NCBI GenBank assembly: GCA_000010565.1
Contig: AP009389.1
Coordinates: 558,001-622,000 of the forward strand
Origin: Pelotomaculum thermopropionicum SI
GTDB taxonomy: Bacteria; Bacillota; Desulfotomaculia; Desulfotomaculales; Pelotomaculaceae
DNA length: 64,000 nt
Direction of reading: 5' to 3'
Each line of letters begins with the position of its first letter. Within the stretch, counting starts at the first letter, position 1. Made by a program: the position numbers and the translations under genes. Below, in pieces: positions 1 through 64,000 of this stretch. Below the pieces are notes generated by a model, which worked only from the letters and a program-made list of their open reading frames with translations, did not search any database and had not been told where the DNA came from.

Positions 1-1
1 G

Positions 2-205
2 GCCGTGCGGGAGCTGCGGATAGGGGATGTCATCGGCTACGGGAAGAGGGCCTATTCGGAGCACCTTGCCATTGTGGTGGGGCATGACTCAAAGGGGTAT
101 CCCCTGGTAAACGCCCACAACGTCGACCGCTTCCATTGCCCCTGGGACATGGGCTGCGATAAAACGACCTTTTTTCATCTTTATAGTATCTATGACAAAC
201 GCTAA
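2..205 (+). CDS. C-terminal fragment of an amidase-domain protein
   Basis: The reading frame is open from the window edge, so only the last 67 or so residues are visible. The fragment has a GDVIGYG segment, a histidine followed by a hydrophobic strand (HLAIVVGH), then VNAHNVDR and a PW motif. This is the pattern of the C-terminal part of the Amidase_6 domain, a putative cysteine/histidine hydrolase fold common in secreted Firmicute proteins. The N-terminus and any signal peptide lie outside the window. Assignment rests on this short motif set only. Confidence 0.6.
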   Translation, partial: AVRELRIGDVIGYGKRAYSEHLAIVVGHDSKGYPLVNAHNVDRFHCPWDMGCDKTTFFHLYSIYDKR

Positions 206-393
206 CCATCAAAAATCGCATAACGGAAATTAGAGGAATAAATGTTTTATTAATTTTCACAAGTCGCCCGTTAATTTTTTAAAAACAATACCTTAATCAC
301 TTCTCACTAAATTCCAATATTATACATATTTTGTTAATTAAGAAATGATCGCAGTGGTTTGGCACCGCTAAGCTGAAAAGGAGATTTCGTTAC

Positions 394-1355
394 ATGGTTA
401 TACGGCAATACTGTTTTGAAAATAACTGGTACTATGTTACGGAGCCCCGGGCCATCGCGGACCTCCGGAATCGCGGCGGGAATATTACTTATCTTATACC
501 TTTCTGGTTCGGGGTAACGGAGGAAGGAACCCTGGCTGATCAGTCTGATGCGGAGACTTTGGCTTTTGCGCGACAGCTCGGCTTACCCATATTAGCCATA
601 GTGCATAACTATGCTAGCCGCCAGTACGGTACCCTCATTCATCGCTTGTTGACCACTGAAAGGCTGCGCCGGGCCCTGGTGGTAAACATATTGAACCTGC
701 TTGTCAGCAGGGGGTTTTCAGGGGTTAATATAGATTTTGAATTTGTTCCTCCTGAAGACAGGCCTTTTATGACCTTGTTCATGGCCGAACTTTTTCAAAC
801 GCTAAAACCACACGGGCTGCTAGCCAGCATTTCGGTTCCTCCTGAATTGAGGGACGATCCCTCTCATCCTTTTTCAGGGGCATTCAGCTACCCTGATCTG
901 GCCCGTTACAGCGACCAGGTATACGTGCTGGCTTATGACGAGCACGTGGCTGAACCCGGGCCTATTGCTTCCATCGGCTTTGTCCGGAATGTACTGACAT
1001 ATGCCCTGTCCGTTATTCCCCGTTACAAGATTCGCCTGGGAATGGCGGTATACGGCCGTGACTGGTCTACGCGCACGGAACTGCCTGAGGAGTTGTCATA
1101 TGAAGAGGCAGTCGCCAGGGCTGCTCGCTTCGGCGCTGCAATCCGGTATGATGTTGAGGCGCAAGAGTCAACCTTACTTATACGGAAAATGGTGTCACGC
1201 ACATAGTTTGGTTTGAAGATGTGCGGAGCTTCTCAGTCAAGCTGAACATAGTTTTGCATGAAGGCATACCTGGCATAGGGGTGTGGCGGCTGGGCCTGGA
1301 GGACCCGCGCATCTGGAATTTGTTCCGGGAAAAATTGAACATAAAAAATGGATAA
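394..1355 (+). pseudogene. GH18 spore-type glycosyl hydrolase, frameshifted
   Basis: The frame starting at ATG 394 (upstream AAGGAG) encodes a glycoside hydrolase family 18 catalytic domain of the kind seen in spore cortex or germination hydrolases (YaaH/YdhD type). The catalytic DxxDxDxE region appears as GVNIDFEFVPPED, around residues 116-128. The frame stops at 1206, but the missing end (THIVWFEDVRSFSVK, then GIPGIGVWRLG, both standard for the family) continues in the next frame up to the stop at 1353-1355. The shift lies near 1156-1175. Either the gene is decayed or one base is wrong in the sequence. No LysM domain or signal peptide is present. Confidence 0.8.
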
Positions 1356-1397
1356 AAATCGCCCGTACTCCGAACAATAAATTTGGAGCTGATATGT

Positions 1398-1757
1398 ATG
1401 GCGGCATACGTTAAAGCCCTGTCCGTAAAATTTTTCATTGCCCTGGCAGTTACGGCAGTCCTGGTCCATGTTACCGGTATTGGCTTTACAGGGGGGCTGT
1501 CGGTAGCCCTGGTGCTGACCCTGGTAACCTTTCTTGCCGCCGACATCCCGTTCCTCCTGCTGGATTACAGGCTGGCCCTGGTGGCAGACGTAATCCTTGC
1601 AATTCCGGTATTCTGGGGCATGGCCAGGCTGTTCACGGGGCAGTATCTGCCGGCCGCCACCCTGGCGGTCCTGGCCTTGATAGTGGCCGCGGGCGAATGG
1701 CTTTTTCACCTTTATGCTTTAAGAACCAGGGTTTATACTAGAGTAAAGAACCACTAG
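1398..1757 (+). CDS. DUF2512 family membrane protein
   Basis: A 119-residue hydrophobic protein with four predicted membrane helices, matching the DUF2512 (YndM-like) family found in spore-forming Firmicutes; its function is unknown. I place the start at ATG 1398 because a GGAG sits at 1385-1388 with nine bases of spacing; an in-frame TTG at 1383 would overlap that site. A G+C-rich hairpin followed by T residues comes shortly after the stop. No partner gene is evident. Confidence 0.6.
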   Translation: MAAYVKALSVKFFIALAVTAVLVHVTGIGFTGGLSVALVLTLVTFLAADIPFLLLDYRLALVADVILAIPVFWGMARLFTGQYLPAATLAVLALIVAAGEWLFHLYALRTRVYTRVKNH

Positions 1758-1782
1758 AGTAAAGAGCCGGCTTTAACTGCCG

Positions 1783-1813
1783 CCGGCCGGCAGCGGGACG
1801 GGCCGGTTTTTTA
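1783..1813 (+). terminator. Intrinsic terminator after DUF2512 gene
   Basis: CCGGCC at 1783-1788 pairs with GGCCGG at 1801-1806, followed directly by a T-rich run (1807-1813). It closes the preceding transcription unit. Confidence 0.65.
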
Positions 1814-1815
1814 TT

Positions 1816-1844
1816 TTGCCAGGCTGTCAGGCATTTTTTATAAT
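1816..1844 (+). promoter_or_regulatory. Sigma-A-type promoter for yjbQ operon
   Basis: TTGCCA at 1816-1821 and TATAAT at 1839-1844 are separated by 17 bases, about 45 bases upstream of the YjbQ start codon. The placement just after the previous terminator supports it. Confidence 0.6.
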
Positions 1845-1890
1845 TTTAATATGTGGAAGTTTAAAGAATGAGGAGGCCTGGGATAATAAA

Positions 1891-2304
1891 ATGAAATCAC
1901 ACACCAAGTACCTCTGGTTCAATACCAAAAAGCGCAGGGAGTACATCAACATTACCGGGGAAGTGGAAGAGGCGGTGCGCGAAAGCGGCATCCGGGAGGG
2001 AATGGTCCTGGTGTCGGCCATGCACATTACCGCCGGGGTGTACGTTAACGATGCCGAGCCCGGCATCATCCAGGATATAGACGAAATGCTGGAGCAGATT
2101 GCCCCCTACGGAAAGCCCTACCGCCACCACCAGACCGGCGAGGACAACGGCGACGCCCATTTGAAGAGCATACTCGTCCACCACCAGGTCATTGTGCCTG
2201 TTACAAACGGAAAGCTGGACCTGGGGCCGTGGCAGCAGGTGTATTACGCCGAGTTTGACGGCCAGAGGAGGAAAAGAGTTATCATCAAGGTGATGGGGGA
2301 TTAG
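1891..2304 (+). CDS. YjbQ/UPF0047 family protein
   Basis: A 137-residue member of the YjbQ (UPF0047) family, a small trimeric fold with conserved histidines; E. coli YjbQ has a low thiamine-phosphate-synthase activity, but the physiological role is unsettled. Family signatures seen are the [10 protein letters not shown] segment, the [11 protein letters not shown] segment and the [15 protein letters not shown]-terminal stretch. The ATG at 1891 is preceded by AGGAGG (1871-1876) and gives the usual family length; the open frame extends upstream without a better start. It is followed one base later by the DUF3006 gene, so the two are probably co-transcribed. Confidence 0.8.
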
Positions 2305-2305
2305 C

Positions 2306-2506
2306 ATGTACATAATCGACCGCTTTGAGGGCGACTGGGCGGTAATTGAGCACAACCGGAAAACCTTCAACCTGCCGCGCTCCCTCATTCCTCCCGAGGC
2401 CATGGAGGGCGACGTGATCATCATTAAGGTAAGCGTGGACGCCGAAGCTACGGCCAGAGTGAAAGGAGAAGTTAAGGGCCTGGCCGGCCGATTGTTTAAG
2501 GACTAG
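2306..2506 (+). CDS. DUF3006 family small protein
   Basis: A 66-residue protein matching DUF3006, with the typical opening IIDRFEGDWAVIE and a mid-protein segment with LPPEA-like spacing. The family is regularly encoded beside ComEC-like metallo-beta-lactamase proteins, as it is here, but its function is unknown. It begins one base after the YjbQ stop, implying translational coupling, and precedes the lipoprotein hydrolase gene by 36 bases. Confidence 0.75.
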   Translation: MYIIDRFEGDWAVIEHNRKTFNLPRSLIPPEAMEGDVIIIKVSVDAEATARVKGEVKGLAGRLFKD

Positions 2507-2542
2507 CGATAGAAGCGCCGGATTTCGCGTTGGAGGTATTGA

Positions 2543-3451
2543 ATGAAAAAGTTAGTAGTTTTCTTCCTTTCCGTAGCCCTTTTGTTTTCTTCCGGCTGCG
2601 CCGGCCTCAAGAATTTGGGCGGAAAGGAAGGACTAAAGGAAGAGGCTTCAAGCGCGGCTCAAGGCGCTGCCGGTTTAGCGCGGCGGACCGATACCCTTAG
2701 GGTTCATTTTCTCGATGTCGGCCAGGGGGATTCCATCCTGGTCCAGTTTCCAAACGGCCGGAACATGCTCGTTGACGCCGGGAAAAACGACAGCGCTTCA
2801 ACGGTAATAAGTTACTTAAAAAAGAACAGGGTAAAAAAGATAGACTATCTGGTCGGCACGCATCCTCACGAAGACCACATCGGCTCGCTTGATGCCGTTA
2901 TTAAAAGCTTTGAAATCGGCGAAATTTTTATGCCCAAAGCTGTCACCGGCACCGAAAGCTTCCGCGACGTACTGGCTGCTGTTAAAAATAAGGGGCTCCA
3001 GATAAAAACGGCAAAGGCGGGGGTCAGTATACTGGAAGACGGCAATCTTTTTGCAAAGATAATAGCGCCGTGCGGCCCGGAATATGAGGGGCTGAACAAC
3101 TACTCGGCGGTTATCAAGGTTGAATACGGGGACGTGGCCTTTTTGCTGGCCGGTGACGCGGAGGAACTGTCTGAAAAGGAGATCCTGGCCGGCGGGGCCG
3201 ACGTTAAAGCCCAGGTGCTGAAAGTGGGCCACCACGGCAGCCATTCGTCAACGTCAACGGAATTTTTAAAAGCTGTTGCCCCAAAATATGCTGTTATCTC
3301 CGCAGGGGCCGGGAACGATTACCACCACCCGCACCAGGTTACGCTGGACAAGTTAAGCAAGGCCGGTGTCACGGTGCTGCGGACGGACGAGAAAGGCACT
3401 ATAGTTTTCGGGACGGACGGCAAGGACCTTGCTTTTGCAACTACAAAATAG
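2543..3451 (+). CDS. ComEC-like metallo-beta-lactamase lipoprotein
   Basis: A 302-residue exported protein. Residues 1-19 form a lipoprotein signal (LLFSSGC lipobox, Cys19). The rest is a metallo-beta-lactamase fold of the ComEC/Rec2 C-terminal type: HFLDVGQGDS near the start of the domain, the zinc-binding HPHEDHIGSLD motif, LLAGDAEE, and GHHGSHSSTS. Family members without the ComEC channel are thought to be secreted phosphodiesterases or nucleases. Start ATG 2543 follows GGAGGT. It is probably the last gene of the YjbQ-DUF3006 operon because a terminator follows. Confidence 0.8.
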   Translation: MKKLVVFFLSVALLFSSGCAGLKNLGGKEGLKEEASSAAQGAAGLARRTDTLRVHFLDVGQGDSILVQFPNGRNMLVDAGKNDSASTVISYLKKNRVKKIDYLVGTHPHEDHIGSLDAVIKSFEIGEIFMPKAVTGTESFRDVLAAVKNKGLQIKTAKAGVSILEDGNLFAKIIAPCGPEYEGLNNYSAVIKVEYGDVAFLLAGDAEELSEKEILAGGADVKAQVLKVGHHGSHSSTSTEFLKAVAPKYAVISAGAGNDYHHPHQVTLDKLSKAGVTVLRTDEKGTIVFGTDGKDLAFATTK

Positions 3452-3493
3452 TGCATCAAAAGAGCTTCACCAGCTTTTATAGTTTAAAAATGT

Positions 3494-3533
3494 AAAAGTC
3501 ACCTGTTTGGTGTGGACGGGTGGCTTTTTATTT
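3494..3533 (+). terminator. Intrinsic terminator
   Basis: AAAAGTCACC at 3494-3503 pairs with GGTGGCTTTT at 3519-3528 (one G-U pair), followed by more T residues. It ends the yjbQ-DUF3006-hydrolase operon. Confidence 0.8.
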
Positions 3534-3747
3534 TTTAACAAAGATAAATACTTTTTATTCTTGATACTTTTTAATATAAATATTTTGAATTACTATCATA
3601 TAAATTTTTTATATATAATTAATTATGAAACAGAACACTAAATTTTTTCCAACCCGAAAGGTGGATTGTCATGCGCCCGGCAATGATGAAAGCTCAAGAA
3701 GCGGATCGCGGCGTTTATTGAAATGCTTGGCGGGAACTGAGAGGAAA

Positions 3748-4521
3748 ATGATTACCGTAGGAATAGATGTAGGGTCCATTACCACCAAGGCGGTTTTGCT
3801 GAACGGGTCTGCCTGGCGGAGCGTGATCAGGCCTACCGGGTGCAGCCCTCGCGAGGCGGGACGGGAAGCTTTAGAAGAACTTCTGAACAGGGCCGGCCTG
3901 GCACGCGGAGATGTGGACTTTATCGTCGGGACCGGTTATGGGCGGGTGTCCCTGCCTTTTATTGACAGAGCCATTACTGAAATAACCTGCCACGCCAGGG
4001 GCGCTCACCATCTTCTGGAAGGAGCCGACATGGTCATCGACGTGGGCGGCCAGGACAGCAAGGTAATTATAACGGATGGAAAGGGCAATGTGGTCAACTT
4101 TGCCATGAACGACAAGTGCGCCGCCGGCACCGGGCGGTTTTTGCAGGTGATGGCCGCCGCCCTGGGGGCCGATGTAAGCGAACTGGGCGAGCTGTCGCGC
4201 GGTGCTGAGCCCGTGCAGATCAGCAGCATGTGCACGGTCTTTGCCGAGTCGGAGGTAATCAGCCTGCTGGCGCAGGGGGTGGGAAAAGAGAGGATAATAG
4301 CCGGCATCCACCGTTCTGTCGCCGTGAGGATAGCTGCTATGGCCGAAAGGCTGGGCAAGGGCGAGTTAATATTATTTACCGGCGGCGTTGCCAGAAACGA
4401 AGGGGTAAGGGAGTTCCTTTCCAGAGAACTGGGGAGGGAGGTAATTGCCCTGCCTGAGTCCCAGCTTGCCGGCGCCCTTGGCGCCGCCGTGCTGGCACGG
4501 GAAATACTTAATAGAAAATGA
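3748..4521 (+). CDS. 2-hydroxyacyl-CoA dehydratase/DCCP-type activase
   Basis: A 257-residue ASKHA-fold ATPase of the BcrA/BadF/HgdC type. These iron-sulfur activases use ATP to inject low-potential electrons into a partner reductase. Visible motifs: phosphate-1 loop GIDVGSITTK, GTGYGR, DVGGQDSKVI, the KCAAGTGRF cysteine and the second cluster cysteine in SSMCTVFAESE, and the adenosine loop FTGGVARNEG. The two cysteines would hold a [4Fe-4S] cluster between subunits of a dimer. I chose ATG 3748 (upstream GAGAGG) because the family starts here; the frame stays open 123 bases upstream with no homologous residues. Its likely partner is the double-cubane protein at 10530. Confidence 0.85.
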   Translation: MITVGIDVGSITTKAVLLNGSAWRSVIRPTGCSPREAGREALEELLNRAGLARGDVDFIVGTGYGRVSLPFIDRAITEITCHARGAHHLLEGADMVIDVGGQDSKVIITDGKGNVVNFAMNDKCAAGTGRFLQVMAAALGADVSELGELSRGAEPVQISSMCTVFAESEVISLLAQGVGKERIIAGIHRSVAVRIAAMAERLGKGELILFTGGVARNEGVREFLSRELGREVIALPESQLAGALGAAVLAREILNRK

Positions 4522-4542
4522 CTGCGACAGGAGGTTAGCGCT

Positions 4543-4797
4543 GTGGCCAGAGTTCAGGTTGAATTTATCAATACCTGCCCCTGCTGCGAGGAGCATGTGA
4601 TCAATATAAAAAAAGCTGCCGCAAGGTACGGGGATGAGGTGGTAGTTAAAATTTACCATGCAGGCAAGGACTTTGATTATATCAAAAAATACGGCGCGGT
4701 ATCTAAAGGAACCATGATTATTAATGGCAGGAAAAAGCTGGATAATTTATCGCGGTCTATAATTGAAAAAGCCATTGAAGAGGCGGTCAGGGGATAA
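4543..4797 (+). CDS. saoT: Thioredoxin-like protein (SaoT-type)
   Basis: An 84-residue thioredoxin/glutaredoxin-fold protein with an unusual CPCC redox motif near residue 12 (NTCPCCEEH). This fits the NCBI family called thioredoxin-like (seleno)protein SaoT, whose members may carry selenocysteine in this motif; here it is all cysteine. GTG 4543 follows AGGAGG at 4528-4533. Its stop codon abuts the ATG of the permease gene, so the pair is coupled. The likely role is thiol handling of a metal or organometal substrate with the permease. The symbol is from memory of family naming and context. Confidence 0.7.
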   Translation: MARVQVEFINTCPCCEEHVINIKKAAARYGDEVVVKIYHAGKDFDYIKKYGAVSKGTMIINGRKKLDNLSRSIIEKAIEEAVRG

Positions 4798-5898
4798 ATG
4801 AACTTTCCGGTTTTAGAGTTTTTGCAAAAAGTTCTCCTTACTTCCTTTGACATACTGAACGGCGCCTCCGTCTGGCTTGTTGCAAGTTTTGTCCTGGCCG
4901 GAGCGCTGCACAACCTGGTCAGCCCGGACAAGCTGCAGCGCATGCTGGGAAACCGCAAGATTTCCTCACTGGTTAAGGCGACAGTTTCGGGAATGTTGCT
5001 GCCAATTTGCAGCTGCGGAGTAATTCCGTTAGGGCTGAGTCTCTATTACTCGGGAGCCTACCTGGGTCCCACTCTGGCCTTTATGACGGCCACTCCAATT
5101 ATCAACCCGGCCGCCGTCCTGCTGGCCTACGGCCTGCTGGGGCCCCAAATCGCGACCATATACCTTGTGTCCGGGTTTTTGGTTCCTCTTTTGGCCGGCG
5201 TGGCGGGCAACGCGTTTGCAGGGCGGGAAATCCATCTTCCCGGAGCAGAAGAACCGGTGAAGTTAGTTGAGCTGGAAGCGGGAGAAAATGTCAGCCTTGC
5301 TAAAAAGCTTCAAACCGGCTTGTATTGGGGATTTATGGACATGGGGGTAATGGTCAGTAAATATGTATGCATTGGAATGCTGCTGGCCGGCCTGATCATA
5401 GCGCTTGTCCCGGCAGCGTACATCCAGCAGTACCTGGGCAATCCTGGCATGATTTCATTGGGAGGAATCGCCCTCCTGGGAGCGGTTATGTACGTTTGCG
5501 CGGTAGGGCACATTCCGTTTATTGCGGCGCTGGTCGCCGGTGGGGCGGCTCCCGGCCTGGCCATAACTTTTCTTTTGGCCGGGGTTGCCACTAATCTGCC
5601 GGAGCTGATCAGCATTTACAAATTAATCGGCAGGAGGACTATCTTAATCTACTCTTCAGTTCTTATCGGCTCTGCTTTTGCCATCGGCTACCTGACCAAC
5701 AGGATGCTGATGCCGGGCTTTGTTCCCTTCTTTGATTTGGACAGATCGCGCCAGGCTGTAGGGGTGGCCGGCAGTCTCATTTTTGCCGCGCCCGAACCGT
5801 TGCGGTACCTGTGCGCCGCCGTGGTTTTAGGGCTGGGTTTTTACTCTATATGGCCGAAGGTTAAACGGTTTTTTATTAAATTGGGGACAGCGCCATGA
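4798..5898 (+). CDS. saoE: ArsP/DUF318-family permease (SaoE-type)
   Basis: A 366-residue integral membrane protein with about ten hydrophobic segments. The LLPICSCGVIPLG motif and the following TATPIINPAAVLL segment are the hallmark of the ArsP/DUF318 permease superfamily, whose characterised members export trivalent organoarsenicals. The cysteine pair inside the membrane motif is probably part of the metalloid path. The position between saoT and saoC matches the efflux transporter SaoE of the Sao gene set. Its stop overlaps the next start by four bases (ATGA). Substrate is inferred, not shown. Confidence 0.75.
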   Translation: MNFPVLEFLQKVLLTSFDILNGASVWLVASFVLAGALHNLVSPDKLQRMLGNRKISSLVKATVSGMLLPICSCGVIPLGLSLYYSGAYLGPTLAFMTATPIINPAAVLLAYGLLGPQIATIYLVSGFLVPLLAGVAGNAFAGREIHLPGAEEPVKLVELEAGENVSLAKKLQTGLYWGFMDMGVMVSKYVCIGMLLAGLIIALVPAAYIQQYLGNPGMISLGGIALLGAVMYVCAVGHIPFIAALVAGGAAPGLAITFLLAGVATNLPELISIYKLIGRRTILIYSSVLIGSAFAIGYLTNRMLMPGFVPFFDLDRSRQAVGVAGSLIFAAPEPLRYLCAAVVLGLGFYSIWPKVKRFFIKLGTAP

Positions 5899-6368
5899 AA
5901 AGAACTGTTTGCTATGGTTTTTGCATTTTTCTCCTTTTGATTATAGCCCCGGGCTGCCGTCCGGGGGGTGAAACAAAAACTGGCACTTCTGCCGTCAACG
6001 GGTTGGATAAAGACAACCAACTGCTTCAATTTTTTGTTGCGAGTCATCCTGAAAATGTGGTGGTAAAATGCGCCGCCGCCGATTTAAACGCCGACAGCCT
6101 CGAGGACCTGGTGGTTATTTACCGGCAGGGCGCGGATAAGTGCGGCATGCTGGTAGTTTTGAGCCAACCCGCCGGCTATGTCTTTACAAACGAAGTTGCC
6201 GCCCCGGTTTCCGGCCAGGTGATCACCTTTAAGGACATTGACGACAAGCCTCCCCTCGAGTTTATCGTACAGGGCATGAAGGGCGCCAATGCCGGGTACG
6301 CGATTTTTCGCGTGGAAGGAACCAGGCTGGAAGACTTGTTTGGAGAGGGGATGAAAGACTGCTGTTAG
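5895..6368 (+). CDS. saoC: Cys-Cys-COOH lipoprotein (SaoC-type)
   Basis: A 157-residue exported lipoprotein: the N-terminal hydrophobic stretch ends in a lipobox (IIAPGC). The protein ends in two cysteines immediately before the stop (GMKDCC), which is the defining feature of the NCBI family Cys-Cys-COOH (seleno)protein SaoC. A free vicinal dithiol at the C-terminus would suit capture of soft metals or organometals at the membrane surface. The AADLNADSLEDLVV segment resembles an FG-GAP-like calcium loop. It overlaps the permease gene by four bases, and the tRNA gene begins 18 bases after its stop. Confidence 0.7.
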   Translation: MKRTVCYGFCIFLLLIIAPGCRPGGETKTGTSAVNGLDKDNQLLQFFVASHPENVVVKCAAADLNADSLEDLVVIYRQGADKCGMLVVLSQPAGYVFTNEVAAPVSGQVITFKDIDDKPPLEFIVQGMKGANAGYAIFRVEGTRLEDLFGEGMKDCC

Positions 6369-6386
6369 GTTGTTAAACAATAATGC

Positions 6387-6483
6387 GGGGAGAAAGGGGA
6401 TGGTTCCCTCCACGGGCTGCAAACCCGCTGGCCGGCCCGTCGTGCGGGCTGGAGTCCGGTTCGATTCCGACTTCTCCCCTCCA
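6387..6483 (+). tRNA. Selenocysteine-tRNA-shaped tRNA-Cys (GCA)
   Basis: A 97-base gene including encoded CCA. The acceptor stem has eight pairs (6387-6394 with 6472-6479) instead of seven. The D arm has a short four-base loop (6397-6400/6405-6408). The anticodon loop at 6417-6423 reads CTGCAAA, so the anticodon is GCA (6419-6421, cysteine). The variable arm is very long, eight pairs (6432-6439/6445-6452). The T arm (6454-6471) has five pairs with one bulged C at 6456 and loop TTCGATT. The discriminator is T6480, the cysteine identity base; tRNA-Sec normally has G. This fits the minor tRNA-Cys with an extended acceptor branch and a bulge reported alongside tRNA-Sec variants. It lies inside the Sao operon. 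Confidence 0.9.
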
Positions 6484-6536
6484 AGTTTTTAGGAAATTCA
6501 AGGCAATAATTGAAAGAAAAGGGGGAGAAATAACTC

Positions 6537-7670
6537 TTGAGGAGATATTTGAGGTTTGTACCGCTTTTTGCTCTGCTGGTTATTTTACTGGCAATGCTTG
6601 CCGGCTGCGGCGGGGGTACAAAACCGGCGGTCCAGAATAGGACCGCAGGGTCTGGAATTCCTGAAAAAGATAAGGACTATGTGGTTCAGCTGGGCTATTA
6701 CGACTGCGACCACATGACCGGAGCCTGCATTGCCAAGGACGCGGGGATATTTGAAGAGCTTGGCCTGAAGGTTAACGTTACCGGCAACGGCAAGGTCCCG
6801 GAAGCCATGGCGGCAGGCCAGATGGATGCCGGGTATGTAGGAAATACCCGGATGATGCGGGCCTTTTTGCAAGGGTCTCCGATTATCGTGGGGGCCAATA
6901 ACCATATCGGCGGCTCTCATTACCTTGTTGTGTCGAACAGTATCAAAACCCCTCAGGAATTGGTCGGAAAGAAGCTGTCCATAGGGACTGACCCGGAAAA
7001 AAATAACGCGAACTGGATAACTTGGGCCAACCAATTTGGGATTCCCGTTGAGGGGAAAAACTATGAGGTTTTTAATATGGCCGACAAAGACGAGTACTTC
7101 GCCATGTGCGCTGGTAAACTTGACGGATTTGCCGCTTGTGATCCCTGGGGTTCCATGGCTGAATATGAAAAAACGGGCCATGTCCTGGCTGCTTCCGGCA
7201 AACTTCCTAATGGAGAGTGGGGCGAGTGCTGTGTTTTTGCTTTAAATAAAAAATTTGCCAGTGAGCACCCTGAGCTAGCTAAGCTGATGATTCTGGCTCA
7301 TACCAGGGCGATTGAGCATATGTATTTAAAACCGGTCCGCTCGGCCGAAATTTTTGCTCAGAATTATAAAGTACCCATGGAAGTCGCTTTGATGACCATA
7401 TGGAAAAAGACAGTTGCTGAGGGCAGGACAATTACCTGGAAAATGGACCGCAATTACTGGAAAAATCAAATAGATTTGGAATTAGGCTATAAGACTATCG
7501 ATGCGGCCCCGAATATAGACGAGTTTCTCCAGCCACAGTACCTTGAGGAGTGCGGGGCCGACGATTTTGACATCTTCATTAAGGAAAAGGTCGACCCGGT
7601 CTTCCCCGTAGGTATGTCTTATGAGGAGTGGAAGAAAAAAGCCTACGAGCTGGAGGGCAAAAAGGCCTGA
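6537..7670 (+). CDS. ABC substrate-binding lipoprotein, SsuA/NMT1-like
   Basis: A 377-residue periplasmic-binding-type lipoprotein (signal ending LLAMLAGC). The body resembles the NMT1/SsuA/TauA group: an early GYYDCDHMTG segment, KDAGIFEELGLKV, and GQMDAGYVGNTRM. Several cysteines (YYDCD, EYFAMCAG, AACDPW, GECCVF, LEECG) are unusual for this fold and suggest a soft-metal or thiol ligand. TTG 6537 follows GGGGGAG at 6521-6527. It is followed by a second binding protein, the permease and the ATPase, so it supplies one uptake system. Which of the two binding proteins corresponds to SaoB I cannot settle. Confidence 0.75.
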   Translation: MRRYLRFVPLFALLVILLAMLAGCGGGTKPAVQNRTAGSGIPEKDKDYVVQLGYYDCDHMTGACIAKDAGIFEELGLKVNVTGNGKVPEAMAAGQMDAGYVGNTRMMRAFLQGSPIIVGANNHIGGSHYLVVSNSIKTPQELVGKKLSIGTDPEKNNANWITWANQFGIPVEGKNYEVFNMADKDEYFAMCAGKLDGFAACDPWGSMAEYEKTGHVLAASGKLPNGEWGECCVFALNKKFASEHPELAKLMILAHTRAIEHMYLKPVRSAEIFAQNYKVPMEVALMTIWKKTVAEGRTITWKMDRNYWKNQIDLELGYKTIDAAPNIDEFLQPQYLEECGADDFDIFIKEKVDPVFPVGMSYEEWKKKAYELEGKKA

Positions 7671-7678
7671 GACCATTT

Positions 7679-8479
7679 ATGAAAAAGATGCTTGCCGCTA
7701 CTGCAGCGGCTGTCCTTCTGTTGTTTACCTTTTTCACTGTATTCCCGCAGCGGGAAGAAAGCGGCGGGAAGGTCAAAATCGGAACTCCTGACGACACAGG
7801 AGGCATGATTATACACTATCTTATAAACGAAAAAGGATTTCAAGGCGCCGAGGCGCGGGATGATTTTGAAATTTACCCGGTTAAGGACTGCTGTTCGAGT
7901 ACTTCCCAGTGGGCCTTAAGCACCGGCCAGTACAACCTTGCCGTCATGTGCCCGGATGCGGCCGCAAGCCTTATTGAAAAAGACGGGCGGTTTGAAATCG
8001 CCGGACCGTGCCTGGCCAATTCGGACATTGTGGTGGTAAAGCCCGGGCTGACTCCCAGAAAAATTGGAGTGGCCCGGAACCGCTCTCACCAGGCGCAGAT
8101 TGCGGCTGATATTTTCGGTAAGGGTTGTGCCGCCGTACCGATGCTGCCGTCTGCTCTTCCCTGCGCCTATGAAAAAAGCGCGGTTGACGGCGTTGTCGTG
8201 GATGCCTTGAGAGGCATCAGCATGGAAGGGGAAAAGTTGTCGGCGGGAGGTGCCACAGGCCATGTGACCTACGTGCTGGTTGTAAGCAAGAGGTTTAAAG
8301 AAGACCCGCGCTACCGGGAATTCATCAGCTTGTTTCGTGAATCAGTTGACGAGTTAAACAACCCGGATATTTTAAGAAAAGAGATTGGGAGATATAAGAA
8401 TATTGAACTTTCCCAAGAGGAGATAGAAACATGGAACCGGTTGGGGATAAGGTACATATTTACAACTCCAGAAATGTGA
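7679..8479 (+). CDS. saoB: Second ABC substrate-binding protein (SaoB-type)
   Basis: A 266-residue exported protein with an N-terminal hydrophobic anchor (residues 4-18, no lipobox). It has the reduced binding-protein fold VKIGTPDDTGGMI and a cysteine pair in VKDCCSSTS, with further cysteines in AVMCPDAA, GPCLAN, GKGCAA and LPCAYE. The paired cysteines and the position next to the permease suit the ABC substrate-binding (seleno)protein SaoB family. ATG 7679 is chosen because the signal sequence begins there; a GTG at 7628 inside the previous gene is possible. Its end overlaps the permease start by 49 bases. Confidence 0.65.
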   Translation: MKKMLAATAAAVLLLFTFFTVFPQREESGGKVKIGTPDDTGGMIIHYLINEKGFQGAEARDDFEIYPVKDCCSSTSQWALSTGQYNLAVMCPDAAASLIEKDGRFEIAGPCLANSDIVVVKPGLTPRKIGVARNRSHQAQIAADIFGKGCAAVPMLPSALPCAYEKSAVDGVVVDALRGISMEGEKLSAGGATGHVTYVLVVSKRFKEDPRYREFISLFRESVDELNNPDILRKEIGRYKNIELSQEEIETWNRLGIRYIFTTPEM

Positions 8480-9261
8480 GAGTAATGCGCGAGAGAATCA
8501 TCGGAGCATTTGGCCGCAAACAGGCATTGTACCGCATGATTTCTGTCGCGGCAATTTTTGGAGCGTGGCAACTGGCAGCCAACCATTACCACAGCAATTT
8601 TTTAATGCCGTCTCCATGGAAGACAATGGTCACATTCATTTCCGTGGTGCATGACCCGGAAGTTGTTAAAAACCTCCTGATAACTTTAAAGAGGGTTTTG
8701 ACTGGCTTTCTTTACGCTCTGATGATAGGCGTCCCGTTAGGTTTCCTGATGGGCTATTCGAAGGCCGTAATGAATATTTTAGACCCTCTTATCGACTCGG
8801 TCAGGCAGGTCCCGATCATGGCCTGGGTGCCGCTTACCATAGTCTGGTTCGGCCTCGGCGACGGGCCTACGGTATTTTTAATAGCCTTTGCCGGAGTCTT
8901 CCCGGTTATCCTCAACACCATTGCCGGAGTGCAGAACATCCCAAAAGATTATTACAACGCTGCCCGCAGCATGGGGGCCGGCCCGTGGAGCATATTCGTA
9001 AACGTGATTGTTCCCGGCTCCCTGCCGGATATTCTCACCGGGGGCAGGATTGCCGTGGGCCTGGGCTGGATGTCTGTCATATGAGCGGAGTTTATCGCGA
9101 CGAGTGCCGGTTTCGGCTACTCCATGGTAGAAGCCCAGTCGAGAATGCAGACTGATAAGTTGATGGCCCTGATGATCATGGCCGCCCTGGTCGGATACGG
9201 AATAGACCGGGTTATCCAGCTGTTCAACAGGTCTATAACAAAATGGAGGTTTGTCCAATAA
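8431..9261 (+). CDS. saoP: ABC permease with in-frame UGA (SaoP-type selenoprotein)
   Basis: A SsuC/TauC-like inner-membrane permease. The frame from ATG 8431 (SD AGAGGAG upstream) meets TGA at 9082-9084 after 217 codons. The same frame then continues with family sequence (AEFIATSAGFGYSMVEAQ, then MALMIMAALVGYGIDRVI) to TAA at 9259-9261, giving 276 residues, the normal length. The UGA falls in the EAA-loop region that contacts the ATPase. A hairpin with a GGU apex follows it, and the true stop overlaps the ATPase start. The simplest reading is selenocysteine at residue 218. A nonsense mutation or base error is the alternative. A start at ATG 8485 is also possible. Confidence 0.75.
9102..9122 (+). 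promoter_or_regulatory. Candidate bacterial SECIS element in saoP
   Basis: Bases 9102-9109 pair with 9114-9117 and 9119-9122, leaving one bulged T (9118) and a GTTT loop; opening the last pair gives a GGTTTC loop. Twenty-four bases separate the TGA from the first loop G, within the spacing known for bacterial SECIS hairpins, whose apex carries GGU and which have a bulged U. Here the bulge is on the 3' side, unlike E. coli fdhF. Confidence 0.5.
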
Positions 9262-10055
9262 TGGAATTAAGAGTTGAAAACCTTTCCAAAGTTTTTGTGA
9301 TCGGCACCGTTGCCTACACAGTTCTAAAAGAACTGACCTTTTCCGTGCACGAAGGCCAGTTTGTGGCCCTGCTCGGCCCCTCCGGATGCGGCAAGACCAC
9401 CCTGCTGACGATCATAGCCGGTTTTCAGGCGGCTTCGGGCGGGAGGGTCCTCGTAAACGGACGCCAGGTGACAAGACCCGGGCCTGACAGGGGCTTTGTT
9501 TTTCAGAACTACGCGCTCTTTCCCTGGATGACGGTCAGAGACAACATCCTCTTCCCCATGAAGCAGCGCAGGGTTCCCGCGCCGGAACGGGAAAGGCGCT
9601 TGAAAGAACTGCTGGCCATGGCCCAGCTTGAGGGTAAGGAGAGATTATACCCGCACCAGCTTTCCGGGGGAATGAAACAGAGGACCGCGTTCGTCCGCGC
9701 CCTGGCCGGCAGGCCGGAAGTGCTCCTGATGGATGAGCCGCTGGGCGCGGTGGACCACCAGATGAGGCAAACCCTGCAGGAAGAGCTGGAGGCGCTGTGG
9801 CTCAAAGACAAAACCACCGTAATTATGGTAACGCATGATGTCGATGAAGCCGTTTACCTCGGCGACAGGGTTATTGTCATGTCGGCCCGGGAAGGCAGGA
9901 TTATAGAAGATACTCCCATTAGCCTGCCCCGGCCCAGGGACAGGAAGAGCAAGCGATACGGCAAGTACAAGGAACACCTTGCCGGTATTCTTAAAAATGA
10001 TGTAGTCAGGGACCCGGATTTATTGCGGCAGGAAAGCAGGCTGTCCCTTGCTTGA
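9261..10055 (+). CDS. saoA: ABC transporter ATPase (SaoA-type)
   Basis: A 264-residue SsuB/TauB-like nucleotide-binding subunit. Walker A is GPSGCGKTT, the Q-loop is FVFQNYALFPW, the signature is LSGGMKQR, Walker B is VLLMDEPLGAVD, and the switch histidine lies in VMVTHDVDEA. The ATG at 9261 shares its A with the permease stop (TAATG), with GGAGGT at 9245-9250 inside the permease gene; an upstream in-frame ATG at 9243 would overlap that site. The tight coupling shows that ribosomes are expected to translate the permease frame beyond its UGA. Confidence 0.9.
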   Translation: MELRVENLSKVFVIGTVAYTVLKELTFSVHEGQFVALLGPSGCGKTTLLTIIAGFQAASGGRVLVNGRQVTRPGPDRGFVFQNYALFPWMTVRDNILFPMKQRRVPAPERERRLKELLAMAQLEGKERLYPHQLSGGMKQRTAFVRALAGRPEVLLMDEPLGAVDHQMRQTLQEELEALWLKDKTTVIMVTHDVDEAVYLGDRVIVMSAREGRIIEDTPISLPRPRDRKSKRYGKYKEHLAGILKNDVVRDPDLLRQESRLSLA

Positions 10056-10100
10056 CCGGGTCCTGCTGAAGCTTTTCCAAACAACAAGGAGGTTTTAAGG

Positions 10101-10433
10101 ATGAAAGTAGCCTATGTTTTCAGCTCAACCAACTCGCAAAAAATATTGAACAACATGATCCTCCCGCAACTGGAGAAAGACACGCACGGCGCCGAGGTGG
10201 CCGGTATGTTCTTTTTCATGGACAACACGTTCTTTCTTTTAGACGGCACCGAAATGGGCGACAGGCTACAGCAGCTCCAGGAAAAAACGGGCATGCTTCT
10301 CATGGCCTGCGACCAGTGCGCAATAGAGCGCGGCATTGAAAACAGCCTTATTCCCGGCGCGAGGATCGGCTGCTTTCCGCAGCTTTACAGCGCTCTGGGC
10401 GGGGCCGGGGTGGACCAGGTAATCACATTATAA
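10101..10433 (+). CDS. saoD: DsrE-fold small protein (SaoD-type)
   Basis: A 110-residue DsrE/DsrF-like protein: KVAYVFSSTN opening strand, a hydrophobic EVAGMFFFMDNTFFLLDG core, and LLMACDQCAIERG with a CxxC pair where DsrE proteins carry sulfur-transfer cysteines. It matches the DsrE-related SaoD family in position and motif. Forty-five bases separate it from the ATPase gene, with AAGGAGG upstream. A role in trapping or relaying a sulfur- or metal-bound intermediate is inferred from the fold. Confidence 0.65.
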   Translation: MKVAYVFSSTNSQKILNNMILPQLEKDTHGAEVAGMFFFMDNTFFLLDGTEMGDRLQQLQEKTGMLLMACDQCAIERGIENSLIPGARIGCFPQLYSALGGAGVDQVITL

Positions 10434-10529
10434 GGAACCGGGTTGCAGGTTTTTCGCGCTCAGGCCCGCAGGTGCGGAAATAACGCCTTAGCAGCAAAAT
10501 TAAAGTGAGGAAGGGAGATACTGGTAAAA

Positions 10530-11819
10530 ATGTCCGCTGATTACCGTAAAATGTGGGAAAGCCTGGGGGTCGACCTGGAGGCCCATGACCGGCTGATGGG
10601 GGTTCTGCCGCCCACTTACGGCAATGTTTATCTGAGCCAGGAAAACAGGCCGGCCGGGATGGAGTATTTTGACTTTGTAATAAGCGAGGTGCACGGGCAG
10701 CGTATAGTGGAATTGCAGGAGCATAAGGCCGGGGGAGGGAAAGTGGTCGGCGCCTTTTGCGTATTTGTGCCCGAGGAGGTGGTCCGCGCCGCCGGCGGCA
10801 TTTGCGTAGGGCTTTGTTCCGGAGTCGAAATCGGCAGGACGCAGGCGGAAAAAGTCCTGCCCAGGAGCATCTGCCCGCTGATAAAATCTTTTATGGGCTT
10901 TAAACTGAGCAGGGTATGCCCTTACTTCGAATCCTGCGACATGGTGGTGGGGGAGACCACCTGCGACGGCAAAAAGAAGGCGTTTGAAATTTTGAACGAC
11001 TACATTCCCGTTCACGTTATGGAGATACCCCAGATGAGGCGGGACAAGGATTTTGCCCTGTGGCGCAGCGAGGTTCGGGACTTCGCGCTTGCCATGGAGG
11101 AGCTTACGGGGAATAAGATAACGCCGGAAAGCCTGCTGCGCTCCATAAAAGAAGTGAACGGAAAACGCCGGGCGCTGCTGCGCCTGTCGGAGCTGCGCAA
11201 AAACAGCCCGGCTCCCATAAGCGGCAAGGACTCCCTCCTGATCGAGCAAATTGCCATGTACGATGACGTGGAGAGATTTACCGCGCAGGTAAACGAGCTG
11301 TGCGAAGAACTGGAAACCAGGGTGAAGGAAGGCAGCGGAGTGCAGAAGCCGGGCGACATGCGCATTATCGTCAGCGGCACGCCGATGGCCGTTCCGAACT
11401 GGAAAGTGCCCCACATAATTGAGACCAGCGGGGCCGTCATTGTGGCCGAGGAGCTCTGCACCGGCCTGCGCTATTTTGAAAACACCGTGGCCGAGGACGG
11501 CGGCAGCCTCGAGCAAATGATTGACGCCATTGCCAGAAGGTACCTGGAGATAAACTGCGCCTGTTTTTCACCCAACCGGCAGAGGATGGAAAGAATTGTT
11601 CAGCTGGCCAGGGATTACAGGGCGGACGGCGTTATCCACGTCTCGCTGGCATTTTGCGATCCCTACCTGATTGAGGCGAACCGGGTGGAGAAGACGCTGA
11701 AGGAAAACGGCATACCCGTTCTCACCCTGGAAACCGATTACGGGCAGGAAGACACTGGGCAGCTTAAAACCCGCATAGAAGCATTTTTAGAAATGCTGGG
11801 CTGTGGCAAAAAAAGATAA
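10530..11819 (+). CDS. Double-cubane-cluster reductase (2-hydroxyacyl-CoA dehydratase family)
   Basis: A 429-residue protein of the HgdB/FldB/BcrB family, closest in layout to double-cubane-cluster proteins, where a single subunit binds an [8Fe-9S] cluster. Cysteine motifs include GAFCVFVPEEV, GICVGLCSG, SICPLIKS, RVCPYFESCD, ETTCDGKKK, EELCTGLRYF and INCACF. The typical MEIPQMRRDKD and VIVSGTP-type segments (here RIIVSGTPMA) are present. Characterised members reduce acetylene, azide or hydrazine with ATP-driven electrons from an activase. The activase gene at 3748 is the obvious partner. GAGGAAGGGAG lies upstream of ATG 10530. The real substrate is unknown; co-location suggests an organometal or a product of it. 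Confidence 0.75.
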   Translation: MSADYRKMWESLGVDLEAHDRLMGVLPPTYGNVYLSQENRPAGMEYFDFVISEVHGQRIVELQEHKAGGGKVVGAFCVFVPEEVVRAAGGICVGLCSGVEIGRTQAEKVLPRSICPLIKSFMGFKLSRVCPYFESCDMVVGETTCDGKKKAFEILNDYIPVHVMEIPQMRRDKDFALWRSEVRDFALAMEELTGNKITPESLLRSIKEVNGKRRALLRLSELRKNSPAPISGKDSLLIEQIAMYDDVERFTAQVNELCEELETRVKEGSGVQKPGDMRIIVSGTPMAVPNWKVPHIIETSGAVIVAEELCTGLRYFENTVAEDGGSLEQMIDAIARRYLEINCACFSPNRQRMERIVQLARDYRADGVIHVSLAFCDPYLIEANRVEKTLKENGIPVLTLETDYGQEDTGQLKTRIEAFLEMLGCGKKR

Positions 11820-11998
11820 ATTGTGTTCGATAAATCAGCTTGACTGTTGGTGATGGTAGCGTTTATGTTAAAAACAAAGCCGGCTTTGCCGGAATAGGCA
11901 AAGCGGAAAATATGGCGTCTGCTAGTTGCGGGCGCCATTCTTGCAAATTAAATTTTAATTTTAATGAATAAGTTGTTTTATAAGGAGATCGAAACGAT

Positions 11999-14065
11999 AT
12001 GCCTGGACAAACCCTGAGTTCTCCCCAAAAAGCCCAAGAAGGCGTTTACCGTACCGTGTGCGGCCTGTGCAACGGCAACTGCGGCATAAGCGTTGCCGTT
12101 GAAAACGGGCGGGTTGTTCATGTCGAAGGCCGGAAGAATCATCCCGTAACCAGGGGGTACATTTGCCCGAAGGGAAGGGCGGTCAAAGAACTGCTGGAGG
12201 CGCCAGACCGGCTCCGGCGGCCGCTTAAAAAAACGGCCGGCGGCCGGTGGCAGGAAATTTCCTGGGAAGAAGCCCTGCATCTCATAGCACAAAAACTAAA
12301 TGATATAAAGGCCGGGTACGGGGCGGAAGCCGTGGCGGTGCACGTCGGGCAGGCCGGGGTGAGGAAGGAGTCCACCCTTTACGCCAAAAGGTTCTGCCGG
12401 GCGTTCGGCACGCCCAATTTCTCGACTGCCGGCAGCCACTGCCACATATCGAAAATGATGGCCAACATGGTGACCTGCGGCGTGCTCCCGGTCTCCGATT
12501 ACCGCAACAGCAACTGCATTGTGCTGTGGGGGTACAACCCGGCGGCGTCCTGCCCGCCCCTGCTGGACCCCATCAATGAGGCCTTAAGACGGGGCGCCGG
12601 GCTGATTGTTGTGGACCCCAGAGTTACTCCCCTGGCAAAAAGGGCCGGCTGCCATCTGCAGCTGCGTCCCGGCACGGACTGCGCCCTGGCCTTAAGCATG
12701 CTCCATGTCATTATTGAAGAAGGGCTGTACGACCGGGATTTTGTGGGCAGGTGGACCGCCGGCTTTGACCGCCTGGCAAAACACGCGGCAGGCTACCCGC
12801 CTGAAAAAGTGGCGCAGGTCACCTGGGTCCCGGCGGAAAAAATAAAAGAGGCGGCGCGCCTTTACGCTAAATCATCACCCGCCTGCATTTCAACGGGAAT
12901 AGCGGTTGAGCTCAACACCAACGGCTTTCAGGCCGCCCGCGCCATTGCCATATTGCAGGCCGTTACCGGCAATCTGGATGTCCGCGGCGGCGCGCTCTTT
13001 GTACCCGAAGCAAAGCTGGCTTCGTTAAAGCTGGATGATATAGACAGGGGAAGCTTTAAGCCGGCCGTCGGCCAGGACGAATTTCCTCTTTTTTACAAAT
13101 ACACCAGGCAGGCGCAGGCCAACATATATACCGAGGCAATTCTTGAGGGCAAGCCGTACCCTTTGAAGGGAATGGTGATTGCCGGGAGCAACCCTGTCCT
13201 TACCTGGCCCAATGCCGGCAGAGTGAAAAGCGCCCTGGCCAGCCTCGAATTTCTTGCTGTTGTTGATCATTTCATGACCGAAACGGCCGCGCTGGCTGAT
13301 GTTGTTCTCCCGGCGGCGGCTTTTCCGGGCAGGAATGAGCTCTGGAGCATTGCTCATGTTTACGGCCTGCCGGTTATCGGCCTGGCTCCGGCGGTGCTGG
13401 AGGAGGAAGGCGTTATGACCGACTGGGTGTTCTGGAAGGAGCTGGCCGGGAGGATGGGATATGATGAATATTTTCCGTTTAAAAGCGAGGAGGACGCCAT
13501 CAACTTCAGGCTGGAACCGCTGGAGATGACCGTTGAAGATTTGAAACAGGAGCCGTCCGGCCATGCCTATGCCAAATGGAAGGAAAAAAAATACGAGCGC
13601 AGAGGGTTTAAAACCCCGTCGGGCAAGGTTGAGATATACTCGGAAGAGCTTGAAAAATACGGCTATGATCCCCTGCCTGTCTACAGGGAGGCCGATGCTC
13701 AGGGGAGTTCCGGCTACCCGCTGGTGCTGACGACCGGGGCCAGGACCATCGGCTACATCCATTCCCGCTTCCGCAACCTGCCGTCTTTGCGCCGGCTTTC
13801 CCCGGAGCCGCTGGTTGAGGTGCATAAAGATAAAGCCAGGGAGCTTGGAGTTGAAGAAGGGGAGACGGTGGTTGTTGAAACCTTAAACGGGAGCGTGGAA
13901 GTCAGGGTTAAAATTGTCGATCAGGCCGACCCGCGCGTAATTTTCATCCCGCACGGCTGGAGCGGGGCAAACGCCAACATTTTAACCGGCAACGATGTGC
14001 TCGATCCGGTCACGGGCTTTCCTGCCTGCAGGTCCGTTCCGGCCAGGATTGTTAAAATAAAATAA
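11999..14065 (+). CDS. Molybdopterin oxidoreductase (DMSO reductase family)
   Basis: A 688-residue molybdenum or tungsten bis-MGD enzyme. The N-terminus carries a [4Fe-4S] motif VCGLCNGNCGI with the fourth ligand in GYICPKG. A cysteine in TAGSHCHIS (near residue 146) is at the usual metal-ligand position. The C-terminal molybdopterin dinucleotide-binding domain is seen as PLVLTTGARTIGYIHSRFR and IPHGWSG. There is no twin-arginine signal, so the protein is cytoplasmic. AAGGAG precedes ATG 11999. No electron-transfer subunit follows. Substrate unclear; thiosulfate/polysulfide-reductase and acetylene-hydratase relatives share this layout. Confidence 0.75.
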   Translation: MPGQTLSSPQKAQEGVYRTVCGLCNGNCGISVAVENGRVVHVEGRKNHPVTRGYICPKGRAVKELLEAPDRLRRPLKKTAGGRWQEISWEEALHLIAQKLNDIKAGYGAEAVAVHVGQAGVRKESTLYAKRFCRAFGTPNFSTAGSHCHISKMMANMVTCGVLPVSDYRNSNCIVLWGYNPAASCPPLLDPINEALRRGAGLIVVDPRVTPLAKRAGCHLQLRPGTDCALALSMLHVIIEEGLYDRDFVGRWTAGFDRLAKHAAGYPPEKVAQVTWVPAEKIKEAARLYAKSSPACISTGIAVELNTNGFQAARAIAILQAVTGNLDVRGGALFVPEAKLASLKLDDIDRGSFKPAVGQDEFPLFYKYTRQAQANIYTEAILEGKPYPLKGMVIAGSNPVLTWPNAGRVKSALASLEFLAVVDHFMTETAALADVVLPAAAFPGRNELWSIAHVYGLPVIGLAPAVLEEEGVMTDWVFWKELAGRMGYDEYFPFKSEEDAINFRLEPLEMTVEDLKQEPSGHAYAKWKEKKYERRGFKTPSGKVEIYSEELEKYGYDPLPVYREADAQGSSGYPLVLTTGARTIGYIHSRFRNLPSLRRLSPEPLVEVHKDKARELGVEEGETVVVETLNGSVEVRVKIVDQADPRVIFIPHGWSGANANILTGNDVLDPVTGFPACRSVPARIVKIK

Positions 14066-14083
14066 ATCGGGGACAGTTTTGCT

Positions 14084-14323
14084 ATGATTCTGGTAAGCTC
14101 TTGCCTTTTAGGATTAAAGACGAAATTTGACGGAAGCGATAACCTAAATGCCGGTCTTATTAAGTTTTGTCCAAGCGGGGCAATTGTCCCGGCCTGCCCG
14201 GAACAATTAGGCGGTTTGCCGACACCCAGACCTCCGGCTGAAATTAAAGGCGGCGCCGGTTCGGATGTGCTGAAAGGCATTGCCAGGGTATGTACTAATC
14301 TCGGAAGAAGAATTGACCAATGA
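14084..14323 (+). pseudogene. Truncated DUF523 gene
   Basis: The 79-residue frame begins like DUF523 (YbbK) proteins, with LVSSCLLG, VPACPEQLGGLPTPRPPAEI and DVLKGIARV. Full-length members have about 150 residues and a conserved SPSCG cysteine motif near the end. Here the frame stops early and the SPSCG part is missing, so the gene is probably a deletion remnant. Start ATG 14084 lies 18 bases after the oxidoreductase stop. Confidence 0.65.
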
Positions 14324-14418
14324 ATTATTGCATATCCTTTTTGGGCAAAAGTAGCTGCCGGAATAGTTTTGAGCCGCGAGCTGGCTTATGCCCCTGCAGT
14401 AAACGCATAACAATGACA

Positions 14419-14443
14419 GGCCGGGTACCCGGCCGATTTTTTT
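14419..14443 (+). terminator. Intrinsic terminator
   Basis: A perfect palindrome GGCCGGGTACCCGGCC at 14419-14434 followed by a run of seven T residues. It separates the truncated DUF523 gene from the MOSC gene. Confidence 0.8.
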
Positions 14444-14468
14444 AACATATAACCGATCTCTGTAATTA

Positions 14469-14498
14469 TTGACATTAGCTCATAATATAAAGTAATAT
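14469..14498 (+). promoter_or_regulatory. Promoter for MOSC gene
   Basis: TTGACA at 14469-14474 and TAATAT at 14493-14498 with an 18-base spacer, about 38 bases upstream of the MOSC start. The core shares an ATTATTGACAT context with the promoter at 15647. Confidence 0.55.
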
Positions 14499-14535
14499 TT
14501 TTTATAGCTGGTTTGAAAAATGGAGGAATTGTGCT

Positions 14536-14952
14536 GTGGGTAAAGTTTTGTCTATTAATGTCAGTGCGGAGAAAGGTATCGAAAAAACAAGTGTTGAGGA
14601 AATAGAAGTTGTTGAAGGGTGGGGGCTGAAGGGAGACGCTCACGGAGGTGACTGGGACAGGCAGGTCAGCATATTCCCTGTTGAGGCCTTAAGCAAGGTG
14701 CCGGATAATAAAATGGCAGAAGTTTTAAACGGCGGCTATACCGAAAATTTTACGATTTCAGGCGTGCCTCTGGAGCAGCTGGCTGTGGGCAGGACGGTAG
14801 AGCTTGGCGAAGCCAGGGTTAAAATATTGCATGTAGGGAAAGAAGAATTTAAGGAGCACGGAAGGCCGTACATTGTGAGCAGGGAAGGAAGGTTCGGGCG
14901 GGTTGTAAAAGGAGGAAAAGTTAAAACAGGTGATGAAGTAAGGTTAATATAA
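14536..14952 (+). CDS. MOSC domain protein
   Basis: A 138-residue stand-alone MOSC (molybdenum cofactor sulfurase C-terminal) domain. Seen are GLKGDAHGGDWDRQVSI, the N-terminal MOSC block, and GGYTENFTISGVPL, the usual ENFT motif with glycine and asparagine. The family is thought to bind molybdopterin or carry sulfur to metal-sulfur centres, though the universal cysteine of some members is not obvious here. GTG 14536 follows GGAGG at 14522-14526. In anaerobes such genes lie near moaB/moaC/mogA; here an IscU-like gene follows. Confidence 0.85.
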   Translation: MGKVLSINVSAEKGIEKTSVEEIEVVEGWGLKGDAHGGDWDRQVSIFPVEALSKVPDNKMAEVLNGGYTENFTISGVPLEQLAVGRTVELGEARVKILHVGKEEFKEHGRPYIVSREGRFGRVVKGGKVKTGDEVRLI

Positions 14953-14970
14953 AGAGCTTTAAAAAGTAAA

Positions 14971-15003
14971 TATGACCGGATGGAAATTAATCCGCTGGTC
15001 ATA
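14971..15003 (+). other. Hairpin upstream of the IscU-like gene
   Basis: TATGACC (14971-14977) pairs with GGTCATA (14997-15003), and GGAT (14978-14981) with ATCC (14990-14993), leaving an asymmetric three-base bulge. The stem ends a few bases before the ribosome-binding site of the scaffold gene. It could be an operator or an mRNA element; no known motif is recognised. Confidence 0.4.
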
Positions 15004-15024
15004 TCATACAAGGAGATGTTGGCT

Positions 15025-15477
15025 ATGGAAGAAAAAGTCGAAAAACAGTATATTTTAGATATGATTGGCAAATACAGCGATACAGTAATTGACCATGCGA
15101 GAAACCCGCGCAATGTGGGGAATATCCCCAATTGCGACGGCTTTAGCCAGGAGACGGGTGAATGCGGGGATACAATGGCTATTTGGCTCAAGGTTATTGA
15201 CAACAAAATTAATAACGCTACCTTTTGGACCGACGGCTGCGGGACGACCATCGCCTGCGGCAGCATGGTCACCGAAATGGCCAAGAACCTTTCTGTCGAA
15301 GAAGCCCTTAAAATAAAAGCGGAGGATATTTTGAACGCGCTCGGCGGGCTGCCGGAAGACCACGCCCATTGCGCTGCTCTGGCAGCCGAAGCTTTAAGAA
15401 ATGCGGTTAAGGATTATATAGACACAAGCAAGTTTCCCTGGAAAAAAGCCTACCAGAAGAAGAATTCAACGGCTTAA
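15025..15477 (+). CDS. IscU/NifU-N-like iron-sulfur scaffold
   Basis: A 150-residue IscU-fold protein. The three scaffold cysteines are in GECGDTM, TDGCGTTIACGS and DHAHCAAL, with the regulatory aspartate of ECGD present. The sequence SDTVIDHARNPRNVGN is the standard IscU/NifU-N opening. There is no cysteine desulfurase beside it, unlike typical isc/suf/nif operons. AAGGAG at 15009-15014 with ten-base spacing supports ATG 15025; ATG 15016 is in frame but too close. A strong terminator follows. Confidence 0.85.
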   Translation: MEEKVEKQYILDMIGKYSDTVIDHARNPRNVGNIPNCDGFSQETGECGDTMAIWLKVIDNKINNATFWTDGCGTTIACGSMVTEMAKNLSVEEALKIKAEDILNALGGLPEDHAHCAALAAEALRNAVKDYIDTSKFPWKKAYQKKNSTA

Positions 15478-15491
15478 GTCCCGCAAAAACC

Positions 15492-15520
15492 AAGGCCGGT
15501 TTGTAAAAACCGGCCTTTCC
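15492..15520 (+). terminator. Intrinsic terminator
   Basis: AAGGCCGGTTT at 15492-15502 pairs perfectly with AAACCGGCCTT at 15507-15517, then T and C residues. It ends the scaffold gene transcript. Confidence 0.75.
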
Positions 15521-15646
15521 CGCCATTTTCACCTCACGTTAGTAATCCCAAATTTCCCCATTCTAATACGTATGCAAAATAGGACCCGGCTGTTTTGCAG
15601 ATATTGCCTTTTGCCTGCCCACATAAAAAATTTACAGCCACTATTA

Positions 15647-15676
15647 TTGACATACGTTCATTATGCGATCTATAAT
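15647..15676 (+). promoter_or_regulatory. Consensus sigma-A promoter
   Basis: TTGACA at 15647-15652, an 18-base spacer and TATAAT at 15671-15676. It lies about 55 bases upstream of the first NifX-like gene and probably drives the whole cluster to about 19.9 kb. Confidence 0.75.
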
Positions 15677-15733
15677 AATTTTGAAACAATGACCATAACA
15701 TAAAAATCCAGAAGTGCAAGGGCGGGTGAGAAT

Positions 15734-16096
15734 GTGAAGGTAGCGATTACTTCCCAGGGGGAGAGCCTTGAAAGCATGCTGGACCAGAGGTTTGGCCGGT
15801 GCGGCTGGTTCGTTGTAGCTGACACTGAAGAAGGCAACTGGGAGGCTGTGAGCAATGAGCAGAACCTCAGTTCAGCTCAGGGCGCCGGTATTCAGTCGGC
15901 GGAAACGGTGTGCCGCTGCGGAGCAGAGGCTGTTATTACAGGGCATGTCGGTCCGAAGGCTTTTAAGGTATTAAATGCTGCCGGGATAAAAGTTTATTGC
16001 TGTACCGGCGGAACGGTGGCGGAAGCTTTGGAAAAATTTAAAAAAGGCGAGCTCAAGGAAACACTTGAGGCTAATGTGGAAGGGCACTGGATTTAA
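15734..16096 (+). CDS. NifX/NifB-C dinitrogenase cofactor family protein
   Basis: A 120-residue protein of the dinitrogenase iron-molybdenum cofactor biosynthesis family (NifX/NifY/NifB C-terminal fold, ribonuclease-H-like). Seen are LDQRFGRCGWFVVADT, QGAGIQSAETV and VITGHVGPKAFKVL. Members bind iron-sulfur or iron-molybdenum cofactors and are widespread outside nitrogen fixers. GTG 15734 is used. It is the first gene of a cluster with DUF5320, MinD-like and Mrp proteins, which is common in anaerobes and of unknown overall function. Confidence 0.85.
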   Translation: MKVAITSQGESLESMLDQRFGRCGWFVVADTEEGNWEAVSNEQNLSSAQGAGIQSAETVCRCGAEAVITGHVGPKAFKVLNAAGIKVYCCTGGTVAEALEKFKKGELKETLEANVEGHWI

Positions 16097-16179
16097 GGTG
16101 TCAGGAGTGGGGAGTGCCAGAGGACGGTTCTTTGGCACACTCGACACACATAAACCGTACCGGAAGGAGGTTGATGCAG

Positions 16180-16368
16180 GTGCCAGGAGGAGACGGGACC
16201 GGGCCGGCGGGCCGGGGGCCGGGCGCCGGCAGGCGCAGAGGGCCTTGCGGCGCGGGCCGCGGCAAAGGTCAGGGCCAGGGCCAAAACCAGGAGACAGAAC
16301 AGGGACAGGGCCGGGGTCCTGGTGCCGGGAAAGGGCCGGGGGCAGGCCGGGGCCGCGGGTGCCGCTAA
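16180..16368 (+). CDS. DUF5320-like Gly/Pro/Arg-rich small protein
   Basis: A 62-residue low-complexity protein of Gly, Arg, Gln and Pro with the MPGGDGTGPAGRGPGAGR opening typical of DUF5320 relatives, and cysteines in RRGPCGAG and at the end (GRGCR). GTG 16180 is nine bases after AAGGAGG (16164-16170); an in-frame ATG at 16174 is too close to it. The next gene encodes a longer homologue. The family nearly always accompanies NifX and MinD-like genes. It has no known fold. Confidence 0.65.
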   Translation: MPGGDGTGPAGRGPGAGRRRGPCGAGRGKGQGQGQNQETEQGQGRGPGAGKGPGAGRGRGCR

Positions 16369-16420
16369 AAACTTTTTTAAATTAATGTGACTATTTTTTT
16401 AAGAAAAGGGGGCTTGAAAA

Positions 16421-16762
16421 ATGCCAGGTTTCGACGGAACGGGCCCGAGGGGCATGGGGCCGATGACAGGCCGCGGGAGAGGGTACTGCATGAGCTATAT
16501 TGACGCCAATGCCGGTTTTTTCTGCGGCTTTGGCCGGGGCCGCGGCTGGCGCAACCGGTACTATGCAACCGGATTGCCGTGGTGGGCCAGGCGGCCGGCC
16601 GGCAATATCCCTGCTGGCGCGGTTTACGCTCCCCCGGCAGGCGGTGAGCAAGAGCTGAACTTCCTGAAAGAGCAGGCTATTTACCTTGAAAATGCCCTTG
16701 AACAGGTAAAAGCGCGGATTAAAGATCTTTTTAAAAAGTTTGAAGGCAAGGAAAAAGAATAA
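16421..16762 (+). CDS. DUF5320 family protein
   Basis: A 113-residue protein. The N-terminal half is glycine/arginine-rich with MPGFDGTGPRGMGPMTGRGR and two cysteines; the C-terminal half (about residues 75-110) is a predicted coiled coil (EQELNFLKEQAIYLENALEQ). This is the standard DUF5320 layout. It follows the short homologue by 52 bases and precedes the first MinD-like ATPase by 30. Function unknown; a role as a small scaffold with the neighbouring cofactor proteins is a guess from context. Confidence 0.8.
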   Translation: MPGFDGTGPRGMGPMTGRGRGYCMSYIDANAGFFCGFGRGRGWRNRYYATGLPWWARRPAGNIPAGAVYAPPAGGEQELNFLKEQAIYLENALEQVKARIKDLFKKFEGKEKE

Positions 16763-16792
16763 AAATCAAACCTGCCTGGAGGGTAATTTTAA

Positions 16793-17653
16793 GTGACAAA
16801 AAAGTTGACTGTTGCCGTGGCCAGCGGCAAGGGGGGCACAGGCAAAACTACTATTTCAACGTGCCTGGCTTATGCGGCTGTGGAAGCAGGTTACGAGACA
16901 GCTTATATCGATTGCGATGTTGAAGAGCCTAACGGGCACCTTTTTTTGAAACCGCTCCTGGAGCGCAGTTACCCGGTCAGCCTGCCGGTTCCGGCGGTCG
17001 ATGAAGAAAAGTGCGTTGCCTGCGGTGCCTGCGGGGAAATTTGCCAGTACAGCGCCATTGTGTGTATAAATAAAAGCGTCCTCACATTTGAAAAAATGTG
17101 CCACGGGTGCGGCGGCTGTTCGCTGGTATGTCCCGCAGGGGCCATATCCGAGAAGAAAAGAGAACTGGGTATAGTGGAGGAGGGGCGCGCCGGGAAAATA
17201 TCGTTTTACCACGGCAGGCTGAATATTGGTGAGGCCATGAGCCCCCCTTTAATAAAGGCCGTACGGTCTGCCGGCCGGGAAAGCTTGTTGAACATAGTGG
17301 ATGCCCCTCCAGGCACTTCCTGCCCGGTAATCTCTGCGGTCAGGAACGCAGATTACGTTCTTCTGGTAGCCGAGCCGACTCTCTTTGGATTGAACGACCT
17401 GGGCCTTGCCGTTGATATGGTTAAGGAGCTGGAAATACCCCATGCGGTGGTTGTAAACAGGTCCTGTCCGGGCAACACGCTCGCCCGTAAATTCTGTGCA
17501 GAAAGAGGAATAAAAGTGCTGGCCGAAATACCTGACGACCGGAGAGTGGCCGAAGCATACTCCAGAGGTGAACTGCCGTATCTTTCCGTACCAGGCTACC
17601 AGAGGCGCTTTGCGAAGCTCTTGATTTCGATTTTGAAAGAGGCAAGACGGTGA
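16793..17653 (+). CDS. MinD/NBP35-like ATPase with inserted ferredoxin domain
   Basis: A 286-residue SIMIBI-class P-loop ATPase: deviant Walker A SGKGGTGKTT, Walker B-like NIVDAPPGTSCP. Residues 63-115 hold a two-cluster ferredoxin insert (CVACGACGEICQYSAI and CHGCGGCSLVCPAGAI). Proteins of this type occur as adjacent pairs in methanogens and clostridia and are thought to move iron-sulfur or other metal cofactors. GTG 16793 follows GGAGGG. The gene's stop overlaps the start of its paralogue. Confidence 0.85.
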   Translation: MTKKLTVAVASGKGGTGKTTISTCLAYAAVEAGYETAYIDCDVEEPNGHLFLKPLLERSYPVSLPVPAVDEEKCVACGACGEICQYSAIVCINKSVLTFEKMCHGCGGCSLVCPAGAISEKKRELGIVEEGRAGKISFYHGRLNIGEAMSPPLIKAVRSAGRESLLNIVDAPPGTSCPVISAVRNADYVLLVAEPTLFGLNDLGLAVDMVKELEIPHAVVVNRSCPGNTLARKFCAERGIKVLAEIPDDRRVAEAYSRGELPYLSVPGYQRRFAKLLISILKEARR

Positions 17654-18528
17654 TGGAAATAGCGGTTATCAGCGGCAAAGGGGGTACGGGTAAGACAAGC
17701 CTGGTGGCTTCGTTTGCCGCCCTGGCTGCAAGGCCTGTGGTGGCGGACTGCGACGTGGACGCGGCCGACCTGCACCTGGTTCTAAAGCCGCAGATTAAGA
17801 AAATGGAAGATTTTACAGGCGGGAAAAAGGCCAGGATTATACCAGACAGGTGCAGCGGCTGCGGGATGTGCTTCGAACTCTGCCGCTTTGGGGCAATAAT
17901 TAAGAATGGAAGCTATCGGCCTGCTTATGCCGTTGACCGCATAAGCTGCGAAGGGTGCGGCGTTTGCAGTCATTTTTGCCCGGAGAAGGCAATTGAATTC
18001 AGCCCGGCTGTCAACGGCCGGTGGTTCGTTTCGGACACCCGCTACGGGCCCATGGTTCACGCCAGGTTGGGCGTGGCTGAAGAAAACTCCGGAAAGCTGG
18101 TCACCCTGGTGCGGAACCAGGCAAGGGAAATCGCTCTGAAAGAAAAACGGCCGGTCATTATTATTGACGGCCCTCCGGGCATAGGCTGCCCTGTTATTGC
18201 TTCAATAACTGGTACTGATGCAGTATTGATCGTAGCAGAACCCACCGTATCAGGCGAACATGACCTGGAAAGGGTAGCCGAGCTGGTTAAATATTTTAAT
18301 ATCCCTTCTTTCCTGTGCGTCAACAAGTACGACATCAATCCGGGGGTTAGCAAAAAGATTGAAGAAAAAGCTGCGGCAAGCGGGATTGTCGCTGTGGGCA
18401 GGATCCGTTACGACAGATCTGTAACCGAAGCGCAAATTAAAGGGCTTCCTGTGGTGGATCTGAAAAGTGCTCCCGCAGCGGAAGATATTAAGCAAGCCTG
18501 GGCAAGACTTATGAATGAAATCAACTAA
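17653..18528 (+). CDS. Second MinD-like ATPase with ferredoxin insert
   Basis: A 291-residue paralogue of the preceding protein, with SGKGGTGKTSL, ferredoxin motifs CSGCGMCFELCRFGAI and CEGCGVCSHFCPEKAI, and IIDGPPGIGCP. The two probably form a heterodimer. ATG 17653 shares its A with the previous TGA; GTG 17650 directly before it is also in frame. A second NifX-like gene follows within 25 bases. Confidence 0.85.
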   Translation: MEIAVISGKGGTGKTSLVASFAALAARPVVADCDVDAADLHLVLKPQIKKMEDFTGGKKARIIPDRCSGCGMCFELCRFGAIIKNGSYRPAYAVDRISCEGCGVCSHFCPEKAIEFSPAVNGRWFVSDTRYGPMVHARLGVAEENSGKLVTLVRNQAREIALKEKRPVIIIDGPPGIGCPVIASITGTDAVLIVAEPTVSGEHDLERVAELVKYFNIPSFLCVNKYDINPGVSKKIEEKAAASGIVAVGRIRYDRSVTEAQIKGLPVVDLKSAPAAEDIKQAWARLMNEIN

Positions 18529-18552
18529 AAATTGAAGGAGCGGATGAAAATA

Positions 18553-18897
18553 ATGAAGATTGCGCTGCCAATTGCCGGAGGTCAGCTGTGCCAGCATTTT
18601 GGGCACTGTGAAGAGTTTTTCTTTTTCAATGTCGACCCCGGCACAAAAAAAATTACGAGTAAAGAAGTGTTAAAAGCACCGCCGCACCAGCCCGGCCTGC
18701 TTCCCAGGCTGCTGCATGAAAAGGGAGTGAATGTCGTCATAGCCGGCGGCATGGGGGTCAGGGCGCAGGATTTGTTCAGGCAAAACGGAATAGAGGTTGT
18801 AGTAGGGGTTTCTCCGTCCAATGGCAGCCCTGAAAATATAATAATGTCATACCTGGCGGGTTCGTTGCAGACGGGGGCAAATTTATGCGATCATTGA
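18553..18897 (+). CDS. NifX/NifB-C family protein, second copy
   Basis: A 114-residue protein of the same cofactor-binding fold as the one at 15734: KIALPIAGGQLCQHFGHCEEF, where the CxxxFGHC-like segment is typical of members working with MinD-type ATPases, and NVVIAGGMGVRAQDLF. AAGGAG at 18535-18540 precedes two in-frame ATGs (18544 and 18553); I use the second because the family starts there. It closes the first half of the cluster. Confidence 0.8.
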   Translation: MKIALPIAGGQLCQHFGHCEEFFFFNVDPGTKKITSKEVLKAPPHQPGLLPRLLHEKGVNVVIAGGMGVRAQDLFRQNGIEVVVGVSPSNGSPENIIMSYLAGSLQTGANLCDH

Positions 18898-18983
18898 ATT
18901 TTAAGAATAACGACATGAATTTTTTAGATTTTTATTCCGCGAAAATTTACTTCATTTTTTAATTACGGGAAGGGGACCTTACT

Positions 18984-19868
18984 GTGGAAGAAAAAGCTAA
19001 TTGCGGCTGTGAAGAAGGGAAAGGCTGCGGGTGCAAAGAAGAAAAAGACTGCGGGTGCGGAGAGGGAAAAGACTGCGGTTGCGAGAGCGAGGAAACGAAA
19101 ACGCCTGTTCCCGGCAAGATACCCGTGAACAATTTTAGCGAAGTTAAAAACGTTATAGCCGTTATGAGCGGCAAAGGCGGTGTCGGCAAATCTTCGGTAA
19201 CGTCCCTTTTGGCCTGCGGCTTCAGGAAAAAAGGCTTTGAAGTGGGAGTGCTGGATGCTGATATTACAGGCCCCAGCCTGCCGAGGATGTTTGGAGTAAA
19301 AGGTTTGCTGGAAGCCACTCCGTTCGGCCTGCTTCCCTCAGAAAGCTCTACCGGCATAAAAGTTATGTCCATGAACCTGCTGATGCATGACGAAGATGAA
19401 CCTGTAATCTGGCGCGGGCCGGTACTTTCCAACACGGTAAAACAGTTTTGGACTGAAGTGGTCTGGGATTACCTGGATTACCTTTTTGTGGACCTGCCTC
19501 CCGGCACGGGGGATGTGCCCCTTACTGTTATGCAGTCGCTGCCGTTAAACGGGTTAATTGTGGTCACCTCGCCGCAGGACCTGGCTGCAATGATTGTGAA
19601 AAAAGCGGTAAAAATGGCCAACCTTATGAATATACCAATAATGGGTTTGATTGAAAACATGAGCGGCGCTGTCTGCCCCAAATGCGGAGAAGAATTTCAG
19701 CTGTTTGGTCCTGGGCATGGCAGGGAGGTTGCGGAAAAATTTAATCTTCGGTTCCTCGGGAGCCTGCCGGTTGACCCGGAACTCTCAGTCCTATGCGACG
19801 AGGGAAAGATTGAAGACTATAAAAGTGACATTTTCACAAATGTTATTCCGGAAATCTTACTCCAATAA
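18984..19868 (+). CDS. Mrp/NBP35-type ATPase with Cys-rich N-terminus
   Basis: A 294-residue Mrp/ApbC-family iron-sulfur carrier ATPase: Walker A MSGKGGVGKSS, PVIWRGPVLSNTVKQF, VDLPPGTGDVPLT, and the cluster-binding CPKCGEEF near residue 230. The first 35 residues are extraordinary: four near-identical CGC units (NCGCEEGKG, GCGCKEEKD, DCGCGEGKD, DCGCESEET), a metal-binding tail not found in plain Mrp. GTG 18984 follows GGGAAGGGGAC. The tail may deliver or buffer metal for the CPKC site. Confidence 0.85.
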   Translation: MEEKANCGCEEGKGCGCKEEKDCGCGEGKDCGCESEETKTPVPGKIPVNNFSEVKNVIAVMSGKGGVGKSSVTSLLACGFRKKGFEVGVLDADITGPSLPRMFGVKGLLEATPFGLLPSESSTGIKVMSMNLLMHDEDEPVIWRGPVLSNTVKQFWTEVVWDYLDYLFVDLPPGTGDVPLTVMQSLPLNGLIVVTSPQDLAAMIVKKAVKMANLMNIPIMGLIENMSGAVCPKCGEEFQLFGPGHGREVAEKFNLRFLGSLPVDPELSVLCDEGKIEDYKSDIFTNVIPEILLQ

Positions 19869-19916
19869 TTGTTATTTTTTCAGAAATGTTTTTAAATAAT
19901 TGCTGCACAGCAGCGG

Positions 19917-19951
19917 CCAGGCCTGGTAAAATTCTGGACCTGGATTTTTTT
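19917..19951 (+). terminator. Weak intrinsic terminator
   Basis: CCAGG at 19917-19921 can pair with CCTGG at 19939-19943, followed by a run of T residues. The stem is short, so termination strength is uncertain. Confidence 0.4.
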
Positions 19952-20067
19952 TAAGAGGGAAAATTTTTATAAGGCAAATAGCATTATATATTGCTGGTAA
20001 AGAAAGAGTGAGGTAGTTTATAATATTAAGGGAAAAGCCTCATAATTGCGTTAACTGGAGGAATATC

Positions 20068-20466
20068 ATGCCCAGGCCGCCGAAATGCAGAAGAGTTGAG
20101 CAATTCCCCGGTTTTACTTTCTTTAAGCCGTCGGGCATTCCAATGTCGGAACTATCCGAAGTCGTGCTGTCGGTTGAGGAACTTGAAGCCATCCGCCTGA
20201 GAGACCTGGAGGGGATGGAGCACGAAGAATGCGCCGGAAAGATGTCTGTTTCCAGACCTACCTTCCACAGGATACTGGCTTCCGCCAGGCAAAAAGTGGC
20301 TCACGCTTTGATAAACGGAACTGCTCTTAGAATTACGGGTGGAAACTTTAAGCTGGTTCAGTATATGCTGGAATGCCGGAGATGCGGCCACCGCTGGAAA
20401 GGTGCCATCTGCAGGCGTATGTTGTGCCCTTCATGCTCCAGCATGGACTGGCACAGGATTGAATGA
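20068..20466 (+). CDS. DUF134 family DNA-binding protein
   Basis: A 132-residue DUF134 (UPF0251) protein: MPRPPKCRRVEQFPG opening, VVLSVEELEAIRLRDLEGM, then a helix-turn-helix segment (HEECAGKMSVSRPTFHRIL) and a C-terminal zinc-ribbon-like set (CRRCGHRWK, CPSCSSMDW). The family resembles sigma-factor region 4 and usually sits beside NifX and MinD/Mrp genes, as here, so a regulatory role for the cluster is likely. Start ATG 20068 follows TGGAGG. Confidence 0.85.
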   Translation: MPRPPKCRRVEQFPGFTFFKPSGIPMSELSEVVLSVEELEAIRLRDLEGMEHEECAGKMSVSRPTFHRILASARQKVAHALINGTALRITGGNFKLVQYMLECRRCGHRWKGAICRRMLCPSCSSMDWHRIE

Positions 20467-20658
20467 TGTGAAAAGACAGGCTGGTAAAACATGTTTTTAT
20501 GTTTTTTATTTTTTAACAGTAGGCACAATATATTTATTTAAAAATGGAACAAACTGTGCTATAATAGGACGTGTAGGCGGGCGGATGCGGTGGGTGGCAA
20601 TGCGTCCGGCAGGTACGGGTTTGAAAGCCGGTAGGCGGGGTGCACTGGCATATGTTTT

Positions 20659-21003
20659 GCAAATGTTTTGGGTAAGCAAATTTGTGATTGTTATAACAAT
20701 AACAATCTAAAGAATATTCAGGCTTTTACTGCGGCCTTCTCAGTAATTTGAGAAGACCCGGACTAAAAAATAAAAGGAGGGCTTGAAATGATTAAAAGCT
20801 TGCCGCAAGAGCTGATCCGGGAGCTGGAACTGGAGCTGAAAAGGGAGGCAATGGTGGAAGAAAAGCTGCAGGAGGCTTACTATCTGTGGTATGCTGAAAA
20901 AGAAGAAACCTGCCCGAGTCCCAGCGCCGCATAGTGAAGTGGGAATTTACAGAAAAGTTTGTTATAGTAATCACATTCACAATTTGCTTTCCCAAGCAGT
21001 TGC
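20659..21003 (+). repeat. Imperfect inverted repeat around a small ORF
   Basis: The arm at 20659-20698 and the arm at 20959-21003 are inverted, imperfect copies of each other (shared GCAAATTTGTGA-like and TTGTTATA blocks). They flank the 48-codon gene at 20788. The stretch 20467-20787 upstream otherwise holds a TATAAT-like hexamer at 20560-20565 and G-rich sequence that could be structured RNA, but no gene I can support. Confidence 0.5.
20788..20934 (+). CDS. Small acidic/helical protein, unrecognised
   Basis: A 48-residue reading frame with an ideal AAGGAGG at 20774-20780 and ATG 20788. The product is strongly helical and charged (SLPQELIRELELELKREAM) and ends in a short Cys/Pro tail. I do not recognise the family. 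The ribosome-binding site, codon use like its neighbours and position inside an inverted repeat make it worth keeping. A terminator follows at 21036. Confidence 0.5.
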   Translation: MIKSLPQELIRELELELKREAMVEEKLQEAYYLWYAEKEETCPSPSAA

Positions 21004-21035
21004 TGCATAGCTCGAAAACCATACTCTTGGACCTT

Positions 21036-21078
21036 CTCCTGCACACTGGAAAAACAAGTGTTCAGGAGATTTTTTTTT
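21036..21078 (+). terminator. Strong intrinsic terminator
   Basis: CTCCTGCACACT at 21036-21047 pairs with AGTGTTCAGGAG at 21057-21068 (two mismatched bases inside), followed by about nine T residues. It precedes the mycofactocin locus. Confidence 0.8.
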
Positions 21079-21263
21079 GGATTTGCAGGGTTTTAGGCAT
21101 TTTTTAAGATGGTTTTATCCTGACGTTATTGGCCTGGGCAGTCTTTTTCCGGGGGTGTATGAAAGCTTTGCCAGAGCCGGTTGCCGGCATGTTTTTTGAA
21201 TTATTTTATTTTAACGGTGCACACGGCTTACCTGGCAAGGAATCAAAAGGTGGTTATAAATTC

Positions 21264-21404
21264 ATGGAACAAAATGGTGACCGCGATATGCAGGCCGGCG
21301 CCGGCCGTCCGGCGGAGGAGCAGGAAACGGTGTGGGAACAGTTCGTTGTTGAAGATATTGTTATTGAGACTCTGGCCATTGACGGCATTTGCGGTGTCTA
21401 TTAG
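21264..21404 (+). CDS. mftA: Mycofactocin precursor peptide
   Basis: A 46-residue precursor peptide ending IDGICGVY. Mycofactocin precursors end in IDGMCGVY: MftC decarboxylates the terminal tyrosine and crosslinks it to the valine, and the VY-derived core becomes the redox cofactor. The leader (EQETVWEQFVVEDIVIETL) is the part expected to bind MftB. I start at ATG 21264 with AAGGTGG about a dozen bases upstream; the open frame extends further up without a ribosome-binding site. The cluster downstream confirms the call. One M-to-I change in the core distinguishes it from the actinobacterial form. Confidence 0.9.
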   Translation: MEQNGDRDMQAGAGRPAEEQETVWEQFVVEDIVIETLAIDGICGVY

Positions 21405-21433
21405 GTGCCGGCCTGGGAGGTGAGACGGCTTCA

Positions 21434-22237
21434 ATGGGCAAACTGGACGGAAAGGTTGCTTTTATTACAGGCGCTGCCAGGGGGCAGGGCCGCGCTGCGG
21501 CCCTGGCCATGGCCGCAGAGGGGGCTGACATTGCCTGCTTTGACATTTGCAGGAATCTCGACTATCCCAGCTACTGCCTGGCAACCAGGGAGGATATGGA
21601 GGTAACGGTTTCCGGTATAAGGGCCCTGGGAAGGAAGGCAGCGGTTTTTTACGGCGACGTCCGCCGTTTTAACGAGGTAAGGGCGGCCGTTGAAGGGACC
21701 ATAGAGGTTTTTGGGAAGATTGATATCCTTTTAAACAACGCCGGCATAGCCGGTATAGGGGCCTCCCACGAACTGAAGGAAGAAGAGTGGGACACCATGC
21801 TGGACATTAACCTGAAAGGGGTCTGGCTTTGCTGCAAGGCTGTAATTCCTCACATGATTGAGAGAAAAGGCGGGGTTATAATCAGCACGTCTTCCGTGAA
21901 CGGGGTAAAGGCCCTGCCGTATTCCGTTCATTACACCTGCGCCAAGTGGGGCGTCATCGGGCTAACCAAAACCCTGGCCCAGGAGCTCGCTCCGTATAAC
22001 ATCAGGGTCAACAGCATCAGCCCGGGCACGGTGGCCACCCGGATGGTGGCCGGCCTTGCCAGGGAGGCCGGCCTGGAGTACGAGGAGGCGGCCAGGCAGT
22101 TTTGCTCGGGTCACCTGATCAGCGGTTTGATACCCCCGGAGGCCGTAGCGGCGGCGGCTTTATGGCTGTCTTCAGAGGAGGCCCGCTATATTACGGGGCA
22201 CAACCTGCTGGTGGACGGCGGCTGGGCATCTACCTGA
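21434..22237 (+). CDS. Mycofactocin-coupled SDR oxidoreductase
   Basis: A 267-residue short-chain dehydrogenase: glycine motif TGAARGQGR, NNAG, the serine in STSSVNGVKA, YxxxK as YTCAKWGV, and a characteristic insert after the second strand (CFDICRNLDYPSYCLATRED). This insert and GARGQGR define the mycofactocin-dependent SDR family, which holds NAD tightly and needs mycofactocin as the external electron acceptor. ATG 21434 follows GGGAGGTG. Its substrate is an alcohol, not identifiable here. Confidence 0.9.
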   Translation: MGKLDGKVAFITGAARGQGRAAALAMAAEGADIACFDICRNLDYPSYCLATREDMEVTVSGIRALGRKAAVFYGDVRRFNEVRAAVEGTIEVFGKIDILLNNAGIAGIGASHELKEEEWDTMLDINLKGVWLCCKAVIPHMIERKGGVIISTSSVNGVKALPYSVHYTCAKWGVIGLTKTLAQELAPYNIRVNSISPGTVATRMVAGLAREAGLEYEEAARQFCSGHLISGLIPPEAVAAAALWLSSEEARYITGHNLLVDGGWAST

Positions 22238-22325
22238 GCTCCCTTCATACGGGGGATAAATATACCGGGACGGCGTCCTGCTCCGGCAATACAATCTGGC
22301 GGCAGGTCAGAAGGAGTTGAACTGC

Positions 22326-22658
22326 ATGAAACCGGACAGCCGTTACGCTTTGCGGGCCGGCACCAGGTTCCGGCATGAAGACTTCGGCGGCATAGTGTAC
22401 CAGCGGGATGCCGACAGGCTTCACATCATAAGATCCAGGCTGGCCGTCAGGCTCCTTACGCTGGCGGGAACCGGGACGGTGAATGAAATAGCGGCGGGGC
22501 TGGCCGCGGGTTCGTCCAATGAAAAGGCCGTAAGGGACCGCGTTCTTGAGGCCCTGTGCCGGCTGGAGGAGTTGGGGATAATATATGAAATCCAGCACCT
22601 GGACAATGCGGCTGAAGGCGCCGGTATGCCTGACCTGGCAGATCACCGGCAGGTGTAA
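22326..22658 (+). CDS. mftB: Mycofactocin peptide chaperone (PqqD-like)
   Basis: A 110-residue RiPP recognition element of the PqqD fold. The central RLAVRLLTLAGTGTVNEIAAGL helix-turn pattern and the LCRLEELGIIYE segment are typical. MftB binds the MftA leader and presents it to MftC. AAGGAG at 22311-22316 sets ATG 22326. The end overlaps the radical SAM gene by 74 bases, an unusually long overlap. Confidence 0.8.
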   Translation: MKPDSRYALRAGTRFRHEDFGGIVYQRDADRLHIIRSRLAVRLLTLAGTGTVNEIAAGLAAGSSNEKAVRDRVLEALCRLEELGIIYEIQHLDNAAEGAGMPDLADHRQV

Positions 22659-23601
22659 TTTGAGCTGCATCCACTGCCTTGCCGGCAGCAGCGGGGACGG
22701 CCCGGACCGGCTGAGCATGGGTGAGGTAAGGCATTTTCTCGATGATCTGGCCCGGATGAAGGTTTTTTATATCAACATCGGGGGCGGAGAGCCCCTTCTT
22801 CACCCGCGCTTTTTTGATATAGTGGATTACGCCCTGAAGCGGGACATTTACGTTCAGTTCAGCACCAACGGAACCCTTATTGACCGGGCCGTGGCCGCAG
22901 AAATTGCCGGGCGGGGCTTAAGGGTGCAGGTAAGCCTGGACGGGTGGAAGCCTGCGGTAAACGACCCCGTCCGCGGGCGGGGCACGTTTCAACAGGCAGT
23001 TAAAGCCATCCGCCTGCTGCGGGAAAGAAATGTTGATGTTTCGGTTAACTGTGTCGTGACCAGGGAAACAATTGCCGGCCTGGACGAGATGCTCCGGCTG
23101 GCAAACAGATTCGGGGCCGGCCTGAGGCTGTCCAGGCTGCGCCCGGCCGGCAGGGCCCGCGACAGGTGGCGGAAGATGGTTCCGGACCGGGAGCAGTACC
23201 GGCGGCTTTATCACTGGCTGATGGAACACCCGGAGGTGCGCACGGGCGACTCCTTCTTTTTCCTTTCAGCCTTTGGGGCCCCTTTGCCCGGGCTGTGCTT
23301 TTGCGGGGCCGGCAAGCTGACCTGTTCTGTAGACCCGGCCGGCAACGTTTATCCCTGCCCTTTTACCGTTGATAAGGCCTTAATTGCAGGAAATATAAGG
23401 GAAAAACCGTTATCCGAGCTGTGGCTGGAGGGCTTGTTAAACTATTGGCCTGCCGCCGGGCCGGAAGCCTGCCGGGGCTGCCCGGCCTACGGCCGGTGCC
23501 GGGGCGGGTGTCGCGGCGCTTCTTTTCTGGTCTACGGCAATTGCAATATGGCCGACCCCGAATGTTTAAGGGGAGTAGTTAATGAAAGGGCATTTGTATA
23601 A
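22585..23601 (+). CDS. mftC: Mycofactocin radical SAM maturase
   Basis: A 338-residue radical SAM/SPASM enzyme. The cluster motif is CNLSCIHC near residue 28, followed by the GGGEPL SAM segment (INIGGGEPLLHP). The SPASM region has CFCGAGKLTC, then VYPCPF, and CRGCPAYGRCRGGCRG. MftC oxidatively decarboxylates the C-terminal tyrosine of MftA and then forms the Val-Tyr crosslink. ATG 22585 lies inside mftB; its own last 20 bases overlap the next gene. Confidence 0.9.
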   Translation: MKSSTWTMRLKAPVCLTWQITGRCNLSCIHCLAGSSGDGPDRLSMGEVRHFLDDLARMKVFYINIGGGEPLLHPRFFDIVDYALKRDIYVQFSTNGTLIDRAVAAEIAGRGLRVQVSLDGWKPAVNDPVRGRGTFQQAVKAIRLLRERNVDVSVNCVVTRETIAGLDEMLRLANRFGAGLRLSRLRPAGRARDRWRKMVPDREQYRRLYHWLMEHPEVRTGDSFFFLSAFGAPLPGLCFCGAGKLTCSVDPAGNVYPCPFTVDKALIAGNIREKPLSELWLEGLLNYWPAAGPEACRGCPAYGRCRGGCRGASFLVYGNCNMADPECLRGVVNERAFV

Positions 23602-25531
23602 AAGAATTTTATCCAGGCTAAAAATAGGGAACATTGAACTTCCGAACAGGATTGTTTTCGGGGCCCATCCCACCAATTTTGCCTCGCGGAATTTGCTTTC
23701 GGACCGGCACGTTGCCTACTACCGGGAACGGGCCAGGGGCGGGGCAGGGATGATCGTCCTGGAGGAGCAGCTGGTTCACCCGTCCGATCTGCCCTATGAA
23801 AAAGCCCTTTTTGGCTTTAGCGAAGAGATCATCCCAGGTTACCGCCGTGTTGCGGAAGCGGTTCACGAGCATGGCGCCGTAGTGGTAGCCCAGTTGAACC
23901 ACAGCGGCATGCAATCCGAGGGCAGCACTGCCATGCATGTCCTGTGGGCCCCCGGCACCGTTCCCGACGTGGTGTCCAGGGAAGTCCCCAAAGCTATGGA
24001 GGAAAGCGATATCGCGGAAGTGACCGGCGGTTTTGCCCGGGCGGCCGGGCACGCCGTGGCAGGCGGGCTGGACGGGGTGGAGATAAATGCGGCCCAGTTT
24101 TCTCTGGTAAGGCAGTTTATGTCGCCCTTGACAAACCGCAGGGCCGACTCTTACGGCGGCAGCCTGGCCAACCGCCTGCGCTTTTGTATAGAAATTCTAA
24201 AGGCGGTCAGGGCGGTGCTGGGAGAAGACCGGCTTTTGGGGATAAGGCTGTGCGGCGACGAGTTGGCGCCGTGGGGCGGTTTGACCCCTGAGGATGCGGC
24301 GGAAATTGCGGTGGAACTGGAAAAATTAGATGTTCTCGACTACCTGACGGTTTCTGCAGGCAGCCTTTATTCCCTGCACCTGTCGGCCGCCACCTTTTAT
24401 ATTGAACCCGGATTTGCCGTTGAAGCCGCCGCAAAGATAAAGAAGGCGGTAAGGCTGCCTGTTTTCGCAGAAGGGAGGATCCACCGCCCGGAATACGCAG
24501 CCAGGATTGTTGATGAAGGGCTGGTGGACGGCGTTTACATGAACCGCGCCTTGATCTGCGATCCGTGGCTGCCCCGCAAACTGGAGCGCGGCGAGGTTGA
24601 ACGGGTGAGAGAGTGCCTGTCGTGCAACCAGGGCTGCCAGGTCCGGCACGCCATGGGAAAACCCCTTTCCTGTGCGGTCAACCCTGTGGCGGGAAGGGAA
24701 TATGAAGAAGAAACTGCAGGGCTTCGTCCGGCCGGCGCGCCCAAAAAGGTCCTTGTCGTTGGCGGGGGGCCTGCCGGTATGGAAGCGGCCAGGACCGCAG
24801 CCATCCGGGGGCACCGGGTTATCTTGTGGGAGGCGGGGCCTGCACCGGGCGGTGCGCTGGCGGCCTGCGCCCATATCGGCGAGTTTGCAAGGCTTCTTAA
24901 GACCTGGGCGAGGGAACTGGCCGACTGCGGGGTGGCGGTTGTCACCGGAAAATATTGCAGGCCGGAGGATGTTCTGGCCGAAAGGCCGGATGCTCTTGTC
25001 CTGGCAACAGGTTCCAGAACGGCAAAGCCTGCCTTCCCGGTTCGAAAGTGCCCTGCCGTGACGGCCCGGGAAGCGGCCGTAAAGCCGGACGGGGTTGGAA
25101 AAACCGTGCTTTTCTGGGATGAGGTGGGCGACCGGGTAATGGCCCGGGCGGTGGAAAAGCTGCTGGCCGGCGGGAAAACCGTTTATTTCGTTACTCCGGA
25201 CCTGTTTGCGGGAGGCAAGCTGGCTGCCACGCTGGAGCTTACGCCTTTTTACCGGCGGTTCATGGCCGGAGCGGCAGAAATTTTTACCTCTTCCTTGGTA
25301 ATAGAAGTAGACGGCGGCCGGGCTGTCGTAGAAAACAGGTTCGGCGGCAGGACCGTTACCCTCACCGGCATAGACACCCTTGTGTACAATTGCTGGCCCA
25401 GGCCGGATGAGTCGTTGTACCTGGCCCTGAAAGACAGGGTTGAAGAGGTTTACCGGGCCGGCGACTGCCTGGCCCCCAGGGGCATTGCCGAAGCCGTAAG
25501 AGACGGTTACCTGATAGGGAAAAGCCTGTAG
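23582..25531 (+). CDS. Mycofactocin-system FadH/OYE oxidoreductase 1
   Basis: A 649-residue flavoprotein with three parts: an Old Yellow Enzyme TIM barrel (residues 1-330; NRIVFGAHPTNFA, GVEINAAQFSLVRQFMSP), a [4Fe-4S] motif CLSCNQGCQVRH, and an FAD/NAD(P) Rossmann domain from about 390 (VVGGGPAGMEAART). This is the 2,4-dienoyl-CoA-reductase layout; two such genes are a standard part of mycofactocin loci. It starts within mftC. Likely role: passing electrons between mycofactocin or a substrate and NAD(P)H, inferred from family. Confidence 0.85.
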   Translation: MKGHLYKRILSRLKIGNIELPNRIVFGAHPTNFASRNLLSDRHVAYYRERARGGAGMIVLEEQLVHPSDLPYEKALFGFSEEIIPGYRRVAEAVHEHGAVVVAQLNHSGMQSEGSTAMHVLWAPGTVPDVVSREVPKAMEESDIAEVTGGFARAAGHAVAGGLDGVEINAAQFSLVRQFMSPLTNRRADSYGGSLANRLRFCIEILKAVRAVLGEDRLLGIRLCGDELAPWGGLTPEDAAEIAVELEKLDVLDYLTVSAGSLYSLHLSAATFYIEPGFAVEAAAKIKKAVRLPVFAEGRIHRPEYAARIVDEGLVDGVYMNRALICDPWLPRKLERGEVERVRECLSCNQGCQVRHAMGKPLSCAVNPVAGREYEEETAGLRPAGAPKKVLVVGGGPAGMEAARTAAIRGHRVILWEAGPAPGGALAACAHIGEFARLLKTWARELADCGVAVVTGKYCRPEDVLAERPDALVLATGSRTAKPAFPVRKCPAVTAREAAVKPDGVGKTVLFWDEVGDRVMARAVEKLLAGGKTVYFVTPDLFAGGKLAATLELTPFYRRFMAGAAEIFTSSLVIEVDGGRAVVENRFGGRTVTLTGIDTLVYNCWPRPDESLYLALKDRVEEVYRAGDCLAPRGIAEAVRDGYLIGKSL

Positions 25532-25547
25532 GCGGGAGGGCCGTACC

Positions 25548-27503
25548 ATGAACCCGGATTACCACTTTCTTTTTTCCCCGATACGAATAGGGCCGGTGAC
25601 AGTCCGGAACAGGATTGTCTTTCCGGCCCACCTCACCAATTACGCGGTGAACAACCTGCCCTCGGACAGGCATGCCTTTTATTACGGCGAAAGGGCCCGG
25701 GGCGGGGCGGGGCTGATTATAACCGAGGAGCAGTCGGTGCACCCCACCGACCGGGCCTACGAGAAACTGATTGACGGCTGCAATCCGGCGGTGGTGCCGG
25801 GGTACCGCCGGATAACCGGCGAGGTCCACCGCTACGGCGGGAAAATATTCGCCCAGCTAAACCACAACGGTCAGCAGGCGTCGGGCGCTTTTTCCGGGCT
25901 TCCCGTATGGGGCCCTTCCAGCATTCCCGACCCGCTGTTCCGGGAAGTGCCGAAGGCAATGGAAAAGAGCGATATTCAGGAAGTCATCCGGGGTTTTTGC
26001 CTGGTGGCCGGGCATGTAATAAGGGGTGGGTTTGACGGCATTGAAGTGCAGGCTTCCCACAGCTCGCTGCTCAGGCAGTTCATGTCGCCGCTGACTAACG
26101 AGCGGACGGATGAGTACGGCGGCTCCTTTGAAAACCGGATGCGGCTTACGGTGGAACTGATGACGGCCCTGCGCCGGATTACCGGCGGGCGCCTGGCCCT
26201 GGGCATACGCCTGAGCGGGGATGAGCTGGTGGACGGCGGCCTGACCCTGGCGGAGGCGCGCAAGGCGGCCGCCTACCTCTGCGAGCTGAAGCTGGTCGAT
26301 TTTATCAACACGAGCATAGCCAGCTTTCACAACCTGTACATGGTGATGGGCTCCATGCATGTGCCGCCGGGATACGGCGCCTTTATTGCGGCATCAATCA
26401 GGGAAGTTGCGGATGTGCCGGTTTTTGCCGCCGGGCGGATAAACACCCCGGCTCAGGCGGAGCGGCTTCTGGCGTCAGGCCAGGCCGACATGGTGGCAAT
26501 CGCCAGGGGGCAGATTTGCGATCCGGAGTTTGCCGTCAAGGCGCTGGAAGGCCGGGAGGACGAAATACGCTACTGCATTTCGTGCAACCAGTGCTGCGCC
26601 GCCAGAACCGGGCTGAACCGGGACTTAAGCTGCCTGCAGAACCCCGCGGCGGGGAGGGAGGAAGTTTTTGGCTGCCACTCTGTCGTGAAACCGGCCAGAT
26701 TGAAAAAAATCATGGTGATCGGTGGGGGGCCGGCAGGGCTGGCGGCTGCCGGGGAAGCGGCCCGCAGGGGGCACCAGGTTACCCTTTTTGAGCGGGAAAA
26801 TATGCTGGGCGGACAGGTCAACCTGATTGCCAGGCTGCCGGGCCGGTCGGAGTTTGCCGAGGTAATCCGCAACCAGGTTAAGGAGTTGAGAAGTCTGCCC
26901 GTTAAAGTTGAGCTGGGCGTTGAGGTGACGGCCGGGCTGGTGGAGAGGGAAAAGCCGGACGCCGTTATTGTGGCTGCCGGTTCGGAAGCCGTCCCGTGCG
27001 GCCTGCCCGGTGCCGGCCTGCCCCACGTGATGACCTTTTATGAGGTGCTGGCCGGGCGGGAGGTGCCCGGTAAAAGAGTGCTGGTCGTCGATGAAACGGG
27101 CTTCTACCAGGGCGCCGGCACCGCCGAATACCTTGCCCGCCTTAACAAAAAAGTGTTCATCCTGACCTCGTGCCTGTACGCAGGGCCGGACCTGATGCCC
27201 ACCATGGACCTCCCCCTGTGGTACAGGCGGGTGCTTGGCCTGGGTGCGGAAATGATCGTCAACAGCATTGTCACCTCCATTGAACCCGGCCGGGTTACGG
27301 TGATGAACCACTATACCGGGCGGGAAAACGTGCTGGAGGGCATTGACAACGTTGTCCTGGCCCTTCACCCGGGGCCGAGGGATGAAATTTACCGTATGAT
27401 TAAGGGAAAGGTGCCTGAAGTGTACCGCATCGGCGACTGCCTGGCGCCCCGCAGGGTAGAGCACGCTATTTATGAAGGGTTTAAAACCGGGCGCAGCATA
27501 TAG
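25548..27503 (+). CDS. Mycofactocin-system FadH/OYE oxidoreductase 2
   Basis: A 651-residue paralogue of the preceding protein with the same three modules: barrel motif NRIVFPAHLTNYAVN and GIEVQASHSSLLRQFMSP, cluster motif CISCNQCCAARTG, and VIGGGPAGLAAAGEA. GGGAGG lies upstream of ATG 25548. The tandem pair may form a heteromer or serve different substrates. A palindromic element follows before the electron-transfer flavoprotein genes. Confidence 0.85.
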   Translation: MNPDYHFLFSPIRIGPVTVRNRIVFPAHLTNYAVNNLPSDRHAFYYGERARGGAGLIITEEQSVHPTDRAYEKLIDGCNPAVVPGYRRITGEVHRYGGKIFAQLNHNGQQASGAFSGLPVWGPSSIPDPLFREVPKAMEKSDIQEVIRGFCLVAGHVIRGGFDGIEVQASHSSLLRQFMSPLTNERTDEYGGSFENRMRLTVELMTALRRITGGRLALGIRLSGDELVDGGLTLAEARKAAAYLCELKLVDFINTSIASFHNLYMVMGSMHVPPGYGAFIAASIREVADVPVFAAGRINTPAQAERLLASGQADMVAIARGQICDPEFAVKALEGREDEIRYCISCNQCCAARTGLNRDLSCLQNPAAGREEVFGCHSVVKPARLKKIMVIGGGPAGLAAAGEAARRGHQVTLFERENMLGGQVNLIARLPGRSEFAEVIRNQVKELRSLPVKVELGVEVTAGLVEREKPDAVIVAAGSEAVPCGLPGAGLPHVMTFYEVLAGREVPGKRVLVVDETGFYQGAGTAEYLARLNKKVFILTSCLYAGPDLMPTMDLPLWYRRVLGLGAEMIVNSIVTSIEPGRVTVMNHYTGRENVLEGIDNVVLALHPGPRDEIYRMIKGKVPEVYRIGDCLAPRRVEHAIYEGFKTGRSI

Positions 27504-27528
27504 GAGGCCGGCAGGAAAATTGTTTTAA

Positions 27529-27784
27529 AGGACGGTGCCTTGTCACCGCTCACTCCAGTGCTTCGCGCCGACAGTACTAACTGCTTGCTTCGGGCGAAAT
27601 TGGGCCGCCCTCAACTCACCTTCCTGGTTCGGTTCGGGCTTGTGCGGAATTCCTTGGGGACATACCTCCCCAGGAGGTGTGTCCCCTAACCGCTGTCCCC
27701 GCACACCCAATTTCGCAACCTCGCTGTGCAGAGTGCCGTTACCGGCGTTACGCAAGTCGTTCGCTTATGACAAGGCACCGTCCT
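27529..27784 (+). mobile_element. MITE-like palindromic element
   Basis: The 256-base stretch begins and ends in a perfect 17-base inverted repeat (27529-27545 and 27768-27784). Inside, CGAAATTGGG pairs with CCCAATTTCG, and GGGGACATACCTCC pairs with GGAGGTGTGTCCCC with one mismatch, so the whole element could fold as a long nested hairpin. It has no convincing gene and sits between the second OYE gene and EtfA inside the mycofactocin operon. A non-autonomous transposable element or a long processed hairpin both fit. Confidence 0.6.
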
Positions 27785-27855
27785 GTGCAGGGTTGTTATA
27801 TTAAACTCAAAAGTCCCCGAAGGGAGAATTTAGGCGAGACCGGGAGGCGGGGAAT

Positions 27856-28854
27856 TTGCAGAAAATTCTTCTCGTGCTGGACCAAAACGGTGAGGGCATA
27901 GATGAGCCATCCTTAAATTTGTGCACGTCTGTGAAAAGGTTTGCCAGGCGCCCGGCCGACCGGGTCGAGGCCGTCCTTTTTGGCCCTTGCCAGGCCAGCC
28001 TTTCCAGGCTCCTGGGCGGTTATGGGGTCAGAAGGGTTTACCAGGCGCCGGGCCCGGCTGGTTATTTTTATTCCCCGGAGCGGAGGGCAAAGCAGGTTCT
28101 TGAACTGGCTGAAGCGATCAAGCCCTCTTTGATTGTCCTGCCGGGCACTGTGAGCGGGCGCGAAATTGCGCCCCTCTTGGCTTTAAAACTAGAAGCCGGG
28201 CTGGTCTCGGACTGCGTTCAGTTGAGCTTTGAGGGTGGTAAAACAGAAGCAGTTGTGAGCGTTTATAACGGCCGGTACCAGATGGTCTGCGAGTTTACAG
28301 GCAGCCCCAACGTGGTTTTAATGGCCGATGTAGACTGCGGGGAGGCTGAAACGGATAATTTTGGGGATGCAGAAGTTGTTCTGCTGGATGATCCTGGCTT
28401 CCACGGGAAGCCGGCCCTGGAGGTTCTGGAGGCTTACGGTGTGCCGGCCGGCGAGATTGACATTGGCGAGGCAGACGTCGTGGTCGGCATAGGCGGGGGC
28501 ATCAAGACGGCAGAGGATTTTAAGATGATGAAGGAACTTGCCGCCGCGCTCGGAGCTGCAGTCGGCGGGACCAGGGCGGCGGTGGACGCCGGGTGGATAC
28601 CGCGGGCAGGGCAAATCGGTCAGACCGGGCGGGCCATTGCCCCCCTCCTGTATCTGGCGGCAGGAGTTTCGGGTGCCCCGCAGCACATCTCCGGGGTAAA
28701 AAAGGGAAAAATCGTAGCCGTTAACTGCGATCCTCAGGCGCCTGTGTTTGACCTGGCCGCTCTGGGAGCGGTAGGGGACTTTAGAGAAATTGTGCCTTTG
28801 CTGATTCAGAAGCTCCGGAGGGGAAAAGGGAGGGGCAACATTGGGCGGGAATGA
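27856..28854 (+). CDS. etfA: Electron transfer flavoprotein alpha (mycofactocin-associated)
   Basis: A 332-residue EtfA/FixB: N-terminal domain with LVLDQNGEG, and the C-terminal FAD-binding domain carrying VVGIGGGI, GGTRAAVDAGW, GQTGRAIAPLLY, and SGAPQHISGVK. TTG 27856 follows GGGAGG. Its partner beta subunit is encoded three genes later, with FixC and FixX homologues between them, an order that differs from ordinary fixABCX. It likely takes electrons from the mycofactocin dehydrogenase side. Confidence 0.85.
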   Translation: MQKILLVLDQNGEGIDEPSLNLCTSVKRFARRPADRVEAVLFGPCQASLSRLLGGYGVRRVYQAPGPAGYFYSPERRAKQVLELAEAIKPSLIVLPGTVSGREIAPLLALKLEAGLVSDCVQLSFEGGKTEAVVSVYNGRYQMVCEFTGSPNVVLMADVDCGEAETDNFGDAEVVLLDDPGFHGKPALEVLEAYGVPAGEIDIGEADVVVGIGGGIKTAEDFKMMKELAAALGAAVGGTRAAVDAGWIPRAGQIGQTGRAIAPLLYLAAGVSGAPQHISGVKKGKIVAVNCDPQAPVFDLAALGAVGDFREIVPLLIQKLRRGKGRGNIGRE

Positions 28855-30142
28855 ATTTGACGCGTTAATTGTGGGGGCAGGGCCGGCCGGAGCGACGGCT
28901 GCCCTGGTGCTGGCCCGCCGGGGTTGCAAGGTGGCCGTTATTGAGCGGGGGGAATTTCCGGGCGCCAAGAATATGTTTGGCGGTACGCTCTTTGGCAGCG
29001 TGCTCAATGATATAATTCCCGGGTTCTGGAAAAAGGCGCCGGTGGAAAGGTTTGTCGGCCGGAGGGTAATCTCCCTGCTGGCGGAAGATTCGGCGGTTTC
29101 GCTGGACTTCAGCCCGGCCGCTTTCAAGAAGGCCCCTTACAACGGTTTTACGGTGCAACGGGCCCGTTTTGACCGCTGGTATGCTGGGGAGGCGGTAAAG
29201 GCCGGCGCCCTGTTAATTAACCGTACCGTTGTGGACGATATCATCTGGAAGAACGGCCGGGTGGCCGGGGTAAAGGTGCGCCGGCCCGGAGGAGAAATCA
29301 GGGCAAAAGTGGTGATTGCGGCGGACGGGGCGCTGTCCCTGCTGGCCCGTAAGGCCGGGCTGCGGGGAGAACCGGCTCCCGGCCAGTTTTCCCTGGGCGT
29401 CAAGGAAGTCCTCCAGCTTCCGCCGGAAGTGCTGGAAGAAAGGTTCGGCCTGGGCGGCGATGAAGGTGTGTCCTGCGAATTTCTCGGCCTTATGGGCGGC
29501 CTGCCCGGCGGTGCTTTTTTATACACAAACAGGGAGAGCCTTTCCGTCGGCGTGGTGGTCAGGGTATCCCTGCTAAAAGAAAAAGGGAAGTCGATTTACG
29601 GCGCCCTGGAACAGTTCAAGCGCCATCCGGCGGTGGCTCCCCTGCTTGAGGGCGGCCGTTTTCTAGAGTATTCCGCCCACCTGATCCCCGAGGCGGGGCC
29701 GCAGATGCTCTCCAGGCTGTACACCGGGGGTATGCTGGTCGCCGGCGACGCGGCCGGGCTGGTGCTTTCGGGAGGTGTGTTCCTGGAAGGAGTGAACCTT
29801 GCCGTTGCCTCCGGCCGGCTGGCGGCCGAAACGGCCTTGCAAGCTCTTGAAAAGGGAAAGTTCGATGCACCGGCAATGGCCGGCTATCAGGCCGCCATGG
29901 AGGAAAGTTTTGTGCTGAAGGATCTCCAGAGGTATAAGAGAGCTTCGGCCATGCTTTTAAACGAGAGGCTATATCAGTTTTACCCGTCCTTTGCCTGCCG
30001 GGTTCTGGAAAACTGGCTTAAGGTTGACGGGACCGGCCATCCAAAGCTGGCGGGAGTGATCAGGAGCGTACTCGGCGGCGGAACCGGCCTCCGGCAGGCG
30101 GCAAAGGATGCCTGGCAGATAGGGAGGGCCCTGGTATGGTGA
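28841..30142 (+). CDS. fixC: FixC/ETF-quinone oxidoreductase-like flavoprotein
   Basis: A 433-residue FAD protein: IVGAGPAGATAALVLARRG nucleotide-binding fold at the start, GEFPGAKNMFGG, and LVAGDAAGLVLSGGVFLEGVN near residue 300. With FixX it equals the two halves of ETF:quinone oxidoreductase. TTG 28841 lies inside the end of etfA. The set would take electrons from the flavoprotein to the membrane quinone pool. Confidence 0.85.
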   Translation: MGGNEFDALIVGAGPAGATAALVLARRGCKVAVIERGEFPGAKNMFGGTLFGSVLNDIIPGFWKKAPVERFVGRRVISLLAEDSAVSLDFSPAAFKKAPYNGFTVQRARFDRWYAGEAVKAGALLINRTVVDDIIWKNGRVAGVKVRRPGGEIRAKVVIAADGALSLLARKAGLRGEPAPGQFSLGVKEVLQLPPEVLEERFGLGGDEGVSCEFLGLMGGLPGGAFLYTNRESLSVGVVVRVSLLKEKGKSIYGALEQFKRHPAVAPLLEGGRFLEYSAHLIPEAGPQMLSRLYTGGMLVAGDAAGLVLSGGVFLEGVNLAVASGRLAAETALQALEKGKFDAPAMAGYQAAMEESFVLKDLQRYKRASAMLLNERLYQFYPSFACRVLENWLKVDGTGHPKLAGVIRSVLGGGTGLRQAAKDAWQIGRALVW

Positions 30143-30411
30143 ACATTCAGGTCCGGCTGAGGTTAAACCGCTACAATCTGGACGGGGAGCCCCATATCCG
30201 GGCGGACACAGAGAAATGCCGCGCCTGCCTGCACCGGGCCTGCCTTGCGGCCTGCCCGGCCCGGTGCTACCTGCCGCATCCGGAAAACGGCGTGGCCTTT
30301 CATTACGAGCACTGCCTGGAGTGCGGCACCTGCTTTTTAATTTGCGATCATGGCGCCCTTAAGTGGCATTATCCTTCAGGCGGCTGCGGGGTTAGCTACC
30401 GCTTTGCCTGA
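30136..30411 (+). CDS. fixX: FixX-like ferredoxin
   Basis: A 91-residue ferredoxin-like protein with CRACLHRACLAACPARC and HCLECGTCFLICDHGALKW. FixX proteins carry one [4Fe-4S] cluster next to FixC. It overlaps fixC by seven bases, so translation is coupled. It probably relays electrons from FixC to quinone. Confidence 0.85.
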   Translation: MVNIQVRLRLNRYNLDGEPHIRADTEKCRACLHRACLAACPARCYLPHPENGVAFHYEHCLECGTCFLICDHGALKWHYPSGGCGVSYRFA

Positions 30412-30443
30412 TTCCAGGTTATTAACAGGGGGGGTTAAATAAA

Positions 30444-31322
30444 TTGAAAATAGTCGTACTGCTTAGAAACGTAGTTGACTGCCGGGCGCCGCTGCCTGCC
30501 GATGTCTACGGGGAAAGGCCGCTTCCGGAAGGAATGGAAACCATAATCAACCCCCCGGACTGGTATGCCCTGGAATACAGTTTAAGCCTGTGCGCGCAAG
30601 GGATCTGCAGCGAGGTGGCGGCGCTGTCCCTGGGTGGGAAGGAGGCCGAAGAATCTTTGCGCTGGTGCCTGGCGGCCGGGGTGCGGCGGGCGGTCAGGGT
30701 TTGGGACGAAGCCCTGGCCGGTGCGGACGTACTCGGCAAGGGCAGGGCCCTGGCGGCGGCCGCGGCGGCATTGAAGCCCGATCTGATCGTTTGCGGGGAA
30801 GGGTGCCTTGATCAAATTGACACCATGCTGCCAGGAGCGGTTGCGGCTGCTGCCGGAATGACCAGCGTGGCAGGAATAGTCGCCCTGGAAAAGGTGGAGG
30901 GGGGCAGGGCTTTTGCCGTCAGGCGCTCCGGCAGGGGCAGGCGGGAAAGGGTGGCCATCCGTCTGCCCGCCCTTGTTGCCCTGGAGGAAGGCGAATGTCC
31001 CGGCCGAACTGCCGGCCTGCCGGAACTGCTGGCCGCTCTTGCCGTTCCGGTACCCTGCCTGGATCTGGCCTCTCTCGGCCTGTCCGCGGCAAAATGCGGC
31101 GCTGCAGGGGCTAAGGTGCACAACCTGCTGGTCAGGTTTCCCGTTCCGCCGGTTAGCAGGCCCTTCACGCCGGATTCGCGGCTGCCTGCCGAACGGCGGC
31201 TGAGGGAAATTCTGGCCGGGGGGATGTCCGGGGGGCGAGGGGAGGTAATTACAGGTGCGCCCGAACGGCTTGCAGAAAAAATTTACCGGTTCTTAAACAG
31301 TATACCTGTAAATCTGCCGTGA
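30444..31322 (+). CDS. etfB: Electron transfer flavoprotein beta (mycofactocin-associated)
   Basis: A 292-residue EtfB/FixA: YALEYSLSL, EVAALSLGGKEAEESLRW, DLIVCGEGCLDQ and RLPALVALEEGECP. It is longer than classical EtfB at the C-terminus. TTG 30444 follows a run of G residues. The stop overlaps the start of mftF. Pairs with EtfA at 27856. Confidence 0.8.
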   Translation: MKIVVLLRNVVDCRAPLPADVYGERPLPEGMETIINPPDWYALEYSLSLCAQGICSEVAALSLGGKEAEESLRWCLAAGVRRAVRVWDEALAGADVLGKGRALAAAAAALKPDLIVCGEGCLDQIDTMLPGAVAAAAGMTSVAGIVALEKVEGGRAFAVRRSGRGRRERVAIRLPALVALEEGECPGRTAGLPELLAALAVPVPCLDLASLGLSAAKCGAAGAKVHNLLVRFPVPPVSRPFTPDSRLPAERRLREILAGGMSGGRGEVITGAPERLAEKIYRFLNSIPVNLP

Positions 31323-32794
31323 TCCGGTACAGGCTGGCAGAAGGAGTCACCCTCCACGAGAATGGGAACCTCACCGTCCGCCGTCCGGCGCGGATTATCC
31401 GCCTGACGCCGGGCGGGGTTAGGGTTTTGAGGCAAATTTGCGGCGACGGCTTAGGGCCGGAACTGCAGGGCGGAAAGGCTGCCGCATTTGCCGCCTGGCT
31501 TGAGGAGCAAGGCCTGTTGGAGAAAATTTTTCCCACCCTGCCGGAAGAACTGCTTCCCTTCGTGAGCGTGGTGGTCCCCACCCGCAACCGGCAGGATGTG
31601 CTGGTTTCCTGCGTCGAATCCCTGCTTGATGTGGACTATCCTGCAGATAAGCTGGAAATTATCGTGGTTGACGACGCGTCCGACCCTCCGGTTGCTCTGG
31701 AGGGTTACCGCCGCCGCGTAAAATCAATCAGGCTGGATGAGAACCGGGGGCCCGGGGCGGCCAGAAATGAAGCGGCAAAGCTTGCCCGGGGCGAAATAAT
31801 AGCCTTTATCGATGACGACTGCCTGGCCGGGCGGGGCTGGCTGAAAGACCTCGTTCCCTGCTTTCAGTACCGGGATGTGGCGGCCGCCGGGGGCATGGTT
31901 GAACCTGCCGGCCTGACCAGGCTGCTGGAGAAGTACGAACGGTGCCAGTCGCCGCTGTCGATGGGGAAGGTCCAGCGCAAAGCCGCGAAAAACACGGCGG
32001 TATCCTACCTGCCTGCCTGCAACCTGCTGGTCAGAAAAGATTTGTTTGCCGCCGCCGGCGGCTTCGATCCCGCCCTGCAGGTGGGTGAGGATGTCGATTT
32101 ATGCTGGCGCCTGCTCGAAAAGGGCGGGCAGATTTATTACATTCCCGGCGGGGCGGTTTACCACCGCCACCGCGCCGGGCTTTTGCCTTTTTTAAAAAGG
32201 AGGTACGACTACGGACGGTCGGAGGCGCTGCTGCGCAAGAAGCATCCCCAGGATAAAAAGAAGCACGTCTGCTTTCCCGGCAGCGGATTTGTGCTGGCGG
32301 CCGCCCTGGCCTGGTTTCTGGCCGGTGCCACGGCCGCCCTGGCGGCGCTGTCCGGCCTGGCCGTGCTGAACCTTTTCCTGCAGTCTTTCTGCAGGTTTAA
32401 GGGCATCAGGCGAGCTGGCGGGGCCCTCGGTTTCGGAGGGGTGCTTAAGGCTGCGGCCAGATCGCAGGGAGCGGCGGTTTACCTTTGCAGCAGGCGCTTT
32501 GCCCGCTACCGGTCCATACCCGCGCTGGCTGCCTCTCTTCTTGTCTTTCCAGGGCTGGCGCCCTTTTTTCTGGCCTTTCACATGCTGCCGGGGTTTGTCG
32601 ATTTTGTCCTGAAGAAGCCCGGGTTAAATCTATTTTGCTTTGTTTTCTATCATACCCTGGAAGATTTCGCTTACCAGGCCGGGGTAATCGCCGGTATAAA
32701 TATTTCTAAATTAAGCAATAATATAAAAAAATTTCAAAAGGAGGATCCCGGCAATGGAATTGAGCGCACGCAACCAGTTAAAGGCCCGCATTAA
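31319..32794 (+). CDS. mftF: Mycofactocin glycosyltransferase
   Basis: A 491-residue membrane-associated protein. The first 80 residues resemble a PqqD-like domain (TLHENGNLTVRRPARIIRLT). A GT2 domain follows (VSVVVPTRNRQDVL, VVDDASDPP, FIDDDCLAG, VGEDVDLCWRL), then hydrophobic segments from about residue 320. MftF adds beta-1,4-glucose units to mycofactocin. GTG 31319 overlaps the etfB stop. The 3' end overlaps the next gene by 41 bases. Confidence 0.9.
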   Translation: MIRYRLAEGVTLHENGNLTVRRPARIIRLTPGGVRVLRQICGDGLGPELQGGKAAAFAAWLEEQGLLEKIFPTLPEELLPFVSVVVPTRNRQDVLVSCVESLLDVDYPADKLEIIVVDDASDPPVALEGYRRRVKSIRLDENRGPGAARNEAAKLARGEIIAFIDDDCLAGRGWLKDLVPCFQYRDVAAAGGMVEPAGLTRLLEKYERCQSPLSMGKVQRKAAKNTAVSYLPACNLLVRKDLFAAAGGFDPALQVGEDVDLCWRLLEKGGQIYYIPGGAVYHRHRAGLLPFLKRRYDYGRSEALLRKKHPQDKKKHVCFPGSGFVLAAALAWFLAGATAALAALSGLAVLNLFLQSFCRFKGIRRAGGALGFGGVLKAAARSQGAAVYLCSRRFARYRSIPALAASLLVFPGLAPFFLAFHMLPGFVDFVLKKPGLNLFCFVFYHTLEDFAYQAGVIAGINISKLSNNIKKFQKEDPGNGIERTQPVKGPH

Positions 32795-32957
32795 GGACAT
32801 CAAGGCAAACGATATTACCGCCGAAGTTATTCTGGATGTGGGCGGCCAGGAGATGTGTTCCACCATTACATCAGCTTCGGCCAGAAGGCTGGGGCTGAAG
32901 CCGGGCGACGATGTTACCGCCCTGGTCAAGGCCAGCTCTGTAATGCTTATGAAATAA
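32754..32957 (+). CDS. Mop/TOBE-domain molybdate-binding protein
   Basis: A 67-residue molbindin of the Mop family: SARNQLKARIKDIKAND, ITAEVILDVGGQEMCSTIT, SARRLGLKPGDDVTALVKASSVML. Such proteins bind molybdate or tungstate as hexamers. AAGGAGG precedes ATG 32754, inside the end of mftF. Its neighbours on the other side are tungstate-binding protein genes, which fits a storage or sensing role. Confidence 0.9.
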   Translation: MELSARNQLKARIKDIKANDITAEVILDVGGQEMCSTITSASARRLGLKPGDDVTALVKASSVMLMK

Positions 32958-33023
32958 GCAAATTCAAATCATCCAGGCGCCGGCCGTCCGCAATTGACCT
33001 GTTAGGTATAAAAAAAACCGGTA

Positions 33024-33060
33024 AGAGGGCTGCACGGACAGGTGCACAGCCCTCTTTTTC
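33024..33060. terminator. Bidirectional terminator
   Basis: AGAGGGCTGCAC at 33024-33035 pairs with GTGCACAGCCCTCT at 33042-33055, followed by five T residues. It lies between convergent genes (Mop forward, tupA reverse). Confidence 0.75.
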
Positions 33061-33081
33061 AATTAACCGGCAGCCTGTCTG

Positions 33082-33966
33082 CTATTTGCCAAGGTCCTCT
33101 TCCTTTTTGCCGGCGTCCGGGGTGAACAGCGCCTGGCCGTATTTATCCCTGCCAAAGTCGCCGATAATTTTCTGGGTTTCCGGGTCCACCATGAACTCGA
33201 CAAAGGCTTTCCCGCCGTCCTTGTTGACCTTGCTGAACTTTTCAGGGTTTACCTGCATTACATGGTAGATATTGAGGAGCGCCTTGTCGCCTTCCGCCAG
33301 CACTTCCAGTTTGATGTTCTTCTGCTGGGCCAGGTAAGTTCCCCTGTCGGTGAGGGTGTAACCGTTTTTTTCGCTGGCAATGCTCAGAGTCTGGCCCATA
33401 CCCGTGCCGCTCTGCTGGTACCAGCTTCCCTCCGGCTTAATCCCGGCGGCGGCCCATATTTCCTTTTCCTTTTTGTGGGTGCCGGACTCATCGCCGCGGG
33501 AAACGAATACAGCTTTCTTTTCGGCTATCTTTTTAAAGGCATCGACGGCTTTGCTGCCTTTAATCCCGGCCGGGTCCCCGGCAGGGCCGACGATGACGAA
33601 GTCGTTGTGCATCACCAGGCGGTAGTTTATGCCAACGCCGCTGTCAACAAGCTCCTTTTCGCTTTGCGGCGCGTGGACGAGCAGGACGTCCGCCTCGCCT
33701 TTTTTGCCCATTTCCATGGCGGCGCCGCTGCCGACCGCTATCGGCTTGACCTTGTAGCCGGTTTTTTGTTCAAATATTGGTAAAAGCACGTCCAGCAGGC
33801 CGGTATCCTGGGTGCTTGTGGTTGTGGCCAGGATAACCTCCTTATTTTGCGGCTGCTGCCCGGCCTGCTGGGGCTGGGAAGCCTTGCCGCACCCCTGAAC
33901 GGCCGCCAGCACCAGCATGAAGGTTAAAACTAATAACGAAACGCATGATTTTTTAAAATTTTTCAT
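33082..33966 (-). CDS. tupA: Tungstate ABC transporter binding protein
   Basis: A 294-residue lipoprotein (signal ending LAAVQGC). The mature protein has ATTTSTQDTGLLDVLLP, the tungstate-binding TTTS motif of TupA/WtpA-like proteins, then GSGAAMEMGKKGEADVLLVH and FVSRGDESGTHKKE. The start at 33966 has GGGAGG. A second related gene lies upstream on the same strand. No permease or ATPase is in the window, so these must be elsewhere. Confidence 0.9.
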   Translation of the reverse strand: MKNFKKSCVSLLVLTFMLVLAAVQGCGKASQPQQAGQQPQNKEVILATTTSTQDTGLLDVLLPIFEQKTGYKVKPIAVGSGAAMEMGKKGEADVLLVHAPQSEKELVDSGVGINYRLVMHNDFVIVGPAGDPAGIKGSKAVDAFKKIAEKKAVFVSRGDESGTHKKEKEIWAAAGIKPEGSWYQQSGTGMGQTLSIASEKNGYTLTDRGTYLAQQKNIKLEVLAEGDKALLNIYHVMQVNPEKFSKVNKDGGKAFVEFMVDPETQKIIGDFGRDKYGQALFTPDAGKKEEDLGK

Positions 33967-34010
33967 ATTTGATCCTCCCGTCCCGAATCTTACTAATTTT
34001 TTTTGCATTC

Positions 34011-34874
34011 TCAGGTTTTAGAAAGGGCTTTCCCTTCAGTAGAGTTGGGGAAGAACAAAGGCTCACCGTACTTGTCCTTTCCGAAATCCCTGATGATAGT
34101 TTGACCTTCTTTCGAGGTGCAGAACTCCACAAACTGCATGGCCTGCTTGTATTTAACTCCGGGAAATTTCTGAGGGTTAACCGGGATTAAAGATATAAAA
34201 TTAAGCAAAGACTCGTCTTTTTCAACAAGCACTTTTAAGCTGATGTCGTTTTTCATGGTCAGATAGGTCGCCCTGTCGATGAAAGTATAAGCTTTTTGCT
34301 CGTCTGCATACTTAAGGGTTTTGGCATTGCCTTCGGCACCTTTTTCATAAACCCTGTACCAATCGCCTGCAGGCTTGAGCCCGGCCGCCTGCCACAGTTC
34401 CTTTTCCGCAACATGCGTGCCGGAGTTATCGCCGCGGCTGATGAAAAGCGATTTGCTCTCCATGATCCTCTTCAAGGCTTCATAAGCCTTTAAACCTTTA
34501 ATTCCGGCCGGGTCGGATTCCGGTCCCATTATGACAAAGTCATTGTACATAAGGTCGATTCTCCGGGTTCCAAAACCGTCGGCAACAAACTTTTCTTCCA
34601 GTGCCTTTGCATGGGCCATGACCAGATCGAAGTTGCCGCTTTCCGCCATTTTAAGTGCCGCTCCTGTTCCCGCACCGACGTGCCTCACCCTGATTCCGGT
34701 TTTCTTTTCAAAACTGTCTTCCAGCGCCGAAACTATTCCGGCGTCAATCGGGCCGATTGTGCTGGCAAGAAGAATCTGGCCGGTGCCGGACGGCTGATTT
34801 TTTTGGCCGGCACAGCCTGCTGCCAGCAATAAAAGAGCAGGAAGCACGGCCGCAATTAGAACTTTCAACTTCAA
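34011..34874 (-). CDS. TupA-like binding protein, variant
   Basis: A 287-residue lipoprotein (signal ending LLLAAGC) homologous to the neighbouring tupA: GAGTGAALKMAESGNFDLVMAH and FISRGDNSGTHVAEKE align. The TTTSTQDTG motif is replaced by ASTIGPIDAG, so the ligand or affinity may differ. TTG at 34874 follows GGAGG. Both genes lie behind the RNA element at 34995-35155. Confidence 0.85.
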   Translation of the reverse strand: MKLKVLIAAVLPALLLLAAGCAGQKNQPSGTGQILLASTIGPIDAGIVSALEDSFEKKTGIRVRHVGAGTGAALKMAESGNFDLVMAHAKALEEKFVADGFGTRRIDLMYNDFVIMGPESDPAGIKGLKAYEALKRIMESKSLFISRGDNSGTHVAEKELWQAAGLKPAGDWYRVYEKGAEGNAKTLKYADEQKAYTFIDRATYLTMKNDISLKVLVEKDESLLNFISLIPVNPQKFPGVKYKQAMQFVEFCTSKEGQTIIRDFGKDKYGEPLFFPNSTEGKALSKT

Positions 34875-34994
34875 ACTTACCCCTCCTGGCAATTTAGTGG
34901 GCACCAGACTTCCGGCATGCCGGAATGACTGCACGTCTGCACCTGCTTACGCAGTTTTCTGACATGGTGTTTCCGAGCCTGTCCCTCCTTTCGG

Positions 34995-35155
34995 AAAAAT
35001 AAATTGCCGGGCGGCATTGCGAAAGTCCAGGCCGGCCCGGCTTATAGGTCCCAAATCCAGCTCTCCTTTTCGCAATGGAAGGCACACCGGTTTCCCGGTA
35101 CACCCTGCCGGCCAGGTACCATGGCGTCGAGCTTTAGGTTACCTGGCTCGGAGAG
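34995..35155 (-). promoter_or_regulatory. Moco/Tuco-like riboswitch with terminator
   Basis: On the minus strand CTCTCC (35155-35150) and GGAGAG (35066-35061) close a multi-helix element, with a CCAGGTA/TACCTGG arm and a GTGTACCGG/CCGGTGTGCC arm inside. It is followed by a hairpin GCCGGGC/GCCCGGC (35041-35035 and 35012-35006) and a T-rich run. A CCGAGCC block at the 5' end and a GAAAAGGAG block at the 3' end resemble the molybdenum/tungsten cofactor riboswitch; the downstream genes bind tungstate. I rely on memory of that motif, so the class is provisional. The rest of 34875-35415 holds no gene. Confidence 0.55.
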
Positions 35156-35415
35156 TATGATTTTTAATTTTTAGCAATATTTATCTTCGGCAGTCAGGAT
35201 AAGAATTCCTTCTCAGATGTAAAATTTAAAAATTGTGAATTCAAAGTTTTACAGAAACCGGAACGCCGTCCATCTGCCGGCACAACATATAGCAGAGAGG
35301 GGCCTTTAGTTTTCCGGAAAACATTTGCCGGGTTGAGTATCCGTTTATTTCACTGTAAACTTAAATGCAGAAAGCACATTGTAAAAAGCACATTTTGCCT
35401 GGCGTTGGGGGCTGT

Positions 35416-36066
35416 ATGAGGATGAGGTTTCTGATTATGGCGAACGGGGATTACGGCGACATCGACTGGTACCGCAGGCAGGTGGGCAGGTTTGACAGGA
35501 TCATATGCGTGGATGGAGGGGCAGGCCGCGCAAAAAAAATGGGTATCGTCCCGGACTGGATTGTGGGAGACATGGACTCCATTGCCGGGGCGGACCGGAG
35601 GCACATGGAGGAAGCAGGAGCCTGCTTTAAGGTTTTCCCCCCGGAAAAAGACTTCACCGACACTCAGCTTGCCCTGGAACTGGCCGAAAAGGAGGGGGCC
35701 GGGGAAATTGTGGTGTGGGGCGGGACCGGCTCCCGGCTGGATCACACCCTTTCCAATCTGTGCAGCGCTTCTTCGTTTGCGTTGAAGGGAATTAAGGTTA
35801 TTTTTGATTCTCCCGCGCTGACAATCCACCTGGTTAAGGACCGGCTGGTGCTGCCGGGCGATTTGGGGGACACCGTTTCCTTGATTGTCCTGGGCGACCG
35901 GGCAACCGGCGTAAGCCTTAAGGGCTTCCGGTACCCGCTGGAAGGGGCTACCCTGGAGGGCAACTGGCAGTGGGCGGTTTCAAACGTCATTACGGGTGCC
36001 GATCCCGTCATCCAGGTGTCTTCCGGCGTTCTGGCCGTTTTTCATTATAAGGAATGTGTTCCTTAG
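35416..36066 (+). CDS. Thiamine pyrophosphokinase
   Basis: A 216-residue TPK: opening MRFLIMANGDYGDIDWYR, ICVDGGAGRAKKMGIVPDWIVGD (thiamine/ATP site aspartates), EKDFTDTQLALE, and GGTGSRLDHTLSN. It transfers pyrophosphate from ATP to thiamine. The ATG at 35416 is chosen by family; the upstream ribosome-binding site is weak, and 35422 is a close alternative. It is a single-gene unit between a divergent riboswitch and a terminator. Confidence 0.9.
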   Translation: MRMRFLIMANGDYGDIDWYRRQVGRFDRIICVDGGAGRAKKMGIVPDWIVGDMDSIAGADRRHMEEAGACFKVFPPEKDFTDTQLALELAEKEGAGEIVVWGGTGSRLDHTLSNLCSASSFALKGIKVIFDSPALTIHLVKDRLVLPGDLGDTVSLIVLGDRATGVSLKGFRYPLEGATLEGNWQWAVSNVITGADPVIQVSSGVLAVFHYKECVP

Positions 36067-36237
36067 ATAAGACTTGAGCACCTTATATATTTCTTTTAAC
36101 AGGTCGTATATCGGGTGAGAATGTTAATTGATCATTTGTAAAATTGTATATTAAAATATTTATTGAAAAGCTGCAATGAATGCAGCGCTATTGGGGAAGA
36201 AATCGATAGCGACTAAGGAATTATCTAATGAAAAAAG

Positions 36238-36283
36238 CCACGGAGGCCGCAAAACGTTTTAAAGGGTCCTTCCGTGGTTTTTT
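36238..36283 (+). terminator. Intrinsic terminator
   Basis: CCACGGA at 36238-36244 pairs with TCCGTGG at 36271-36277, followed by six T residues. It lies between the thiamine pyrophosphokinase gene and the regulator. Confidence 0.75.
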
Positions 36284-36347
36284 GTTTGGAAGAGTGGTTC
36301 AGGATGCTGAAAAATAAAAATATTTTAAAGTGGCGGGGTGAGGCCTG

Positions 36348-37895
36348 TTGAACGAAAATCATCAGGTGCTGGTTGTTGATGACGAGCCCCAGGTTGGCGC
36401 ATTTTTCCAGCGCCTGCTGGGGCGCAAGAAACTGCAGGTGGTGTTGGCTTATAGCGGCGAGGAGGCGCGTCACGTGCTGCGCGAGCACGAATTTAAACTG
36501 GCGCTGCTGGACCTGAAGTTGCCAGATGCATGCGGCCTGGAGTTGCTGCGGGAAGTTAAGAACCTGCAGCCGCATTGCGAGGTCATCATCATGACGGGTT
36601 ACGGCACCACCCGAACGGCAGTCAAAGCTATACAACTTGGTGCCTACGATTTCCTGGAAAAGCCATTTGAAAATATAGATGAACTGGAAAAGCTCATTGA
36701 AGATGCCATTAGTGTCAGTCTGGGACAGGTAGACAGTGCAGATGCGGCCAGATGGGAAGAGCTGGCCGACCAGGTGGGTTTCGTGGTTGGATCAACGCAG
36801 CAGATGCGCCGCCTTGCTTCTATTGCTTATAAAATTGCTCCCAAGAATATTAACGTGCTTATTCACGGCGAAACAGGCACGGGCAAGGAATTGCTGGCGC
36901 GCTTCATACATGCGGCCAGCAGCAGGTCTGGCGGAAAATTTGTGGCAGTGAACTGCGGGGCTTTCCCTGATAACCTGCTGGAAAGCGAGCTTTTCGGCCA
37001 CGAGAGGGGCGCCTTTACGGGAGCCGTGAACATGCGGCGCGGTATCTTTGAACTGGCCAACGGGGGTACTCTTTTCCTGGACGAGGTGGGCGAGGCCAGT
37101 CTCGCCGTTCAGGTCAAACTGCTGCGGGTGCTGGAAACCGGTGAATTTATGCGTATAGGCGGGGAAAAACCGATAAGGACTAACGTGCGCTTAATTGCGG
37201 CTACAAACGTGGATCTGGAGCAGGCGATAAAGGAAAAAGCTTTTCGCGAAGATTTGTTTTACCGCCTTGACGTGGTGCGGTTGGTGTTGCCGCCCTTACG
37301 GAAGAGGCGCGAGGACATCCCCCTGCTGGTCAGCCATTTCGTGCAGAAGTATGCTAAAGCGGCGGAATACAGCGGCCTGCGGGTTTCCAGTGAATGCCTT
37401 CGTCTTCTGCAGAACTATGATTGGCCGGGCAACATCCGCGAACTGGCCAACACTATCGAACAGGCGGTGGCGCTGTGCGATGGCCCGGAACTTATGCCGC
37501 AGCACCTGGTGGGCAAGATAAGGCTTAGTGAAGCGAAAAGCCTCCAGATGCGCAAAGAGGCCGGAGGGCAGCCGGTGGCGTCCGGAGTGGCAGCGGGCGA
37601 CCCGGTCAGCCAGTTGCAGGCCTGTCTGGCTGACGAGTTTCCCTGGGAGCAAATGCCGACTGATCAATTATTGGCGGCAAACCGTTTGGCCCATGCCCTG
37701 ATACACCGCCTGGGCAAGGCAATGGAAAGGCGCAATCTGGCCAGTGAACAGCGGTTTAGCCTGCGGGATATAGAGTGCCAGTCTATATCCAGGGCACTGG
37801 CCTGCTACGGCAACAACTTTTCTCTGGCTGCCCGGGCCCTGGGTATTGCCCGCAGCACGCTGTACCGCAAAGTCAAGGAATACGGCCTTTCATAA
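36348..37895 (+). CDS. Sigma-54-dependent response regulator (NtrC family)
   Basis: A 515-residue activator with three domains. The receiver domain (1-120) has VVDDEPQ and the phosphoacceptor aspartate in LALLDLKLPD. The AAA+ domain (about 145-380) has Walker A GETGTGKE, the sigma-54-contacting GAFTGA loop, and GGTLFLDEVGE. The Fis-type helix-turn-helix is at the end (NNFSLAARALGIARSTLYRK). No histidine kinase is nearby. The adjacent alcohol dehydrogenase has a near-perfect sigma-54 promoter, so it is the likely target. TTG 36348 is used. Confidence 0.9.
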   Translation: MNENHQVLVVDDEPQVGAFFQRLLGRKKLQVVLAYSGEEARHVLREHEFKLALLDLKLPDACGLELLREVKNLQPHCEVIIMTGYGTTRTAVKAIQLGAYDFLEKPFENIDELEKLIEDAISVSLGQVDSADAARWEELADQVGFVVGSTQQMRRLASIAYKIAPKNINVLIHGETGTGKELLARFIHAASSRSGGKFVAVNCGAFPDNLLESELFGHERGAFTGAVNMRRGIFELANGGTLFLDEVGEASLAVQVKLLRVLETGEFMRIGGEKPIRTNVRLIAATNVDLEQAIKEKAFREDLFYRLDVVRLVLPPLRKRREDIPLLVSHFVQKYAKAAEYSGLRVSSECLRLLQNYDWPGNIRELANTIEQAVALCDGPELMPQHLVGKIRLSEAKSLQMRKEAGGQPVASGVAAGDPVSQLQACLADEFPWEQMPTDQLLAANRLAHALIHRLGKAMERRNLASEQRFSLRDIECQSISRALACYGNNFSLAARALGIARSTLYRKVKEYGLS

Positions 37896-37907
37896 CGGCC
37901 GGAGGAT

Positions 37908-37945
37908 AAAACAGCCTGTCCGAAATAGCGACAGGCTGTTTTATA
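37908..37945 (+). terminator. Intrinsic terminator
   Basis: AAAACAGCCTGTC at 37908-37920 pairs with GACAGGCTGTTTT at 37930-37942, with T residues on the 3' arm. It ends the regulator gene. Confidence 0.85.
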
Positions 37946-37992
37946 TTGCTTCAGGATTATCGGGGTAATTTCTGAAAATTAAACAGACCTGT

Positions 37993-38026
37993 GCGTTTTG
38001 GTATGGCCATTTTGCGGTCAAAACGC
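37993..38026 (+). promoter_or_regulatory. Candidate enhancer site for sigma-54 activator
   Basis: GCGTTTTG at 37993-38000 is the exact inverse of CAAAACGC at 38019-38026, with 18 bases between. The centre lies about 140-150 bases upstream of the -12 element, a usual distance for NtrC-type enhancer sites. Confidence 0.5.
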
Positions 38027-38136
38027 GGTCATGAGAAGGCATAAAAAAATTTAAAGGGGTTAAAACCCGGTGAAATCAGGCAACAGGCTTTTTCATATTT
38101 TCTTTTGAAGTTTTCCGCTGCCTTTCTTAGGTAAGC

Positions 38137-38152
38137 TGGCACGAAGGTTGCT
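38137..38152 (+). promoter_or_regulatory. Sigma-54 (-24/-12) promoter
   Basis: TGGCACG, four bases, then TTGCT: this matches the RpoN consensus TGGCACG-N4-TTGCW exactly. The GG (38138-38139) and GC (38150-38151) have the required spacing. It lies 170 bases upstream of the iron alcohol dehydrogenase start, right after the gene for a sigma-54 activator. Confidence 0.85.
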
Positions 38153-38321
38153 CTCTTGTTAGGCAGGTTCAACCGGTTGTTGGGCCTGGTTAATAGGGGC
38201 CATGAAGGTTCCTCAGTTGCTTGGAAGGCAAGCAATGCCTTTAAACTCTTTTGCCAGCAAATCTTCCTGCGCAGGAAGTCCTGGATATATTCAAAAAAAA
38301 TTAAAATGTGAGGTGCTGCAA

Positions 38322-39485
38322 ATGGCATTGGGAGAACAAGTATACGGTTTTTACATCCCCACGGTTACCTTGATGGGCGTTGGGGCGGTAAAGCAGCTTG
38401 GTGAGCAGGTAAAGACCCTGGGCGGCACAAGGGCTTTAATAGTCACCGACAAGGGTTTGGCAAAGCTGGGCCTCGCGGATCAGATTAAGGCCCAGGTGGA
38501 AGAAGCGGGCGTGAAGGCGGTTGTTTATGACGGGGCAGAGCCGAACCCGACGGACGTGAATGTCCACGACGGCTTGAAGGTTTTCAAGGACAACAAGTGC
38601 GACATGATTATTTCCCTCGGCGGCGGCAGTTCACATGACTGCGCCAAGGGGATCGGCATATTGGCTACAAACGGCGGCAACATCCGTGACTATGAAGGGA
38701 TAAATAAATCTACCAAAGCAATGCCCCCGTTCATTGCGATCAATACTACTGCCGGCACTGCCAGCGAAATGACGCGCTTCTGTATCATTACCAACACCAG
38801 CAATCACGTCAAGATGGCCATTGTGGACTGGCGTGTAACACCCAATATAGCCATCAACGACCCCGTTTTAATGGTAGGCATGCCCCCGGCATTGACTGCC
38901 GCCACCGGTATGGATGCCCTGACCCATGCCGTCGAGGCTTATGTTTCTACCATCGCTACCCCGGTCACCGACGCCTGCGCCCTCATGGCGATCAAGTTGA
39001 TTTCTGAAAACCTGCGCAGCGCCGTGGCGAACGGCCAGAACATGGAGGCCCGGGACAAAATGGCCTATGCCGAGTACCTCGCCGGCATGGCCTTTAACAA
39101 CGCCAGCGTGGGCTACGTCCACGCCATGGCCCACCAGTTGGGCGGCTTTTACAACCTGCCGCACGGAGTCTGCAACGCCATTCTTCTGCCGGCAGTTGAA
39201 GAATTCAACATGCTCTCCAACCTGAAGCGGTTTGTGGATATTGCGGTTGCGATGGGAGAAAACGTGGAAGGGCTTTCCGACCGCGAAGCTGCCGAAAAGG
39301 CTATCGCTTCCATTAGAAAGCTTTCAGCCGATATCGGTATTCCGGATGGGCTGAAAGGACTGGGTGTAAAAGAGTCAGACCTGGAGACGATGGCCAAATT
39401 CGCTATGAAGGATGCTTGCAGCTTTACCAACCCGCGCACGGCGACCCTGGAAGATGTCATCAACATCTATAAGGCAGCAATGTGA
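38322..39485 (+). CDS. Iron-containing alcohol dehydrogenase
   Basis: A 387-residue group III alcohol dehydrogenase: GGGSSHDCAKGIGI nucleotide site, TTAGTASEMTRFCII, and metal ligands in MDALTHAVEAY, YVHAMAHQLGGFYNLPHGVCNA. It interconverts primary alcohols and aldehydes with NAD(H). ATG 38322 has GAGGTG upstream; the frame is open further up but lacks family sequence. Expression is probably under the sigma-54 promoter at 38137. Confidence 0.9.
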   Translation: MALGEQVYGFYIPTVTLMGVGAVKQLGEQVKTLGGTRALIVTDKGLAKLGLADQIKAQVEEAGVKAVVYDGAEPNPTDVNVHDGLKVFKDNKCDMIISLGGGSSHDCAKGIGILATNGGNIRDYEGINKSTKAMPPFIAINTTAGTASEMTRFCIITNTSNHVKMAIVDWRVTPNIAINDPVLMVGMPPALTAATGMDALTHAVEAYVSTIATPVTDACALMAIKLISENLRSAVANGQNMEARDKMAYAEYLAGMAFNNASVGYVHAMAHQLGGFYNLPHGVCNAILLPAVEEFNMLSNLKRFVDIAVAMGENVEGLSDREAAEKAIASIRKLSADIGIPDGLKGLGVKESDLETMAKFAMKDACSFTNPRTATLEDVINIYKAAM

Positions 39486-39860
39486 CAAAGTTAACCTTCC
39501 GGGTTATAATTTCGGGTTAAAAGACATGCCGCTTTAAAAAGCAATATTTTTGATTAACCAGGAGGAGCACCTCCACCTCCTGGGACGGTAACTCTTACAA
39601 CCGTGACGGCCGGAATTTCCGGCCGTCAACTGCTCTTGAACAAACTTAATTTAAGTTCTTAAAAATATCATCGCCCACAAACATTATGATGTCATTCACC
39701 GGCGACGAGTCTTATTTTCATACATCCTGGTGTCAACAAGATTTATTAGTTGGTCGTTTTTTTAATCATTATTTATCTGGAAAAAAAGGAGTATTTGAGG
39801 GGAATGTTGAATTTTAATTATAAAAAATTGTCAAAATAAACCAAAAAAAAGGAGAAGAGC
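39486..39860 (+). other. Non-coding stretch with two hairpins
   Basis: CCAGGAGG (about 39559-39566) pairs with CCTCCTGG ten bases further on, and GACGGCCGG pairs perfectly with CCGGCCGTC at 39605-39627. The second may end the dehydrogenase transcript, although it lacks a T run. The rest is AT-rich with no gene that I can support. Confidence 0.4.
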
Positions 39861-39923
39861 ATGGAAATGTTAAAACATAGACTAAATGTTAATATATGGA
39901 ATGGGGGGGGGGGGGGGGGGTAA
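39861..39923 (+). other. Short ORF ending in a G18 homopolymer
   Basis: An 18-base run of G at 39903-39920 lies in AT-rich sequence. It is inside a 20-codon frame (ATG 39861, AAGGAG upstream) that ends with six glycine codons and TAA 39921-39923. One G more would extend the frame by about 24 codons; two more or one fewer would stop it two codons later. The following stretch 39924-40270 has a 93-codon open frame that looks accidental. Confidence 0.4.
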
Positions 39924-40270
39924 ATAGCTCCTTAAAAGACAATAAATGTTATAACAGTAATTATATGTTTTATCTCAGGCTAGACAAAGATTAACGATGA
40001 TTAACGATGTATTCGCTTTAAAACTTGCCAAGCAAAGGTCCACCGGTGTTATCTACTGTTCTGGCTTGAGATGGAGGGTTTGGGTTTTATACAGGGTGGC
40101 CTTTTTTAAAAAGTGCCGCCCTTTAATTTTGAAGAAAGAACTTACGTATTCGGTTTCAGTTAAGCAGGTGAAATTGGTAGTTTTGTGGGGGGTGGAAGGT
40201 GTGACATCGAGAGCTATGCCCAGTTGCTGGATGAGGCTGAGTATTGCTTGTCAGGCAAGGGGTTTCTTTT

Positions 40271-40840
40271 ATGGATAAATTAAACGAGCTTAGTTTCCTG
40301 TCTGACCTGATGGGTTCGGGATTGAGAGGGCATCACAGCCGTGTGACGCTTTACTCTAAGAAAATCGCCGGTGCTATTTGCCCAGATTTAATAAATAAGG
40401 TGGCTTTCGCTGCTTCAGTCCACGATATAGGTAAAATCGCCATTCCCGACAAAATCTTGTTAAAGCCCGGCCCTTTAACCAGGAGCGAGTGGGTGCTGGT
40501 CCGGCTGCATCCTTTAGTCGGGGCGCGAATACTACAAAAAAGCATGAATGACGAAATTAATCGGGAGATGATTAAAGCCGTCATGCATCATCACGAGTGG
40601 TGGGACGGCAAGGGCTACCCGTACTGCCTGAAAGAAAAGGACATTCCAATTATATCAAGGATTCTGGCCGTGGCGGACTCTTTCGACGCCATGACCTCTC
40701 TCCGCCCGTACAAGGCTTCTTTGAGTAAGGATGAAGCGTTGAAGGAACTGCAAGAACATTCGGGGACGCAGTTTGATCCGGAAATTGTAGATATCTTTTT
40801 GCGGATCATGTTAGATAGGGACGAAATACAAGGACTATAG
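40271..40840 (+). CDS. HD-GYP domain protein
   Basis: A 189-residue stand-alone HD-GYP domain: GHHSRVTLYSKKI, SVHDIGKIAIPDKILLKPGPL (HD and the GYP-adjacent lysine region), MHHHEWWDGKGYP, and AVADSFDAMTSLRPYK. HD-GYP proteins hydrolyse cyclic di-GMP or related dinucleotides. There is no receiver or sensor domain. ATG 40271 lacks a clear ribosome-binding site. Confidence 0.85.
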   Translation: MDKLNELSFLSDLMGSGLRGHHSRVTLYSKKIAGAICPDLINKVAFAASVHDIGKIAIPDKILLKPGPLTRSEWVLVRLHPLVGARILQKSMNDEINREMIKAVMHHHEWWDGKGYPYCLKEKDIPIISRILAVADSFDAMTSLRPYKASLSKDEALKELQEHSGTQFDPEIVDIFLRIMLDRDEIQGL

Positions 40841-40985
40841 CGTACCGGATTTCACGGATAAGGTAAATTAAGTTGTCAAGGCATTGACAGATTGGTAATA
40901 AATAGCAGCTCTCCTCATTAATAACACATATAAAAAATTTTAAGAGATACCTACTGAACCTTGACACGGAGATTAGTTCATTCTG

Positions 40986-41014
40986 TTGACATCTAAAAAT
41001 TTGCATTATATAAT
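40986..41014 (+). promoter_or_regulatory. Consensus sigma-A promoter
   Basis: TTGACA at 40986-40991 and TATAAT at 41009-41014 with exactly 17 bases between. Transcription from about 41021 would run through the conserved leader at 41078 into the TrpB2 gene. Confidence 0.85.
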
Positions 41015-41077
41015 TTAAATGGAGAGAATTAACTGGAAAGCAAGTTTATTTATATACGAGAAGAGTTTTTATGAGTT

Positions 41078-41164
41078 AAGTTGAGCATAGCTGGTCAGGA
41101 GGAGCTGAGATGAGCCGGGAAAGTTTAGCTGATTGCCGGTGCTCATTTGAGTGCCGGTTTTTGA
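41078..41164 (+). promoter_or_regulatory. Conserved leader RNA, copy 1 (candidate riboswitch)
   Basis: Closely repeated at 42603-42685. Shared blocks: AAGTTGAGCATAGC, GAGGAGCT, AGATGAGCCGG and CCGGTGCTCATTTGAGTGCC. The last block folds as a terminator (CCGGTGCTC with GAGTGCCGG, loop ATTT) followed by T residues. TGAGCCGG (41111-41118) can instead pair with CCGGTGCTCA, giving an antiterminator. It lies between a consensus promoter and the TrpB2 start. I do not recognise a known class. Confidence 0.65.
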
Positions 41165-41197
41165 TTTTCAAGAATAATGCAGAGAGGAGCCAGGAGA

Positions 41198-42553
41198 GTG
41201 AGCGACACTAAAATTTTGTTGAAAGAAAAAGAGATGCCGGAGGCGTGGTACAATATCCAGGCAGATATGCCAAATTTGCCAAAGCCTCCCCTGCACCCGG
41301 TCACCAAAGAGCCGGTCGGCCCGCAGGACCTTAAGCCAATTTTCCCGATGGGGTTGATTGAGCAAGAAGTGAGCCGGGATCGCTGGATCGAAATTCCGGA
41401 CGAGGTGCGGGAGATTTACCGCCTCTGGAGGCCGTCGCCTTTGTGCAGGGCCCGCCGCCTGGAGAAGGCGCTTGACACGCCCGCGCACATCTACTACAAG
41501 TACGAAGGGGTAAGCCCGGCCGGCAGCCATAAGCTGAACACGTCCGTACCCCAGGCTTATTATAATAAAAAAGAAGGCATAAAGAGGCTGGCTACCGAGA
41601 CCGGCGCCGGCCAGTGGGGCGTAGCGCTTTCTCAGGCCTGCAGCTTTTTTGGCCTGGAGTGCACTGTCTACATGGTGAAGGTAAGCTACCACCAAAAGCC
41701 ATACCGGCGCTCGCTGATGCAGGTTTTCGGCTCAAACGTGATTCCTAGCCCTAGCGAACTGACCAGCTCGGGCCGGAAGATTTTAGAAAAAGATCCGGAT
41801 TCACTGGGCAGCCTCGGCATTGCCATCAGCGAGGCGGTGGAGGACGCAGCCGGGCGCGAAGATACCAACTACGCCCTGGGCAGCGTTTTAAACCACGTTA
41901 TCCTGCACCAGACCGTCATTGGTCTTGAAGCGAAAAAGCAAATGGAGAAGGCCGACCACTACCCGGACGTAGTAATTGCCTGCTGCGGCGGCGGCAGCAA
42001 CTTCGGCGGGATGGCCTTCCCCTTTGCCCACGACAAGCTTGTCAAGGGCAAAAAAGTGCGCCTGTTGGCGGTGGAGCCCATTTCCTGCCCGACCCTCACG
42101 CGCGGCCATTTCGGCTATGACTACGGCGACGTGGCGGGATTCACCCCGCTGTTGTGGATGTACACCCTGGGCAAGGATTTCATGCCGCCGGGCATCCATG
42201 CCGGCGGGCTGCGTTACCACGGCGACTCCCCCCTGGTGAGCCAGCTTGTTCACGACGGTATTGTAGAAGCGCGCGCCTACGGGCAGACGGCGGTCTTTCA
42301 ATCAGCCGTGCTTTTTGCCAGAAGTGAAGGGGTCCTGCCGGCGCCCGAGTCCTCCCACGCCATCCACGCCGCCGTTGAAGAGGCCCTGGCAGCAAAGGAA
42401 GCGGGCGAAAAGCGGATCATCCTGTTCAACTTGAGCGGGCACGGCCTTTTAGACCTGTCCTCGTATGACGCCTACCTGGAGGGTAAGTTAATAGACTACC
42501 CGCTGCCGGAGGAAGAGCTGGAGAAGGCCCTGGCGGCCCTTCCAAAGGTTTAA
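41198..42553 (+). CDS. trpB2: TrpB2-type tryptophan synthase beta-like enzyme
   Basis: A 451-residue pyridoxal-phosphate enzyme of the TrpB2 (TIGR01415-like) group: the PLP lysine in [34 protein letters not shown], the phosphate loop [10 protein letters not shown], and [13 protein letters not shown]. TrpB2 enzymes make tryptophan from indole and serine, or work on phosphoserine, without TrpA. No other trp gene is adjacent. GTG 41198 follows AGAGGAG (41183-41189); an ATG at 41177 has no site. The gene is preceded by the conserved leader and followed by the second copy. Confidence 0.85.
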
Positions 42554-42602
42554 GGTCGTGCAAGGCAGATTGCCGTTTATTAAGAAGACTGTTTTAGCGA
42601 GC

Positions 42603-42685
42603 CAAGTTGAGCATAGCCAGTTTGAGAGGAGCTTAGATGAGCCGGAGTTTGAGTCATTGGCCGGTGCTCATTTGAGTGCCGGTTA
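42603..42685 (+). promoter_or_regulatory. Conserved leader RNA, copy 2 (candidate riboswitch)
   Basis: Aligns to copy 1 over about 85 bases with a few substitutions and one short gap. The terminator stem CCGGTGCTC/GAGTGCCGG and the competing AGATGAGCCGG block are unchanged. It lies between the TrpB2 gene and the ferredoxin gene of the tungsten oxidoreductase operon. No clear promoter lies in the short gap before it, so it may control readthrough. Confidence 0.65.
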
Positions 42686-42730
42686 TTTATTTTCTCAAGA
42701 AAAATGGAAATTATGACGGGGGGGTAAACT

Positions 42731-43198
42731 ATGATTCACAAAACCCTGTTAGTGGATCCGGCCAAGTGCACGGGTTGCAGGACGTGCGAGATGGCCTGCT
42801 CGCTTCGCCACGAGGCAAAGTGCAGTCCTCTTCTTTCCAGGACAAGGGTGATAAAATTTGAAGCCAAGGGGTTAAACTTTCCCACTGTATGTGCCCACTG
42901 CAGCAAACCTCATTGCATGACGGCCTGCACCCAGGGCGCCATAAGGGTGGATGAGGAAACCGGTGCGGTAGTGATCAATGAGGCGCTCTGCAGCGGCTGC
43001 CGCGCCTGCCTGACTGCCTGTCCGCACGGGCAGGTCGGTTTTCACCCGGAAAAGAGGGTTGCCTTCAAGTGCGACCTCTGCGGCGGTGACCCGAATTGCG
43101 CCAGGCAATGCCCTACGGGAGCCATCAAGTATTCCGGTGTGGACCAGTTTCTCATGGCCAGGCGGCGCGCTCTTTTGGCAAGATCGATTGAGGCATAA
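42731..43198 (+). CDS. Multi-cluster ferredoxin for aldehyde oxidoreductase
   Basis: A 155-residue polyferredoxin, HycB/DmsB-like. Cysteine sets: CTGCRTCEMAC, CAHCSKPHCMTAC, CSGCRACLTAC and CDLCGGDPNCARQC, for up to four [4Fe-4S] clusters. ATG 42731 follows a GGGGGGG stretch. It is directly upstream of the tungsten oxidoreductase and is likely its electron acceptor. Confidence 0.85.
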   Translation: MIHKTLLVDPAKCTGCRTCEMACSLRHEAKCSPLLSRTRVIKFEAKGLNFPTVCAHCSKPHCMTACTQGAIRVDEETGAVVINEALCSGCRACLTACPHGQVGFHPEKRVAFKCDLCGGDPNCARQCPTGAIKYSGVDQFLMARRRALLARSIEA

Positions 43199-43235
43199 AT
43201 ATATTTATTATTCGGATAAGGATGGAGGGAGAGAA

Positions 43236-45173
43236 GTGCTGTACGGCTGGACCGGTAAAAGATTGCGTGTTGACCTCAGTACGGGATCGGTAAAGGTGGA
43301 AGAGATTGATGGAACATACAGGGAAAAATGGCTGGGCGGCAGGGGGTTCAACTCCGCGCTCCTGTATAGAGAGGTAGGACCCGATGTAGAGCCGCTGGCT
43401 CCTGAAAACAAGCTGATCTTTGGGGTAGGACCGCTTACAGGCACCTTTGCGCCTTCCAGCGGCCGTACAACTGTAACGGCCAAGTCCCCTATGGGTTCGC
43501 CTCCTGGTTTCGGAGACTCAAACATGGGCGGCCACTGGGGACCGGAACTCAAGTACGCAGGGTATGACCAGCTGGTCATTCAGGGAAAGGCGGCGCATCC
43601 CGTTTATTTGTGGATTGAGGACGGCCGTGTGGAGATCCGCGACGCCCGCCATATATGGGGAAAACTGGTTCCCGAGGCGGATGCAATTATCAAAGAAGAG
43701 CTGGGTAACGCTGACATTCATGTTGCCGTGATCGGCCCGGCCGGGGAAAACCTGGTCCGTTTTGCATGTATCCTCAACGATGTGTACCGGGCCGCCGGCA
43801 GGTCCGGCATGGGTGCTGTAATGGGATCAAAGAACCTTAAGGCCGTCGCGGTGCGGGGCACCGGTGCAGTAAGTATCGCCAGGCCGGATGAGTTTTACTC
43901 AATTTGTGCAGGCATCAGGGAAAGGCTAAGGAAGGATCTGATGGTCCAGATGCTTTACGACCAGGGCACCTGGCTGCTTACCATGCCGGCCAATTACGAG
44001 CAGGGCTGGTTCTGCTGGAGAAACTTCCAGAAAGGCAATCACCCTGACGCCAGGCTTCTGAGCGGGGAAAACCACCGGGACAACTATTTGGCCCATCGCG
44101 AAGGCTGTTTTGCCTGCCCCATTTCCTGCGGCCGCTTTAGCAGAATACCGGGCGGCAGGTACGCCGGCGAAACCACCGGCGGGCCTGAATACGAAACCCT
44201 TACGGCGATAGGGCCGCGGGTCGGGCTGCTTGATCCGGAAGCGGTCATTCACAATAACAAGCTGGTCAATGAACTGGGAATGGACTCCTGCTCTTGCGGT
44301 GGCGCCATTGCCTGGGCTATGGAGTGCTGGGAAAAGGGGCTTTTGAGCGGGGAGGATACCGGGGGCCTGGCTTTGAATTGGGGTGATCAGGAACTAGTGG
44401 ATAAGTTGATAAAAATGATTGCTCGCCGGGAGGGCTTCGGCAACATTTTGGCCGAGGGTTCTTACCGGGCCGCCGAACATTTCGGGCGCGGCCAGGACTA
44501 TACGATGACCATCAAGGGGCACGATATGTCCCAGGACGATCCACGCGGGCTGGGCTTCGCTTTCGGTATCGGTTTCGCTACAGGGCGCCGGGGCGGAGAC
44601 CACCTGCAGGGCCTGCCCTGCCTGGAGTTGACCGGCGCTTTTTACCCCGGCCTCGTGAAAAAGATACTGGGCACGGATGAAGCAGAAGACCGGCTCTCCC
44701 CGGTGAAAAAGCCGGAAATGGAAAGATACCAGGAAGATCTGAAGGCTGTAGGCGACAGCCTGACCCAGTGCACTTTCACCCACAGCTGGTCTTTTGCCGT
44801 GCAGCCGGAAGACATGGCCCGGCTTCTTTCCGCTGCCGCGGGCATCGATTGCGATGCGGAGGAGCTTTTAAAAACGGGCGGGCGCATTGTTCATCTGGAG
44901 CGGGCCTACTGGAACCGGCTGCTGGTGGGCCGGCTGGAGGATAAAAACCCAAAGCGGTTCACCCGGGAGCCGATGCCGGACGGCCCCAACAAGGGTACCG
45001 TTTTCCCTGAGGACGAATTGATTCCCCGCTACTACGAGGTGAGGGGCTGGGACGGTGAAACCGGCTTCCCGCTGCCGGAGGTTTTAAAGGACTATGACCT
45101 GGGCGACATAGCAGACGAACTGGAAATATATCGCAAAAAGTACTTGGATAAAATAAAGATGTCGCAGAGTTAA
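43236..45173 (+). CDS. aor: Tungsten aldehyde:ferredoxin oxidoreductase
   Basis: A 645-residue AOR-family protein: N-terminal LRVDLSTGSVKVE, WLGGRGFNSALL, VGPLTGTFAPSSGR, cluster motif CFACPISCGR with a further cysteine (GMDSCSCGG), and KGHDMSQDDPRG. The enzyme binds a tungsten bis-pyranopterin and one [4Fe-4S] cluster and oxidises aldehydes to acids or works in reverse. GTG 43236 follows GGAGGGA. The operon continues with MoaD and MoeB homologues. The physiological aldehyde is unknown. Confidence 0.9.
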   Translation: MLYGWTGKRLRVDLSTGSVKVEEIDGTYREKWLGGRGFNSALLYREVGPDVEPLAPENKLIFGVGPLTGTFAPSSGRTTVTAKSPMGSPPGFGDSNMGGHWGPELKYAGYDQLVIQGKAAHPVYLWIEDGRVEIRDARHIWGKLVPEADAIIKEELGNADIHVAVIGPAGENLVRFACILNDVYRAAGRSGMGAVMGSKNLKAVAVRGTGAVSIARPDEFYSICAGIRERLRKDLMVQMLYDQGTWLLTMPANYEQGWFCWRNFQKGNHPDARLLSGENHRDNYLAHREGCFACPISCGRFSRIPGGRYAGETTGGPEYETLTAIGPRVGLLDPEAVIHNNKLVNELGMDSCSCGGAIAWAMECWEKGLLSGEDTGGLALNWGDQELVDKLIKMIARREGFGNILAEGSYRAAEHFGRGQDYTMTIKGHDMSQDDPRGLGFAFGIGFATGRRGGDHLQGLPCLELTGAFYPGLVKKILGTDEAEDRLSPVKKPEMERYQEDLKAVGDSLTQCTFTHSWSFAVQPEDMARLLSAAAGIDCDAEELLKTGGRIVHLERAYWNRLLVGRLEDKNPKRFTREPMPDGPNKGTVFPEDELIPRYYEVRGWDGETGFPLPEVLKDYDLGDIADELEIYRKKYLDKIKMSQS

Positions 45174-45268
45174 CGGCATTTGCGTAATTTCTTTTGCCTC
45201 ATTTGCGGGCCGTCCTATTTCCTTCAGAGTCTAACGGCCCGCAGGGCCTGTTTAAGGAGGTTAGAGCA

Positions 45269-45568
45269 TTGCGGATAACGGCTCGCTATTATGGTTTTTT
45301 CTCTACAGTCACAAAAAAACTATTTGAGCAGCTAAATGTAGCGGAAAACATTACTGTAGGTGATTTGATCGAAATGCTGGCCGGTTTATACGGTTACAAA
45401 TTCAGGGATTTGTGCTTTATCCGTCCGCTCTACAGTGAAAGGGACTACATCAACGTTAACGTCAATACCTTGGACCTGAACAATGTTAAAAAATTTCCGG
45501 CCGGTCTGGACACTCCCCTGCGTGAAGGGGATACCGTTTCCTTCGGGCCTGTCGGCGGAGCGGCGTAA
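45269..45568 (+). CDS. MoaD/ThiS-family protein
   Basis: A 99-residue ubiquitin-like protein. Segments: ITARYYGFFSTVTKK, ITVGDLIEMLAGLYG and REGDTVSFGPVGGAA. MoaD carries sulfur on a C-terminal GG; here two alanines follow it, so a peptidase would be needed to expose the thiocarboxylate end. TTG 45269 follows AAGGAGG. It lies between the tungsten enzyme and the activating MoeB homologue, so it most likely serves tungstopterin synthesis. Confidence 0.8.
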   Translation: MRITARYYGFFSTVTKKLFEQLNVAENITVGDLIEMLAGLYGYKFRDLCFIRPLYSERDYINVNVNTLDLNNVKKFPAGLDTPLREGDTVSFGPVGGAA

Positions 45569-45592
45569 GGGATTTAACGTGGATAAAAAGGG

Positions 45593-46321
45593 GTGGCTGC
45601 GGTGGAAAATGAAAGGTGGAAGCGCCAGCTGGCCATTCCTCAGTTCGGGATGGAAGCGCAGCAAAAACTTAGAGAAAGCAGGGTAGTAGTGCTGGGTTTA
45701 GGCGGCGTGGGTGGTGTGGCGGCCCTGTATCTGGCTGCCGCCGGAGTTGGCTGCATGGTGCTGGTAGACAGGGATGTGGTGGAACTGAGCAACCTCAACC
45801 GTCAGATACTTTTCAGCACTGCCGACATCGGCAAGCCAAAGGCGGAGATAGGGGCGGAGCGACTGCTGGCGCTGGACCCCGGCCTTAAGTTAGAGGCAGT
45901 TGTTAAAGACATACGGGAAACCGATCTGAAAGCCCTGCTCCAGGGCAGCCACTTTGTACTGGATGGCTTTGATAAGAATGCCCACCGTCTGGCTGTTAAC
46001 AGGGCCTGCGTTCGCATGGGCCTGCCGGCAGTACACGGCTTTGCCCAAGATTTCAGCAGCGAACTGATTGCAGTTTTGCCGGGGCAAAGTGCCTGCCTGG
46101 CCTGTGTCATGGATGAAAATTTTCCGGAGGTGAAGGAAACCCCAGTGCTTGGAGTGTCTGTCGGCGTGATCGGAGTGGCCATGGCTGCAGCGGCCATTCG
46201 TTGCATTACCGGCCTGGGTGAGGTGATGGCGGGCTGCAGGTTGATTTATGACCTTGCCTTTCCGGAATTAATTAAAATACCGCTGGAACGCGATCCCCTT
46301 TGCCCGGTATGTGGGCGGTGA
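45593..46321 (+). CDS. MoeB/ThiF-type adenylyltransferase
   Basis: A 242-residue E1-like protein: QFGMEAQQKLRESRVVVLGLGGVGGVAALYLAAAGV, DRDVVELSNLNRQILF (the ATP-site arginine), and zinc CxxC pairs ACLACV and LCPVCGR. It activates a MoaD/ThiS-like C-terminus by adenylation. GTG 45593 is the longest start; GTG 45602 is also plausible. It follows the MoaD gene by 24 bases. Confidence 0.85.
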   Translation: MAAVENERWKRQLAIPQFGMEAQQKLRESRVVVLGLGGVGGVAALYLAAAGVGCMVLVDRDVVELSNLNRQILFSTADIGKPKAEIGAERLLALDPGLKLEAVVKDIRETDLKALLQGSHFVLDGFDKNAHRLAVNRACVRMGLPAVHGFAQDFSSELIAVLPGQSACLACVMDENFPEVKETPVLGVSVGVIGVAMAAAAIRCITGLGEVMAGCRLIYDLAFPELIKIPLERDPLCPVCGR

Positions 46322-46473
46322 AGTTTTTCCAGGATAGCCCGCCGCTTCAGGCCATATGCTGCACAAAATCGATCCCCTGACGCCCTGCATAAACAAAAAA
46401 TATTTTTGTGTATGAACCTTGCATTTTACTAAGGCGTCTAAAAAATAAATACATGATGGGGAGAGATTTTAAT

Positions 46474-48894
46474 ATGAAAATCAAATATATTATCATTCCT
46501 GTAGTATTCCTGGCGCTTTCCGTTGTTTTCATCCCCTGGCTTCAGCCGGGTGTTGACGCTGCTCCAAATCACAAAGCAGTCTTTGTAATCGGCCAGGAGA
46601 CATATATTGCCGACGGCGTTGCCAGGGCCATGGACGTTGCCCCGTTCGTCCATGACGGCCGGTCATACGTTCCGGCGCGTTTTCTGGGCAATGCGCTGGG
46701 AATACCGGACAAAAACATCACCTGGGACAGCGCAACTCAGTCAGCGACCTTGTCCCTGAACGGCGCTGCCCTGCGGCTGACTGCAGGCAGTTTCTCCCTT
46801 TATTCGGGCGAACGGGAGCTAACCATGGATGTTGCGCCGGTGCTCAGGGAGGGCCGGATGTTTCTCCCCGCCTACTGGGTAGCGAATGCTTTGGGGTATG
46901 AGGCAAAGTGGGATGAGGCGGAGCAGGCCGTCCTGATAGGCCCTCCGGGGGACCTGCCTGAGCCTCCTGCCGGGCTTGATGAACTCCCTTCGGTCGGGAC
47001 CTATGAGAACTTGATAAGTCTCTTGGAAAAGGCGCAAGGCCGGTCATCCGTTCAATATAGAATGAAATCTCTGGACGCGGCGGCTGCGCCGGAGTTGGGG
47101 CAGGCGGGAGTCCCCGCCCCGTCTGGAACTGGTGCGGTGGACTATTCCAGAACCAACGTCCAGGTAGAGGGCGTGGATGAGGCCGACATTGTAAAAACGG
47201 ACGGCAGTTACATTTATGCGGTCAGCGGGGACCGTATAGTAATAGCAAAAGCCTACCCTGCCGAGGAAATGAAGGTGGTAAGCGTCCTGAATTTTGCTGA
47301 AAAAGAATTTTCTCCGCTGGAAATGTATGTGGACGAAAGGTATCTGGTCGTGATCGGCCATGCCTGTAAATATCCGGAGGACCCCGTCTTTAGGCCCATG
47401 GTTGAAGGCAATGTCAAAAAGGTGTCGAGGATGATGCCGCCTTATTATCGCGATATGGTAAGGGCAGTTATCTATGACATCAGCGACAAATCAAACGTCA
47501 GCCAGGTGCGCGAGCTGGAGCTGGACGGCACATACGTCTCTTCCCGCAAAATAGGCCCGGCCTTTTACCTGGTTGCCGACAAGAGCATCTATTATCACCC
47601 GGATAAAGAAAGTGAAGACCTCAGGCCTTCCTGCCGCGATACGGCAATCGGCAATGAGCTTGTGAAAATAGACTGTTCCGAAATCAAATGCTTCCCCGGC
47701 TTCGTGGTACCGAACTACCTGATCGTTGCCGGTTTGAACCTGGACCGCCCCGAAGATAAAGCAAATATAAACACTTATCTTGGCTCCGGCGAAAACATTT
47801 ATTGCTCTGTCAAAAACCTTTATGTTGCCGTGACCGATTACGGGACCGGCCAGGCAGAAATAGACCTTTCCTCTGAGGAAAAACCTATGGATGGGGAGGC
47901 CCGGCCTGGAATATGGCCCAGGCCGCGGCCGGCGGTTAACAAGACCAGGGTTTACAGGTTTGCCATGAATGACGGAAAGCTGGCCTACTCCGGCAGTGGG
48001 GAGGTGCCCGGCACAATTCTGAGCCAGTTTTCCATGGACGAGCACAACGGGTACTTCCGCATTGCCACCACCAAAGGCGAGATATGGCGGACGGATGAAC
48101 ACACCTCAAAGAATAATGTCTACATCCTGGATGGCAACCTGAATATTACCGGTAAGATCGAAGACATAGCTCCCGGTGAAAAGATTTACTCCGTGAGGTT
48201 TATGGGGGATCGGGCATACATGGTAACCTTCAAGACTGTGGACCCGTTCTATGTAATCGACCTGAAAGACCCGCGCCGCCCGGCAATACTAGGAGCGTTG
48301 AAAATACCTGGTTACAGTGACTACCTGCATCCTTACGACGAGAACCATATAATCGGTTTCGGCAAAGATACGGTTGAGCTGGGGCAAAAAGGCGGGCAGG
48401 CGGACGGTAGTGGAAGCATGGCCTTCTATACAGGCATGAAAATGGCCATATTTGACGTGAGCGATGTAAATAACCCGGTGGAAATGTTCAGGGAGATAAT
48501 CGGCGATCGCGGCACCGATTCTGAACTTCTGCACAACCACAAGGCCTTGCTTTTCTCCAGAGAAAAAGGTTTGCTGGCTTTTCCCGTCCGTCTCATGGAG
48601 GTCAAGGACGGCAGCAAGGTATTGGAAACAGGGTTTCCCCAGTACGGTGAATTCGTGTTCCAGGGGGCTTACGTATACAACATGAATCTTGTTGACGGAT
48701 TTAATCTCAGGGGGAAGATTACCCACCTGTCGGACCAGGATTACTTGAAAGCCGGCTATTACTGGTACTACAGCGCAAAGAATGTTGAACGGATCATTTA
48801 CATTAACGATACGCTTTACACGATCTCCAAAAAAATTATTAAGGCGAACAGCCTGGGTGACCTTAGAGAGATTAAAACGATTGAGATAAGTTAA
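46474..48894 (+). CDS. Secreted beta-propeller protein with CuAO-N domain
   Basis: An 806-residue exported protein. Residues 1-28 are a signal peptide (ending GVDAAP). About residues 30-155 contain a copper-amine-oxidase N-terminal-like stalk domain (YIADGVARAMDVAPFVHDGRSYVPARFLGNALG repeated as a second half). The remainder, from SRTNVQVEGVDEADIVKTDG, matches the Beta_propel (PF09826) family. The domain pair is seen in Peptococcaceae surface proteins; the role is unknown. ATG 46474 follows GGGGAGAG. Confidence 0.8.
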   Translation: MKIKYIIIPVVFLALSVVFIPWLQPGVDAAPNHKAVFVIGQETYIADGVARAMDVAPFVHDGRSYVPARFLGNALGIPDKNITWDSATQSATLSLNGAALRLTAGSFSLYSGERELTMDVAPVLREGRMFLPAYWVANALGYEAKWDEAEQAVLIGPPGDLPEPPAGLDELPSVGTYENLISLLEKAQGRSSVQYRMKSLDAAAAPELGQAGVPAPSGTGAVDYSRTNVQVEGVDEADIVKTDGSYIYAVSGDRIVIAKAYPAEEMKVVSVLNFAEKEFSPLEMYVDERYLVVIGHACKYPEDPVFRPMVEGNVKKVSRMMPPYYRDMVRAVIYDISDKSNVSQVRELELDGTYVSSRKIGPAFYLVADKSIYYHPDKESEDLRPSCRDTAIGNELVKIDCSEIKCFPGFVVPNYLIVAGLNLDRPEDKANINTYLGSGENIYCSVKNLYVAVTDYGTGQAEIDLSSEEKPMDGEARPGIWPRPRPAVNKTRVYRFAMNDGKLAYSGSGEVPGTILSQFSMDEHNGYFRIATTKGEIWRTDEHTSKNNVYILDGNLNITGKIEDIAPGEKIYSVRFMGDRAYMVTFKTVDPFYVIDLKDPRRPAILGALKIPGYSDYLHPYDENHIIGFGKDTVELGQKGGQADGSGSMAFYTGMKMAIFDVSDVNNPVEMFREIIGDRGTDSELLHNHKALLFSREKGLLAFPVRLMEVKDGSKVLETGFPQYGEFVFQGAYVYNMNLVDGFNLRGKITHLSDQDYLKAGYYWYYSAKNVERIIYINDTLYTISKKIIKANSLGDLREIKTIEIS

Positions 48895-49070
48895 GAAAGC
48901 CGGGCTTCAGTTTGGAACGGACTTTTATGGGCTGCTTTCATTGTATCGCGGGAAAAGCCGGCGAAAATTGAGACTTTTGTCCTATATAAATTAGTACCAC
49001 CGTTACCCCCCAAAAAAAGCAGGGCATGCGTATAATTAGGTTGAAAAAGAAAATAAAGGGGGAATTGAAA

Positions 49071-49985
49071 ATGAGGAAATTTCTGGTGCTGTTTGTTGTG
49101 CTGCCGCTCCTGATCGCGCTCCCTGCCGGCGCGGCCCTGGCTAAGCCTGGAAACGTAAAGGCTTCTGGCGAAAGGGCGAGAATTGAGGCAGAAAGCCGCG
49201 GCGGCCTGCTCGGGGGAGATGTAAAAGCTTCCAGCGAAAGGGCGAGAATTGAAACAGAGAACCGCGGTGTGCTGAAGGGGCTCAAACAAAGGCTGGGTGC
49301 TTTAAACAGCAAGGAAGGGGAGAATCAGGTCAGATTTTCAGATGTTAAAGAACACTGGGCAAAGTCATCCATTAATAAAATGTCTGCAATTGGTTTATTT
49401 AACGGGTACGGCGACGGGACATTCCGCCCCGACGATCCGATAACCGGAGCGGAAGCAGTCGCCCTGGTTATGCGGATGGCCGATGTTGACGAACCGGAAG
49501 AAGACATCGACACCGGTGACGCGCCGGACTGGGCAAAGAAATCAGTCCAAAAAGCTGTGTATAAGGGAGTAATCAATATCAACCGTTTCCACTCCCAGGT
49601 ACAGGCAAGCAGGGCTCAAACAGCCGTTATGGTAGCAAAAGCGTTAAACCTGTCACCGGTTGATACCGCCGGCATTCCCTTCGAAGATGGCGTACTGATT
49701 TCCCCAGAGGATGCCGGGTATATTATGGCCCTTTACCAGGCCGGAATTATAAAAGGGACGCCGGATGGCCGGTTTAATCCCAACAGCTCCATTACAAGGG
49801 CTGAAATGGCAGTCATTATGGAAAGAATAGTATCCCAGCAGCAGGATGAGAGTCAGACTAATGCGGAGGGCGGCACCGGCGGGGTGCAGACTTCAAATGA
49901 GGAGACTGCCGGCAGCGGCGCAATGACGCAGACCGGTGATGCGGAACAAGCGGGTGAGAACACCCAGACAAGTGGAACACAATGA
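49071..49985 (+). CDS. SLH-domain surface protein
   Basis: A 304-residue exported protein (signal to about residue 25). Residues 28-65 hold two near-identical repeats, KASGERARIEAESRGG and KASSERARIETENRGV. Three S-layer homology domains follow (RFSDVKEHWAKSSINKM, DAPDWAKKSVQKAVYK, EDAGYIMALYQAGIIKG) that bind secondary cell wall polymer. The tail (about residues 265-304) is a Gln/Thr/Gly-rich linker. GGGGG precedes ATG 49071. Confidence 0.85.
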   Translation: MRKFLVLFVVLPLLIALPAGAALAKPGNVKASGERARIEAESRGGLLGGDVKASSERARIETENRGVLKGLKQRLGALNSKEGENQVRFSDVKEHWAKSSINKMSAIGLFNGYGDGTFRPDDPITGAEAVALVMRMADVDEPEEDIDTGDAPDWAKKSVQKAVYKGVININRFHSQVQASRAQTAVMVAKALNLSPVDTAGIPFEDGVLISPEDAGYIMALYQAGIIKGTPDGRFNPNSSITRAEMAVIMERIVSQQQDESQTNAEGGTGGVQTSNEETAGSGAMTQTGDAEQAGENTQTSGTQ

Positions 49986-49990
49986 CATTA

Positions 49991-50020
49991 AAGCCGGCAT
50001 ATATGTATTGCCGGCCTTTT
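49991..50020 (+). terminator. Intrinsic terminator
   Basis: AAGCCGGCA at 49991-49999 pairs with TGCCGGCCTT at 50009-50018 (one mismatch), followed by T residues. It ends the SLH gene. Confidence 0.8.
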
Positions 50021-50085
50021 TATTTGTGCTGCCGGGCGGTTACGGCCGCCCCCTGCCCGATTATTGATTTTTGTGGTACGGTTTT

Positions 50086-50558
50086 TCAGCGAGGCCCGAC
50101 AACTGATGACATATGCCCGCACCATTCGGCGGTTTCCCTGAATACGTCCTCAAGCAAATACCTGTACACGGAACCCGCGACGGCTTTAATTTGTTCTGCC
50201 TCGGTCAGCGGCGCGCCGCTGCTGAAAGCTTCCCAGTCCGGTACGGCCACCTTGCCCTGCAGCCTGCTGCCGATGTTAAATGAAATGCCCTTTCCGGCAA
50301 TAAACTGGTGTTCGTATATGCCGGAAATTTATCCGGAGGCGGCATTTCGCGGCTGCTCAAAATCACGTAAACCCTGGGCAGCATGGAGCCGACCAGCTGC
50401 CATGCCGTTTTATGTTCCCCCGCGAGTCCAAAGAGGACTACGTCGGGGGAATTTTTTTCTGCCGCGCCGCCGTCTGTCTGGAGAATAAAGCCCACATCCA
50501 GCCACGCCTGGAGTTCTTGCCCCGCACATTCTGCTGCACATACGGTAAAGCGCCGCAT
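50086..50558 (-). pseudogene. Frameshifted gene of unknown family
   Basis: Reading from ATG 50558 (GGAGGT upstream), the frame gives MRRFTVCAAECAG and QTDGGAAEKNSPDVVLFGL, then breaks. Near 50310-50330 the reading continues in the neighbouring frame as IYEHQFIAGKGISFNIG, GKVAVPDWEAFSSGAPL and YRYLLEDVFRETAEWCGH, stopping at 50086-50088. Both halves look coding (hydrophobic-polar pattern, GC third positions), so this is one gene with a single frameshift. I do not recognise the family. Confidence 0.55.
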
Positions 50559-50616
50559 TTGCTTACCTCCAATAGTTTTGATTGAAAAAATTTTCCCGGA
50601 GAGCAACGGCCTTCAC

Positions 50617-51453
50617 TTACGTTTTACCTTCTAAGAAAGAGTCAATCCCGCGCAGTCCTTCAAGCGCTCCGCAGGCGAGGGAGAGGTGGGGAAAGCCGAT
50701 TTGCGGTTCCCGCGGGTTGATCCGGATTACCGTGGCGCCGCGCCGGCTGCCCAGGTGCTCGCTCAGCCTGCGGATGGTGGGAACGGCGGTGCCGGCTCCT
50801 ATTTCAATGACCGCCATCCTGTCTTCTTGGTGGCGGTGCAAAAAATCCCTGAACCGTGCCCCCTGACGGTCGGTGCGCCCGCTGAGCCAGGAGAAGTCGC
50901 CGAACATCAGTATGTTCGGCCTGGCGGCGGCGCCGCAGCGGGGACATTTTGGAATGTACTGCGCCCGCATGGTGGAGTGGTCAACCGGGATGGATTCGTT
51001 GTTTTCCCAGATTTCCTCGCTGCACGGCGTCAGGCACTGCAGGTAATGGATCGAGCCGTGCACTTCATATATCTTTTCTCCGGAAAAGCCGGCCTTTTGG
51101 AAGTGGCCGTCCACGTTGGAGGTGGCCACGAAGTAGTCCAGGCCAAAGCGCCCAATCCAGTCAAGCAGCAGCTGAAACCCCGCGTGGGGAGCCGTCTCGC
51201 GGTACAGGCTGGCGCGGTGGCCGTAAAAGCCCCAGCCGAAAGCCGGGTCAAAGGCAAAATGGGCGGGATTGGCGGCTTCGACAAAGCTGATGCCCAGGCG
51301 TTCGTACAGTGGGTAAGCCTTCCAGAACCCCTTGTCGCCGCGAAAGTCCGGCAGCCCGGAGTCGACCCCCATTCCCGCCCCGGCGGTGATAACCACGGCT
51401 TTTGCGTTTTTAATTGCCTCCGCTGCTTTTTTAAACTTTTCCCGATCTTCCAT
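50617..51453 (-). CDS. Sirtuin-type NAD-dependent deacylase
   Basis: A 278-residue Sir2-family protein: NAD motif TAGAGMGVDSGLPDFRG, YFVATSNVDGHFQKAG, active histidine in EVHGS, zinc-type cysteines LQCLTPC and PKCPRCG, and FGDFSW. The NFDxxFxxxG motif differs from canonical sirtuins (TQNIDxLH is TSNVDGHF), so ADP-ribosylation or another activity is possible. It is a single-gene unit on the minus strand. Confidence 0.85.
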   Translation of the reverse strand: MEDREKFKKAAEAIKNAKAVVITAGAGMGVDSGLPDFRGDKGFWKAYPLYERLGISFVEAANPAHFAFDPAFGWGFYGHRASLYRETAPHAGFQLLLDWIGRFGLDYFVATSNVDGHFQKAGFSGEKIYEVHGSIHYLQCLTPCSEEIWENNESIPVDHSTMRAQYIPKCPRCGAAARPNILMFGDFSWLSGRTDRQGARFRDFLHRHQEDRMAVIEIGAGTAVPTIRRLSEHLGSRRGATVIRINPREPQIGFPHLSLACGALEGLRGIDSFLEGKT

Positions 51454-51575
51454 ACACTGTTCTCCTTGTCAAAAGTAATTATTAAGCCATGTTTACAATT
51501 TATTAATAATATAGTAACTTTAGCCGGAAAAAACAATAGGAATATCTTTTTTCCGCCTTGGGAGGGATTCTCTTT

Positions 51576-51724
51576 ATTGCCGGCACCAGCTTGTCCAGGC
51601 CGGCGTCAGCGATCAGGAGAACATTGAAATTACCGGCGGCCTGGCGGCCGGGGACTTGGTAATAAGGGATGGAAGCGCTGATTTGACTGAAAAAGCAAAG
51701 GTCAAGCCGGTAAGTAAGGAATAA
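51576..51724 (+). pseudogene. Remnant of an RND membrane fusion protein
   Basis: About 48 codons without a start and ending at TAA 51722-51724 resemble the C-terminal barrel of HlyD/RND efflux adaptor proteins: LVQAGVSDQENIEITGGLAAGDLVIRDGS in outline, with GLxxGDxV spacing. Nothing of the rest of the gene is present. It is a decayed fragment. Confidence 0.5.
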
Positions 51725-51740
51725 AAATCGGGCTGTATTA

Positions 51741-51769
51741 TTGATTATGACAGCTTGTTGTGGTATAAT
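51741..51769 (+). promoter_or_regulatory. Promoter of the c-di-AMP riboswitch transcript
   Basis: TTGATT at 51741-51746 and TATAAT at 51764-51769, spacer 17. A leader of about 540 bases follows. It also contains ACGAACC/GGTTCGT at 51803-51821 with a T run, and a GGTGGGAA/TTCCCACC hairpin at about 51845-51880, before the riboswitch aptamer. Confidence 0.6.
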
Positions 51770-51962
51770 ACTAAAAACTAATTGAGTTTAGCTACGTGTT
51801 GGACGAACCTGTCCGGGTTCGTTTTCAAGGTTTGAAGGCTTCTGGGGTGGGAAGTCAAGTTATTTGGTTTCCCACCTTAAATTTTATCACAGCAGACAAC
51901 TTTATTTAGCATAATAAGTTGTATGTGAAAATTGGTTATATTGTTAAATAACTACATAACTC

Positions 51963-52199
51963 CTCTATCGCTGAATTCTTTAAAAAAGAAGCGGGGGAAC
52001 CAAATTTTCAGGGGTGAATCGAATTCAGTAGTTAGTAGTGAGTGGCCGGTAGCCAGATAAAAAGTAATTCGCTGAGGTTGAGGCGAATTCCAATAAGCAA
52101 TCTGACTGCTGAAAGCCGGTAAACGACTACTGAAATCGTAGGGTTACTCTTTCGACCCGAATCCGTCAGCTAACTTCGTAAGCGTTGAAAGGGGAGGAT
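51963..52199 (+). ncRNA. c-di-AMP (ydaO/yuaA) riboswitch
   Basis: The conserved blocks of the ydaO/yuaA aptamer occur in order: CGCTGAATTCTT near 51969, GCGGGGGAACC, GGGGTGAATC at 52011-52020, then CCCGAATCCGTCAGCTAAC at about 52157-52176 and AAAGGGGAGG at the end. These correspond to known GCCGAAUCC, GGGGUUAAUC and CCCGACAGCUAAC blocks. A terminator follows at 52247, so binding of cyclic di-AMP would switch the operon off. Confidence 0.85.
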
Positions 52200-52246
52200 G
52201 GGAAAGGTGTAGGCTTAGCTTTGCTGTGCTTTATACTTCCTTTTTC

Positions 52247-52280
52247 ACCCCCGGACCGCTTTTGACCGGGGGTTTCTTTG
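52247..52280 (+). terminator. Riboswitch expression-platform terminator
   Basis: CCCCCGG at 52248-52254 pairs with CCGGGGG at 52266-52272, followed by TTTCTTT. It lies 34 bases before the aminomutase start codon and is probably formed when c-di-AMP is bound. Confidence 0.8.
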
Positions 52281-52313
52281 TCCTGTCCAAATAAAAATGA
52301 AGGGGGAGTTTGC

Positions 52314-53585
52314 ATGTCAATACCTGTTGTTGAGCAGAGGTGGAGATTCAGCGACGAGGAAAAAAGGGCTATCGCTCTCATGAGGGCAGCGGAACTGAAG
52401 GACAAGATTAGCGACTACCTTGAAAAGAAGGACTTAATAAAGACCGGTTTTGACTTTCAGGAAACAGCCTTGCGAAACAAAGAGCGGCTTTTAAAATATT
52501 TTAACTCAACTGAAAGTGACTGGGAGGACTGGCGCTGGCAGATGTCCCACCGGATCAGTGATAGTGGCGCTCTGGCTGAACTATTCGGTTTTAATGAAAT
52601 GCAATGCGCCCAGATAAAGAGGGTGGGGATGCGTTACCGCTGGGCAATTTCCCCTTATTATGCCTCTTTAATGGAAGGGGACATTGAACATGACCCAATC
52701 AGGCTGCAATCTGTGCCTTCCATCGAAGAATTGAACGAAACCGGTCACCCCGATCCCATGGCGGAGGAACTTACGTCGCCCGCCCCCTGCGTCACCAGGC
52801 GTTACCCCGACCGCCTGATCATCAACGTCACCAATAAGTGCGCCATGTACTGCCGTCACTGCCAGAGGCGCAGAAACATCGGGGAGGTCGACAGACACAG
52901 CCCGCATGAGAGCCTGGTGGCAGCGCTGGAATATATCCGTAAAAACAGGGAAATACGCGACGTTTTAATTACTGGCGGCGATGCGCTGCTGTTAAGTGAC
53001 AGTAAAATAGATTGGCTGCTAAGTGAACTGGATAAAATCAAACACGTAGAGATAAAGCGGCTCGGGACCAGGGCTATTGTCACGCTGCCGCAGCGGATTA
53101 CCCCGGAACTTTGCGATGTGCTGAAAAAACACCCACCCATCTATGTCAATACTCAGTTCAATCACCCGCGAGAGGTTACGCCTGAGAGCAAGCAGGCCTG
53201 CGACATGCTGGCCGAGGCCGGTGTGGTGCTGGGAAACCAGGCCGTACTTTTGAAAGGTGTGAACAATGATCCACACGTAATGAAAAAACTAAACCAGGAA
53301 CTTTTAAAGATCATGGTCCGGCCCTATTATATTTTTCATGCCAAGCCGGTAAAGGGAACACTTCATTTTATCACGGCAGTGGACGAGGGCATATCGATCA
53401 TGGAAAAACTGCGCGGTTACACTTCTGGCCTGGCAGTACCGACCTATATCATTAACGCTCCCAACGGCTACGGAAAGACTCCCGTCCTGCCCTGTTATGT
53501 ACTGGGCAATAATGGCGATAAGATTAAACTGCGGACATGGGAAAACAGGGTGCTGGAATACTCTTTTTTACCCGGAGGTGAATAA
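52314..53585 (+). CDS. Lysine/glutamate 2,3-aminomutase family enzyme
   Basis: A 423-residue radical SAM, PLP-dependent aminomutase of the KamA/EAM family: MRYRWAISPYYASLM, TRRYPDRLIINVTNKC, cluster motif CAMYCRHCQRRR, GGDALLLSD, and the PLP region lysine late in the protein. It makes a beta-amino acid. Beta-lysine and beta-glutamate are known compatible solutes. ATG 52314 with AAGGGGGAG. It is directly under the c-di-AMP riboswitch and is followed two bases later by the glycosyltransferase gene. Lysine versus glutamate specificity is not decidable by eye. Confidence 0.85.
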   Translation: MSIPVVEQRWRFSDEEKRAIALMRAAELKDKISDYLEKKDLIKTGFDFQETALRNKERLLKYFNSTESDWEDWRWQMSHRISDSGALAELFGFNEMQCAQIKRVGMRYRWAISPYYASLMEGDIEHDPIRLQSVPSIEELNETGHPDPMAEELTSPAPCVTRRYPDRLIINVTNKCAMYCRHCQRRRNIGEVDRHSPHESLVAALEYIRKNREIRDVLITGGDALLLSDSKIDWLLSELDKIKHVEIKRLGTRAIVTLPQRITPELCDVLKKHPPIYVNTQFNHPREVTPESKQACDMLAEAGVVLGNQAVLLKGVNNDPHVMKKLNQELLKIMVRPYYIFHAKPVKGTLHFITAVDEGISIMEKLRGYTSGLAVPTYIINAPNGYGKTPVLPCYVLGNNGDKIKLRTWENRVLEYSFLPGGE

Positions 53586-53587
53586 TA

Positions 53588-54883
53588 ATGGTATTTCCGG
53601 GTAAAGTGATGTTAATCTCCGTCCACGGTGATCCCCTGGCCAGGCTGGGAGGCATCCAGTCGGGCGGGCAAAACGTTTACGTAAGGGAAATGGCGCGGGC
53701 GCTGGATTCAATGGGTATACAGGTGGATGTTTTCACCCACTGGTCGGATCCCGGGTTGCCGCGGAGCGAACCTCTCGGCAGGAAATCCAGAGTAATCAGG
53801 CTCACTGGAGGCTCTAAAGGGTTCCACTCAAAACACCAAATGTTTGGGATGCTTCCCATGTTTGTGAAGGAACTTATCCAGCATGTGGGGAACCCGTGCC
53901 ATTATGCTGTAATCCATAGCAATTACTGGCTATCCGGCTGGGTTGGCCTGCAATTGCAAAAGATCCTGAGAATACCTCGTATCCATACGTCACACTCTCT
54001 CGGTACCGTCAGGAAAGACGCCATAGGTACTAAGGGCAATGAACCGTTAGCAGTTCGGCTGCGTGTTGAAAGGGAAGTTCTGAAGAAGGCAGACCGGGTG
54101 ATAGCCACTACTCCTTTTGAAGAAAAAATTTTAAAAAAACATTACTTCGTGCCAAATGATAATATTAGCGTGGTGCCCTGCGGTGTAAACACTGAATTAT
54201 TCAGGCCACTAAAAAATTCAAAACTAGATCGCAGGTTTTCGGATCAAGAAAGAAAGACCGTCCTTTTTGTAGGGCGTTTCGAGGAAAATAAAGGTTTAGG
54301 GGTATTACTAAAATCCTTTAAAATTCTAAAGGAAAAATACCCGCTAACGGCAGCAAGGACCCGCCTGGTCATTGCCGGAGGCGACTGCCTGGAACTGCCT
54401 TTAAACGCATTAAGCGCTGAAAAAAAACAATATCTGAAGTTTATCGGGGAAAACAGAATTTCCGAACTGGTGGAGTTTGCCGGTCCGTTAAAACACGAAG
54501 ATTTATTGGCTTACTACAACGACGCAAGTATTACCGTCGTCCCTTCCTATTACGAATCCTTCGGGCTTGTGGCTGTGGAAGCTATGGCCTGCGGGTGCCC
54601 GGTAATTGCTTCGCGGACTGGCGGCTTAAGGCACAATGTCATTCACGGAAAGACCGGCCTTCTGGTAGAACCAAAAAGTCCTGAGGAACTGGCATCGGCG
54701 ATTAATTTCCTTCTGACAGATGAAAAAGCCAGAAAACAGATGTCAGCTGAAGCCGCAATTCATGGGAAACGATTTTCATGGCTAAAGGTAGCTTCCCAAA
54801 TATCCGGCATATACAGGGAGGTGACCGGATGGAAAGAAAAGTACGACCCAAAAAGCCAAGACATATCCTGGCTACAGATTTAG
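53588..54883 (+). CDS. Sucrose-phosphate-synthase-like GT4 glycosyltransferase
   Basis: A 431-residue family 4 glycosyltransferase: MLISVHGDP, GGQNVYVREMARALDSMGI (the sucrose-synthase/SPS sugar-nucleotide motif), VFTHWSDPG, FVGRFEENKGL and PSYYESFGLVAVEAMACGCPVI. The likely product is sucrose 6-phosphate or a related glycosyl phosphate. The 3' end overlaps the phosphatase gene by 55 bases. It follows the aminomutase within two bases, so all three share the riboswitch. Confidence 0.8.
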   Translation: MVFPGKVMLISVHGDPLARLGGIQSGGQNVYVREMARALDSMGIQVDVFTHWSDPGLPRSEPLGRKSRVIRLTGGSKGFHSKHQMFGMLPMFVKELIQHVGNPCHYAVIHSNYWLSGWVGLQLQKILRIPRIHTSHSLGTVRKDAIGTKGNEPLAVRLRVEREVLKKADRVIATTPFEEKILKKHYFVPNDNISVVPCGVNTELFRPLKNSKLDRRFSDQERKTVLFVGRFEENKGLGVLLKSFKILKEKYPLTAARTRLVIAGGDCLELPLNALSAEKKQYLKFIGENRISELVEFAGPLKHEDLLAYYNDASITVVPSYYESFGLVAVEAMACGCPVIASRTGGLRHNVIHGKTGLLVEPKSPEELASAINFLLTDEKARKQMSAEAAIHGKRFSWLKVASQISGIYREVTGWKEKYDPKSQDISWLQI

Positions 54884-55581
54884 ACGGTACCCTGGTAGGC
54901 AACCGGATGGCATTGGCGGAATTTAACAGGTATATGTTAAAAAATATAAGTAATTTTCTACTCGTCTATGTTACTGGAAGGACATTTTCTTCTGCCTGGC
55001 GGCTTATTTTAGAGGAAAACCTTCTTTTCCCGGATGTGCTGATTACGGATGTCGGCACGGAAATTTACCTTAGTCCCCGTTTTAAACACGACCCTATATG
55101 GGAGAAAAAAATGTCATCATCATGGGATGCCGGGAAAATCAGGGCAGTAATAGATAATGTGGGGGGCCTGCATTCGCAGGAAATATACCCAAGATTCCGG
55201 CTTGCTTACTGTACTGATAAGGCTGCCTTTAAAGACATTGCTTTAAAATTAAGTCTGGCGGTAGAAATGGCTAAACTACCGGTTAGGGTCGTACCTTCAA
55301 TGGGACATATTATCGATATTATCCCTAAGGACGCAGGCAAAGGGCCCGCCCTCTGTTATGTCCGGGAAATGTATTCTATTAAAAAGGAACATACCTTTGT
55401 ATGCGGCGACAGCGGTAACGACCTGTCTATGTTTTTGAGAGGATTTAAAGGAATTGTGGTCGGCAACGCCCGGCCTGAGTTAAAACAAGCAATAAAACTC
55501 AAATCAAGGGAAGTTTACTTTTCAAAATCATTTTATGCGTCAGGGATACTTGAAGGTCTGAAAAAGTACGGCATGGTTTGA
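54829..55581 (+). CDS. Sucrose-phosphate-phosphatase-like HAD enzyme
   Basis: A 250-residue HAD phosphatase, S6PP-like: ATDLDGTLVGN (nucleophile aspartate), VTGRTFSSAW, PDVLITDVGTEIYL, and FVCGDSGNDLSMF. The ITDVGTEIY motif is typical of sucrose-6-phosphatases and related sugar phosphatases. ATG 54829 is preceded by GGGAGGTG. It is within the end of the glycosyltransferase gene. The pair would make a free compatible solute such as sucrose. Confidence 0.85.
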   Translation: MERKVRPKKPRHILATDLDGTLVGNRMALAEFNRYMLKNISNFLLVYVTGRTFSSAWRLILEENLLFPDVLITDVGTEIYLSPRFKHDPIWEKKMSSSWDAGKIRAVIDNVGGLHSQEIYPRFRLAYCTDKAAFKDIALKLSLAVEMAKLPVRVVPSMGHIIDIIPKDAGKGPALCYVREMYSIKKEHTFVCGDSGNDLSMFLRGFKGIVVGNARPELKQAIKLKSREVYFSKSFYASGILEGLKKYGMV

Positions 55582-55643
55582 ATTGAGGATTGGCCAATTA
55601 GTTAACACAAGGAACACGCTTTCTCTGGCGTAGCGAAGGGGAA

Positions 55644-55756
55644 GCCCTTGACGTGGAGAATGCCCGTGTTAGCCTTGATTGGCAAGGGCCATAAGCCAAA
55701 GCAGTACCGGCCCCTTGTCCCTCGGCAACACGGGTGCGAGGCTCCATGTCAAGGGC
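55644..55756 (+). repeat. Long imperfect hairpin, 113 bases
   Basis: GCCCTTGACGTGGAG at 55644-55658 pairs with CTCCATGTCAAGGGC at 55742-55756 (one mismatch). Inside, CCCGTGTT pairs with AACACGGG (55663-55670/55727-55734), and GGCAAGGGCC pairs with GGCCCCTTGTCC. The three nested stems suggest one large hairpin. It lies between the phosphatase gene and the convergent mscS gene. A REP/MITE remnant or a transcript end structure are possible. Confidence 0.5.
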
Positions 55757-55837
55757 GACCACGACTTTTTTTTTCGATACCGGCTCCATCAATGGTGGTA
55801 TCGTTTGATTAATTCACTCTGAGTGCTGCTCAATTGC

Positions 55838-56989
55838 TCAGTTAATTCGTTCCTTGATGTTGTGCTGGCTGTCTTTCGCCTCACCGGGCAAAGGGGTCTC
55901 GAAATAAATACTCCTGCTGGGAAATGCTACTGAGACTTCCTCCCTCTCCAGTATTTCCATTATTTTATAATTAACATCTTCTTTTACTCTCAGATATTCC
56001 CCCCATGCTGTTGTAACCGTAAAAAAATATAAAAATATATTAAGGCTGCTTTCACCGAATTCTTCGAACCTCACGATGATGGTTTCTTTGTGAATTTCCG
56101 GGTGATTCTCCAGCATTGTCCTTATTTCAGATATGCACTTTTCTAGTTTTTTTCTTGGTGTGTTGTACGTAACCCCCAGGTAAAAAGTTATCCGTCGCTT
56201 ACCCATTCTCGACCAGTTGGTTATGGATTCATTGGCCAGGGTGGAATTTGGTACTGTCACCAACGCCTGGGCAAAAGTCCTTATCTTTGTACTCCTGAAG
56301 TTTATATCCTCCACGGTTCCCTCCACGCTTGGGGTTTTAATCCAATCACCTATGGAAAAAGGTTTATCAAGAATAATTACCATCCCGCCGAAAATATTGG
56401 CCAGGGCATCCTTGGCGGCCAGGGCAAAAGCCAGCCCTCCCAGGCCGAGGCCGGCTATCAAACCGTTAATATCGTAGTCCCACTCCTGGGCAATAATGGT
56501 AAATGCAAAAAATATAGTTACGACTCTTAAAAATTTAGATATGAAGGGAAACAATATTTTATCGATCTGGACGTTTAATTTTTCCTGTATCTTTTTAAAA
56601 AATATGGAATGTACGTCCTGCAGGTTATAAAGTCCCCATGTTGTTAAAACTATGATTACGGAACGGAAAAACTTTGTGATAAGTAGTTGCAGCCCCGCGT
56701 CAAACGGCAAGTACAATAGCGCGGCATAAATTCCAAAGGCCACGAAAAAGACCCGTAAGGGGCGTTCAAAAGACAGCAGTATTTTTTCATCAAATTCGGT
56801 ATTTGTTTTAGAAAATATTTTTAATACCAGGTGAAAGACGTGTGTTGTAAAAATTTTACTCAAAAACAAAAAGAATAAGAATATTAAAGATGCAATAACG
56901 GCATTTTGAGCTGTGGGAGACATTATATTTAATAACAATCTGAAATGACCCAGGTAATCATTAACAGCATCCGGCAACGATGGCCCCAC
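55838..56989 (-). CDS. mscS: MscS-family mechanosensitive channel
   Basis: A 383-residue small-conductance channel protein: several N-terminal hydrophobic segments, then the pore helix LIAGLGLGGLAFALAAKDALANIFGG and the MscS beta-domain (DKPFSIGDWIKTP, GTVEDINFRSTKIRT, VTVPNSTLANESI). It releases osmolytes under hypo-osmotic shock. GTG 56989 has GAAAGG upstream. It faces the solute-synthesis operon convergently. Confidence 0.9.
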   Translation of the reverse strand: MGPSLPDAVNDYLGHFRLLLNIMSPTAQNAVIASLIFLFFLFLSKIFTTHVFHLVLKIFSKTNTEFDEKILLSFERPLRVFFVAFGIYAALLYLPFDAGLQLLITKFFRSVIIVLTTWGLYNLQDVHSIFFKKIQEKLNVQIDKILFPFISKFLRVVTIFFAFTIIAQEWDYDINGLIAGLGLGGLAFALAAKDALANIFGGMVIILDKPFSIGDWIKTPSVEGTVEDINFRSTKIRTFAQALVTVPNSTLANESITNWSRMGKRRITFYLGVTYNTPRKKLEKCISEIRTMLENHPEIHKETIIVRFEEFGESSLNIFLYFFTVTTAWGEYLRVKEDVNYKIMEILEREEVSVAFPSRSIYFETPLPGEAKDSQHNIKERIN

Positions 56990-57254
56990 CTTTCACAACC
57001 GATCCTTCGCAAACAAAAACATTCCTCGCCTTGGTAAAAAAAGTTCGACACAACTGGCGAAAACTCCTACTCATTCTCAGCTCTACTATTTGCGAGGTAC
57101 ATCCATTACGGCGAGGTGTTTCAGTGTCAGCTGTATATTTTTGCCGGCTTATACTGAATCTTTACCGGCGCTGGCCGTTGAACTGAATAGTCTGGTAAGC
57201 AGGTTTGAAGTGTAAAAACTTTTTTTCTGTAAGTTGACTGTCAACCACCGGCAG

Positions 57255-57283
57255 TTGACATATATTTGTTACCCAAATAAAAT
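57255..57283 (+). promoter_or_regulatory. Promoter of fluoride riboswitch transcript
   Basis: TTGACA at 57255-57260 and TAAAAT at 57278-57283, spacer 17. Transcription would begin near 57290, about a dozen bases upstream of the aptamer. Confidence 0.75.
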
Positions 57284-57302
57284 GTTATTGAAAAATATTT
57301 TC

Positions 57303-57352
57303 TGGCGATGGGGCTCGCCTTAATTTTGCTGAAAAAGCTGATAGCTCCTACC
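57303..57352 (+). ncRNA. Fluoride (crcB) riboswitch
   Basis: The stretch has GGCGATGGGGCTCGCC, a short linker, then AAAGCTGATAGCTCCTAC. This is the signature of the fluoride riboswitch (known forms read GGCGAUG-G-CUCGCC and GCUGAUGGCUCCUAC). GGGGCT (from about 57309) can form the pseudoknot with AGCTCC (57343-57348). Those last bases also form one arm of the terminator at 57343-57386, so fluoride binding would allow readthrough. Confidence 0.9.
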
Positions 57353-57386
57353 CGTAAGTGTTATGTTGCCGGTAGGAGCTTTTTTA
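57343..57386 (+). terminator. Riboswitch-controlled terminator
   Basis: AGCTCCTACC at 57343-57352 pairs perfectly with GGTAGGAGCT at 57371-57380, followed by six T residues. Its 5' arm overlaps the fluoride aptamer pseudoknot, so the two structures exclude each other. It lies just upstream of the GTPase start. Confidence 0.9.
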
Positions 57387-57410
57387 CTTGCTTTTCTGGA
57401 GGAGATAAGA

Positions 57411-59180
57411 TTGGATATTGGCTTTGGTTACCTGAAAGAGAAGGTTCTCAATGAACTGGAGGCGGTTGATTTTTACGCGCATCAAAGGGAATCTTTGCAT
57501 CTTGCGGCTTATGTAAAAGAGGTCAGGGAAAAACTCAGACAGGACAGGTTTAACCTTGTGGTCCTTGGGGAGTTTAAGCGGGGAAAGACCACCTTTCTGA
57601 ACGCTTTGCTTGGTGCCGAGATATTGCCTACTGCCGTTGTTCCACTAACCTCTATAATAACTGAAATCCGGTACGGCGAGATTTTAAAATGCAAGGTATG
57701 CTTTTTGCACGGCGGCACAAAGGAGATTGAGCTTTCTGAAGTTGCAGGCTATGTAACCGAGGAAGGCAACCCGGGAAATGAGAAAAAAGTAAAACTTGTT
57801 CAATTAGAATATCCTTCACCGTATTTGAAGGAAGGTGTTGTTTTAATTGATACCCCAGGCGTTGGATCAGTCTACCAGAACAACACCCACGAGACATATA
57901 ATTATCTTCCAAAAGTGGATGCCGCTATTTTCATGCTTTCCTCTGACCAGCCTTTAAGTCAGGCAGAATGTGATTTTTTAAAAACAATAAAACAGTATTC
58001 GACTAAAACTTTTTTTGTTCTCAACAAGATAGATTACCTTGAAGATAAGGATAGGCAAAAAGCGCTTGATTTTGCAAGGAAAATTCTAAAAGAGAAAGCA
58101 GGATTTGAAAATGTCGATGTCATTCCACTTTCAGCAAAAATGGCATTGGAGGGTAAACTTGAAGGTGATGAGAAAAAATTATCCGGCAGCAATATTCAAG
58201 AATTTACAAGAACTTTAGAACAGTTTTTGTTGGCTGAAAAAGGAGCAGCCATGCTGATAGCTGCTTGCTCAAAAGGAATAAATACTGCTGATGAACTTTT
58301 GATGGGTATAGAACTGGAAATAAAAACACTGGTGACTCCCCTGGAAGAACTGCGTTCAAAAACCAGTCTCTTCGATAAAATGGCAGGTAAACTCTGCCAG
58401 GAAAAGCAGGATACCAAATATATTTTCCAGGGCGAGCTGGATAAGGTCTACCATGTGTTGGAAGAAGAAATAACACGTTTTCAGAAGAGACAAAGCATCT
58501 CAATAGAGAATGAAGTCGACAGGCTTTACCAGGAAAAAAGAAGCCTTTCCGGCAGGGAGCTTCTGAAGTCCTTAGAAACTTTAATTGAATCGAAATTAAA
58601 ATTCGCCTTTGAAAATTGGGAACCTGAAGTTAATGAAAAGGTAAATGTTGCTTTTGAAAAAGTAGTGGCCAGGTTTACTGATAAAGCCAATAAAGCAATT
58701 GAGGAGTTGCTGAGGCAATCGGCAGATATCTTTGAAATTACTGTTGAAGGCTTCACAAAGATGGATGTACTTACGGATGATTCAAAGCTCTATTATATTT
58801 TCGGACAGGAGCAGTCCATGTTGCTGCCCGATCCTGTGAAAGTTGGTGCGATTTTACTGCCCAGATTTATATCAGGGCCCCGGATCCTGAAGGAAATGAA
58901 AAAGAAAGTGGAGCGGGAACTTGACAGGAACTGCGGCAGGCTGAGAAGCGATTACAGCGACCGTATTTATAAAAGCGCCATGAAATTCCAAAGGACCTTT
59001 GAGGAAAAACTTTCTCAGATTATTGAGGGCACCAGGACGGTGCTGACCCGGGCAATGGATAAAAAGCAAAGGAGCGAGAAAGAAGTTAATGAGGTTATTG
59101 CCATGCTGAACAAAGAAAGAGATCAGCTTGTTAATATTAAGGCGCGTCTTAAAACTGTAATGGAAGAAATCAAATTTTAG
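57411..59180 (+). CDS. Bacterial dynamin-like GTPase
   Basis: A 589-residue dynamin-superfamily protein: G1 motif GEFKRGKTTFLNALLG, G2 threonine in TAVVPLTSIITEI, G3 IDTPGVG, G4 LNKIDYLED. The C-terminal half is long and helical (predicted coiled coil) with an amphipathic/hydrophobic stretch (KVGAILLPRFISGP) typical of membrane insertion. Bacterial dynamins remodel or mend membranes. TTG 57411 follows GGAGGAG. It is the only gene downstream of a fluoride riboswitch here, an unusual target. Confidence 0.85.
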   Translation: MDIGFGYLKEKVLNELEAVDFYAHQRESLHLAAYVKEVREKLRQDRFNLVVLGEFKRGKTTFLNALLGAEILPTAVVPLTSIITEIRYGEILKCKVCFLHGGTKEIELSEVAGYVTEEGNPGNEKKVKLVQLEYPSPYLKEGVVLIDTPGVGSVYQNNTHETYNYLPKVDAAIFMLSSDQPLSQAECDFLKTIKQYSTKTFFVLNKIDYLEDKDRQKALDFARKILKEKAGFENVDVIPLSAKMALEGKLEGDEKKLSGSNIQEFTRTLEQFLLAEKGAAMLIAACSKGINTADELLMGIELEIKTLVTPLEELRSKTSLFDKMAGKLCQEKQDTKYIFQGELDKVYHVLEEEITRFQKRQSISIENEVDRLYQEKRSLSGRELLKSLETLIESKLKFAFENWEPEVNEKVNVAFEKVVARFTDKANKAIEELLRQSADIFEITVEGFTKMDVLTDDSKLYYIFGQEQSMLLPDPVKVGAILLPRFISGPRILKEMKKKVERELDRNCGRLRSDYSDRIYKSAMKFQRTFEEKLSQIIEGTRTVLTRAMDKKQRSEKEVNEVIAMLNKERDQLVNIKARLKTVMEEIKF

Positions 59181-59632
59181 GGCTTGTTGCTCAATTTACT
59201 AAAGGCATCATTCAAACGGTCCAGCTCGTCAATCATGGGAAGCTCTTCCCTTTTGTAATAGCTGAGGGCATGCCCCTGGTAGACGCAACCTTTCAGCAGG
59301 CTTTTTCCCCGGGGGTCGTAATGCCCGTAAATGCGGCAGTGGTAAGGGCGCACGGGATATATGCCGCAAAGTACCCCCTCCTGAAAAGGGCAGTTACCGG
59401 AAGAGCTTCCCCAGATGCTGATCACGTCGCTGTTTGCAAAATTACGGAACTTGTCGAGCAAAAGCTCGTTTTTGATGTGCATTCTGATGTTCTCCATTTC
59501 CAGCGGGTACACCCGCAGCGAGGACACCGCCTTGCAGCACTCGCCGCAAATACCGCAGGCCCTGCTGGAGGGCAGCAAAAAATGGTCAAGCCTTGCGTAA
59601 AAGTCTGCCAGGTCCTTCAGCAGTGAATCCAT
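59177..59632 (-). CDS. YkgJ-family cysteine cluster protein
   Basis: A 151-residue protein with the cysteine pattern of YkgJ/UPF0153 zinc- or iron-chelating proteins: CGICGECCKAVSSLRV, then NCPFQEGVLCGIYPVRPYHCRIYG and LKGCVYQG. It is convergent with, and overlaps by four bases, the dynamin gene. Function unknown; a metal-binding or Fe-S role is likely. Confidence 0.85.
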   Translation of the reverse strand: MDSLLKDLADFYARLDHFLLPSSRACGICGECCKAVSSLRVYPLEMENIRMHIKNELLLDKFRNFANSDVISIWGSSSGNCPFQEGVLCGIYPVRPYHCRIYGHYDPRGKSLLKGCVYQGHALSYYKREELPMIDELDRLNDAFSKLSNKP

Positions 59633-59764
59633 AAAAACACCCCCAGGTATAAGGAATTGCTTGTTTACTTAATTTACCATATTGATAAAAGAATTGAAAG
59701 GAAAAAAGGGGGAACGGTTAAATATTAAAGGTGAGAGGGTAAAAACCGGCCTGACGATTTACCG

Positions 59765-59793
59765 TTGATTTAAAGGCGATCCGGGCATATAAT
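59765..59793 (+). promoter_or_regulatory. Promoter of GHMP/TrpF-like operon
   Basis: TTGATT at 59765-59770 and TATAAT at 59788-59793 with a 17-base spacer. A leader of about 200 bases with a terminator follows before the first gene. The rest of 59633-60002 has no gene I can support. Confidence 0.65.
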
Positions 59794-59876
59794 ATTTATT
59801 GCAGGATGGCAGGATGGCAGGATGATTGAGGCTTTGCTTTTTGCCTCTGGTATTGTAAAGCGTCAGTGCTTCAGTC

Positions 59877-59902
59877 GGCATCCCTGTCCGGGATGCCTTT
59901 TC
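59877..59902 (+). terminator. Leader terminator (possible attenuator)
   Basis: GGCATCCC at 59877-59884 pairs perfectly with GGGATGCC at 59890-59897, followed by TTTTCT. It lies between the promoter at 59765 and the first gene at 60003, so it may control the operon. A GAGGC/GCCTC hairpin (about 59828-59847) precedes it. Confidence 0.7.
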
Positions 59903-60002
59903 TGGTTTTAATGCCCTTCCTGCCGCAAATCAGCTTTTATAAGGAGGTGCAGGGCGGAAGTACGGCAGTTAACCGGTTAATGATTTGTGGAGGAGGATTG
60001 TA

Positions 60003-61223
60003 ATGGCCGTAAACAAGGTTTCATTTATTGAACAAAAGCAGAAAATCGAAATTGGCATCATAGGCGGGCCGTTTGACCGGATCACTACTGTCCTGGAGGA
60101 GTTTGAGCCGGGCCAGAAAAATTTTATAGTATACCCGGAGCAGTGCGGAGTTGCTCCCAGAAAGGTGGCTGAGGTTGCAGAAAGGGAAGTGGAAGTCACC
60201 GTTCCTGCCCGCCTGCATCCCACCGTCCTGGACATGAACCGGTTCAACGTCAGCCGTCCCGGGGGCGGCGGGATGGGGATAGCGGTGGGGGTTTACCTGA
60301 AGGCCAGGGTCCGCTCGACACCGGGCCCGGAGATTGTGGTCAAGGGAGAGCGGCCCCTTATCGCTACCCATTTTGCCAGGGTTTTCAGAGAAATCCTTGG
60401 GTACAAGGGAGGTTTCGAAATAGAGCTCTACGACCACAAGAGAAGACATGTGGGCATGGGGTCCTCTACCGGTACCATGTGCGCTGCCTGTATCGGGATT
60501 AACGAGGTTCTGGGACGCCCGTTCAACAACCGGGAGCTGCGGCGTATACTGGGCTACAACGCCTGTGAGGAAAGCCCCAGGGGCAGCCGCTACCTGATCC
60601 GCGGTTTTGAAACCGGCATGGGCGCCATGGTCAGCATACACGGGGGAATGGTGCTGGGCACCGATGACATGGAGATCATTTACCGGACGGCGCTGCCCGG
60701 GACCAGGGCGATTATCGTGATACCGGATGTTCCCAGCCTGAAGGACGAGTTTACCGGAAAGGACACCGCCGCCGAGTCGGAGGTGGAGCTGCTGATGCGC
60801 CGGGCCAGGTACCTGGACTACCTCCAGTGCGGTACCAAGTCCCAGATAGTTCTTCTAGATTTGCTGCCGGCCATGGTAAGGGGCGACCTGAAAGGAATAG
60901 GCGACGCCATGTTCGACCTGTGCTTCCTGGGCTCCAAGCGCGCGGAGTGCGAACAGCACGGGGTGTGGGGAACCCACATTTACAACTTCATCGGGAGCTT
61001 CCGCGAGCTGGGGGCGGAAGTTGCCGGCATGAGCTCCGTGGGGCCTACCGTCTTCGCCCTCACCCGGAGCGGGCAGGTGCAGGAAAGGATCATGGACTTC
61101 CTGGCTTCCAGGCAGGTGGCGCCAAGCCGGATCATTGTCACCGAGGTGGACAACATTGGGGCCAGGATCCTGGAAAACGGAAAAGAAAGGAATTACCAGC
61201 ATGAAGGCTGGCTGTCAGGTTAA
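60003..61223 (+). CDS. GHMP-kinase/beta-RFAP-synthase-like protein
   Basis: A 406-residue GHMP-superfamily protein: VTVPARLHPTVLDMNRF, GGGMGIAVGVYLKA, and the phosphate loop-like HVGMGSSTGTMCAA. The RLH and LDM pattern plus GGxG region resembles beta-ribofuranosylaminobenzene 5'-phosphate synthase, which joins a p-aminobenzoate-type acid to PRPP in methanopterin synthesis. Other GHMP roles (sugar kinase) are possible. ATG 60003 follows GGAGGAGG. The 3' end overlaps the TrpF-like gene by 23 bases. Confidence 0.7.
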   Translation: MAVNKVSFIEQKQKIEIGIIGGPFDRITTVLEEFEPGQKNFIVYPEQCGVAPRKVAEVAEREVEVTVPARLHPTVLDMNRFNVSRPGGGGMGIAVGVYLKARVRSTPGPEIVVKGERPLIATHFARVFREILGYKGGFEIELYDHKRRHVGMGSSTGTMCAACIGINEVLGRPFNNRELRRILGYNACEESPRGSRYLIRGFETGMGAMVSIHGGMVLGTDDMEIIYRTALPGTRAIIVIPDVPSLKDEFTGKDTAAESEVELLMRRARYLDYLQCGTKSQIVLLDLLPAMVRGDLKGIGDAMFDLCFLGSKRAECEQHGVWGTHIYNFIGSFRELGAEVAGMSSVGPTVFALTRSGQVQERIMDFLASRQVAPSRIIVTEVDNIGARILENGKERNYQHEGWLSG

Positions 61224-61911
61224 GATCTGCGGCATAACCAGTATCGAAGACGCCCGGCTGGCTGCCGGGGCGGGCGCCGATTTTATCGGGGTGGTGGTGG
61301 AGATCGGCTTTTCCCCGCGCTCTTTGACGGTTGAAGAAGCAAAAGCCGTTTTTGCTTCGGCCCCGGTGCCGGCCGTGGCGCTGGTCTTTGAAATGAAGCC
61401 GGAGCGCATTGAGCATATGGTGCTTAAGTTAAAACCTTTTGCGGTGCAGTTCATCAGCCCGGAGGGGCCGGATCTGGCGGGGCGGCTGAAAAGGCTTCAG
61501 CCGCGGCTTAACATCTGGCAGTCCCTGCACCTGCCGGCGAAAGCAGGTTCGTCCGGCGTCAGCTTTGATGAAAGGGAAGTGCTGCGCCGGGTCCGGCAGT
61601 GCAGGGAAGCTGGGGTGGACGCCGTCTTGTTCGACACCGCGGCTGTGCTAAACGGTGTGACCAGGCTTGGCGGAACGGGGCAAACGAGCAACTGGGAGGT
61701 GGCGGGGCGGCTGGTGAAGGCTTCGCCCCTGCCGGCCTTCCTGGCCGGCGGGATCAACCCCGCCAACGTGCGGCAGGCCGTTGAAAAAGTCCGGCCGTAC
61801 GGGATTGACCTGTGTTCCGGGGTTGAAAAAAGTCCGGGAAAGAAGTGCCCGGTCAAATTAAAGGCTTTGATGGAATCGTTAAGGCAGGCAGGGGGGACGG
61901 GAAACGTATGA
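61201..61911 (+). CDS. TrpF-like isomerase
   Basis: A 236-residue TIM-barrel protein with phosphoribosylanthranilate-isomerase signatures: VKICGITSIEDARLA, GADFIGVVVE and FSPRSLT at the substrate strand, FDTAAV, LAGGINPANVRQAV, and GIDLCSGVEKSPGKK (phosphate-binding end). True TrpF has a catalytic cysteine (KICG) and aspartate, both present. The gene lies with a GHMP protein and dehydrogenase rather than other trp genes, so an alternative phosphoribosyl-aryl substrate is plausible. Confidence 0.8.
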   Translation: MKAGCQVKICGITSIEDARLAAGAGADFIGVVVEIGFSPRSLTVEEAKAVFASAPVPAVALVFEMKPERIEHMVLKLKPFAVQFISPEGPDLAGRLKRLQPRLNIWQSLHLPAKAGSSGVSFDEREVLRRVRQCREAGVDAVLFDTAAVLNGVTRLGGTGQTSNWEVAGRLVKASPLPAFLAGGINPANVRQAVEKVRPYGIDLCSGVEKSPGKKCPVKLKALMESLRQAGGTGNV

Positions 61912-62963
61912 TGATGAAAGCAGCGGTGGTGCACGGCAAGGGCGATATCAGGATTGAGCCGGTTCCCGTCCCGGAAACCGGCTATGGGGAGGTTTTGGTA
62001 AAGGTCAGGGCTTCCGGCATCTGCGCCACCGATATCAAAACCCTGCTGGGCCAGGGGCTGCCGGAGAAACTCCCGGCCATCCTGGGCCACGAGGTGGCCG
62101 GGACGGTGGAGCGGGTGGGGCCGGGCGTCCGTGGCGATCTGTCGCCCGGGAAAAGGGTGGCGGTGTACCCCATTGCAGTATGCGGGGAATGTTTCTTCTG
62201 CAAACGGGGCAGGCACAACCTCTGCCTGAGGGAATACGGCCTGGCCCACGGGATAGACGGCGGGTTTGCCCAGTATGTGCGCATACCCAGGGAAATCGTC
62301 GCTATCGGCGGCCTGGTTGAACTGCCGGAACACCTTTCTTACGAGCAGGCGGCAATGGCCGAGCCGCTGTCCTGCTGCCTGGCTGCGGCCCGCGCCGGAA
62401 AGCTGGAGGAGGGCGACACCATGCTGGTGGTGGGGGCCGGCCCGATGGGGCTTTTGCACTTAAAGACGGGTCTCTGGCGCGGGGCCAGGGTCATTGTTGC
62501 CGATTTGCGCCGCGACAGGCTGGAAATGGCCGCCCGGATGGGAGCTGCCCACTGCATTGATGCCGGTGAAAAAGATGTGGTGGAGGAGGTGCGGCGCCTG
62601 ACGGACGGCCTGGGCGCCGGCCTGGTGGTGGCGTCTCTTGGAGCACCGGAGGCTGCAGCACAATACCTGCCGGCAGTGCGCAACGGCGGTACCTTCAATA
62701 TTTTCGGCGGCCCGCCCGCAAACAGGCCGGTCAATGTTGATTTCCGCTGGATTCATTACTCCGAAGTGGTGCTGACGGGGACTTTCGCCTCCACTCCGGA
62801 GGATTTCCGGCTGGCGTTAAAACTTATCGCCGGGGGGCAAATCCTGGTGGACGACCTTATTTCCCACCGCTTTGAACTGGAAAACATGCTCGAGGCAGTG
62901 GAACTGGCGAGAAAACAGGAAATAATTAAGGGCGTTTTAATAATGCCGGGAGAGGATGGTTAA
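61908..62963 (+). CDS. Zinc-dependent alcohol dehydrogenase (MDR)
   Basis: A 351-residue MDR protein: catalytic zinc site GICATDIK and GHEVAGTVERVG, structural zinc VCGECFFCKRGRHNLC, Rossmann VGAGPMGLLHLKTGLW. Related to sorbitol/threonine dehydrogenases. ATG 61908 overlaps the previous stop (ATGA), showing coupling. Substrate likely a sugar or sugar phosphate made by the neighbours; unproven. Confidence 0.85.
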   Translation: MMMKAAVVHGKGDIRIEPVPVPETGYGEVLVKVRASGICATDIKTLLGQGLPEKLPAILGHEVAGTVERVGPGVRGDLSPGKRVAVYPIAVCGECFFCKRGRHNLCLREYGLAHGIDGGFAQYVRIPREIVAIGGLVELPEHLSYEQAAMAEPLSCCLAAARAGKLEEGDTMLVVGAGPMGLLHLKTGLWRGARVIVADLRRDRLEMAARMGAAHCIDAGEKDVVEEVRRLTDGLGAGLVVASLGAPEAAAQYLPAVRNGGTFNIFGGPPANRPVNVDFRWIHYSEVVLTGTFASTPEDFRLALKLIAGGQILVDDLISHRFELENMLEAVELARKQEIIKGVLIMPGEDG

Positions 62964-63773
62964 ATGGACGGGCTGCAAATCAGGCTGAAAAGGATTTTTC
63001 GCAAAAACACGGGGCGCACCCTGGTGGTGGCCATTGACCACGGCATGGCTCTGGGGCCCATGGCGGGAATTAGAAATATCCGGGAAACGGTGGAGCGGCT
63101 GGACTCCACCGGCCTGGTTGACGCCTGGCTACTGACCAAGGGAATTTTAAGATATGGCTTTGAGCCGGCCGGCACACCGGGCATAATCTTAAGAATCAGC
63201 GGTGGTGCAACCATTGCGGGGCCGGAGTTGACCAGGGAAGGGCTGACCGCCACCCTGGAGGAAGCCCTTGCCGCGGGCGCCGATGCGGTGGCGGTATCCG
63301 CCTTTATCGGCTCCCCTTACGAACACGAGACTCTGGTGAACCTGGCCGCAGCGGCAGGCCGGTGCCGGCGCTGGAACGTGCCCCTGCTGGGAGTGGTGGG
63401 GCTTGGAAAAACAAATGAGGACAAAAAAAAGGACCCGAAGTTTATTGCCCTTGCCACCAGGGTGGCGGCGGAACACGGGGCCGACCTGGTCAAAACTTAT
63501 TACACCGAAGAGAACTTCGACCAGGTGGTTGCCGGTTGCCCGGTGCCGGTTTTGATAGCCGGCGGGCCGAAATGCGACACCGACGGCGATACCCTGAAGA
63601 TGGTTTATGGCGCCGTTCAGGGGGGCGCCAGGGGCATCGTAATGGGCCGGAACGTCTGGCAGAGCCCCCACCCCAGGGCCCTCCTGGCGGCGGTGCACGG
63701 GATTATTCACCGGGGCCTGAGCCTCCGGGAAGCCTGCGAACTGCTGGAAGAAAAGGCTCGTAAAAATGAATAG
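62964..63773 (+). CDS. DhnA/ADH-synthase-type class I aldolase
   Basis: A 269-residue aldolase of the DhnA/LsrF/FbaB group: VVAIDHGMALGPM, GADAVAVSAFIGSPYEHE, Schiff-base lysine in DLVKTYYTEE, LIAGGPKCDTD and VMGRNVWQSPHP. Relatives include 2-amino-3,7-dideoxy-D-threo-hept-6-ulosonate synthase, LsrF and class I fructose-bisphosphate aldolase. ATG 62964 directly abuts the previous stop. With the other three genes it suggests a small sugar-aryl pathway. Confidence 0.8.
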   Translation: MDGLQIRLKRIFRKNTGRTLVVAIDHGMALGPMAGIRNIRETVERLDSTGLVDAWLLTKGILRYGFEPAGTPGIILRISGGATIAGPELTREGLTATLEEALAAGADAVAVSAFIGSPYEHETLVNLAAAAGRCRRWNVPLLGVVGLGKTNEDKKKDPKFIALATRVAAEHGADLVKTYYTEENFDQVVAGCPVPVLIAGGPKCDTDGDTLKMVYGAVQGGARGIVMGRNVWQSPHPRALLAAVHGIIHRGLSLREACELLEEKARKNE

Positions 63774-63781
63774 CATTGGCG

Positions 63782-63806
63782 GCCCCCGCCGGGGCTTTTT
63801 CTTTTT
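63782..63806 (+). terminator. Intrinsic terminator
   Basis: GCCCC at 63782-63786 pairs with GGGGC at 63791-63795, followed by a T-rich run. It ends the four-gene operon. Confidence 0.65.
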
Positions 63807-63926
63807 AAATAAAAAATAAAATTATGTCGAATTTGCCGTTGTAAATATGGCTCCGCAGTGCTATTCTGATTATTAATATTAAATGTAAACTTTTGTTTTG
63901 CAAAAAGCTGCCGGGAGAGAACATCA

Positions 63927-64000
63927 TTGTATTTTCCAGTTTCCGGCGTTGAAGTTTTTCCGCTGATTCCGCCGGCTGTCGCCTTTTTGGTTTCTTCCTT
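63927..64000 (+). CDS. TauE/SafE-family transporter, N-terminal fragment
   Basis: A reading frame opens at TTG 63927 after GGGAGA and runs off the window edge. Its 24 visible residues (YFPVSGVEVFPLIPPAVAF and on) match the start of TauE/SafE sulfite-exporter-like membrane proteins, which begin with a short extracellular segment and a first helix. Only the N-terminus can be seen. Confidence 0.6.
   Translation, partial: MYFPVSGVEVFPLIPPAVAFLVSS

What the first reader, a model, noticed from the sequence alone, without database searches (positions are those of the whole stretch)
6387..6483. tRNA-Cys in a tRNA-Sec body, embedded in a Sao operon
The RNA has an 8-bp acceptor stem, short D loop, 8-bp variable arm and a bulged T arm like selenocysteine tRNA variants, but anticodon GCA and discriminator U73 make it a cysteine tRNA. 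Minor tRNA-Cys species of modified 8/4 architecture with one bulge have been reported. What is striking is the location: it sits between saoC and a substrate-binding gene of a cluster rich in paired cysteines and with an in-frame UGA. It may specialise in delivering cysteine to this system or act as a regulator of Cys/Sec usage.
Basis: partly seen in the sequence, partly recalled or inferred. Interest (0 to 1): 0.9.

Follow-up and report, generated by a model that had tools for sequence, protein, structure and literature searches.

The report
Sec-like cysteine tRNA inside sao operon
The window holds a real, known kind of odd transfer RNA (a cysteine tRNA built like the selenocysteine tRNA, thought to put cysteine at selenocysteine UGA codons); what is new is that it sits inside a selenium/metal operon that has such a UGA codon, and that relatives carry the same gene in the same place with its codon and amino-acid identity letters changed.

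Summary
Positions 6387-6483 (+) encode a 97-nt tRNA with an 8-bp acceptor, short D loop, long variable arm, bulged T arm, anticodon GCA, U73 and encoded CCA, between saoC and saoX. ARAGORN calls it tRNA-Cys; Rfam calls it tRNA-Sec. It is a "selC* tRNA-Cys", a kind already described. A review reports that the Desulfotomaculum nigrificans version is delivered by SelB, not EF-Tu, and reads UGA as Cys. The window's acceptor and T arm are identical to those of the Desulforamulus putei homologue.

The "dedicated to sao" idea fails as a rule. Across 113 genomes of the class, sao and this tRNA body are not associated (8/16 against 60/97). All 17 GCA genes in a GTDB-wide pattern scan lie outside sao operons. 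Only in the window's family is the gene in the operon (8 genomes, same saoC-saoX site).

The real surprise is in those relatives. Their same-site genes have anticodon UCA with A73, not GCA/U73, although the relatives sampled also keep a normal tRNA-Sec (UCA/G73). The operon's saoP has one in-frame UGA with a SECIS-like hairpin, aligned with Cys elsewhere. Best reading: a SelB-dependent Cys-at-UGA decoder, later converted in relatives to an exact UGA reader of unknown identity.

The parts
6387..6483 (+). selC*-type tRNA-Cys, 97 nt, with encoded CCA
   Evidence: ARAGORN, Rfam RF01852, covariation
6387..6394 (+). 5' strand of the 8-bp acceptor stem (GGGGAGAA), pairing with 6472-6479 (TTCTCCCC)
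   Evidence: sequence; 99.6% of pair cells standard in 29 relatives
6419..6421 (+). anticodon GCA (UCA in same-site genes of relatives)
6480..6480 (+). discriminator U73 (A73, once G73, in UCA-type relatives)
3748..4521 (+). acyl-CoA dehydratase activase
   Evidence: TIGR00241, 267.6 bits
4543..4797 (+). saoT, thioredoxin-like protein
   Evidence: NF040730, 142.1 bits
4798..5898 (+). saoE, efflux transporter
   Evidence: NF040736, 544.5 bits
5895..6368 (+). saoC, Cys-Cys-COOH protein; stop codon 18 nt before the tRNA
   Evidence: NF040734, 163.9 bits
6537..7670 (+). saoX, ABC substrate-binding subunit; starts 53 nt after the tRNA
   Evidence: NF040735, 527 bits
7679..8479 (+). saoB, substrate-binding protein (CC where the family model is named CU)
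   Evidence: NF040727, 320.4 bits
8431..9261 (+). saoP, ABC permease with an in-frame UGA (selenoprotein form)
   Evidence: NF040733, 436.6 bits read with TGA=U; UGA aligns with Cys in other lineages
9082..9084 (+). in-frame UGA (Sec codon) of saoP
9102..9122 (+). SECIS-like hairpin GAGUGCCGGUUUCGGCUACUC with a bulged U, 17 nt after the UGA
   Evidence: near-invariant at the DNA level in all UGA-bearing saoP genes; same hairpin in three genomes, though not more stable than shuffles
9243..10055 (+). saoA, ABC ATPase
   Evidence: NF040729, 418.8 bits
10101..10433 (+). saoD, DsrE-related protein
   Evidence: NF040732, 192.8 bits
10530..11819 (+). double-cubane-cluster anaerobic reductase
   Evidence: NF040772, 503.6 bits

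Best explanation
The RNA is a selC*-type cysteine tRNA. It is probably charged with cysteine by the genome's single CysRS, because it has U73 and GCA. Its 8-bp acceptor, short D loop and long variable arm make it a cargo of the single SelB rather than of EF-Tu. SelB would place its cysteine at SECIS-marked UGA codons, in competition with Sec-tRNA-Sec, giving Cys-for-Sec versions of selenoproteins, for instance when selenium is short. The saoP UGA, 2.6 kb downstream in the same operon, is a natural target, because other lineages carry Cys at that position. The gene is tightly packed between saoC and saoX, so it is probably cut out of the sao transcript. In sister genera the same-site gene was changed to UCA/A73, an exact UGA reader that has lost the main Cys identity letters. 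Shown here: structure, identity letters, location, conservation, single cysS and selB, the SECIS-like hairpin after the saoP UGA. Taken from the literature: SelB delivery and Cys at UGA for the GCA type. Inferred: charging, saoP as target, the selenium-shortage role, the direction of the switch.
For: Acceptor 5' strand and last 32 nt are identical to the Desulforamulus putei gene, a genus-mate (from memory) of D. nigrificans, whose GCA-type tRNA is reported to be delivered by SelB and to decode UGA as Cys (PMC11415595). All 33 GCA-type genes read here have U73 and CCA, as do the 17 of the GTDB scan. U73 plus GCA are the major Cys determinants (PMC9976931). The genome has one cysS and one selB, one ordinary tRNA-Cys and one ordinary tRNA-Sec. 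saoP UGA with a conserved SECIS-like hairpin; Cys at that place in saoP of other lineages. In three genomes of another family the GCA gene lies directly before yedE, a putative selenium transporter, a second selenium-linked setting. Relatives changed the anticodon to an exact UGA match, the direction expected if UGA is the codon read.
Against: GCA pairs properly with UGC/UGU, not UGA, so ordinary Cys decoding stays possible. The saoP UGA is kept in sao operons that lack the tRNA, so the tRNA is not needed for it. No charging, EF-Tu or SelB assay was possible. The A73 change in relatives would be expected to weaken CysRS recognition, so the Cys role cannot simply be carried over to them.
Confidence: 0.58

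Rival explanations
1. It is a spare cysteine tRNA that reads UGC/UGU through EF-Tu; its Sec-like body has no special role.
For: GCA anticodon, U73, encoded CCA; 51 Cys codons in the cluster, 42 of them UGC.
Against: An ordinary tRNA-Cys is present. The Sec-like body is kept across many families with compensatory changes. A review says the D. nigrificans form does not interact with EF-Tu. UCA versions in relatives cannot read Cys codons.
Confidence: 0.18
2. It is dedicated to the sao system, as supplier of cysteine or as an RNA regulator of the operon.
For: Same site, saoC-saoX, in 8 genomes of the family; association within the family of 25 genomes (9/10 against 4/15, Fisher p 0.004).
Against: No association in the class. 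GCA genes elsewhere are outside sao operons. sao operons without it. Intact tRNA kept where sao genes are deleted (L222) or broken (L235). A stand-alone copy in G471 while its sao operon has none.
Confidence: 0.1
3. The gene reached the sao gap by chance and is only a passenger or a processing site; in relatives the UCA/A73 form is drifting towards a pseudogene or a non-aminoacylated RNA.
For: Five of nine UCA genes lack an encoded CCA and the discriminator has changed. Gene and operon come apart in both directions.
Against: In the UCA genes 96.6% of pair cells are standard with 4 doubly changed pairs, anticodon loop CUUCAAA in all nine, while flanking spacers differ in sequence and length.
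Confidence: 0.14

Closest known systems
selC* tRNA-Cys (Mukai et al. 2017, as reviewed in PMC7609411 and PMC11415595)
   Same: Sec-like body with 8-bp acceptor, bulged T stem, U73, GCA anticodon; anaerobic Firmicutes; D. nigrificans form reported to be SelB-delivered and to read UGA as Cys
   Different: Bulged base is C (review: A51a); lies in a sao operon; no selB* or cysS* partner, unlike the delta-proteobacterial sets. Same-site relatives have UCA with A73, whereas the review gives U73 as the mark of the kind
Canonical bacterial tRNA-Sec (selC)
   Same: Long acceptor, short D loop, long variable arm, Rfam RF01852 match
   Different: Own genome's tRNA-Sec is a separate gene (UCA, G73, 63% identical); the window RNA has GCA/U73
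Minor 8/4 tRNA-Sec and tRNA-Sec with sense anticodons (e.g. Aeromonas salmonicida, GCA)
   Same: Sec-like body with unusual anticodon or bulge
   Different: U73 marks Cys, not Ser/Sec; a normal UCA tRNA-Sec is also present
SAO (Sec-assisted organometallic) operon
   Same: saoT-E-C-X-B-P-A-D all found above curated cut-offs
   Different: A tRNA gene between saoC and saoX; most Sec positions here are Cys, only saoP keeps UGA

Membership tests
selC* tRNA-Cys | tRNA-Sec-like body (8-bp acceptor, long variable arm, short D loop) | tested here: met
selC* tRNA-Cys | one bulged nucleotide in the T stem | tested here: met
   GUC[C]GG/CCGAC; base is C rather than the A51a of the review
selC* tRNA-Cys | Cys identity letters U73 and GCA (or UCA) anticodon | tested here: met
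   same-site relatives do not meet U73
selC* tRNA-Cys | charged with cysteine, delivered by SelB, not by EF-Tu | not testable with these tools
   reported for D. nigrificans; acceptor and T arm identical to D. putei
selC* tRNA-Cys | linked selB* / cysS* (delta-proteobacterial subset only, not required of the kind) | tested here: not met
   one selB, one cysS, neither in the window
canonical tRNA-Sec | UCA anticodon and G73 | tested here: not met
   GCA, U73; true tRNA-Sec at C1:993839
SAO operon | saoA, B, C, D, E, P, T, X homologues together | tested here: met
   class-wide 8/16 against 60/97; met only within one family

The most novel reading that the evidence does not exclude
In the window's family a cysteine tRNA in the sao operon was converted in place into a second UGA-reading tRNA (UCA/A73) that is neither standard Cys nor standard Sec. 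It would deliver another amino acid (Ser or Sec through SerRS and SelA, possibly Leu given A73 plus a long variable arm, or Cys through a tolerant CysRS) at SECIS-UGA codons beside the normal tRNA-Sec. The window would preserve the state before the switch.
Probability: 0.35. Interest if true: 0.78.

Novelty: new member of a known kind. Interest (0 to 1): 0.55.

Why it matters
Organisms with two tRNAs for one recoded codon are rare. Here a Cys-type, Sec-shaped tRNA shares an operon with a gene that has a SECIS-UGA codon, and close relatives carry the same gene at the same place with both identity letters changed. That gives a natural series (GCA/U73 to UCA/A73) on a nearly constant body in which to test how a tRNA changes amino acid and codon, and whether anaerobes use Cys-for-Sec substitution to keep selenoproteins going without selenium.

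Tried and rejected
Mukai 2017 and Vargas-Rodriguez 2018 are not in the library, so their content comes from reviews. Extra cysS or selB in tRNA+ genomes of the family: no second full gene. Extra in-frame UGA in sao genes of UCA-type genomes: none beyond saoP. tRNA remnants in sao gaps that lack the gene: essentially none; one of eight (G483) only marginally above the 95% shuffle score. Common neighbour of GCA genes across the order: none; yedE in one family, arsC in another, an activase once. The first cysS tree used a wrong-frame reference and was redone. Fetching the named P. thermopropionicum record: not held.

Full report
WHAT IS THERE. Positions 6387-6483 (+) hold a 97-nt tRNA gene. ARAGORN calls tRNA-Cys with anticodon GCA and finds no other tRNA in the window. 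Rfam's tRNA-Sec model matches at 49.6 bits against a gathering score of 47. The sequence gives an 8-bp acceptor (GGGGAGAA/UUCUCCCC), a very short D loop, anticodon loop CUGCAAA, an 8-bp variable arm, a T arm with one bulged C, U73 and an encoded CCA. Across 29 distinct related genes 96.3% of pair cells are standard and 15 of 29 pairs show changes on both sides, against 3.1 in shuffles. That alignment was fitted to the model, so the counts lean towards it.

SURROUNDINGS. NCBIfam equivalog models, all above cut-off, give saoT, saoE, saoC, [tRNA], saoX, saoB, saoP, saoA, saoD, then a double-cubane reductase; an activase lies upstream. The gap from the saoC stop to the tRNA is 18 nt, and from the tRNA to saoX 53 nt, so the tRNA probably comes from the operon transcript (inference). 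saoP has one in-frame TGA at 9082-9084. It aligns with Cys in saoP of other lineages and is followed 17 nt later by a hairpin with a bulged U, near-invariant in sequence in all UGA-bearing saoP genes. The hairpin is no more stable than shuffles; the support is its conservation.

OWN GENOME. The genome is one contig of 3,025,375 bases, which by memory is the size of Pelotomaculum thermopropionicum SI; the name was not tested. It has one ordinary tRNA-Cys, one ordinary tRNA-Sec (UCA, G73), one cysS and one selB.

LINKAGE TEST. SaoX occurs in 16 of 113 genomes of the class. A covariance model of the sao-linked tRNA (R1) matches at 50 bits or more in 68 of 113 (matches not fetched were counted by score only). 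Overlap is 8/16 sao+ against 60/97 sao- genomes, Fisher p 0.42. A pattern scan of GTDB r220 genomes gave 25 loci (window genome withheld): 17 GCA, all U73, none in a sao operon; 8 UCA, of which six lie in a sao operon, one in a sao remnant and one alone. Inside the window's family the gene sits in the saoC-saoX gap of 8 genomes including the window, and there tRNA and sao are associated (9/10 against 4/15, p 0.004), though these genomes share ancestry. In G492/L222 the order is reductase, activase, tRNA, saoD fragment, molybdopterin oxidoreductase: the other sao genes are gone and the tRNA remains. In G471 the tRNA lies elsewhere and the intact sao operon has none. So gene and operon do not depend on each other.

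IDENTITY SWITCH. All 33 GCA genes read here have U73. All 20 canonical tRNA-Sec genes read have UCA and G73. The nine UCA genes of the sao-linked type have A73 eight times and G73 once, and five lack an encoded CCA. The family genomes sampled with the UCA gene also have a canonical tRNA-Sec. The UCA genes are not plainly decayed: 96.6% of pair cells are standard, four pairs are doubly changed, and flanking spacers are far more variable. The window gene is closer to most GCA genes of other families (79-91%) than to UCA genes at its own site (78-83%). In a cysS+selB tree the window genome branches at an unresolved base of the family, so it may keep the state before the switch; a reversal or a replacement cannot be excluded.

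HOW IT PROBABLY WORKS. A review states that in Desulfotomaculum nigrificans a GCA tRNA-Cys with Sec-like structure decodes UGA as Cys, is not bound by EF-Tu and is delivered by SelB (PMC11415595). The window gene's acceptor and T arm are identical to those of Desulforamulus putei. With U73 and GCA as the main Cys letters (PMC9976931), the window RNA most likely gives Cys at SECIS-UGA codons, with saoP as a same-operon target. In another family the same GCA gene lies directly before yedE, a putative selenium transporter. Charging, delivery and targets were not tested here.

WHAT IS NEW. The tRNA itself belongs to a known kind. Its place in a sao operon and the same-site UCA/A73 relatives were not found in the papers searched; the two primary papers could not be read, so priority is unproven. 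Some relatives are metagenome assemblies, but P. propionicicum MGP (L227) is a named strain.

Noticed in passing
L112, L106, L115 (tRNA at 1501-1597 in each): In three genomes of family f143 the GCA tRNA lies directly before yedE (putative selenium transporter, TIGR04112) and a YedF/TusA-like gene: a second selenium-linked setting.
   Followed up: partly
G474, G475, G482, G483: Second (in G474 third) selB genes or fragments occur in the family clade that lacks the Sec-like tRNA; one in G474 is about 17 kb from a sao operon.
   Followed up: no
L084 7738-7989, L085 7442-7693: saoT has an in-frame TGA in G383 and G418, so these sao operons keep a second Sec position.
   Followed up: no
L076, L077, L071: G474 carries two sao operons and G482 two saoX genes in tandem.
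   Followed up: no
L216: A record titled Actinobacteria carries a GCA gene that looks identical to one of family f143 (L115), probably misbinned or transferred.
   Followed up: no
window 35047-35165, 51797-51856, 51959-52199, 57295-57357: Molybdenum/tungsten, sodium, c-di-AMP and fluoride riboswitches above Rfam gathering scores.
   Followed up: no
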